From a virus: DNA of 23,196 nucleotides. The position numbers were made by a program, and so were the translations under genes. How positions within the stretch are numbered: the first letter of the stretch is position 1; each line of letters begins with the position of its first letter. The notes beneath the pieces are model-generated. The model was not told the origin of the DNA. It was given only the letters and a program-made list of their open reading frames with translations, and ran no database searches. Positions 1-23,196 of the stretch are shown here, piece after piece. The stretch spans positions 1 to 23,196 of IMG/VR virus record IMGVR_UViG_3300030390_000396; one strand, 5' to 3'.

Positions 1-93
1 AGAACCTCTTAATTTACTTCCCATTTGTTGAGAAAGCATAGTTACATTTGAACTATACTGCTCTACAAAAGAAGTAGTTATTTGATTAGACAT
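1..93 (-). CDS. Major capsid protein, N-terminal 31 codons (runs off left edge)
   Basis: The reading frame starts at the ATG at 93 and is open to the window edge. The Shine-Dalgarno sequence AAAGGAG lies just upstream. The visible peptide begins MSNQITTSFVEQYSSN and continues with a TMLSQQMGSKLR segment. This S-x-I-T-x-x-F/Y-V-E-Q-Y opening followed by LxQQxGSKLR is, from memory, the usual start of major capsid proteins in marine podoviruses and related phages. Its position directly after a scaffolding gene fits, because portal, scaffold and capsid is the standard order. It would form the icosahedral shell. Only the N-terminus is visible, so the fold cannot be judged here. Confidence 0.75.
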   Translation of the reverse strand, partial: MSNQITTSFVEQYSSNVTMLSQQMGSKLRGS

Positions 94-270
94 ACTAATC
101 TCCTTTTGGTTATGTTTATGTTTATGTTAAACGGCTGATTATCCTTGCGGGTCGAAACCTGGCTTTTACATCTTTTAGATGTTAGTCTTTCCTAATGTCT
201 TTCGGGGTCTATCGATTATCCCAATAATTTAGCTATACAGATTTTTTCTTTTCTCGTAAAGCCAAAATTT
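94..270 (-). promoter_or_regulatory. Leader between scaffold and capsid genes
   Basis: This 177-base gap holds no gene. Read on the minus strand it contains a hairpin at 168-182 (ACATCT, 3-base loop, AGATGT) and then an A-rich stretch with three TATGTT units on the plus strand (111-129) directly in front of the capsid Shine-Dalgarno. An unstructured A-rich leader fits strong translation of the capsid. The hairpin could be a processing or stability element. I see no convincing -35/-10 pair and no U-tract terminator, so promoter activity is unproven. Confidence 0.35.
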
Positions 271-1116
271 TTAAACACTTTCGTTATTTTTTTTGTGAAT
301 TAATAATGTTACTTCCTCTATTGCTGCTTTGTGATTAGGATGATGTTTATCCCAATACGCAGTTCCAGGCGCAGTTAATTCTCCAATTTCTTTTTCTAAT
401 TGAGCTGGTGTTTGATAAGTTGGCCCAGAAGATTGAGTAATACTATCTTCTCCCATTTTACTAGCTAATTCTGCAAACGCTTTTATCATAACTGGATGAT
501 CTCCAAGTTTAGTTCCGTCTGCCATATTAGCATCTAACAATTTATTTGCTCCAACTGAAGTAGCTAGATTAGCAGCTTGAGTAATTTTTTGATCGTATGC
601 TTGACCCCATTCTTTCTTTAACTCAGTAGTGCTTGCTTCTCTTGCAGCTTTTGCTGTGGTATCAGCTTCTTGCATAGATGCAGCTGTCATTTCATTATAA
701 AATTTAACCATACCATTTGCTTGACCAGGAAGTAATCCAAGTTTATGAGCTTGATCTGAAAAGTTTTTTAATGATGTTTCATCTATTTTTTGATCTTCTG
801 GTAAATCGTATTTATATCCAGTAGCATCCGCTGGTCTGCCTAGTCTTTCATAAACTGCATCCCAATCTTTATCTGTTGCAAATTTATTGGGTACTGGAAT
901 TTTATCAGCTCCAACCATTTTTTGTGCATGAACGTAAGACTTTGCTAAACCTTCTACATCTTTAATATTTTCTAAAGATTTATCAGCTCTTATTTCATCG
1001 GAAAGACTTGCTTTCCAATCTGTTACTACTGTTTCTGGTGTTAATGTTGTTGTTTGTGTTTCCGCAGACACTTGGCTTGTAGGCTCAACTGCTACCTGGT
1101 TTGTTTCGCTGCTCAT
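271..1116 (-). CDS. Capsid assembly scaffolding protein
   Basis: This 281-residue protein is acidic and rich in Ala, Lys and Glu. It has a Thr/Gln-rich, disordered-looking first 35 residues, then a conserved patch (about 70-105) with DKDWDAVYERLGRP and YKYDLPE, as in scaffolding proteins of T7-like and marine podoviruses. The C-terminal 60 residues contain TAPGTAYWDKHHPNHKAA, also typical of this family. Such proteins guide assembly of the procapsid and leave before or during DNA filling. The gene lies between the portal block and the capsid gene. Its ATG overlaps the stop of the upstream gene (ATGA) and GGAGG lies 5 bases upstream. Confidence 0.85.
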   Translation of the reverse strand: MSSETNQVAVEPTSQVSAETQTTTLTPETVVTDWKASLSDEIRADKSLENIKDVEGLAKSYVHAQKMVGADKIPVPNKFATDKDWDAVYERLGRPADATGYKYDLPEDQKIDETSLKNFSDQAHKLGLLPGQANGMVKFYNEMTAASMQEADTTAKAAREASTTELKKEWGQAYDQKITQAANLATSVGANKLLDANMADGTKLGDHPVMIKAFAELASKMGEDSITQSSGPTYQTPAQLEKEIGELTAPGTAYWDKHHPNHKAAIEEVTLLIHKKNNESV

Positions 1117-1334
1117 TTATCCTCCATAGGTTTTTTTGTAAGCATATTATTAATAAACAAGACTACTGATCTTGTTCCTTCTAAAAATGCACTTTCGTGA
1201 CTATCGCCTTTAATATGTGACGTAGAATAAAAGCTGCATCTTTTTTTTAAATCTTCTAAGACTTGTTTGCCTTCTTCAGAGTTAAAAACTTTTTTATAAT
1301 TAAGTTCTAGTTGTTTAAGATCTTTACTGTCCAC
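1113..1334 (-). CDS. Bbp19-like small structural protein
   Basis: A 73-residue protein starting at a GTG that overlaps the end of the portal gene, with AAAGG about 8 bases upstream. The pattern YKKVFNSEEGKQVLEDLKKRC, then HESAFLEGTRSVVLFINNML, fits the small phage family named after Bordetella phage Bbp19, found between portal and scaffold/capsid genes. In that family one sees VF-x(2)-x-G-x-x-VL-x-DL near the start and a FxEGxRxVVLxI helix near the end; both are present. A minor virion or assembly role is inferred from position. The biochemical function is not known to me. Confidence 0.65.
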   Translation of the reverse strand: MDSKDLKQLELNYKKVFNSEEGKQVLEDLKKRCSFYSTSHIKGDSHESAFLEGTRSVVLFINNMLTKKPMEDK

Positions 1335-2925
1335 CTAGAACCTTTAAAGCTGGAGCTACTTTTCCAGCACTTTCTGCGACTTGCTGTGCTTGTTGTAATT
1401 GCATTTGTTCCATTTCTTGTTGTTGTTTTTGTTGTTGCATTTGTTGTACTTCAGCTTTTGATCTCATAATTTTAGCTGGCAATCCTAAAACTTCTTGGAT
1501 GTGATTAACCAAACCATCAATATCTAAGTAATCAAAAACTGGAGCTATATTTTGCATTGAACCAAATATTTCTATTCCACGCATAACAGATGAAAGCTCT
1601 TGGCTTTTTTGTGCTTTAGCTAATGGAGATACATATTCAATTTCTACATCTTGATCGCCAATTTCTTCTGGGATTGGAGGTAGTTTATTATTTTTTAATA
1701 ATAAATTAAATGCTCTAGTAATTAGTGGCTGCAATAATTCAGATTGAAGTCTACCTAGCACGGGGCCTAGCAATCTCATTTTTTCTTCAGTTCTTTGCAT
1801 CACTTCTGTGGCTGTCATGTTTTGGCCTTGCGCTGTCATTAACTGATCGACAAAAAAGTTTTCCCTAATTGCTTTTCTTCTTTGTTCTTCCATTTGTAAA
1901 CCAAGTGGATTGTTTGAACCGATATTTAAAGGTTCAATTCTTTCTCTAGTACCAGATCTATAAAAATTTAATCCGCCAGGAACAGTTCTAATAGGTAACA
2001 TAAATCCATCATCGGGAACCATTAAAGGTGGATCAATTTGTTTTTGAGCTGCTTTGATAGTTGTCTTAGACATTGTGTTTAACATCTTAACATCAGGCAA
2101 CGCATTCATTGCTGGAGATCTGCCGTAAATTTCATTAGATGAAGATTTTAAATATCTAGGCACTACATAAGGAAATTCTTTAAATCCACTTTCTCTTAAT
2201 AGTGTTCCAGTTTTTTCGTGAACATGACATGATACCCAATCCATATTTTTATTATTGTCAAAACCCATAGGTGTTTCATTTGGGTAAACAGAATGAATAA
2301 TTACAGCATCTTCATAAGGTGCTTTTTCTATATCTGTTAAGATGGCTTTTGGAAGTTCTGCGTCTCCATACATTGAAGGGATGTTTTTATTTTTAAGATG
2401 AAATCTTCTAGTTAAACTGTCAACCATTCCTTTACTATCTTCAGTAATAAATATTTCTGATATATGTAAAGTTTTAAATCTTAAATCATCTTGAACATCA
2501 TCACTAATAAACATAGCTGATGTACCAAAGCATAAAAGCTCGTGATATAATTCAAAAATTTCTTGTTGAAAATTAGATCTAGCAAACACTTGCTGCATAA
2601 TTTTTGCGCAACTTTCTAGCCATTCGTTAGCTGCATCATTGTCAGCTGCCATTTGGTTTCTAAATTTTAATACAAACCATGGAGAAATAGTATTAGTCAA
2701 CATTCCATTTAAAGATGAAGATAATAATTCTAATGCGTGTGTTGCAGTACCATCAAATACTTGATCGTGACGTTTGTCGCCTGGCGTATGTTTTTCTGTA
2801 ATGTTTGCTTTTCTTGGTAAAAAATAATCCGCAAGCTCTTGCCAATGATCTTCCCATGTACTTCTTTGGCCTTTAAGAGAATTGTATCTCTCCATAACCA
2901 TTTTTGCTTTTGGATTGTCTGCCAT
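1324..2925 (-). CDS. Portal protein (T7-like head-tail connector)
   Basis: At 533 residues it is the usual length for T7-type connectors. It begins with a RYNSLKGQRSTWEDHWQELADY helix, then FDGTATHALELLSSSLNGMLTNTISPWF, the hallmark of the head-tail connector family. Middle segments such as FKEFPYVVPRYLKSSSNEIYGRSP and MTATEVMQRTEEKMRLLGPVLGRL are also typical. The last 50 residues are a Gln/Met-rich helix. It would form the ring through which DNA is packaged and ejected and to which the tail attaches. A GGGAG Shine-Dalgarno lies 7 bases before the ATG. The upstream gene's TAG is directly followed by this ATG, which suggests translational coupling. Confidence 0.95.
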   Translation of the reverse strand: MADNPKAKMVMERYNSLKGQRSTWEDHWQELADYFLPRKANITEKHTPGDKRHDQVFDGTATHALELLSSSLNGMLTNTISPWFVLKFRNQMAADNDAANEWLESCAKIMQQVFARSNFQQEIFELYHELLCFGTSAMFISDDVQDDLRFKTLHISEIFITEDSKGMVDSLTRRFHLKNKNIPSMYGDAELPKAILTDIEKAPYEDAVIIHSVYPNETPMGFDNNKNMDWVSCHVHEKTGTLLRESGFKEFPYVVPRYLKSSSNEIYGRSPAMNALPDVKMLNTMSKTTIKAAQKQIDPPLMVPDDGFMLPIRTVPGGLNFYRSGTRERIEPLNIGSNNPLGLQMEEQRRKAIRENFFVDQLMTAQGQNMTATEVMQRTEEKMRLLGPVLGRLQSELLQPLITRAFNLLLKNNKLPPIPEEIGDQDVEIEYVSPLAKAQKSQELSSVMRGIEIFGSMQNIAPVFDYLDIDGLVNHIQEVLGLPAKIMRSKAEVQQMQQQKQQQEMEQMQLQQAQQVAESAGKVAPALKVLGGQ

Positions 2926-3183
2926 CTATTCTCCCAATGTTTTTTTAGTAGTGTTTAAATTAGTATCGCCTAAACCTTTTGCTTTTTGTAAAATTGTAGA
3001 TTTTCTTCCTTTTTTATTATTTGATACAACTGTGCTTGCATCAGACATCATTGTTGATGTTGCTTGTGATACTTCAGCTGTAGTTGGTGCAACTGTAGCT
3101 ACTGGAGCTGGTGGTGGCGTATATACTGGTGCTGGTGGTGGTGCTGGTGGTTTTGGTAAAATTCTTCTTGCTACTCCTCCCAT
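2926..3183 (-). CDS. Small Pro-rich virion-associated protein, paralogue A
   Basis: An 85-residue protein. Residues 10-32 are rich in Pro and Ala, followed by an Ala/Ser/Thr-rich stretch. The last 30 residues carry the motif GRKSTILQKAKGL, then a TKKTLGE end. The same tail (GR-x-STIL, GL, TKKTL) is repeated in the next upstream gene. I recall small proteins with this GRxSTILT...TLLG tail between terminase and portal genes in many podoviruses, without an assigned function. The stop is directly next to the portal ATG. Involvement in head or tail assembly is inferred from position only. Confidence 0.6.
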   Translation of the reverse strand: MGGVARRILPKPPAPPPAPVYTPPPAPVATVAPTTAEVSQATSTMMSDASTVVSNNKKGRKSTILQKAKGLGDTNLNTTKKTLGE

Positions 3184-3184
3184 A

Positions 3185-3412
3185 TTATTCTCCTCCTAAT
3201 AAAGTTTTTTTAGTTGTTAGCTCGTTATCTTCTAAGCCATCAGCTGTTGTTAATATTGTAGAGCTTCTGCCTTTTCTATTTCTTCTAATAGCAGCTCTTT
3301 TTTCTTTAGCTTCTTCTGCTCTTACTGGATCCTCTGCCTTTGGTGGTTCTGGTAAAGGTTTTGGTTCTGGTATAGCTGGCATAGCTGGCATTTTTGGCAT
3401 TAAAAAACCCAT
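3185..3412 (-). CDS. Small Pro-rich virion-associated protein, paralogue B
   Basis: A 75-residue protein. It starts with a repetitive Pro/Met/Ala segment (MPKMPAMPAIPEPKPLPEPP), then a charged Lys/Arg/Glu helix, then GRSSTILTTADGL and an end in TKKTLLGGE. The tail aligns with paralogue A over about 30 residues, while the front ends differ in sequence but share Pro richness. AGGAG lies upstream of paralogue A inside the end of this gene, so the two are probably translated together. They look like an old duplication; whether they act as a pair is unknown. Confidence 0.6.
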   Translation of the reverse strand: MGFLMPKMPAMPAIPEPKPLPEPPKAEDPVRAEEAKEKRAAIRRNRKGRSSTILTTADGLEDNELTTKKTLLGGE

Positions 3413-3414
3413 AA

Positions 3415-4695
3415 TTATTTCTCCTGGTGTATTTGATATTCGCTTTCAGCTGTTTGCTGTTCTGCTAATTTTTGTCTTGGTAATTCCGATAAAGATATAG
3501 CCATGTATCTTGCAGCATCGCAAGCGTGTGAGCTAAAATCCTTAACGGGTTTTGCACTAAAAATTCTCATCTTGTCATTATACTTTCGATGATGATGTCT
3601 TAATGCAGCTATTAATGGTTTAGTCGTTTCTGCGTCAAACCAACATTTAGGTAACACCATTTTTAAATTGTGTATTCCATCTTCTAATGGAAGTTTTGGC
3701 AGTACCCTAAATCTTATTCCTAATTGATAAGCAATTTCTCGTCTTGTTTTACCATTGCTAAACTCGTGAGTTTCAATGTCGTGTGGTGCATAGTGTTCAT
3801 CATAAACATAATCTTTATCTTTAATCATCTGAACATAATGCGGTAAACCTTCTTTGTTGTTTTCGTAATAATCAATAATCATTATTTGATTACCGACTTG
3901 TTGAAAAAAAACTATTGCTGTGTTGTCTCCGTAACCCAAATCCCATGCTGTCGAAACTAAAAGCGATGGATCATAAGCGATCCTGGTTATCTGTTTATTA
4001 TCTTCTAGTTTTTGTATTATGTTTCCATAAATAGAACCCGTTACGTTTGCCACCCAATCGCACTCAAATTCTTGCAAAAATTTACTATCCCCCATCTGAG
4101 CTTTAGCAGCGTCTAATTCTTCTTGTTCGACTAATTTAGTATCCGATGCTTTAGCTGTGTAAGCTAGCCACTTTGGATCACTTAATGCGTATTGGTATAA
4201 GTCATAAAATATATTACTCATTCCAGCTGGTGTCGAAATAAAATAAGCAAACCCATGCCTATCAGAAATAGCGGGTCTTAAAATTTCGTGCCAAAGTTTT
4301 GGGTTCATCTGTGAACATTCATCAACACAAATTCCATCAGCGTAAATTCCTCTAATACGATCTGGATCTTCTCCAGACATCAATGTTATTCTTGCGCCAT
4401 TGGGAAAGTCGCATCTTAACTCGGTTTCGTTAAATGTAGTACCAGGAATACAGCCAGCGTATTGTTTTAAATAATCCCAACAAACCCGTTTAATACTTAC
4501 AAATGTTGGCCCGATCAGATAATACCTTGGGTTTTTCTTATCATTGGTTAGAGCTTTCCTAATCAAATGAAGTATAACCAATATTGTTTTCCCAAATCTA
4601 CGATGACAGTTTAAAACTGCAAATCTATGATTATCCAAATCCTCATGCAGCTTCGCTTGTAATGGCCGAGGCGTATAAGGTATCTGGATGTGCAT
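3415..4695 (-). CDS. terL: Terminase large subunit (packaging ATPase and nuclease)
   Basis: A 426-residue packaging motor protein. The Walker A variant CHRRFGKT is at 30-37, Walker B GICVDE at 121-126, and the coupling motif STP at 154-156. The C-terminal RNase H-like nuclease shows an acidic residue in WDLGYGD (D252), a second strand IMIIDYY (D275) and HACDAARY near 390 (D393). Length and motif order are those of a complete terminase. With the small subunit it cuts concatemeric DNA and pumps it into the prohead through the portal encoded downstream. Its ATG overlaps the TAA of a 32-codon gene (TAATG), so translation is probably coupled to it. Confidence 0.95.
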   Translation of the reverse strand: MHIQIPYTPRPLQAKLHEDLDNHRFAVLNCHRRFGKTILVILHLIRKALTNDKKNPRYYLIGPTFVSIKRVCWDYLKQYAGCIPGTTFNETELRCDFPNGARITLMSGEDPDRIRGIYADGICVDECSQMNPKLWHEILRPAISDRHGFAYFISTPAGMSNIFYDLYQYALSDPKWLAYTAKASDTKLVEQEELDAAKAQMGDSKFLQEFECDWVANVTGSIYGNIIQKLEDNKQITRIAYDPSLLVSTAWDLGYGDNTAIVFFQQVGNQIMIIDYYENNKEGLPHYVQMIKDKDYVYDEHYAPHDIETHEFSNGKTRREIAYQLGIRFRVLPKLPLEDGIHNLKMVLPKCWFDAETTKPLIAALRHHHRKYNDKMRIFSAKPVKDFSSHACDAARYMAISLSELPRQKLAEQQTAESEYQIHQEK

Positions 4696-4793
4696 TAGAA
4701 AATTATAGAAATTACAATAACAACAGCAGCAATAACTACAGCCGCTTTTATATTTGTACTTCTACTATTCCAATACTTAATTATTTTTTCCAT
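4695..4793 (-). CDS. 32-residue single-pass membrane peptide
   Basis: A very short gene. The ATG at 4793 has a strong Shine-Dalgarno (AGGAG, 5 bases upstream) that overlaps the stop of the gene before it, and its TAA overlaps the terminase ATG. The peptide has a charged start (MEKIIKYWNSRSTNIK) and then a 16-residue hydrophobic segment of Ala, Val and Ile ending in F. This predicts one membrane helix with the short charged end in the cytoplasm. No homologue is recognised. T7 places a small holin gene close to its terminase genes, so a lysis or membrane role is possible. A purely translational coupling role is the alternative. Confidence 0.6.
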   Translation of the reverse strand: MEKIIKYWNSRSTNIKAAVVIAAVVIVISIIF

Positions 4794-4800
4794 GTTTCTC

Positions 4801-5001
4801 CTAGTGTAGTGTGGGTAGATCAACCATATCTAAAATTGAGTTGTATTCGATCCCACTATTTTTCATTAATTTTTTTACAAAAGTATTTGCGTGCTTTGGA
4901 TCGTCAAATCCATTTAAGTGGATAACCATGCCGTTTGTATCTTCGGCTAGGAAAACCATTGCAGTAATCATTTTGTTTTTATCTTTTATTCTGTCATTCA
5001 T
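4801..5001 (-). CDS. Small hypothetical protein upstream of terL
   Basis: A 66-residue protein if it starts at the ATG at 5001 (MNDRIKDKNKMITAMVF). A TTG at 5037 would add 12 residues encoded by a CTGTGT microsatellite (HTDTDT), which looks less natural. Neither start has a good Shine-Dalgarno. The middle reads FLAEDTNGMVIHLNGFDDPKHANTFVKKLM, which looks like a small alpha/beta fold; I recognise no family. The stop lies within the ribosome-binding region of the 32-residue membrane peptide gene, so the two are in one operon. Confidence 0.55.
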   Translation of the reverse strand: MNDRIKDKNKMITAMVFLAEDTNGMVIHLNGFDDPKHANTFVKKLMKNSGIEYNSILDMVDLPTLH

Positions 5002-5070
5002 AATCTGTGTGTCTGTGTCTGTGTGCTGAACTCCCAACTTATATATACTTAGAAAATGCGGGTGGATTTT

Positions 5071-5082
5071 GGGGTATACCCC
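5071..5082. repeat. Perfect 12-base palindrome GGGGTATACCCC
   Basis: GGGGTATACCCC is a perfect palindrome in an otherwise AT-rich gap between the small and large terminase genes. Its G and C runs stand out against the surroundings. It could be a binding site for a dimeric protein such as a terminase or regulator, or part of a packaging site. No direct evidence selects among these. Confidence 0.4.
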
Positions 5083-5106
5083 CCTAAATGTTCTCGCAAT
5101 GTTCTG

Positions 5107-5202
5107 CTTTTATATGCAAATACAATGGTTCGTAGGTATAAAACCTACCAACTATTGGCGTTGTTCTTTATTTATTTAATAAACCAGAGAGCAACCAGAG
5201 AG
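5107..5202. repeat. att-like module between the terminase genes (partial copy of attP region)
   Basis: From left to right: CTTTTATATGCAAA (5107-5120), a core GTTCGTAGG-7-CCTACCAA (5128-5151), GTTGTTCTT (5160-5168), and two CCAGAGAG arms 11 bases apart (5184-5191 and 5195-5202). All four words also occur around the probable attP at 15986-16206. There the paired arms and the AAGAACAAC word lie on the other side of the core, so the arm-plus-spacer block is inverted. The 7-base centre differs: TATAAAA here, ATTTGAA there. The arms look like paired integrase or regulator binding sites. See the matching finding. Confidence 0.55.
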
Positions 5203-5207
5203 TTATG

Positions 5208-5262
5208 GCTTTGATCCGAACTCATACCCGCTGGCGAGGAGCCAGGCGTTCAGTATGAAAGC
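5208..5262. other. GC-rich nested hairpin downstream of terS
   Basis: On the plus strand, outer GCTTT (5208-5212) pairs with AAAGC (5258-5262), TCATAC (5222-5227) pairs with GTATGA (5253-5258), and CTGGC (5231-5235) pairs with GCCAG (5241-5245) across a GAGGA loop. The outer pairing shares base 5258 between two helices and leaves a bulge of about 9 bases on one side. There is no U-tract on either strand, so it is not a standard terminator. Its place just after the small terminase gene fits a packaging-site or RNA processing element; neither is shown. Confidence 0.4.
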
Positions 5263-5280
5263 ACGGAGAAACTACCTTAT

Positions 5281-5712
5281 CTATCCAGTTGGTAAGCTCG
5301 GAACAGCTGTCGTTTGTATTTCTTCCACAATCTTTTTAGCATCAACCATATCATTTGGATTACCCCAACTTACAGTTATTGTCGTGTCTTGTTTAATATC
5401 TTGTTGTAGCTTGTCGCCAAATGTTTTAGCAGCAAGTTTAGACGCAAGCCATCTTATATGACTATATTTCTCTCTTAAAAAATGTGTCTCTTGTGGTGTC
5501 TTTGGGATCTCCATATCTTCCGCTATCTTATCGAGTAAAGTCCAAACGCCAGTTTGTCTTGCTTGCATGATTTTATCGTGAAGCTCTTTATTATCTCTTG
5601 AGTGCTTGTAAACTGTTGAAGCGTCTGGAAGTTTTTTATCTCTTGTAATTTTTGATAAAGGCTCGCCTAGCTCTAAACGCTTGATGATTTCATCTGTTTG
5701 TTTTGTATCCAT
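5281..5712 (-). CDS. terS: Terminase small subunit, Sf6 gp1-like
   Basis: A 143-residue protein. The front carries an HTH of the form IIKRLELGEPLSKITRD, then KLPDASTVYKHSRDN, matching the DNA-binding start of Sf6-like small terminases (I-x-x-R-x-x-x-GE-S/P-L-x-x-I, then P-x-x-STV). The middle KYSHIRWLASKLAAKTFGDK corresponds to the family's RxxARKWxASKLxPKxYGDK helix. These proteins form a ring that recognises the packaging site and hands DNA to the large subunit. The gene overlaps the one upstream by 40 bases and has no clear Shine-Dalgarno. About 580 bases and two tiny genes separate it from terL, which is more than usual. Confidence 0.85.
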   Translation of the reverse strand: MDTKQTDEIIKRLELGEPLSKITRDKKLPDASTVYKHSRDNKELHDKIMQARQTGVWTLLDKIAEDMEIPKTPQETHFLREKYSHIRWLASKLAAKTFGDKLQQDIKQDTTITVSWGNPNDMVDAKKIVEEIQTTAVPSLPTG

Positions 5713-5927
5713 ATTAATAGTTGTTCATCGGTATAATTTTTAAATTGTTTTAAATTTTTGTAAGCAATTAATTTGCCTTCTAATGTAACAGCTCCCGTTG
5801 AAGCTCCACCATGGAAGCGACACCGATAATGACCCGACTTCTTTAAATACCCTTTTGCTCTACACTGTTTGCCAGAGGTTCTAGCGATACTTTCGCATTG
5901 TATTTTTTTAAGTGGATGACCAGCCAT
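5673..5927 (-). CDS. HGGxSTG-motif phage protein
   Basis: An 84-residue protein from the ATG at 5927 (a TTG at 5951 is also in frame). It has two Cys/His clusters: CESIARTSGKQCRAKG and CRFHGGASTG. This pattern (C-x-A-x-T-x-SGxxC...CxxHGGxSTG) is the signature of a widespread small phage family usually named after the HGGxSTG motif, often encoded close to terminase genes. The Cys and His residues probably bind a metal. The end overlaps the start of terS by 40 bases, so expression is linked to packaging genes. The biochemical role is not known to me. Confidence 0.7.
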   Translation of the reverse strand: MAGHPLKKIQCESIARTSGKQCRAKGYLKKSGHYRCRFHGGASTGAVTLEGKLIAYKNLKQFKNYTDEQLLIWIQNKQMKSSSV

Positions 5928-5968
5928 AATTACGGATAAATTATTATCCAACTGTACTCTTTCAATTA

Positions 5969-6352
5969 CTAAATTTGATCGATCTTGTCTATAAGTGATT
6001 TACTGAGCTTACTTTCAAGATTGAATATTGCGTTGATGTATTTTTTCTTAATTGTCACTCGATGGCAGCCAAACATTTTACCAAGAGCAACCCAGGAATA
6101 TCTTTTAGATCTTTGCCATAATATCTGCCTATCTTCTAAATCAACGAGAGGTAGTAATTCAGTAATAGTTAGATCCCAGCAATTAATCTGTTTGTTATTG
6201 GCTCGAAGTTTTAATTTATCTTTATTCTCATGGAACCCGTGATCTCCAGGATCATAACTAAATTTTAGAATATCAAACATAGACGCTGCTTTTGGTAGTT
6301 TTGGTTTAGGCATAAACCTTTCTGCCAAGCCAGCTTCATCCAATATATCCAT
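5969..6352 (-). CDS. DUF6362-like HTH protein
   Basis: A 127-residue protein starting at the ATG at 6352, preceded by AAGGTG about 10 bases upstream. A TTG at 6376, overlapping the previous stop, is the alternative start. The middle reads LLPLVDLEDRQILWQRSKRYSWVALGKMFGCHRVTIKKKY, a W-containing pattern ending in a helix-turn-helix (WVALGKMFGCHRVTIKKKY). From memory this matches the DUF6362 phage family, in which a similar W-x-x-L-x-x-x-x-G-V/C-x-x-x-T unit occurs. DNA binding is likely; the target is unknown. It lies in the block leading into the terminase genes, so a late-gene regulator is one possibility. Confidence 0.5.
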   Translation of the reverse strand: MDILDEAGLAERFMPKPKLPKAASMFDILKFSYDPGDHGFHENKDKLKLRANNKQINCWDLTITELLPLVDLEDRQILWQRSKRYSWVALGKMFGCHRVTIKKKYINAIFNLESKLSKSLIDKIDQI

Positions 6353-6372
6353 TAATTTTACACACCTTAACT

Positions 6373-6957
6373 TCAACTAGCCACCTTTACGATGGCTTCA
6401 AACTTTTTTATGGGTTCGTCTTTCTTCCACTTATGTTTGGCAATCTTATCCCCGTTCTTATTTCTGTATTCAACGCTATCTCCATACTCAGCAACGTAAT
6501 CATACTGCTCGCCTTCATACTCTATTGATGTTCCACTATGTTTAGCGGTGGGGGGGGAGTATCTTGCTCTTTGATACTTATTAACATACCGAGTGTTATG
6601 GTTATATAAGGATGGTTTTATTAATATATTGCTCTGTGATACCTCAGTGGTATCAAATTTAGACTTCAGCCTTTTTATGCGGTTTTTCTCTAACTCCATT
6701 TGCTGTGTCATTAAATAAAGATTAGTTGATGATAAGCGTTTTATTGTTATCAATTTTAGTTTGGCAAGATGATGAACTGAACGATTTATACTTGCTCGAC
6801 TTATACCTAAATCTTTTTTTATCGTTGCGTACCTCGGCCAGCATTTGCCGTCTGTAGCCTTCATATATCCCACCAGATTGAAATAAACCAATTTATCGAT
6901 TGGAGATAGCCTAACATCACGAAGCACGTTTAGATCGCCTACAAAGAAGTAACTCAT
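6373..6957 (-). CDS. Winged-HTH protein, possible replication initiator
   Basis: A 194-residue protein. I chose the ATG at 6957 because it overlaps the upstream stop as ATGA. Residues 10-75 contain LSPIDKLVYFNLVGYMKATDGKCWP, then RYATIKKDLGISRASINRSVHHLAKLKLI: a winged HTH of the HTH_36 type found in phage and plasmid replication proteins. The second half is lysine-rich and disordered-looking, with an acidic/aromatic patch (YEGEQYDYVAEYGDSVEYRN). No polymerase or helicase gene is seen in the window, so a DNA-binding initiator using host enzymes is plausible. A transcription regulator is equally possible. A run of 8 C (6550-6557 as G on the plus strand) lies inside the gene. Confidence 0.5.
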   Translation of the reverse strand: MSYFFVGDLNVLRDVRLSPIDKLVYFNLVGYMKATDGKCWPRYATIKKDLGISRASINRSVHHLAKLKLITIKRLSSTNLYLMTQQMELEKNRIKRLKSKFDTTEVSQSNILIKPSLYNHNTRYVNKYQRARYSPPTAKHSGTSIEYEGEQYDYVAEYGDSVEYRNKNGDKIAKHKWKKDEPIKKFEAIVKVAS

Positions 6958-7349
6958 TGGATAGCCTTTTTTACACAATGCGGATCGTGCTGCTCTTGTA
7001 GTAATTCTAATACTTGAAACCAACCATCTGGCAGCATTAATGTTTCTTTACCTTTTGTAGGTGTCAGCTGCGTAACTCTAAGGCTAACAACTTCTCTATT
7101 CTCATTGGCTTGATAGAAAACCAGGAAGGAAGGTAAACTAGCTAGATTGGCTAACGCTTCAGTAGTCGTTGTCGCTTTCCACGTCTGGCCCCGATCAAAG
7201 CACGTCTCGGCCAGATACAACGGAATTTTACAAACCTTGCAAATACCAACCGCATCCATATCAATCATGTAAACTTGATTATTTCTGCACCACTCGGAAT
7301 ACGGATCGCCAGTATTAAAATAATTACCTTTTAAAGTTCCTCTAACCAA
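6954..7349 (-). CDS. Possible PD-(D/E)XK-like nuclease next to the methyltransferase
   Basis: A 131-residue protein starting at a TTG at 7349 that overlaps the end of the methyltransferase gene and has a strong GGAGGT Shine-Dalgarno 5 bases upstream. The core shows YMIDMDAVGICKVCKIPLYLAETCFDRG and later ALANLASLPSFLVFY. A D-x-D, then a strand ending in an acidic residue, then a P-S-F-L-V-F-Y strand recalls small PD-(D/E)XK nucleases, but the usual Lys after the Glu is replaced (E-T-C). A CxxC pair may bind zinc. The nuclease reading is tentative. Its stop overlaps the next ATG. Confidence 0.4.
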   Translation of the reverse strand: MVRGTLKGNYFNTGDPYSEWCRNNQVYMIDMDAVGICKVCKIPLYLAETCFDRGQTWKATTTTEALANLASLPSFLVFYQANENREVVSLRVTQLTPTKGKETLMLPDGWFQVLELLQEQHDPHCVKKAIQ

Positions 7350-8253
7350 GTTCTACCTCCATTATAGCTTTTCCGATTTCTCTTGCGATTTGTGGAACGA
7401 TTGAGTTTCCGAGTGATTTAATTCTGTTTGCTCGATCTTTGTCCAATTCATAGGATAACCCATTAACATTTCTACAAATGTCGGATTGAGCTTCCCACCA
7501 ACTTTCGGTTTTTCCAGAAATTCCATTGCATCTTGAAGTCTTGCTCCGTATGTCATGTGTGGTTTGTTTTTTTTCCGTAGTATGAAACCCCCAGATTTTG
7601 TTCTCTCTACTCTGCTCGATTGTGGGGTGTTGATGTTCGTTGCGTTTGGTGTTGGATACATCATGTGAACTACTTGGGTTAGAGGTGGCTTTTGACCCCC
7701 CGATGATTTCTTCCTCGGGTTCTTGAACTCGTACTGATCGAATGTTGTTGGTGTTGGAAATGTTCTTCTCATTGCAGCCGATGATCCAGACACGTTTTCT
7801 TTGATGCCATGCACCTTTACCGCTAGCTGGTATAATAAGACTTTGCGTTTCGAAACCTTCGCTTTCCAAGTCATCGTGGATCTGTCTGAACACCATGCCG
7901 TCTTGGATGTTAATAATGCCTTCAACATTTTCCCCAATGAACCATTTGGGTTTTGTCTCGGATACAATTCTAATAGTCTCATCCCAGAGGAAGCGATCAT
8001 CGTCTGTTCCTCGTCTTTTTCCCGCAACGGAGAATGGTTGGCACGGGAACCCTCCAGTAATGACATCTGCTCTAAATCTTTCTCCTTTGACATTCCTTAC
8101 ATCATCCTCGATTGGTACATTTGGAAAATTCTTTCGTAATACTTTTTGACAAAACTTATCTTTTTCAACAAATGAAATAGTTTTAAAAAATCCCGTGCTT
8201 TCCAAACCAAGCGAGAAACCACCAATGCCAGAAAATAAATCAAGCACATTCAC
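7342..8253 (-). CDS. dcm: Cytosine-5 DNA methyltransferase
   Basis: A 303-residue enzyme transferring a methyl group from S-adenosylmethionine to C5 of cytosine. Motif I is DLFSGIGGFSLG (5-16), motif IV GGFPCQPFS (67-75) with catalytic C71, motif VI GENV (107-110), motif VIII HQRKRVWIIG (150-159). The target-recognition region spans about 160-255, with the Ser/Asn/Thr-rich ISNTNN and VSNTKRN units common in phage enzymes. Motif X is SLGNSIVPQIAREIGKAI near the C-terminus. All catalytic motifs are intact. It probably protects phage DNA from host restriction. The start overlaps the upstream stop by 4 bases (ATGA). A long second reading frame is nested within it. Confidence 0.95.
   Translation of the reverse strand: MNVLDLFSGIGGFSLGLESTGFFKTISFVEKDKFCQKVLRKNFPNVPIEDDVRNVKGERFRADVITGGFPCQPFSVAGKRRGTDDDRFLWDETIRIVSETKPKWFIGENVEGIINIQDGMVFRQIHDDLESEGFETQSLIIPASGKGAWHQRKRVWIIGCNEKNISNTNNIRSVRVQEPEEEIIGGSKATSNPSSSHDVSNTKRNEHQHPTIEQSRENKIWGFHTTEKKQTTHDIRSKTSRCNGISGKTESWWEAQSDICRNVNGLSYELDKDRANRIKSLGNSIVPQIAREIGKAIMEVELG
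7362..8093 (-). CDS. Candidate overlapping gene nested in the methyltransferase gene
   Basis: An alternative frame, offset by one base from the methyltransferase, is open for 243 codons from the ATG at 8093. Its product is not random-looking. It has SSGMRLLELY, then PNGSLGKMLKALL, MTWKAKVSKRKVLLYQLAV, two FPTPTT/YPTPNAT units and GGKLNPTFVEMLMGYPMNWTKIE. From memory, phage proteins with the order SSG...GPLGSL...LTWK...LLFQLxxS, LPTPxAxD, LNPxxVEWLMGxPxGWT recur in databases as hypothetical or methyltransferase-related. The same DNA encodes motif VIII and the EAQSDICRNVNGLS segment in the main frame. No Shine-Dalgarno is evident at 8093. Whether it is translated, alone or by frameshifting, cannot be told here. 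Confidence 0.4.
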   Translation of the reverse strand: MSKEKDLEQMSLLEGSRANHSPLREKDEEQTMIASSGMRLLELYPRQNPNGSLGKMLKALLTSKTAWCSDRSTMTWKAKVSKRKVLLYQLAVKVHGIKENVSGSSAAMRRTFPTPTTFDQYEFKNPRKKSSGGQKPPLTQVVHMMYPTPNATNINTPQSSRVERTKSGGFILRKKNKPHMTYGARLQDAMEFLEKPKVGGKLNPTFVEMLMGYPMNWTKIEQTELNHSETQSFHKSQEKSEKL

Positions 8254-8486
8254 AGATCTCCTTTGTTTCTAAATTCTTTGACTTGCTCGTCTAATTTTTT
8301 TACTAAATCTTTGTTGCTTTGATTTAAGTTTTTATTAATTAATTTGACGTTAGCGTTTTCCTCTGAAAGTCGATCTATATCTTTTTTTAAACTTTCTATT
8401 TTTTCTTGAAAATCTTTTGTTTGTTTAGCTCTAGCTTTGTTTTGCGTAATGACATCTGGTATTCCCCATCGTGTTTGATCTGTCAT
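8250..8486 (-). CDS. Small coiled-coil protein
   Basis: A 78-residue protein. After a short start (MTDQTRWGIPDVITQNKARAK) the rest is a charged, heptad-patterned helix with IESLKKDIDRLSEENANVKLI and later LVKKLDEQVKEF. A dimeric coiled coil is likely. The stop overlaps the methyltransferase ATG as ATGA, and its own ATG overlaps the upstream stop, so it belongs to the same translation-coupled early operon. The front RWGIPD resembles DNA-packaging or HTH leader peptides only weakly; no family is recognised. Confidence 0.6.
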   Translation of the reverse strand: MTDQTRWGIPDVITQNKARAKQTKDFQEKIESLKKDIDRLSEENANVKLINKNLNQSNKDLVKKLDEQVKEFRNKGDL

Positions 8487-8773
8487 TTGAAAGTTATCTC
8501 CGTTACTTCATGCACCCAAGCTGCGGGAATAGTTGTGACGTTACCAACTGTTAAAGATCCATCTTCGTCATCAATAATGTAATCAGTAAAGATTGTTATT
8601 TTTTCTTTTGTGTGAAGTAATTTATAACCCAAGGAAACGGGAGCAGCGGGTTTTGATGCTATTGCTTTATCAAGCTGCATCCAGCCGCTATCGCCAACCG
8701 CATCCAACCAACGCACCTCAACTAATGGATAATTATTTATAGTACCAGTTAATTTTTGTTTCTTTTTATTCAT
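8483..8773 (-). CDS. Hypothetical early protein (YPLVEVRWLDA family)
   Basis: A 96-residue protein from the ATG at 8773, which overlaps the end of the Cro-like gene by 8 bases. A longer in-frame extension to 8899 would read through the Cro gene and is unlikely. It contains YPLVEVRWLDAVGDSGWMQLDKAI, then GYKLLHTKEKITIFTDY and VGNVTTIPAAWVHEVTEI. I recall small phage proteins with the same V-x-W-x-DA, SGW and IPxxWVxEI pattern in lambdoid-type early regions, without known function. It looks like a compact beta-rich fold. Regulation would be from the Cro promoter. Confidence 0.6.
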   Translation of the reverse strand: MNKKKQKLTGTINNYPLVEVRWLDAVGDSGWMQLDKAIASKPAAPVSLGYKLLHTKEKITIFTDYIIDDEDGSLTVGNVTTIPAAWVHEVTEITFK

Positions 8774-8963
8774 AAAAACTGGCTGGCATAACCTTGCCTT
8801 TTGTTTTCTCTTTAATGATTTTAATCCAATTACGACCAGGCATTCGAGATCCCTTGCACCACCTAAATATTGTGGTTGCTGGTGAAACACCCACAACACC
8901 TATTAAATCAGCTAATTTTTTATATGATAAACCTTTTGTAGTTCTAAATTTTTCTAATTGCAT
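8766..8963 (-). CDS. Cro-like HTH repressor
   Basis: A 65-residue protein. The HTH reads LSYKKLADLIGVVGVSPATTIFRWCKGSRMP (about 12-42), and the size fits Cro-type regulators. It is transcribed away from a CI-like gene across a 139-base divergent region. The recognition helix VSPATTIFRW resembles the CI helix VSPVTTFRW, so both probably bind the same operators. A possible -10 (CATAAT, minus strand, 8977-8972) lies so close to the ATG that the mRNA would be leaderless or nearly so. It would open the minus-strand early operon leading to the methyltransferase and terminase genes. Confidence 0.75.
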   Translation of the reverse strand: MQLEKFRTTKGLSYKKLADLIGVVGVSPATTIFRWCKGSRMPGRNWIKIIKEKTKGKVMPASFYE

Positions 8964-9102
8964 TCATTGTCATTATGGAAATGAAACCTTGTTGGCAATA
9001 GAAAGTTGCCAAACTTGTCAACATATAACCAGAGTTGTAAATTACTGTAATTTTTGGTGTAACACTATTGACATAACCAATGCTTTCTGTTTCATTGCCA
9101 CC
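8964..9102. promoter_or_regulatory. Divergent CI/Cro promoter and operator region
   Basis: The clearest site is the perfect inverted repeat TTGGCAA-7-TTGCCAA at 8992-9012. A further half-site, TTGTCAA, follows at 9015-9021. A small palindrome ATTACTGTAAT lies at 9041-9051. On the plus strand TTGACA (9068-9073), 17 bases, then TTCATT (9091-9096) could drive CI from a start close to its ATG. On the minus strand CATAAT (8977-8972) lies just before the Cro ATG. The operator lies over the minus-strand promoter's upstream part, as expected for repression of Cro. Confidence 0.6.
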
Positions 9103-9834
9103 ATGGTAAAAGTTATTGATATTAAAGATATTAAAGATAATAACTCAGATATGTATTTAAAAAAGAAAATGTTAGAAGTTGGAATGGATAGTAAAGAGCT
9201 TGCCTATAAAATGGGTGTATCTCCAGTAACAACTTTTAGATGGGAAAAAGGCGAAAGAAAAATTAGTCCAGAGCAAGCAATATTAATTGCTAAAATTATT
9301 GAATGCGATCCTTCCGATATATTATTTCCAGCTAAAAAAGTTGATACCATAGAATTACATTCTTACGCAGAAGATTACATAGTTAAAAGATTACATAAAA
9401 AAAATTTTAGAGATATTATTGTGCCTGGTGGTTTTTACACACCACAAACAAAAGCTGTTCAATTTTATGCGCCTGGTAGAGAAGCTCATAACGAAATACA
9501 TTTATTTGAAAGATCTGGAGCTACAGATTATGATTATGATGGTTTTAGTGAAGATGCTATCAACAGCACTTGCTATATTGAGCCAAGTGATAAATGTAGA
9601 AAAAAAGGTTGCCGTGATGTTATTTGTTTAATTGAAATAGATAAATCTCAGCCGACATTTAGATTAAATTTATTACATCCAGAAACTAAAAAACCAATGA
9701 CAAAACTTACTTCAACTAATGTAGATCCTAGAGAAATTAAAATTGCTGCACCACGAAAAATGACTTTTTATGAAAGTTATAATAAATATAAGCCAGGCAG
9801 ATTAGCTTCTAATAAAATAAATCCTTACAAATAA
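9103..9834 (+). CDS. CI-like prophage repressor
   Basis: A 243-residue protein from the ATG at 9103 (an ATG at 9151 is also possible). The frame stays open upstream of 9103, but that part would run through the operator region and opposite the Cro gene. The HTH at about 17-60 reads MLEVGMDSKELAYKMGVSPVTTFRWEKGERKISPEQAI. The C-terminal 170 residues do not show the G-x-SM-x-P serine or the lysine of S24/LexA self-cleaving repressors. Instead there is a segment of Tyr, Asp and Cys (CYIEPSDKCRKKGCRD) then DVICLIEIDK, a domain I do not recognise. It should hold the lysogenic state by binding the TTGGCAA-type sites. Confidence 0.75.
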   Translation: MVKVIDIKDIKDNNSDMYLKKKMLEVGMDSKELAYKMGVSPVTTFRWEKGERKISPEQAILIAKIIECDPSDILFPAKKVDTIELHSYAEDYIVKRLHKKNFRDIIVPGGFYTPQTKAVQFYAPGREAHNEIHLFERSGATDYDYDGFSEDAINSTCYIEPSDKCRKKGCRDVICLIEIDKSQPTFRLNLLHPETKKPMTKLTSTNVDPREIKIAAPRKMTFYESYNKYKPGRLASNKINPYK

Positions 9835-9843
9835 TTATCCACA
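9835..9843 (+). promoter_or_regulatory. DnaA box (TTATCCACA)
   Basis: TTATCCACA, starting directly after the repressor stop codon, is identical to the strong E. coli DnaA-box consensus. A single box is not an origin. It lies in a gap of 107 bases with AT-rich DNA and repressor half-sites, so host DnaA could take part in replication or in control of the recombination operon. Chance occurrence in AT-rich DNA cannot be excluded. Confidence 0.35.
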
Positions 9844-9861
9844 ACCTACACAACCTCTGAT

Positions 9862-9941
9862 TTTACCTATTTGGTAATTTAATTTGCCAATAAGGTTTAT
9901 TCTGTTTACCAATCGTTCTCATAAAGTATTTAATTTGTATT
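9862..9941 (+). promoter_or_regulatory. Promoter and operator of the recombination operon
   Basis: The inverted repeat TTGGTAA-6-TTGCCAA (9871-9890) lies inside a wider imperfect dyad, ACCTATTTGG to CCAATAAGGT. A third half-site, TTACCAA (9906-9912), overlaps a possible -35 TTACCA (9906-9911), which is 17 bases from TTTAAT (9929-9934). That places the transcript start at or next to the ATG at 9942. There is no Shine-Dalgarno, which again suggests a leaderless mRNA. The sites match the CI/Cro operator, so the operon is probably silenced in the lysogen. Confidence 0.5.
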
Positions 9942-10874
9942 ATGATTACAGACGATTTTTTAGATGACATTAAAGATCTGCCAGAGTGGGTAGAATTATA
10001 TAAAATTAATCATCACTCCCCATCGCAACTTAATGCAGCAGACGATATGTGGAGCTATAAATATTTATATCTAACACAAGAGCAAAGACGCAAGCTGCCA
10101 ATTAATTCTAAAATGTTTGCTGGTGTATGTTTAGGCGACATGGGTATTTTAAAGTTTGGTAAATATTTATGGGAAAATAAAATTGGTAAAGGTTTATGCA
10201 AAGTAGAGATCGCACCACAAAGAAAAATTTTTGATAAAATTTTAGATAAATATAATGGTTACGAACCAGTTGATGAAGCAGACAAAGCACAACACGATGT
10301 CGGAAGATTAGGATTAGCAAAATCATTTCAAACTTTAAAAGATGGATTGAGAGAAATTAATTTAACCTCCCCTATTGAATGTGAAAGATCTGTAGATTTA
10401 ACTCTTGATGGCTGCATCCTACCTACGATTGGCCGTATTGATTTTGAGGATCCAGAAAATTTTGTAGAAATGAAAACAAAACACAGAAAGAAAAACAGAC
10501 CCAGAAAAGATGGTACTTCAAATTATTCATTACCTAAATTAGATGAAGGTTATCTTGGATGGGAGGAGCATATCAGCCAGGTGGCGTTTTATTATTTTGC
10601 TTGTGAAGAAAAAAAGAAACCACACTTGTTTGTAATGAATGAAGAAAATTACAAAATTTTTACCCCAGAAAATTGCGAGGATTTAAAACCAGAGAACTTG
10701 CGCAAACGTCTTAACAAATTAACTATGGTAGCCAGGCGTAGAGAAAGAGTGATGTCTAATCACGCTGGTAAAACTACTTGGCATCAAGATATTGCTCCAG
10801 ATTTTAACCACTTCTTTTGGAAGGGTATGGGAGAACATAAAGATATTGCAATGAAATTATGGGGTTTAGAATGA
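9942..10874 (+). CDS. PD-(D/E)XK exonuclease of the phage recombination system
   Basis: A 310-residue nuclease. The catalytic signature is GRIDFEDPENFVEMKTK (164-180): D167 then E176-x-K178, the PD-(D/E)XK pattern of RecB/Cas4/lambda-Exo type enzymes. An upstream Gly-rich helix, GVCLGDMGILKFGKYL (61-75), and a later Gln/Tyr helix, HISQVAFYYFACEEKKKPHLFV, also fit this superfamily. It would resect double-stranded ends so that the annealing protein encoded two genes downstream can pair the strands. The next gene's ATG overlaps the stop as ATGA. Confidence 0.8.
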   Translation: MITDDFLDDIKDLPEWVELYKINHHSPSQLNAADDMWSYKYLYLTQEQRRKLPINSKMFAGVCLGDMGILKFGKYLWENKIGKGLCKVEIAPQRKIFDKILDKYNGYEPVDEADKAQHDVGRLGLAKSFQTLKDGLREINLTSPIECERSVDLTLDGCILPTIGRIDFEDPENFVEMKTKHRKKNRPRKDGTSNYSLPKLDEGYLGWEEHISQVAFYYFACEEKKKPHLFVMNEENYKIFTPENCEDLKPENLRKRLNKLTMVARRRERVMSNHAGKTTWHQDIAPDFNHFFWKGMGEHKDIAMKLWGLE

Positions 10875-11116
10875 AACAAAATATATCAGTTTTAAATGTG
10901 CAGCCGTGGCTGCTGAAAAAGAATTTAGCAAAGAAAAAAAATAATTATAGAGGTTTGCTCCTTGTCGTAATTATAGCCTTGGCTCTCTTGGCGGTTAGCT
11001 TTGTTAAATATAGCCAGAGTAGTCGTGCAGCGATGTATGACAAGGGTTTCAATACAGCAGTATTCTTTTCCCTTCATTCAAGCTCTGGCTATGCAAAAAA
11101 GGAGCTGCATGGGTAA
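10871..11116 (+). CDS. Small single-pass membrane protein
   Basis: An 81-residue protein whose ATG overlaps the exonuclease stop (ATGA). It has a basic front (KKNLAKKKNNYR), then one hydrophobic helix (GLLLVVIIALALLAVSFV, about 32-49), then a polar tail (about 32 residues) with YDKGFNTAVFFSL. The lysines before the helix suggest the N-terminus stays in the cytoplasm. A membrane protein between exonuclease and annealing genes is unusual. Superinfection exclusion or a link of recombination to the membrane can be imagined; nothing in the sequence decides it. It overlaps the next gene by 8 bases. Confidence 0.6.
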   Translation: MKQNISVLNVQPWLLKKNLAKKKNNYRGLLLVVIIALALLAVSFVKYSQSSRAAMYDKGFNTAVFFSLHSSSGYAKKELHG

Positions 11117-11693
11117 CGTCATAAATTTAATATCATTAGAGACTTATCTTAAAACATTAAAAACAAAAGGTGGTATGTGGGAGTTTAAGCCTGGCAAATG
11201 GATTATAAAACATTTGGAAGTAGAAGGATTGGCCCAACATTACAATATTGAAACAAACATAGATCTAGTACATTGTAATTTAGATAAAGACATAGCAGTT
11301 GTTAAGGCAGTTGCATTACATAAAACCAAAAAATTTACAACACTTGGAGAAGCCTCTCCTAAAAATAATCAATTTGATTACCCAGTAGCGATTGCAGAAA
11401 AAAGAGCTGTTGATCGTGCAATCTTAAAAGCATTGGGTATTCACGGCAATGTGTATTCCGATCAAGAAATGCCTAATCAAAAACAAAACAACAATGAAAA
11501 CTCAGGGATTAAATTAGATCATGTAGATGTAATTTTAGAAAGGGTAAAAACTATAACCCACCAAGCAAATTTAGAGCAGTTAAAAAGTCAAAATAAAAAA
11601 TTTTTAATGCAGCTCAAAACACAAAATTTAACAAGGTACGAAGAAGTAAAAAATGCCTTCTTAAATAGAAAACAGCAATTAACCAAAGGATAA
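11109..11693 (+). CDS. Probable single-strand annealing protein (Rad52-like)
   Basis: A 194-residue protein from the ATG at 11109, which has AAGGAG 6 bases upstream. An earlier in-frame start at 11001 would lie inside the membrane protein gene and is rejected. The body carries a WEFKPGKWIIKHLEVEGLA segment, then VKAVALHKTKKFTTLGEASPKNN, then YPVAIAEKRAVDRAILKALGIHGNVYSDQE. The G-E/D-A-S-P-x-N followed by AxAEKRAxxRAILxxLG is like Rad52-type annealing proteins (G-x-AxxxN, then AETRAxARALR). The C-terminal third is a lysine-rich coiled coil. Position after an exonuclease supports a recombination pair. Biochemistry is inferred. Confidence 0.6.
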   Translation: MGNVINLISLETYLKTLKTKGGMWEFKPGKWIIKHLEVEGLAQHYNIETNIDLVHCNLDKDIAVVKAVALHKTKKFTTLGEASPKNNQFDYPVAIAEKRAVDRAILKALGIHGNVYSDQEMPNQKQNNNENSGIKLDHVDVILERVKTITHQANLEQLKSQNKKFLMQLKTQNLTRYEEVKNAFLNRKQQLTKG

Positions 11694-11699
11694 ATATAT

Positions 11700-12011
11700 A
11701 TGGCTGATTTTAAGAAACCACAAGATCCAAACTGGGTGGCAACATTTAGTTTGAAACGTAACGCAGACAAAGATCCAAAAGATCCATCTACTAGCAATAG
11801 ACCCGATCTTGTTTTATCAGATAGCGATAAAATAAATGCTAAAACTAATAAACCTTATAGAAAGAATTTTACTATAAATGAGGTTTGGATGGAGGCATCT
11901 GCTTATATCCAGGATGATAAATCTTTAAAGATTACTATCAAGAAAACGGGAACGGGTAACGGAGCTATAGCTCAACCAGCACCGCAACCTCTTGAAGAAG
12001 CTCCCTGGTAA
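11700..12011 (+). CDS. Hypothetical protein, possible ssDNA-binding partner
   Basis: A 103-residue protein with AAAGGA about 10 bases upstream of its ATG. Middle segments ATFSLKRNADKDP, RKNFTINEVWMEASAYIQDDKSLKITIKK look like beta strands of a small barrel. The C-terminus is a Pro-rich linker ending in PLEEAPW, acidic with a final aromatic residue, which recalls the tail by which single-strand-binding proteins recruit partners (D-D-D-I-P-F type). Together with the annealing protein and exonuclease this suggests a ssDNA-binding role, but no family is recognised and the idea is weak. Confidence 0.5.
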   Translation: MADFKKPQDPNWVATFSLKRNADKDPKDPSTSNRPDLVLSDSDKINAKTNKPYRKNFTINEVWMEASAYIQDDKSLKITIKKTGTGNGAIAQPAPQPLEEAPW

Positions 12012-12017
12012 TACAAA

Positions 12018-12239
12018 ATGGAACAATATGGTTTAACTGAAAAGCAACTAAAACTTTTTAAGTTTATTAAAAACTATATTGTAAAAAAAAACGTGTCGCC
12101 ATCTTATGATGAAATGAAGGTGGCGATAGGTGCTAAATCAAAATGTACGATTGGTGCAAGAATAAAACAACTTGTAGAACGAGGATGGATAAAAAAATTA
12201 CCAGGAAAAGCAAGAAGCATTCAGATAGTAAAGCAATGA
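12018..12239 (+). CDS. LexA-type DNA-binding domain protein
   Basis: A 73-residue protein that is almost entirely one winged HTH. It reads LTEKQLKLFKFIKNYIVKKN, then SPSYDEMKVAIGAKSKCTIGARIKQLVERGWIKK. This is the pattern of the LexA N-terminal domain (LTxxQxxxLxFIxxYIxxxxxxPSxxEI...LxxxGxI) without the self-cleaving peptidase domain. It could bind SOS-type sites or modulate the host or phage repressor. It lies in the recombination operon and its stop overlaps the next ATG (ATGA). Confidence 0.7.
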   Translation: MEQYGLTEKQLKLFKFIKNYIVKKNVSPSYDEMKVAIGAKSKCTIGARIKQLVERGWIKKLPGKARSIQIVKQ

Positions 12240-12481
12240 CGCATTCAGATATATTTAAAGAATTTAATTATGAATGTTTGTCTGAACAAGTTGGCGGATC
12301 TCATTATAAAGATTTAAAAGTATCCCCAGCTTATTTTATATGTGAGAATAAACTCTTGTTTGCTGAAGGAAATATAGTAAAATTAGCGTGCAGACATCAA
12401 AATAAAAATAAAGCTGAAGATATTAAAAAAATAATTCATTACTGCAAAATAATTTTAGAAAGAGATTATCCCGATGAGTAA
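12236..12481 (+). CDS. DUF3310 protein
   Basis: An 81-residue protein; the ATG at 12236 overlaps the stop of the LexA-type gene. It contains VGGSHYKDLKVSPAYFICEN, then LLFAEGNIVKLACRHQNKNKAEDIKKIIHYCKIIL. This matches DUF3310, in which HYxxxxxxPxxFIxxNxLxFxxGNxIKYxxRxxxKxGxxDLKKAxxY is the core. Such small proteins are common in early phage operons; a link to nucleotide metabolism has been suggested from annotation of relatives as nucleotide-kinase-like, but the role is not established. It overlaps the next gene by 8 bases. Confidence 0.75.
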   Translation: MTHSDIFKEFNYECLSEQVGGSHYKDLKVSPAYFICENKLLFAEGNIVKLACRHQNKNKAEDIKKIIHYCKIILERDYPDE

Positions 12482-12743
12482 ACGGATTGAAAAATTCTGG
12501 AACGGAAGTGCTAGCTTTACTGCTACTGAAATTTTTGCTTCTGTTGCTGATGCTGCAAACCAAATGGTACCTAGCGATGCAGCTTCTTTTGAAGTTGATG
12601 GTAAAACTGTTAGCTTTGAGTTCGCTAGAATAAAAGAGGTAAACGATGGCGATAAACCATTACCAACATCTGAGCCAAAAGATAACTCAGATCGAGAAGG
12701 AACGAAAGTCTCTGAACGCAAAGATCACGAGACTAAAAGTTAA
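12474..12743 (+). CDS. Hypothetical protein
   Basis: An 89-residue protein that begins within the end of the DUF3310 gene. The first 58 residues look folded (RIEKFWNGSASFTATEIFASVADAANQM, then FEVDGKTVSFEFARIKEV). The last 30 are hydrophilic and rich in Asp, Lys, Ser and Glu. The hydrophilic part overlaps, in another frame, the start of the next gene. No family is recognised. The folded part is the better-supported piece; the tail may be a by-product of the overlap. Confidence 0.5.
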   Translation: MSKRIEKFWNGSASFTATEIFASVADAANQMVPSDAASFEVDGKTVSFEFARIKEVNDGDKPLPTSEPKDNSDREGTKVSERKDHETKS

Positions 12744-12852
12744 AAACGGGGGAATGTATCCTCCAGGAATTGCGGCTATAAGTAAAACAGCTCACTCAAA
12801 ATTGATTGCTGTTATAAGTCTGCAAGACCAACTAAGTAAAATAGAAGCCTAA
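12646..12852 (+). CDS. Small hypothetical protein, overlaps previous gene by 98 bases
   Basis: A 68-residue protein. The ATG at 12646 has a good Shine-Dalgarno, AGAGGT, about 6 bases upstream. It begins with a polar helix (HYQHLSQKITQIEKERKSLNAKITRLK), probably a coiled coil, then NGGMYPPGIAAISK and a second short helix with LQDQLSKIEA. The 98-base overlap with the previous gene is long for a phage, but each frame has its own reasonable start. Function unknown. Confidence 0.5.
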   Translation: MAINHYQHLSQKITQIEKERKSLNAKITRLKVKNGGMYPPGIAAISKTAHSKLIAVISLQDQLSKIEA

Positions 12853-12918
12853 ATATTTTACATTAGAACTATTCCAATCTGATTAAATTCAGATACCCTC
12901 CCTACGCCTAAATAAACT

Positions 12919-12976
12919 TACCAACTTGGCAAAATAATATCTTGACTATTGCCAGATAGGTAATTATATCTATTGT
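12919..12976 (+). promoter_or_regulatory. Promoter with repressor half-sites before the small-gene cluster
   Basis: TTGACT (12942-12947), 17 bases, TATATC (12965-12970) is a good sigma70-type promoter. The expected start falls at about 12977, the A of the next ATG, so the first transcript would be leaderless. Half-sites TTACCAA (12919-12925), TTGGCAA (12926-12932) and TTGCCA (12949-12954) surround and overlap it; they match the CI/Cro operators at 8992 and 9871. The gap from 12853 to 12918 shows nothing else clear. Confidence 0.55.
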
Positions 12977-13144
12977 ATGGTTAAAAACTTCAAAAAAATA
13001 AAGTTCGCTACCTACTCTAACTTAGAAAAATATTTTACAAAAATAATCCTTCCCCAAAATAATAAATCTTCAAAAGTAATCGGTAAAACTTTGTTGGTTT
13101 GGGATAAAGAATTTAAAACACAAACAAAAAAGGAGGCTGCTTAA
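12977..13144 (+). CDS. 55-residue basic protein, first of the KEAA cluster
   Basis: A short gene starting at the ATG at 12977, immediately downstream of the promoter, so the mRNA is probably leaderless. The product begins MVKNFKKIKFATYSNLEKYF, contains VIGKTLLVWDKEF and ends KKEAA. It is basic and compact. The final codons AAG GAG GCT GCT and the stop TAA carry the Shine-Dalgarno of the following gene. The family is not recognised. It shares only its C-terminal four residues with its neighbours, so the shared ending reflects the ribosome-binding cassette and not homology. Confidence 0.6.
   Translation: MVKNFKKIKFATYSNLEKYFTKIILPQNNKSSKVIGKTLLVWDKEFKTQTKKEAA
13130..13144 (+). repeat. AAGGAGGCTGCTTAA cassette, copy 1 of 3
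   Basis: This 15-base sequence holds a full Shine-Dalgarno (AGGAGG), two Ala codons and the TAA stop of the upstream gene. Identical copies lie at 13400-13414 and 13759-13773, each joining the end of one gene to the start of the next. All three upstream products therefore end in EAA after a Lys. The gene bodies are unrelated. Confidence 0.85.
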
Positions 13145-13414
13145 ATGGCATTTAAAAAAGATAAGTTTGGTTGGGTAAAACTTTCAGATACCGCAACTAC
13201 TTATTATCACAATTCAAAATATCCAAATTTTTTATGTTACAGATTAAAAGTTCCTGGTGTCTTGTACCCTTGGGGAATTAGATCTGGCAAAATGGATGAC
13301 AGCGGTTTTGAATTTGATGATCTGTTTAACGCTGAAGGTTTTGCTTGCGCTGGAAAGTTAGGCGCAACACTTCATGCTAAAAAATATCAACCAAAATATA
13401 AGGAGGCTGCTTAA
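13145..13414 (+). CDS. Hypothetical protein, second of the KEAA cluster
   Basis: An 89-residue protein with AGGAGG 8 bases before its ATG, inside the previous gene's last codons. It contains KFGWVKLSDTATTYYHNSKYP, RLKVPGVLYPWGIRSGKMDDSGFEF and LFNAEGFACAGKLGATLHA. The aromatic and Gly content suggests a small beta-rich fold. It ends YKEAA with the same 15-base DNA as its neighbours. Function unknown; the operon lies between the recombination genes and integrase. Confidence 0.65.
   Translation: MAFKKDKFGWVKLSDTATTYYHNSKYPNFLCYRLKVPGVLYPWGIRSGKMDDSGFEFDDLFNAEGFACAGKLGATLHAKKYQPKYKEAA
13400..13414 (+). repeat. AAGGAGGCTGCTTAA cassette, copy 2 of 3
   Basis: Identical to copy 1. Here the downstream ATG (13417) is 2 bases past the stop, so the Shine-Dalgarno-to-start spacing is 10 bases. 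Confidence 0.85.
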
Positions 13415-13416
13415 AT

Positions 13417-13773
13417 ATGACAGTTGTTAATTTCAAAATGACTAGACTTTATAGAAAAGGTTACGGCTATGGTAGAACTCAATTTGCAGAAAAGCCAATG
13501 AAATACAAAGTACCTAAGATCTCTAATAAAACTGAGAAAGGCAAATGGCTAAATGGTTTTGTTAAAAAGTTTTTTGTTGCTGGTAATCACAATTATAGAT
13601 TTACTACTGCAAAAAATTATATCCACTTACAGACTACTCACTTCAATATAAATAATACTAAAGATGCGCTTGTTGGTTTCTTTAAAAATTTAAAAAAATT
13701 AAAAGCTCATCATTTTGAGAACCAGGTATTTAGTTCTTACATAGTTTATCAACCAACCAAGGAGGCTGCTTAA
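13417..13773 (+). CDS. Hypothetical protein, third of the KEAA cluster
   Basis: A 118-residue, strongly basic protein with AGGAGG 10 bases before its ATG. It starts TVVNFKMTRLYRKGYGYGRTQF, has repeated Lys/Phe/Asn segments (GFVKKFFVAGNHNYRFTTAK, LVGFFKNLKKLKAHHF) and ends TKEAA. The charge suggests nucleic-acid or membrane-surface binding; that is inference. The stop TAA shares its last A with the ATG of the next gene. Family not recognised. Confidence 0.6.
   Translation: MTVVNFKMTRLYRKGYGYGRTQFAEKPMKYKVPKISNKTEKGKWLNGFVKKFFVAGNHNYRFTTAKNYIHLQTTHFNINNTKDALVGFFKNLKKLKAHHFENQVFSSYIVYQPTKEAA
13759..13773 (+). repeat. AAGGAGGCTGCTTAA cassette, copy 3 of 3
   Basis: Identical to copies 1 and 2. 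Here the last A of the stop is the first base of the next ATG, giving a spacing of 7 bases. Confidence 0.85.
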
Positions 13774-14270
13774 TGTCAAAAAAAATTAAACAAATAAAAG
13801 TAATCCATATGGCTTTTGAAGATAAAGCAAAACATATAGCAACTTATGTTCCAGAGGATGGATTTCAACACGTTAAAGATATGTTGGAGGATGTTTATAA
13901 ATTTACTCAAAACAGAGACGACAGCTGGAGTAATCCAGAAATTAAAGATCCAGAGGGTAATCACTATGATGGATCTGAAAATCTTACAATGATTGCTTCA
14001 TTAGAAAATAATCCTAAAAACGAAAATGGAGTTTACATGGGTCACAGATCTACTTCAGTTGGAGACAGAATGTCTGTGTGTTATGAAAATAATAAAGGTA
14101 ATGGTTTTTATGAAAAAATCTTTAGAGTTGACGATGTAGGCTTTAGTTTATGTATGACTAAAAATCATGTCGATGGCAAAAAAAATACTTATGAGGAAGC
14201 ATTAAAATCGGATCCGTTACTGCTTGCAGAACAGAGAATGTTACTTAACGAACAGATGGAGAATAATTAA
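13773..14270 (+). CDS. Hypothetical early protein
   Basis: A 165-residue protein with AGGAGG 7 bases upstream of its ATG. It opens SKKIKQIKVIHMAFEDKAKHIATYVPEDGFQHVKDMLEDVY, then has an acidic middle with NPENGVY-like segments (NPKNENGVYMGHRST), and FRVDDVGFSLCMTKNHVDG. It ends in a Leu/Glu helix. Unlike the three genes before it, it does not end in KEAA. It lies 3 bases from the integrase gene. No family recognised. Confidence 0.6.
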   Translation: MSKKIKQIKVIHMAFEDKAKHIATYVPEDGFQHVKDMLEDVYKFTQNRDDSWSNPEIKDPEGNHYDGSENLTMIASLENNPKNENGVYMGHRSTSVGDRMSVCYENNKGNGFYEKIFRVDDVGFSLCMTKNHVDGKKNTYEEALKSDPLLLAEQRMLLNEQMENN

Positions 14271-14273
14271 TAT

Positions 14274-15488
14274 ATGAAAGTTCAAGTCGTAGAGGAGCTT
14301 AGAGCTGGCGGTAAAAAGTTAGTTGTCCAGGTAGTTTACAAAGTTAATGGTAAAACTAAAAAACAAAACAAAGAAGTTTTTGGTTTAAATGAAAAAAGAA
14401 AAGCTGAAGCCTTAAGATCTAAATTAGAAAATTCTGAAAAAACAGATGTCGTAGATCAGAAAATTACATTTCAAGATGCTTTAAACTCTTACATAAAAGT
14501 ATTAGAGCAAGGCACGTTAAACACTCCAGAGTATGTGCAGATGCAGATTGGTTATATTAAAAACCATGTGTCGCCATACATCAACCAGGAATTTTTATCA
14601 GATTATAAAATGTCTGATTTTAAAGAATTTACATTACCTAAGATTTTATCTAGTAAGCAGCTTGCCTGGAGAACTAAAGACGGCAAGGAATATTATATAA
14701 AATTAGATAAAACCATTGGTAAAAAAACTATTAAAGAAGTAGTTGGCGAATTTAAAAAATTTGTTAAATATTGTTTAGAGCATTCTTGGAAGATTGATTA
14801 TTCAATAATGACTTTTAAATTTCAAAAAAATTTCTTTACTCAATACATTAAGAAAAAAGAATGGCTGCCACAAGCTCACGAATTGTTAAGCGTTCTTAAT
14901 AGTGAAAAAGATATTAAGTTAAAAACATTGTACCAATTAGCTGCCGAGGCTGGCCCGAGAGCTAACGAGGTTGTTGCTGTTTGTTATGATGATATTGACT
15001 TTGATAATGGTAAAATCCACCTTAACCACTCACTAGACAAATGGAATAAATTTAGACCCTACTTCTTAAAAACTGGTGTAAATGCTAGAGATCCAATTAT
15101 GGCATCTGATAAATTATTAACTTTATTAGACATATGGATGAAAACGCAGCTGTTTCCAAAGACTTTAAGAAATACTGTTTACCAGGATCCTTTTACTAAA
15201 GAATTAAAAAAAAGAAATTTTGTTAGAATTTTTGATTTAACTAAAAGTAGAGCTGGTAAAAAAGTAAAACAATCTGCCAAAAAACTTGGGATTGATTGGA
15301 AAAGTGGCTTATCTCCTTTCAGAAAATGGAGCATTTCAAGAATGGAAGATCTTAAAGTATTGACCGAAAAACAAATGGATAAAAGATACGGCAATACTAA
15401 AGAAATTAGAGATAACCATTATTACAAAGATTTGAATTTGAATGAAAAAGAAGGAAGAACTGCTATTAATCAAATAACCGAGGGATGA
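14274..15488 (+). CDS. int: Tyrosine recombinase (phage integrase)
   Basis: A 404-residue integrase with an N-terminal arm-binding domain, a core-binding domain (about 65-190) and a catalytic domain. The first catalytic Arg is R229 in AAEAGPRANEVVAV; the beta-hairpin Lys is K266 in YFLKTGVNARDPIM; the second Arg is R350 in SPFRKWSISR; the nucleophile is Y383 or Y384 in DNHYYKD. The usual His of the H-x-x-R motif is replaced by Ser347, and the second His/Trp is Asn374 (RYGN), so this is a divergent type. It inserts and excises the phage at attP, which lies 500 bases downstream. Confidence 0.9.
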   Translation: MKVQVVEELRAGGKKLVVQVVYKVNGKTKKQNKEVFGLNEKRKAEALRSKLENSEKTDVVDQKITFQDALNSYIKVLEQGTLNTPEYVQMQIGYIKNHVSPYINQEFLSDYKMSDFKEFTLPKILSSKQLAWRTKDGKEYYIKLDKTIGKKTIKEVVGEFKKFVKYCLEHSWKIDYSIMTFKFQKNFFTQYIKKKEWLPQAHELLSVLNSEKDIKLKTLYQLAAEAGPRANEVVAVCYDDIDFDNGKIHLNHSLDKWNKFRPYFLKTGVNARDPIMASDKLLTLLDIWMKTQLFPKTLRNTVYQDPFTKELKKRNFVRIFDLTKSRAGKKVKQSAKKLGIDWKSGLSPFRKWSISRMEDLKVLTEKQMDKRYGNTKEIRDNHYYKDLNLNEKEGRTAINQITEG

Positions 15489-15492
15489 TAGT

Positions 15493-15939
15493 ATGTCAGC
15501 AACTAAGGAAGTGGAGTTACAAGAAAAACAAAGAGTAGCAAAAGTATTATTTATTTTGCGAACTTTATCAAAGAAAACACAAACTAGAATTTCAAAGTCT
15601 ATTCAAGTTAGTTTTCAACAAATCCAAAAATATGAAAAAGCTATGAACGAAATTGGTTCAAGTAAATTGTTTATCTTATGTCGTAAACAAGGCTGGGATA
15701 TAAATTTATTATATAAAGGTGTGCCAGAAGATATGCTCCCTTCTATACCTTTATTTCAGCAAGATATGGTACTTAAAAAGTTTAGAGAGATAGATGCCAA
15801 CATAGAAGAAGAACGCAAGCTACAGAGGCGTTATGCTCCATTAATGCCTAAATTAAATCGTGAGCTAGCTGGCGAAAATACTTTTAAAGATCCCGTTGCA
15901 GACAAAGATCCACAATGGATTAATTTAAAAACTGCTTAA
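15493..15939 (+). CDS. HTH regulator downstream of integrase
   Basis: A 148-residue protein with an HTH in its first 70 residues: ILRTLSKKTQTRISKSIQVSFQQIQKYEKAMNEIGSSKLFILCRKQGW. The pattern VSFQQIQKYEKAxNxIGSSKL is that of XRE-type regulators in alphaproteobacteria (GVTFQQVQKYEKGxNRIGAxRL). The second half is helical and basic, with EEERKLQRRYAPLMPK. It is 4 bases from the integrase stop and directly in front of attP. It could regulate integrase or act as an excision factor on the nearby repeats. Confidence 0.65.
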   Translation: MSATKEVELQEKQRVAKVLFILRTLSKKTQTRISKSIQVSFQQIQKYEKAMNEIGSSKLFILCRKQGWDINLLYKGVPEDMLPSIPLFQQDMVLKKFREIDANIEEERKLQRRYAPLMPKLNRELAGENTFKDPVADKDPQWINLKTA

Positions 15940-15940
15940 C

Positions 15941-15975
15941 AAAAAAAAATTGGGGGGAGCTAACAACTCCCTCAA
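15941..15975 (-). terminator. Rho-independent terminator for minus-strand late transcripts
   Basis: On the minus strand the hairpin has arms TTGAGGGAG and CTCCCCCCAA with a 7-base loop (TTGTTAG). GGGAG pairs with CTCCC, and after a small internal loop TTG pairs with CAA. It is followed at once by nine U. This would stop late transcripts before they run antisense into the HTH and integrase genes. On the plus strand the hairpin lacks a U-tract, so it would not end the integrase transcript efficiently. Confidence 0.7.
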
Positions 15976-15985
15976 AACTCTTTCA

Positions 15986-16206
15986 TTTACTCTCTGGTTT
16001 ACTCTCTGATGCTTTAAAAGTGTTGTGTAAGAACAACTGTTCGTAGGATTTGAACCTACCAATCATTTAGTTTATTATCGTTGATACATAACAGTTGCAA
16101 CCCCGATTAGTAACTTTATATATGCAAAAAGTGACGTTAAATAAGGGTTGTATTTCCTAGCTGATCTCACAAAGCAATATCATTTACTCTCTGATTACTC
16201 TCTGAT
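15986..16206 (+). other. attP: Probable attP with paired arm sites and a T-arm-like core
   Basis: Left arms TTTACTCTCTGG/TTTACTCTCTGA (15986-16009), AAGAACAAC (16029-16037), core GTTCGTAGG-ATTTGAA-CCTACCAA (16039-16062), TATATGCAAA (16119-16128), then right arms (16183-16206). Arm copies are spaced 11 or 12 bases, one helical turn, as for integrase arm sites. The core is an inverted repeat GTAGG/CCTAC around 7 bases; on the minus strand it reads as a tRNA T-stem and loop, with loop TTCAAAT. Many integrases cut in such tRNA arms. It lies just downstream of integrase and the HTH gene. No other gene is seen in this 290-base gap. Confidence 0.65.
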
Positions 16207-16230
16207 ACAAGACGTGCAAAATATAGAAGT

Positions 16231-16307
16231 CTGGGTGTAGCGTAGCCTGGTAACGCACTAGCTTTGGGAGCTAGGGATCGAAGGTTCAAATCCTTCCACC
16301 CAGACCA
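16231..16307 (+). tRNA. tRNA-Pro (anticodon TGG)
   Basis: A full 77-base cloverleaf. Acceptor CTGGGTG (16231-16237) pairs with CACCCAG (16297-16303), then discriminator A and an encoded CCA. D-stem GCGT/ACGC; anticodon stem CTAGC/GCTAG with loop TTTGGGA, giving anticodon TGG; T-stem GAAGG/CCTTC with loop TTCAAAT. It reads CCA, the main proline codon in this genome. The strand is opposite to the late genes and the CCA end is only 2 bases from the stop of the convergent gene. It could be transcribed from the integrase side or from its own AT-rich promoter (AATATAG just upstream). Confidence 0.95.
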
Positions 16308-16309
16308 GT

Positions 16310-16672
16310 TTAATTCCCTAGTGGATTAGATGACTTAACTTTTATTTCTTCAATCTGTAGTTTTAATAGTTCTATTTCTTTTTCTAATACTTTAACTGCG
16401 CTGTTGTTATGTGAGTGTTTGGTATTGTGAGTATGAGTAGTATCCATGTTTTCTAGCGCAGAAACCTTTTCTTCAATTACAGCAATAGCAGTTGTATTAT
16501 CAGTTATTCCAAAACCATTTGTTTCAATACCAGTTAAATCTGGTGCTGTCTGTGTTGCTAACTGCTCTATGGTACTCTCCATCTTTGCAAATTTTGTAAA
16601 ACCAGCTCCAATGGAACCAATTAAACCAATGATGACAACTATGTTAGTTAGGTTTTTCTTTATACTATCCAT
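16310..16672 (-). CDS. Membrane-anchored coiled-coil protein
   Basis: A 120-residue protein with a short basic start (MDSIKKN), one hydrophobic helix (IVVIIGLIGSIGAGF, about 11-25), a Thr/Asp/Asn-rich middle (around 65), a His/Thr/Asn-rich stretch (THTHNTKHSHNN) and a C-terminal coiled coil (VKVLEKEIELLKLQIEEIKV). The layout suggests a protein anchored in the inner membrane with a helical body outside. It is the last gene of the late operon and its start overlaps the end of the gene upstream. Spanin-like or exclusion functions are conceivable; no family is recognised. Confidence 0.55.
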   Translation of the reverse strand: MDSIKKNLTNIVVIIGLIGSIGAGFTKFAKMESTIEQLATQTAPDLTGIETNGFGITDNTTAIAVIEEKVSALENMDTTHTHNTKHSHNNSAVKVLEKEIELLKLQIEEIKVKSSNPLGN

Positions 16673-17999
16673 TATTTAACTCCCGTATTTCTATTAACAA
16701 TCTTTGTTTTTCTAAATTTATTTTATACAATTTGTTTTCTTTTATATTTATTGGATCATTACTAATGTAGTTCGCCAGGCTAACATTGTTGTAAATCTTT
16801 CTGTTATCAAACATTACAACTTGGTTTAGATATATATCTTTGCTCTTATAAAACTCTTGGTTGTTATAAGCTGCTAATGAAATATCACTTTTCATTGCAT
16901 CTAGTTTTATAATACTTTTTACTTCCAAGTTTTTAGCAGCATCTTTAACTACAGCATCTACTTTATCCATAGCAGCTTCAAGTTTTGCAACTTTAGTATT
17001 TTCTTTTTTAACTTCTTTTTTAGATGTTACCTTTTCTTCGGTTTCACTCTCGGCTTTTGTTTCGGTTTTACTCTTACTGGTTTCTTTTTTCCGTACATTT
17101 GGTTTCTCCTTTTTAGTTTCTTCTATGATTGATTTAGCTAATGTTTCTGGTTTTTCTTCTTTAGGTTCCTCTTTAGGTGTTGCAGCTAAAGCTAATATTG
17201 GCGGCTTTGGCTCTTTTGGCTCCTTCTTAAAAGTTTCAATAGGAGCTGCAACTTCTTTAAACTTTTCTTCTTTAGGTGGTGGAGCAGATATAACCTCTGG
17301 TACAAATGTAGGTTCTTGCGGCAGCTCTACTTTATGCTCCTCAAACTCTCTTAAATCTTCTTTGGTGTCATCTTGTAAAACAGTATTGTCAAAAGTCATT
17401 GACAAAGAAATATTGTCTATGTTTGGCCCACCTAGATTTGCTGGCGCATTAGCATCTATTGCAGCTATATTTGTATTACCAACATTAGAACCAAATCCCG
17501 TATAAATTAAAGTATCGGTAAAGTTAGCTCCAGCAATACCCGTTGTATCTGTACGAGTAGAGTTCATAGAAGCAATAACATTGCCATTACTATCTTTAAT
17601 TTTTAGTGTAATTGTAAAACTATCAGCTCCACCTTGGCCACCCCAACAGCCACTAACAGCGCATTCGCCATTTTGTACTTCAGTAACCTGGCTTAAAGTT
17701 ATGCCATTATTTAGCATATCTTGGGTTATACTTTCAGTAGTTAGATTAACGTCTTGTGTAATAGATCCGCTATCGCCAAATTCTAAATCATAATTACTGG
17801 CTACATTATTTAACGTGCAGCAATCATTTAATACTTGAACATCGCCAGTAGTTTGCCATCCATTAGTATTGCCAGTTTCAAAATTACCATTAATTAATAA
17901 ATTACCAGTAGTAATTTCTTCAGCTTTTAAACCAACAGAGCTTGCAAACCATGATAACAATAACCATAGTAAAGCTCCCAATATAATTAAATACTTCAT
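16665..17999 (-). CDS. Large exported protein with CBM-like domain and charged linker
   Basis: A 444-residue protein. An N-terminal signal peptide (MKYLIILGALLWLLLSWFASSVG) is followed by a beta-rich domain (about 30-205) starting NLLINGNFETGNTNGWQTTG, the typical opening of carbohydrate-binding-type jelly rolls. Residues 210-345 are a Pro/Lys/Glu linker with repeated PKEE/KEEKP units, similar in look to TonB-type periplasm-spanning linkers. The last 100 residues (AAMDKVDAVVKDAAKNLEVKSIIKLDAMK...) are mostly helical. It probably leaves the cytoplasm. It could be a virion, lysis or cell-surface conversion protein. Its start overlaps the gene upstream. Confidence 0.55.
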   Translation of the reverse strand: MKYLIILGALLWLLLSWFASSVGLKAEEITTGNLLINGNFETGNTNGWQTTGDVQVLNDCCTLNNVASNYDLEFGDSGSITQDVNLTTESITQDMLNNGITLSQVTEVQNGECAVSGCWGGQGGADSFTITLKIKDSNGNVIASMNSTRTDTTGIAGANFTDTLIYTGFGSNVGNTNIAAIDANAPANLGGPNIDNISLSMTFDNTVLQDDTKEDLREFEEHKVELPQEPTFVPEVISAPPPKEEKFKEVAAPIETFKKEPKEPKPPILALAATPKEEPKEEKPETLAKSIIEETKKEKPNVRKKETSKSKTETKAESETEEKVTSKKEVKKENTKVAKLEAAMDKVDAVVKDAAKNLEVKSIIKLDAMKSDISLAAYNNQEFYKSKDIYLNQVVMFDNRKIYNNVSLANYISNDPINIKENKLYKINLEKQRLLIEIRELNNG

Positions 18000-18181
18000 T
18001 TTGCTAGCCTATCCATGTGATGATAAATTCTGCCTATAACTTTATCGAGATCCATTAACTCTTGTTGCAGCATCATTACGATTACCTGGATCTCAACAAG
18101 TGTGATTACTACCCAGGTTGCTAGCCCCATAAGAATAGTACCCAACAATGCAATTAATGCTGTGTTAGTTTTTCTAGTCAT
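17996..18181 (-). CDS. Small single-pass membrane protein
   Basis: A 61-residue protein with a basic start (MTRKTN), one long hydrophobic helix (ALIALLGTILMGLATWVVITLVEIQVIVMML, about 8-38), then an amphipathic tail (ELMDLDKVIGRIYHHMDRLAK). Size and layout resemble small phage lysis or exclusion proteins. Its start overlaps the stop upstream, and its end overlaps the ATG of the large exported protein as ATGA. Function unknown. Confidence 0.6.
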   Translation of the reverse strand: MTRKTNTALIALLGTILMGLATWVVITLVEIQVIVMMLQQELMDLDKVIGRIYHHMDRLAK

Positions 18182-18810
18182 TAGTGAACCTTAATTGGAT
18201 CTTTAAGTTCTTTTTTTATTTTAGGTTTTGCAGCTTTAATTTTTTTTAATTCATGCTTTAAATATTTTTCGTAAGTAGGCATCTTGCCATTATAAACTTC
18301 AAACAATATTTGAGTGGATGCTTTCCCTATTTGGCCGTGTATCGGACACGGAGTATTACTGTAAGCTGCACTCATAGCTTTAAAAACTTCTGGTATTTGG
18401 CAAAGCAAACTGATTGCTGCTACTTTCATTCCCATACCATGCAATGCTTTTGATAAGTTAATTGTTTGGCAAACGGGATCAATAAAATGTCTCCCCGCAG
18501 ATAACCCAACAGAAAAGTTTTGAACACCAGCAGATAAAGCTAATGCGCAGTTATTCATTGTGCCAAGTGATGGCGCAGATGAAGTAAATGGAGCTGATTT
18601 AATATTGGATGTAGAGCTGTTGGTAGTTGTGCTGGTAGATGTGCTGCCACTTTCATAAGTTGTAGCTCCGCCAGTATAACTTCCTTCAATAGCGGTGTTA
18701 GATCCAGAAGTATTTGTTTGATTGCCTACAGCAAACGCTGCTGTACTTAATATTAATACAAGCCAAAGAATACCTAAAAATGTATATGCTGCTCCTTTAA
18801 TCCACTTCAT
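18181..18810 (-). CDS. Exported Cys-containing protein
   Basis: A 209-residue protein. A signal peptide (MKWIKGAAYTFLGILWLVLILSTAAFA) is followed by a Ser/Thr/Gly-rich linker (about 30-80) and a folded domain with four or five Cys: NNCALALSAGVQNFSVGLSAGRHFIDPVCQTINL, ISLLCQIPEVF and TPCPIHGQIG. The end is a lysine-rich helix. Even Cys number and export suggest disulfide bonds. It overlaps its neighbours by 1 and 4 bases. Family not recognised; a role in the envelope or virion is inferred from the signal peptide and the late operon. Confidence 0.6.
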   Translation of the reverse strand: MKWIKGAAYTFLGILWLVLILSTAAFAVGNQTNTSGSNTAIEGSYTGGATTYESGSTSTSTTTNSSTSNIKSAPFTSSAPSLGTMNNCALALSAGVQNFSVGLSAGRHFIDPVCQTINLSKALHGMGMKVAAISLLCQIPEVFKAMSAAYSNTPCPIHGQIGKASTQILFEVYNGKMPTYEKYLKHELKKIKAAKPKIKKELKDPIKVH

Positions 18811-18974
18811 GTTTCCGCTTTCTTACCTTTGTTAATACCTTTTTTAATAATATAATTTTGTGTGCCGTTAGCACCCGTCTCAACTTCTTTTTTAAGAAAC
18901 TTAAACAAGTTCATTTCTTTTAATTTTTTTTCAGTATGCTTGATAAAACTTTCTAATACTTTATTGTCTCTCAT
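18807..18974 (-). CDS. 55-residue basic protein
   Basis: The ATG at 18974 overlaps the upstream stop (ATGA), and its TGA overlaps the ATG at 18810. The product begins MRDNKVLESFIKHTEKKLKE, continues FKFLKKEVETGANGTQNYII and ends in a basic tail, KKGINKGKKAET. GGTGG lies 6 bases before the start. It is helical in front. The tight ATGA overlaps on both ends make it a real gene of the late operon. Function unknown. Confidence 0.65.
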   Translation of the reverse strand: MRDNKVLESFIKHTEKKLKEMNLFKFLKKEVETGANGTQNYIIKKGINKGKKAET

Positions 18975-19105
18975 CTTCCACCGCCTTTGTAACGTGTTTG
19001 CTTACGTTGTCTTTTCTCTGATTTGTTTTGAGATTTCTTATGGATGCCACGCTTGGGTGGTTTATCACGAGGTATAAATGTTCCAGTAAATTTAATTTTA
19101 GCCAT
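18971..19105 (-). CDS. 44-residue very basic protein
   Basis: The ATG at 19105 overlaps the holin stop (TAATG) and its TGA overlaps the next ATG (ATGA). The product reads MAKIKFTGTFIPRDKPPKRG, then IHKKSQNKSEKRQRKQTRYK and ends GGGR. About 15 of 44 residues are Lys or Arg and there is no clear hydrophobic core, so nucleic-acid binding or a disordered virion peptide is likely. Position in the lysis block does not define its role. Confidence 0.6.
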   Translation of the reverse strand: MAKIKFTGTFIPRDKPPKRGIHKKSQNKSEKRQRKQTRYKGGGR

Positions 19106-19473
19106 TACTTTTTCTTTCGATCAAGTACAGATTTTGTAACCTTACTTCCAAAGCTGGCTGTGAATACAATGATAACTAAATACCATACGCTGTCTGGTAG
19201 ATCATTAATGATTGATACCCACTCTCTAAAGTTTTCTCTTGTACTTGGAAACCATCCCGTTGTGAGCATAGAAATTAGCCACACCATTAATATCTCGTCT
19301 TTGTAAGATTGATCCTGGCTTTTTATTCTAGCAACATCTGTATCTTTAGCTGCTTCTATTTCAGCAGCTCTAATAACTTTTACTTTTTCTGCCTTATGTT
19401 TGAAATGAGACGAGATTTTTTCTGCTCCCATTTTTACCAAAGGATTTTTTAATAAACTTAATAAACCAATCAT
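19105..19473 (-). CDS. Holin, 3-TM-type
   Basis: A 122-residue protein. The front is helical (LLSLLKNPLVKMGAEKISSHFKHKAEKVK and a charged helix AEIEAAKDTDVARIKSQDQS). Two hydrophobic segments follow: ILMVWLISMLTTGWF (about 61-75) and VWYLVIIVFTASFGSKV (about 96-112), separated by WVSIINDLPDS. The pattern of charged helix, W-containing membrane segment, LP-x-x-W-Y-x-x-x-I, FG matches Holin_3TMs-like proteins of phages and gene transfer agents. It would open the inner membrane for the lysozyme encoded directly upstream. The ATG overlaps the lysozyme stop (ATGA). Confidence 0.7.
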   Translation of the reverse strand: MIGLLSLLKNPLVKMGAEKISSHFKHKAEKVKVIRAAEIEAAKDTDVARIKSQDQSYKDEILMVWLISMLTTGWFPSTRENFREWVSIINDLPDSVWYLVIIVFTASFGSKVTKSVLDRKKK

Positions 19474-19895
19474 GCGCAGCTCCTCATAAGTTCGGCTAAA
19501 TCTTCACAACGAGCAGTAGTTTGCTTGTGCCAATTACTATCAATCATTTCATCGGCAGCTTTATTGTAGTCAGCTTCCTCAATACCTTCCCACATCTTTT
19601 TAAATTTCATTGTACGAGGCTTACCAAGTTGGAAACACATTTCGCAAATGATACCTTTAACTGTTTCTGGTACTTCTATTTCTTCAAGTAATTCTTCCGC
19701 AGATGTAAAAGCAATTTGGAAATCATTTTCAAACACAGCATCAAGTTCTTCTTTAGGATACTCCACACCTTCCACAAAACTATCGGTAGGTAGAACCAAA
19801 TGGCCATAACCAATAGTAGCGAAACCCAAACTGTCGGAGTAGACAGTACGCCTAAACCCTTCGTGTTGTTTAATTCTTTCTTTAATTTCTTCCAT
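19470..19895 (-). CDS. Endolysin, T4-type lysozyme (GH24)
   Basis: A 141-residue muramidase that cuts peptidoglycan for cell lysis. The catalytic signature is KQHEGFRRTVYSDSLGFATIGYGH: E12, D21 and T27, matching E11, D20 and T26 of T4 lysozyme. Later segments VKGIICEMCFQLGKPRTMKFKKMW and ARCEDLAELMRS fit the C-terminal lobe, where the family has FNxGxxxxxxFKxxW and WYxQxPxRAxEI. There is no signal peptide or signal-anchor, so a holin is needed for export. The holin gene follows immediately. Confidence 0.9.
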   Translation of the reverse strand: MEEIKERIKQHEGFRRTVYSDSLGFATIGYGHLVLPTDSFVEGVEYPKEELDAVFENDFQIAFTSAEELLEEIEVPETVKGIICEMCFQLGKPRTMKFKKMWEGIEEADYNKAADEMIDSNWHKQTTARCEDLAELMRSCA

Positions 19896-19898
19896 GCT

Positions 19899-20201
19899 TC
19901 ATTTACTTTCTGGTTCAAAATTAATAATTTTGACACCTAATCTCTTTTGCTCGCCAGTTCTAGCTCTGGCAATCTTCCAGCCATTCTTGCGATAGTTTTG
20001 TGTTTTGACATCATAAGCCGTGTACCTTCCCGTCTTTATGTTGAGAACTAATATATCTACTGGCCCCGCACCGATTGGGGTAAAGACTATTAGATTTGGA
20101 TCCTTTGCAAATTTAGCAGCAACTAATAATTCGTTTGCTAAACCTTTAGCATTAGTTGTTCTATTTCGTAAAGTAGTAGAGGATTGAGCCAAGTAAACCA
20201 C
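19899..20201 (-). CDS. PD-(D/E)XK nuclease, Holliday-junction-resolvase-like
   Basis: A 100-residue nuclease. KGLANELLVAAKFAKDP carries E24 on the first helix; PIGAGPVDILVLNIKTG gives the first Asp (D49); YDVKTQN gives D64-x-K66. The E...PxD...D-x-K order is that of small resolvase-type PD-(D/E)XK enzymes, common in podoviruses. It could resolve branched DNA before packaging. The start is a GTG at 20201, overlapping the upstream gene by 41 bases, without a clear Shine-Dalgarno; an internal start is not obvious. It is placed just before lysozyme. Confidence 0.7.
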   Translation of the reverse strand: MVYLAQSSTTLRNRTTNAKGLANELLVAAKFAKDPNLIVFTPIGAGPVDILVLNIKTGRYTAYDVKTQNYRKNGWKIARARTGEQKRLGVKIINFEPESK

Positions 20202-20391
20202 CTATAATTATTATTGCAGCAGCACTTCCTTTTCCTCTATTCATGTCGGCTTTCAAACTTTTAATATCTCCTCGCATTTCATCTATTGCTTTAAACAATG
20301 TTTTCATACGTTCAGCGCAAACCTTTTCATGGTAGGATATTCTAATACCATTGTGATCTTGTACGTTAGATTTTTGCGCTTTGTTTTTCAT
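20161..20391 (-). CDS. Small C-terminally anchored membrane protein
   Basis: A 76-residue protein. A helical, charged front (YHEKVCAERMKTLFKAIDEMRGDIKSLKADMNRGKG) is followed by one hydrophobic helix (AAAIIIIGGLLGSILYYF) at the C-terminus. The layout resembles XhlA-type haemolysin/holin-helper proteins, which carry a coiled coil and then a tail anchor. It lies next to lysis genes and overlaps the nuclease by 41 bases. A lysis role is plausible but unproven. Confidence 0.6.
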   Translation of the reverse strand: MKNKAQKSNVQDHNGIRISYHEKVCAERMKTLFKAIDEMRGDIKSLKADMNRGKGSAAAIIIIGGLLGSILYYFTK

Positions 20392-20621
20392 TATGTATTC
20401 TCTGTTTTAATTTCTTTACATTCAAACCTTATTGCTAATCTATCCATATTAACTTCTTCAACTGTGTAATTTTGCATTAAATGATTTCTTGCGTGTACAT
20501 AACCATGAACAACACAAGTTGAGTAATCTACATATTCAAATGGCATTATGGCTTCTTGATTACATTTTAAATTTCCAGGTAAAGAAGTACATAAGTACAA
20601 CATCAATATAAATTTTGTCAT
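20391..20621 (-). CDS. Small exported Cys-rich protein
   Basis: A 76-residue protein with a short signal-like start (MTKFILMLYLCTSLPG). Further Cys residues at CNQEA, STCVVHG and RFECKE suggest disulfides outside the cytoplasm. The middle reads FEYVDYSTCVVHGYVHARNHL. No lipobox is clear. The single-base overlap with the next ATG indicates operon membership. Function unknown. Confidence 0.6.
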   Translation of the reverse strand: MTKFILMLYLCTSLPGNLKCNQEAIMPFEYVDYSTCVVHGYVHARNHLMQNYTVEEVNMDRLAIRFECKEIKTENT

Positions 20622-20655
20622 ATTGTTTTGTCTTGCCAGGTTGTGTTGTTAAAAA

Positions 20656-20967
20656 TTATGCTCCAGTTAGAGCTTTGATTTCATCATCATCTAAACCAAG
20701 ATCTTTTAGCTTCTGTTTACCAGAGGCTTTTTTATCTATTGCTGCTGTTTCAGCATCTTTAATAGTTTGTATCATAGCATCTACATCAGATTTAGATGGT
20801 TTAACTGCATCTTTATTTTGAACTATTGTATTTTCATAAGTCATTCTTTGATCGTTAGGAATTTTGTTTCCATCACTATCAACTTTTTTCCAATTCCACC
20901 AATTAGGCGAATTGGTATTAAATCTCATATATGCTCTTTGTAAGTAATCTTTTTGTGGATCATTCAT
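20656..20967 (-). CDS. Small fibre-associated protein, copy 2
   Basis: A 103-residue protein that follows the second fibre gene by one base. It begins MNDPQKDYLQRAYMRFNTNSPNWWNWKKVD, then SDGNKIPNDQRMTYENT and a helical C-terminal half with DVDAMIQTIKDAETAAIDKKASGKQKLKDLGLDDDEI. The partial gene at the right edge (22923 onward) is a close paralogue through W-KK-DSDGNKIPN-QRMTY and the AAIDKKAS...LGLDD end. It is probably an accessory or assembly protein for the fibre next to it. No outside family is recognised with confidence. Confidence 0.6.
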   Translation of the reverse strand: MNDPQKDYLQRAYMRFNTNSPNWWNWKKVDSDGNKIPNDQRMTYENTIVQNKDAVKPSKSDVDAMIQTIKDAETAAIDKKASGKQKLKDLGLDDDEIKALTGA

Positions 20968-20968
20968 T

Positions 20969-21811
20969 TTATGTATCTCCTAATCTTATAAATGTAACTC
21001 CACTTGTTGTTGCAGCAGTTTCTCCATAAATATAAGCTGAAGAAAAACTTCCTGTGGCAAATTTACATTTTACGTTTGTAGTGTTTGTAACATCAATAAC
21101 TGTATTATAGGCAACAGTACCATTCTGTGCTCCAGATGCTCCAGAACTATTATATGCTCTTGTAGTGTATGTAGAATTATCTGTAGTAATCTTAAGAAAA
21201 ACATTACAAGAACCATCATTATCCATAGCAACATAAAAATGGCATAATGCTAACCAATATCCAGTTGATGGAAATGAAAAAATTCCTGATGATTGACTAA
21301 CTGCTGAGCCTAATGTGCTATAATCTGGTGTATCAACAACTTCCCAGTTTGCAGTTATATCAGCATTACTATTGCTATTGGTAGAAGAAGCATTTAATCT
21401 AAAAGTAGTTGCAGCTGTAATTCCACCAGCAGCAGCAAAAGATAAACCACCAGATCCATCGGTTTTTAAAAATTGATTAGCATCGCCATCGTTAGGCGGA
21501 AACGTAAGTGTGTAACTAGCGTTAGCAGAATGAGCTGGAGATTTTAATTTTATTCCATGTGAATTTTGAGAACAGTTTAATTGTATGTAACCATCTTGTG
21601 AGCTTCCGTCTCCTTTAGCTTCTAAACTAGGAACTGAACTTGTTGATATTAAATTCAGCTTATCAACTGTAACCGCATCATTTGTAATATTGCCATTTAC
21701 TACAGAGTTTGCAGTTACTAACTTACTGTCTTTAATATTTAAACCATCAACTGTAATTCCGTTAGCGGAAGTGTTTTCTTGAATGGTATCTACTTTAACT
21801 ATTGAACTCAT
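20969..21811 (-). CDS. Tail fibre protein, paralogue 2
   Basis: A 280-residue protein. The first 45 residues (VKVDTIQENTSANGITVDGLNIKDSKLV, then NSVVNGNITNDAV) form a repeat-like head shared with the second fibre and likely attach it to the virion. The middle has a GDGSSQDGYIQLNCSQNSHGIKLKSPAH unit and YTLTFPPNDGDANQFLKTDGSGGLSF, seen in many marine phage fibres. The C-terminal part (about 140-280) is a beta-rich C1q/TNF-like trimer domain with SGIFSFPSTGYWLALCHFYV and SAYIYGETA. It probably binds a cell-surface receptor. The C-terminal sequence differs from paralogue 1. Confidence 0.75.
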   Translation of the reverse strand: MSSIVKVDTIQENTSANGITVDGLNIKDSKLVTANSVVNGNITNDAVTVDKLNLISTSSVPSLEAKGDGSSQDGYIQLNCSQNSHGIKLKSPAHSANASYTLTFPPNDGDANQFLKTDGSGGLSFAAAGGITAATTFRLNASSTNSNSNADITANWEVVDTPDYSTLGSAVSQSSGIFSFPSTGYWLALCHFYVAMDNDGSCNVFLKITTDNSTYTTRAYNSSGASGAQNGTVAYNTVIDVTNTTNVKCKFATGSFSSAYIYGETAATTSGVTFIRLGDT

Positions 21812-21814
21812 ATA

Positions 21815-22153
21815 TTATTCCTTTGGATTATCTGATTTAACTTTTGCTACTGCGTCTTTCCAAGTAGTAGTACCATTGAGTAAATCTTTATATTGCATAT
21901 CCATTTGATCTTGCAATGTTGGATATTCACTTGCTCTTTTATTTAAAACACCATTTAAAGTTTCTGCTGTATTACCAGCTGTTTCGTATGATGCTATTTG
22001 TTCAGCAGTTGGTTCAGCAATAGCTAAATTCCATTCAGCTATATAAACAACTCCATCTCCATTATCTTTAAGTATAACTTGTGTATCAAAATCTACACTA
22101 GCCACACTATTTGCTGCTGCGTATAATTTAATTTTTGTATTTAATGTTGCCAT
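21815..22153 (-). CDS. Fibre assembly chaperone-like protein
   Basis: A 112-residue protein between two fibre genes. It has VVYIAEWNLAIAEPTAEQIASYE and then KRASEYPTLQDQMDMQYKDLLNGTTTWKDAVAKVKSDNPK. The EWNL...PT.EQI then R-x-x-YP-x-x-x-Q-D-x-x-x-D...W...I..VK-x-x-x-P-K pattern is common in small proteins encoded beside phage fibres and in the XkdW-type family. A role in folding or attaching the fibre is likely. Which of the two fibres it serves is open. Confidence 0.6.
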   Translation of the reverse strand: MATLNTKIKLYAAANSVASVDFDTQVILKDNGDGVVYIAEWNLAIAEPTAEQIASYETAGNTAETLNGVLNKRASEYPTLQDQMDMQYKDLLNGTTTWKDAVAKVKSDNPKE

Positions 22154-22162
22154 AATTTATTC

Positions 22163-22921
22163 CTATGTTATTAATTTGTATCCACCGAAAAAAGTCATAA
22201 GACCTGTACTGTTGTAATCTATTCTTGCATTTACTCCATCAGATGTATTTATTTTATAATAAACTTCAAAATAATCATTAGTATCAGAATCTACGACTGC
22301 TGATATACTGAGAGCATTTGTTCCATTATTTTGAATTGCGTCAGAAGCATAACCTCTACGAAATTCTCCTATGTCAGAACCATTTTTATAAAGTATAATA
22401 GTCATATCTACACCAACATTATTTAATGGATAAGCACCTACTTGAGAATAAATAAAGTATTTACCACTAACTCCAGGAGTAAATTTAGAACTAGCAAAAG
22501 TGTTATCTGTATCAAATTTTTCAGAAGTAAATGTTATTTTAGTTGTTGCGTTATCACTAACATCTTGAACACTACTTTTAAATGCTAAAAAAGCTGGAGT
22601 GTTAGTTCCACCAATACCAGATACAAAATTAGCTTTAGTCATTTTTCTTAATGCACTAGCACTTGCGTCATGGATTAAAATAGTATCTCCATCTGCAATA
22701 GAAGTTTCTGCTGTGTGTCCAGTTACAGCTGTTACATCCAGGTGTTCTTCAGAGATAGCATTGTCAGCGATCTTGGTTGCATCAATAGCATCCGCTGTTA
22801 TGTTTCCAGCAACAACTGAATTAGATGTAACCAGTTTGCTATCTTTAATATTTAATCCGTCAACAGTAACTCCATTGGCTGAAGTTTTTTCTGCTACTGT
22901 ATCTACTTTTATTTCACTCAT
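22163..22921 (-). CDS. Tail fibre protein, paralogue 1
   Basis: A 252-residue protein with the same head as paralogue 2 (IKVDTVAEKTSANGVTVDGLNIKDSKLV, then NSVVAGNITADAID). Next comes a short collagen-like-free linker with ATKIADNAISEEHLDVTAVTGHTAE and a GDTILIHDASASALRKMTKANF segment, a common phage fibre unit. The C-terminal 130 residues look like a C1q/TNF-type jelly roll (FKSSVQDVSDNATTKITF, FTPGVSGKYFIYSQVG, INTSDGVNARIDY). It is probably a receptor-binding protein. The gene follows the partial accessory gene by one base. Confidence 0.75.
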   Translation of the reverse strand: MSEIKVDTVAEKTSANGVTVDGLNIKDSKLVTSNSVVAGNITADAIDATKIADNAISEEHLDVTAVTGHTAETSIADGDTILIHDASASALRKMTKANFVSGIGGTNTPAFLAFKSSVQDVSDNATTKITFTSEKFDTDNTFASSKFTPGVSGKYFIYSQVGAYPLNNVGVDMTIILYKNGSDIGEFRRGYASDAIQNNGTNALSISAVVDSDTNDYFEVYYKINTSDGVNARIDYNSTGLMTFFGGYKLIT

Positions 22922-22922
22922 A

Positions 22923-23196
22923 TTATAATCCTAAAGTTTTAAGTTCTGCATCATCTAAACCAAGTGCTTTTAGTTTTGTTTTTGCAGATGCTTTTTTATC
23001 TATTGCTGCTTGTTCAGCATCTTTGATTTCTTGTATCTTTGCATTAACATCAGCTTCACTTGGAATAGTTGCACCTTCTCTAATAACTTCAATATTTGCG
23101 TAAGTCATTCTTTGATTGTTAGGAATTTTATTTCCATCACTATCTGTTTTTTTCCAACTGTACCAACCAGCACCACCATTGAATTTGCATAATGCA
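22923..23196 (-). CDS. Small fibre-associated protein, copy 1 (runs off right edge)
   Basis: The frame is open to the window edge; 90 residues are visible. An ATG at 23108 exists, but the codons before it (LCKFNGGAGWYSWKKTDSD and GNKIPNNQR) match residues of the 103-residue paralogue at 20656, so the real start lies outside the window. The C-terminal half (DVNAKIQEIKDAEQAAIDKKASAKTKLKALGLDD) also matches. It belongs to the fibre cluster. With the paralogue downstream of fibre 2, the array reads accessory, fibre, chaperone, fibre, accessory. Confidence 0.7.
   Translation of the reverse strand, partial: ALCKFNGGAGWYSWKKTDSDGNKIPNNQRMTYANIEVIREGATIPSEADVNAKIQEIKDAEQAAIDKKASAKTKLKALGLDDAELKTLGL

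Follow-up and report, generated by a model that had tools for sequence, protein, structure and literature searches.

Phage P1 carries the Cre/lox system at a site near pac, where it cyclises terminally redundant DNA and resolves dimers. The locus described here, an att-like module that we name ter and that lies between the terminase genes terS and terL of a marine phage, resembles P1 lox in that a tyrosine-recombinase core, apparently self-compatible, lies near what would be the packaging start and has an overlap that is free to vary. It differs from the P1 system in the enzyme, which would be an arm-binding integrase that acts at attP as well and inserts the phage into a tRNA gene, in the presence of arm sites at ter, and in that recombination at ter is putative. 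With respect to lambda-type attP and attR sites, the arm pair and core of ter look like half of an att site (attR-like), but ter has no partner att with the same overlap and is fixed between terS and terL. A further parallel is provided by Xer/dif and the plasmid sites cer, psi and pdif, since integrase-less relatives of the phage have host dif-like half-sites at the same position, whereas the phage analysed here has a putative site for its own integrase in place of the host site.

Systems with a single Xer recombinase, i.e. XerS/dif-SL, XerH/difH and XerL/dif (PMC2731167, PMC5357621, PMC9765430), are comparable to what we observed in SAR11, the host of HTVC010P-type phages, where one recombinase is accompanied by a dif-like repeat beside its gene. 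However, SAR11 (Pelagibacter) has been reported to be without dif/Xer (PMC2731167), and the SAR11 protein scores far below the XerC/XerD cut-offs. The phages also share with IMEX (CTXphi, LME-1) the character of a mobile element with a dif mimic; unlike in IMEX, the phage overlap is mostly incompatible with host dif, the site is located at the packaging genes, and no integrated copy was seen. The HTVC010P type has been called the commonest type of phage in the ocean (PMC3861242).

The window, i.e. the whole stretch of DNA analysed, is one entire linear IMG/VR record of 23,196 bases, a SAR11-phage contig. The order on its minus strand is terS, a non-coding stretch of ∼240 bases, a small ORF, terL and the portal gene, while the plus strand carries int, an HTH gene, attP and tRNA-Pro. 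The features are as follows:

3415 to 4695, minus strand: terL (PF03237; protein 58–60% identical to TerL of the HTVC010P group of SAR11 phages)
4801 to 5037, minus strand: small conserved ORF between ter and terL (78 amino acids from a TTG start, with an in-frame ATG downstream)
5071 to 5084, minus strand: G-rich palindrome GGGGGGTATACCCC, downstream of ter, with a related element in some integrase-less isolates too
5128 to 5152, minus strand: ter core, half-sites GTTGGTAGG and CCTACGAAC, with the 7-nt overlap TTTTATA at 5137–5143
5160 to 5168, minus strand: the word AAGAACAAC within the ter module, unlikely to be a functional element common to both sites
5184 to 5202, minus strand: ter arm-type pair CTCTCTGGTTGCTCTCTGG, conserved and covarying with the attP arms
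5281 to 5712, minus strand: terS, encoding an Sf6 gp1-like small terminase (PF20901, 9e-18; PDB 3hef/4dyc, 1e-5)
14274 to 15488, plus strand: tyrosine integrase gene (PF00589, 1.4e-6)
15493 to 15939, plus strand: HTH protein gene, present after int in almost every related int locus examined
15989 to 16009, plus strand: attP P-arm pair
16039 to 16063, plus strand: attP core, overlap ATTTGAA, resembling a tRNA T-arm
16186 to 16207, plus strand: attP P'-arm pair
16231 to 16307, plus strand: complete tRNA-Pro(TGG) adjoining attP

No family match was found for the small ORF. The AlphaFold model of the integrase (pLDDT 75, pTM 0.55) shows an N-terminal domain of three strands plus a helix (residues 1–53), predicted to be of the arm-binding kind, followed by the core-binding and catalytic regions. 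Its top Foldseek matches were XerA and lambda Int, which are taken at the family level only because the global TM-scores were low. In the alignment, R229, K266, R350 and a tyrosine near position 383 are conserved, and both usual catalytic histidine positions are replaced, as they are across the whole family of this integrase. The SAR11 tRNA-Pro(TGG) gene is the attB of a related integrase type. In several phages of the group, the window phage included, a complete tRNA-Pro(TGG) beside attP plausibly stands in for the host gene disrupted by integration. Phages of integrase types G001 and G009 have no complete tRNA-Pro(TGG) beside attP; their attP holds a longer tRNA 3' end.

An initial annotation of the window had listed the elements common to the module between the terminase genes and the attP region, and all of them were recovered at their positions. 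Its observation that the 7-base centres differ (TATAAAA, as read on the plus strand, versus ATTTGAA) was also confirmed. Exact matches to the core pattern GTTCGTAGG-N7-CCTACCAA occur in the window only at 5128–5151 and 16039–16062, and 0.03 matches with up to three mismatches would be expected there by chance. The motif CTCTCTG is present in six copies, a number reached in 1 of 100 shuffles, and all copies are paired, with arms 11–12 bases apart: 5185/5196 on the minus strand at ter, and 15990/16002 and 16187/16198 on the plus strand at attP. Overall, ter and the attP region are 74% similar over 42 bases. The ter core consists of 9-7-9 inverted half-sites around the overlap, the half-sites matching those of attP. 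On the sense strand of terL the order is arm pair, AAGAACAAC, core, and both this order and the arm–core spacing are like those of the P-arm half of attP. Only the one (P) arm pair is present at ter; there is no second (P') pair, and ter therefore resembles a half-att site rather than a full attP.

The words AAGAACAAC and TATATGCAAA, which the initial annotation had counted among the shared parts, are indeed found at both sites in the window (two copies being reached in 7 and 3 of 100 shuffles, respectively). At attP, however, AAGAACAAC is restricted to the window phage and its near-twin L082, and TATATGCAAA to the window phage; as neither is conserved at the attP of relatives, both are probably incidental. 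A role of these words as Xis or regulator sites was rejected on the same grounds. The real shared parts of ter and attP, as judged by comparison of the sequences, are probably the core and the arms, the two other words being a coincidence.

Forty-eight terL loci of the same clade were collected, 41 of them with sufficient upstream sequence. Arms and core at a constant arm–core distance were present in 39 of these 41 testable loci, and the lack of conservation in close relatives, which the initial annotation had named as the outcome speaking against its proposal, was not what we found. Upstream of terL in two loci (L036 and L037) there is another palindrome, with no CTCTCTG-type arms. The flanking block is conserved as well, comprising TTTGCATATAAA, the GGGGTATACCCC palindrome, an AT-rich stretch and the small ORF. 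Relatives have kept the tRNA-like core of attP together with its arms, including the P' arms.

The G-rich palindrome (5071–5084 and its equivalents) and the AT-rich element are kept in many temperate and lytic relatives; this part of the region, downstream of ter, may serve as a packaging cut site or a late promoter. Contig ends upstream of terL, judged by eye among the 48 loci, did not form a clear cluster marking a physical terminus.

The attP and terS–terL regions were then compared with each other in the fetched related contigs. In each type, the ter arms are similar to the attP arms of the same genome. The arm sequences at ter and attP are, respectively, CTCTCTGG and CTCTCTGA in the window phage, ACTCCCTGG and ACTCCCTGA in type G004, TACTGTC and TACTGAC in G009, and TACTCCCG and TACTCCCC in G005; the arms at both sites are CACTCTAA in G001, CACACTCT in G008 and ACTACTAA in G019. 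The cultured phage HTVC028P, the integrase of which was not detected by the A1 profile, has TTCACTA-type repeats both at the attP region and between an Sf6-like terS and terL. For eight integrase types, the true pairing of ter and attP arms scored best of 40,320 permutations, a figure that gives support rather than an exact probability, as the arm windows were picked by eye. In G009 the arms alone clearly differ from those of the window phage, while the rest of the module is very similar and the TerL proteins are 93–94% identical, a pattern suggestive of stepwise adaptation to another integrase. The core half-sites also track the integrase in several types. In G019 the ter module is inverted relative to terL, which indicates that a fixed geometry to a promoter is not required. 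Conservation of the module and covariation of its arms with the integrase strongly support a second integrase binding site, one of the options raised by the initial annotation; a role of ter as a second recognition site for the phage's own integrase can be regarded as well supported at the level of sequence comparison.

The 7-base overlap does not follow this pattern, since that of ter differs from the attP overlap of the same phage in every pair examined. The attP overlaps, ATTTGAA or ATTCGAA, correspond to the T-loop of the tRNA. As a functional attP for integration, ter falls short in two respects: its overlap, which would have to be identical to that of a host attB, is not the T-loop overlap of attP, and arms are present on one side of the core only. 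The difference in overlaps also led us to reject the suggestion that ter and attP border an invertible or excisable 11-kb segment, and a swappable 11-kb block fits poorly with a terS–terL position that is constant while the integrase type varies.

One record of type G005 (IMGVR_UViG_3300030098_000945; 69,712 bases) contains two different integrases of the group, for which reason it may join two phage genomes.

A Xer-like tyrosine recombinase of ∼318 amino acids was identified in 13 of the 14 SAR11 genomes searched. It is the single PF00589 match in 12 of them, the thirteenth having a second, weaker match, and it is distantly XerC/XerD-like (77 bits, against a cut-off of 329.6). Just upstream of the gene, all 13 genomes that have it carry a dif-like palindrome (loci L369–L381, near position 1100 or its mirror), which is ACTATTGATAA-CCATTAA-TTATCGTTAGT in type 1 and TTTCCGATAA-CCATTAA-TTATCGGAAAT in type 2. 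A stricter pattern gave one copy in each of the nine SAR11 genomes that it could match and zero control matches. Canonical proteobacterial dif was not found in SAR11, and a dif pattern with a 6-nt spacer gave only chance-level matches there, the actual spacer being 7 nt. These comparisons indicate that SAR11 has a conserved Xer-like recombinase and a single-copy palindromic site, the latter being a predicted host dif.

Tyrosine recombinases are absent from nine of the ten HTVC010P-group isolates tested. At the position of ter, the integrase-less isolates of this group carry variably degenerate inverted repeats of the form GATAA-N6/7-TTATC, such as CTATTGATAA-CTTTAA-TTATCGTTAGT upstream of terL in HTVC100P and CTATTAATAA-TCATAAG-TTATCGTTAGT in HTVC035P. 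Matrices built from the host dif-like sites of types 1 and 2 were used to search the phage genomes, and the genome-wide best match to either type was located upstream of terL in 8 of 11 integrase-less isolates. These eight include HTVC106P, the terL of which is only 47% identical to that of the window. The scores of Lederberg, HTVC203P and Skadi-6 were near the shuffled-genome level, and it is their position that makes these matches informative; HTVC010P, HTVC034P and HTVC204P have degenerate dif-like repeats only. No host dif-like site was detected with the matrices in the integrase-bearing HTVC028P or the window phage, nor canonical dif in more distant non-SAR11 phages with a related terL. 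In HTVC035P, HTVC100P and HTVC106P (L386, L390 and L397) a type-1 and a type-2 site lie side by side upstream of terL, as if suited to hosts of both dif types.

When 2.9 million IMG/VR viral contigs were scanned with the exact type-1 half-sites, 38 contigs matched. A terL gene of known kinds was found near the site in 28 of them and a divergent terminase gene in three more; in 27 of the 28 the start of terL is 312–458 bases from the site, and two are in reversed orientation. Neither host xer nor a known integrase was present in the fetched stretches around the type-1 sites, and PF00589 proteins were lacking from all 20 whole records tested, an absence that is suggestive only, because the records are fragments. 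In the type-2 half-site scan, terL was found at at least 41 of 78 new loci among the matches listed, mostly 315–610 bases away. The overlaps from the type-1 scan vary; those of 3 of the 38 contigs are identical to one found at host dif (CAATTAA), and integration would be possible at these instead. Most overlaps of integrase-less phages differ from the host overlap.

We consider it reasonably likely that ter is a lox/dif-like self-recombination site, on which the phage's own integrase would act in the window phage and host Xer in its relatives. The phage integrase would recognise ter through its one arm pair and symmetric core, and would recombine it with a second ter, located either on a separate genome copy or at the opposite end of one terminally redundant genome. 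Such an exchange would circularise or monomerise phage DNA near the packaging start, and in integrase-less relatives the host Xer/dif-like half-sites at the ter position would do the same job. We infer this binding, strand exchange and purpose from the following. Half-sites matched to the recombinase, combined with a usually non-chromosomal overlap, are expected of a self-recombining site and less so of a regulator or integration site; recombination of ter with attP or with the tRNA gene of the host would not be expected, since the ter overlap differs from that of attP. The site at this position in relatives, with host dif-like half-sites upstream of terL, resembles a resolution-type site. The location of ter between terS and terL, the Sf6-like TerS and the headful packaging suggested for the HTVC010P group (PMC10504331) fit, by analogy, a role like that of P1 lox. 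The spot between the terminase genes is probably a place at which phage genomes undergo breakage and joining with one another. On balance, we also lean towards a broader reading, in which one integrase may have two jobs, tRNA integration at attP and recombination between phage genomes at a self-specific site next to the terminase genes. That site would be evolutionarily interchangeable with a mimic of an unrecognised SAR11 single-Xer/dif system, the available recombinase dictating its sequence.

The main rival to self-recombination is a regulatory or packaging gate, in which integrase bound at ter blocks terS-to-terL transcription or the start of packaging until excision, with no strand exchange. 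The module does lie inside the packaging region, upstream of the conserved AT-rich element, and its place upstream of a possible promoter element means that it could act by binding alone. Proteins of the recombinase fold can moreover be pure repressors, SPbeta MrpR and YopR and phi3T SroF being among the structural matches of the integrase, and the absence of both catalytic histidines favours a gate and speaks against recombination, although the whole family shares it. Self-recombination is also weakened by the degenerate repeats of HTVC010P, HTVC034P and HTVC204P, by the host overlap in 3 of the 38 contigs and by the lack of canonical dif in the more distant non-SAR11 phages, and no product of recombination was observed. 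We nevertheless regard a gate as rather unlikely, since it leaves the host dif-like half-sites at the same place in integrase-less relatives unexplained, also in the form proposed in the initial annotation (packaging tied to excision), and since the module is inverted in G019.

Integration at an alternative location, such as host dif, through ter, or in lytic relatives through their dif-like site, would be IMEX-like and has a precedent in Legionella LME-1, which integrates via a dif mimic (PMC9765430). The host dif half-sites of integrase-less relatives, and the exact host overlap in 3 of 38 contigs, are in line with it. Most overlaps are nevertheless unlike that of the host, in no examined pair does the ter of a temperate phage have the tRNA overlap, and no prophage with a relative of the integrase was detected in 84,980 genomes scanned with the integrase alignment, which makes such integration very improbable. 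The arms shared by ter and attP would also suit an accessory site, with the integrase bridging the two across 11 kb and controlling the direction of integration and excision; we give this even less credence, as it accounts neither for the separate overlap of the ter core nor for the presence of a host dif-like site in integrase-less relatives. That ter is a relic or chance duplication of attP, or a decaying att copy as the initial annotation had put it, is scarcely credible: the 74% similarity of the two regions would agree with such an origin, but the relic is refuted by the conservation of the module in relatives and contradicted by its covariation with the integrase.

If self-recombination at ter is true, genome maintenance of HTVC010P-type phages depends on site-specific recombination at the packaging region, for which some of them draw on a recombinase of the host and others on an integrase. 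The phage sites would then offer a direct handle on the apparent SAR11 Xer/dif system, reported absent, and an internal marker in metagenomes of an integrase-dependent versus a Xer-dependent lifestyle. They would also show how a DNA site can be adapted again and again as its enzyme changes.

Elsewhere in the window, the tail region contains two sets of repeats, 20668–20902 versus 22932–23166 (77%) and 21675–21796 versus 22788–22909 (72%), which are likely to be duplicated tail genes. At the C5 cytosine methylase gene, two long ORFs (7342–8253 and 7362–8093) overlap in different frames of the minus strand.

Follow-up and report, generated by a model that had tools for sequence, protein, structure and literature searches.

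A gene nested in the +1 frame of a viral C5-cytosine methyltransferase gene, probably encoding the target-recognition subunit of the same enzyme

IMGVR_UViG_3300030390_000396 is a 23 kb viral contig with matches to terminase, head–tail adaptor, replication-initiation, and integrase proteins, and the stretch analyzed here, referred to as the window, covers its positions 1 to 23,196. The minus strand of the window carries a C5-cytosine methyltransferase gene within which a second gene is nested in another frame. The methyltransferase frame is called alpha and the nested second frame beta. The features of the locus are as follows.

7342–8253, minus strand: alpha, C5-cytosine DNA methyltransferase of 303 aa, GTG start, motifs I–VIII and X (ORF; PF00145 E=3e-57; phrog_363)
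7362–8093, minus strand: beta, 243 aa, lying in the +1 frame within alpha and starting at an ATG, proposed subunit for target recognition and motif IX (ORF; phrog_1008 E=1e-20; selection tests)
8106–8109, minus strand: GAGG, weak internal Shine-Dalgarno-like sequence 12 nt upstream of the beta ATG
8097–8099, minus strand: TAA in the beta frame, two codons upstream of the beta ATG
7779–8093, minus strand: beta N-terminal domain, residues 1–105, holding TMTWKAKVSKRKVLLYQL and dual-coded with alpha motifs III–VIII (codon-shuffle z)
7777–7815, minus strand: alpha motif VIII, GAWHQRKRVWIIG, read by beta as KVHGIKENVSGSS
7662–7760, minus strand: putative beta recognition cassette 1, FPTPTTFDQYEFKNPRKKSSGGQKPPLTQVVHM (recurrence in 6 genes)
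7512–7658, minus strand: putative beta recognition cassette 2, YPTPNATNINTPQSSRVERTKSGGFILRKKNKPHMTYGARLQDAMEFLE (member of a cassette family seen in 58 genes)
7437–7499, minus strand: beta motif IX, GGKLNPTFVEMLMGYPMNWTK (hhalign match to the motif IX of single-chain C5 methyltransferases, E=3.7e-10)
7390–7425, minus strand: alpha motif X, RIKSLGNSIVPQ (invariant R277, L281, G282, and N283)
7498–7779, minus strand: alpha readthrough region from motif VIII to the IX/X tail, open, but without a detectable signal of selection on alpha residues

Alpha possesses motifs I, IV (PCQ), VI (ENV), VIII, and X of the C5-cytosine DNA methyltransferases, together with the invariant residues of these motifs. 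The PF00145 alignment spans the entire alpha of the window, including the IX/X tail, and the alpha tail may therefore replace part of motif IX. Upstream of the methyltransferase, two overlapping divergent ORFs of helix-turn-helix-like type (8766–8963, minus strand, and 8794–9834, plus strand) resemble a cro/repressor switch, which, together with the integrase match at 14274–15488, suggests a temperate phage.

The sequence-only reading of this window had described a 243-codon frame lying, with an offset of one base, within the 303-codon methyltransferase gene, and its coordinates, lengths, offset, and all of the motifs that it quoted proved to be correct. It had also stated that the same series of motifs recurs in phage proteins, and PHROG 1008, labeled "DNA methyltransferase," is indeed the family of the second frame (E=1e-20). 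Some Paenibacillus larvae phage records annotate the second frame as an "internal gene," and these annotations and PHROG 1008 indicate that the ORF had already been noticed by others.

The second frame is retained across relatives. In all 53 viral-contig loci fetched with beta, it lies inside an alpha gene, and the register is +1 in each except those with the split layout (see below). Furthermore, each of the 80 viral loci fetched with alpha alone (80/80) contains a long open homologous beta frame, while the third frame is open for just ~25–65 codons. Beta matches from bacterial and archaeal genomes all (80/80) overlap an alpha in register +1, and the taxa concerned include Bacillota, Pseudomonadota, Bacteroidota, Verrucomicrobiota, Acidobacteriota, Actinomycetota, and others. 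Fourteen beta-bearing genomes also encode methyltransferases whose PF00145 match runs from end to end, and these have no beta; the PF00145 match of the beta-bearing methyltransferases in the same genomes is mostly restricted to profile positions 1–165. The second-frame family maps inside a cytosine methyltransferase gene wherever the pair is nested, the split layout being the exception. Two outcomes had been named in advance as contrary to dual coding, namely frequent stop codons in the second frame of methyltransferase homologues and second-frame relatives always lying outside such genes. No such stops are present in the relatives, and the nested relatives are all inside.

Individual loci show further variations. 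In three divergent nested pairs (L049, L052, and L053), the beta frame is open from the very start of alpha, and nearly the whole methyltransferase gene is dual-coded. An uncultured Roseovarius chromosome (OX638333.1; L173–L177) holds five nested-pair copies with the same match on separate stretches, perhaps repeated prophages. A prophage methyltransferase of E. coli PCP07014 that is annotated as a pseudogene (L253, 2374–3135) has an internal stop that breaks alpha and a beta-frame stop nearby. A Lokiarchaeota locus (L150, CP070831.1) was considered as a standalone beta and was not counted because masked bases lie over its methyltransferase; the beta of this MAG contig closely resembles those of marine phages, with provirus and contamination being indistinguishable. 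Annotation of the nested-pair class is unreliable. For example, gene callers divide the pair at two loci (L057, 1682–3073, and L054, 2291–3127), calling the N-terminal part a "methyltransferase" and labeling what is really beta as "hypothetical" or as a second "methyltransferase."

Selection was examined in each frame. In the register of the nested pair, codon position 1 of beta corresponds to position 2 of alpha, and position 2 of beta to the alpha wobble position. When the synonymous codons of alpha were shuffled 200 times with the protein and the codon set kept, the longest ORF in the beta frame had a mean of 106 and a maximum of 207 codons, compared to 244 observed. Substitution rates at the three codon positions of alpha (p1/p2/p3) were computed over 2229 pairs among 94 alphas. 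They were.194/.115/.407 in the alpha-only N-terminus upstream of the overlap,.189/.079/.232 over motifs VI–VIII,.442/.315/.378 in the variable region, and.190/.100/.471 downstream of the overlap. Thus, the most variable position shifts from the alpha wobble to the beta wobble in the variable region. Conservation in this region is.515 for beta versus.437 for alpha, and that of the LNP..MGYP block is.884 versus.734.

With the alpha protein fixed and its codons shuffled, the observed similarity of beta was above that of the shuffles in 94 of 94 cases (z 3.7–18), and the frame-specific selection for which the sequence-only reading had proposed a check is present in all of them. Among 39 divergent homologues, the two halves of the N-terminal part of beta gave mean z values of 2.7 and 4.3, versus 0.73 and 0.35 for the alpha-only control regions outside the overlap; these z values are not independent probabilities since the sequences share ancestry, an effect that the control regions guard against. 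In the opposite direction, the alpha frame of 91 genes contains 0 stops, while 537 are expected when the synonymous codons of beta are shuffled. Alpha must read through the cassette region, where the identity of its residues is of little consequence. Both frames are under selection, and the dual coding that had been proposed from the single sequence is supported by the open homologous second frame in relatives, by codon shuffling, and by codon-position rates.

The variable region of beta is a mosaic of modules of ~30–50 residues, each running from a (Y/F/W/L)PTP start to an end near L..AV. A total of 275 modules were cut from 91 genes, with 1–6 modules per gene in variable order. Amino acid identity of cassette 1 over its 6 genes is 0.97 in the beta frame, 0.82 in the alpha frame, and 0.83 in the third frame, and that of the cassette 2 family over 58 genes is 0.87, 0.64, and 0.62, respectively. 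Another cassette, found in 43 genes, has p1/p2/p3 rates of.342/.071/.046 and identities of.90 for beta,.62 for the alpha frame, and.66 for the third frame. Within cassette families, the pattern in beta is that of an ordinary coding frame and the pattern in alpha that of an unselected one, and across the variable region, the conservation of the alpha frame does not exceed that of the unused third frame.

The genes fall into three layouts, of which the nested one, represented by the window, is the commonest. In split pairs (L048, L254, L259, L261, L338, L339, and L341, with L254 being Mycobacterium phage Firecracker gp6/gp5), alpha ends 8–21 residues past motif VIII, and beta lies in another frame and contains the cassettes, LNPDWVEWLMGY, and motif X in one frame. 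Because the alpha frame of L048 has 28 stops across beta and because its layout is common to L259 and L261, this locus is not explained by a simple sequencing error. In single chains (L340, L342, L343, L347, L371, L374, and others, including named mycobacteriophage "DNA methylases"), motifs I–VIII, PTP cassettes, motif IX (LNPRFAEWMMGWP), and motif X are all in one frame. In a quick tree of the catalytic halves, the three layouts cluster apart from other classical enzymes, with the long-branch classical L229 falling among them. Splits of the L048 type are placed beside a nested gene and the actinophage splits among single chains, a placement that requires several changes of layout.

Comparisons with the single chains bear on the identity of beta, which the sequence-only reading had left unnamed. 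Using hhalign, beta aligned with the single chains at E=1.3e-6, and its motif IX with theirs at the value given above. By these profile alignments, motif IX of beta is homologous to the recognition/IX region of the single-chain relatives. The single-chain profile aligns in order with motifs IX and X of HhaI, the second stretch not being significant alone. An AlphaFold model of one single chain had a mean pLDDT of 76, with 88–97 in the motif IX region and low values in the cassette region, and it matched M.HhaI with E=9e-15. Against classical, distant C5 methyltransferases, the beta profile gave a marginal match (E=0.036). Beta alone gave a poor AlphaFold model (pLDDT 52), with which a fold search returned no meaningful match; sequence searches of Pfam, NCBIfam, and PDB with beta gave nothing usable, and no HNH domain was matched in Pfam or NCBIfam. 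These results point to beta as the subunit that gives the same enzyme its target recognition and motif IX. Its cassettes are putative exchangeable target-recognition modules, a reading supported less strongly than that of motif IX in that their homology to the single chains is weaker, and several cassettes in one beta may confer several target sites.

In most nested relatives, the beta ATG lies a few codons past a stop in the beta frame, the position of which varies, and has a Shine-Dalgarno sequence upstream. The arrangement in many relatives is AGGAGG-ATATAAGAA-ATG, and other placements occur as well. Predicted pairing with 16S RNA upstream of the beta ATG has a mean of -9.1 kcal/mol compared to -4.4 kcal/mol after shuffling. 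The window's own Shine-Dalgarno is weak (-5.9 kcal/mol, not significant alone), and an AAGGA directly abuts its beta ATG. Some betas extend ~140 residues beyond the end of alpha as single-coded sequence (e.g., L001 and L012), which is further evidence that beta is a protein of its own. We regard the separate initiation of beta as strongly indicated. A 50-codon ORF in the beta frame (8097–8249, minus strand) starts 4 bases past the alpha GTG, and its end lies two codons upstream of the beta ATG; translational coupling of beta to this ORF by termination and reinitiation is possible.

We propose that the locus encodes a two-subunit (alpha/beta) C5-cytosine methyltransferase with a catalytic alpha and a beta that provides the recognition cassettes and motif IX, and we assign this reading a probability of roughly 0.83. 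Alpha and beta would be started separately on one mRNA, with beta beginning at the internal ATG. Alpha would supply motifs I–VIII (SAM binding, catalytic PCQ, and ENV) and X, and beta would supply an N-terminal or docking part, one to several exchangeable "PTP" cassettes, and motif IX as a small DNA-recognition domain. The two subunits would assemble into one active enzyme, presumably a heterodimer, in which beta picks the sites and alpha flips and methylates the cytosine; the stretch that alpha translates from the cassette DNA would be a tolerated linker. The likely use to the phage would be shielding of its DNA from host restriction. We infer the assembly, the pairing of cassettes with targets, and the anti-restriction role from these comparisons.

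Several other explanations were considered. In the division of functions published for M.EcoHK31I, alpha would retain the target-recognition domain in its variable region, and beta would add just motif IX. We consider this improbable for the window, as beta cassettes are better conserved than the unused frame and alpha-frame cassettes are not; moreover, split alphas stop right after motif VIII without a variable region, and the same cassettes are found in their betas. Still less probable is a programmed +1 frameshift after motif VIII that joins the catalytic half of alpha to the recognition region in the beta frame, with no separate beta. The two frames do meet at motif VIII and the first PTP, and single-chain relatives have exactly that order. 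However, the conserved ATG, the Shine-Dalgarno sequence, and the N-terminal domain of beta, which is itself under selection (z 2.7–4.3), would go unused, and the fusion product of nested genes would be without motif X. We judge equally unlikely that the overprinted beta has an unrelated function, for instance as a regulator or an anti-restriction protein: its fold is unrecognized in isolation and its N-terminal domain has no counterpart in single chains, but its motif IX is homologous to theirs (E=3.7e-10), the split betas continue into motif X, and the single chains hold PTP cassettes in frame. That beta is open by chance or through the codon pattern of the enzyme, with its database relatives being wrong frames, can be dismissed, for although the alpha constraint keeps ORFs moderately long after shuffling (mean 106 codons), both of these alternatives, already raised by the sequence-only reading, are refuted by the codon-position pattern inside cassettes and by the retention in relatives, the codon shuffling, and the regional z values against controls outside the overlap.

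Compared to known systems, the proposed alpha/beta enzyme combines features that have been described separately. In Bacillus phages SPbeta, phi3T, and SPR, multispecific C5 methyltransferases carry, between motifs VIII and IX, several recognition modules that can be exchanged. The window family has 1–6 exchangeable cassettes per gene as putative counterparts of these modules; the Bacillus phage enzymes are single chains, and no second frame is known in them. Single-chain mycobacteriophage DNA methylases (e.g., McProf gene 6 and Ramsey gp69) have PTP cassettes and an LNPxFxEWMMGWP motif IX between motifs VIII and X, as in beta, but differ from the window in being one protein in one frame. The small gene of M.EcoHK31I is said to have been found by Lee, Kam, and Shaw in 1995 to be nested in the large one in another frame, an arrangement matched by the window pair and its nested relatives in the +1 register. 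M.EcoHK31I consists of two polypeptides, with motifs I–VIII and X and a predicted target-recognition domain in the large one and motif IX in the small one, and M.AquI is split within the variable region with motifs IX–X in the small subunit (PMC3404938). M.EcoHK31I (YGGCCR) is the nearest described enzyme, and the window is like it in having motifs I–VIII and X in the large subunit and motif IX in the small one. Unlike M.EcoHK31I, the window has its recognition region selected in the small subunit and built as a cassette mosaic, and its family occurs in phages and in bacteria of many phyla. A weak match in four E. coli genomes was not identified as M.EcoHK31I. M.AquI (CYCGRG) shares with the window a catalytic alpha and a beta with the distal variable region and motif IX. 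Its layout of non-nested genes with motifs IX and X in the small subunit is that of L048 and of Firecracker gp6/gp5 but not of the window, where motif X is in alpha and beta is wholly nested, with an extra overprinted N-terminal domain.

Searches of the literature for phage cytosine methyltransferases with a nested or overlapping gene found only the unrelated ShiLan element and no paper explaining the second frame. The ShiLan domain is a hidden HNH endonuclease in a mycobacteriophage methylase (PMC11855218); it is likewise a second coding frame within a phage methylase gene, but it is a homing endonuclease insertion of unrelated sequence and purpose. What is new here is the breadth of the family, the cassette mosaicism, and the evidence for recognition in beta rather than in alpha.

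We lean, by a small margin over even odds, toward a wider view in which the window represents a class of C5 methyltransferases that is widespread in phages and bacteria. In this class, specificity would reside in a shuffling cassette array in one frame, and the catalytic subunit would read that DNA as a linker that has to stay open but is blank with respect to selection. The nested, split, and fused forms would interconvert, and the recognition domain of M.EcoHK31I, which has been placed in the large subunit, would actually be in the small nested one. Fully nested pairs could persist through divergence on the scale of phyla, since the information would be carried by one frame and the other would need just to remain open. 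What had been a curiosity of one E. coli enzyme would thereby become a broad, testable rule. This rule would explain PHROG 1008, whose members are filed as "DNA methyltransferase" or "hypothetical protein" and are wrongly split or skipped by gene callers, and it would predict where the specificity of many phage methyltransferases can be read. It also offers naturally split, cassette-built methyltransferases, a type that is wanted for targeted methylation.

The C-terminal "IEHWFRKD" extension of beta had no family match, and it looks helix-rich and DNA-binding-like. A beta module ending in KTKIEHWFRKDxCFSYPTxEDW (L001, 2751–3176; L012, 1410–1829; L039, 2454–2891; L044, 2397–2834) varies in position, with some loci having it outside alpha as single-coded sequence and others within the overlap.
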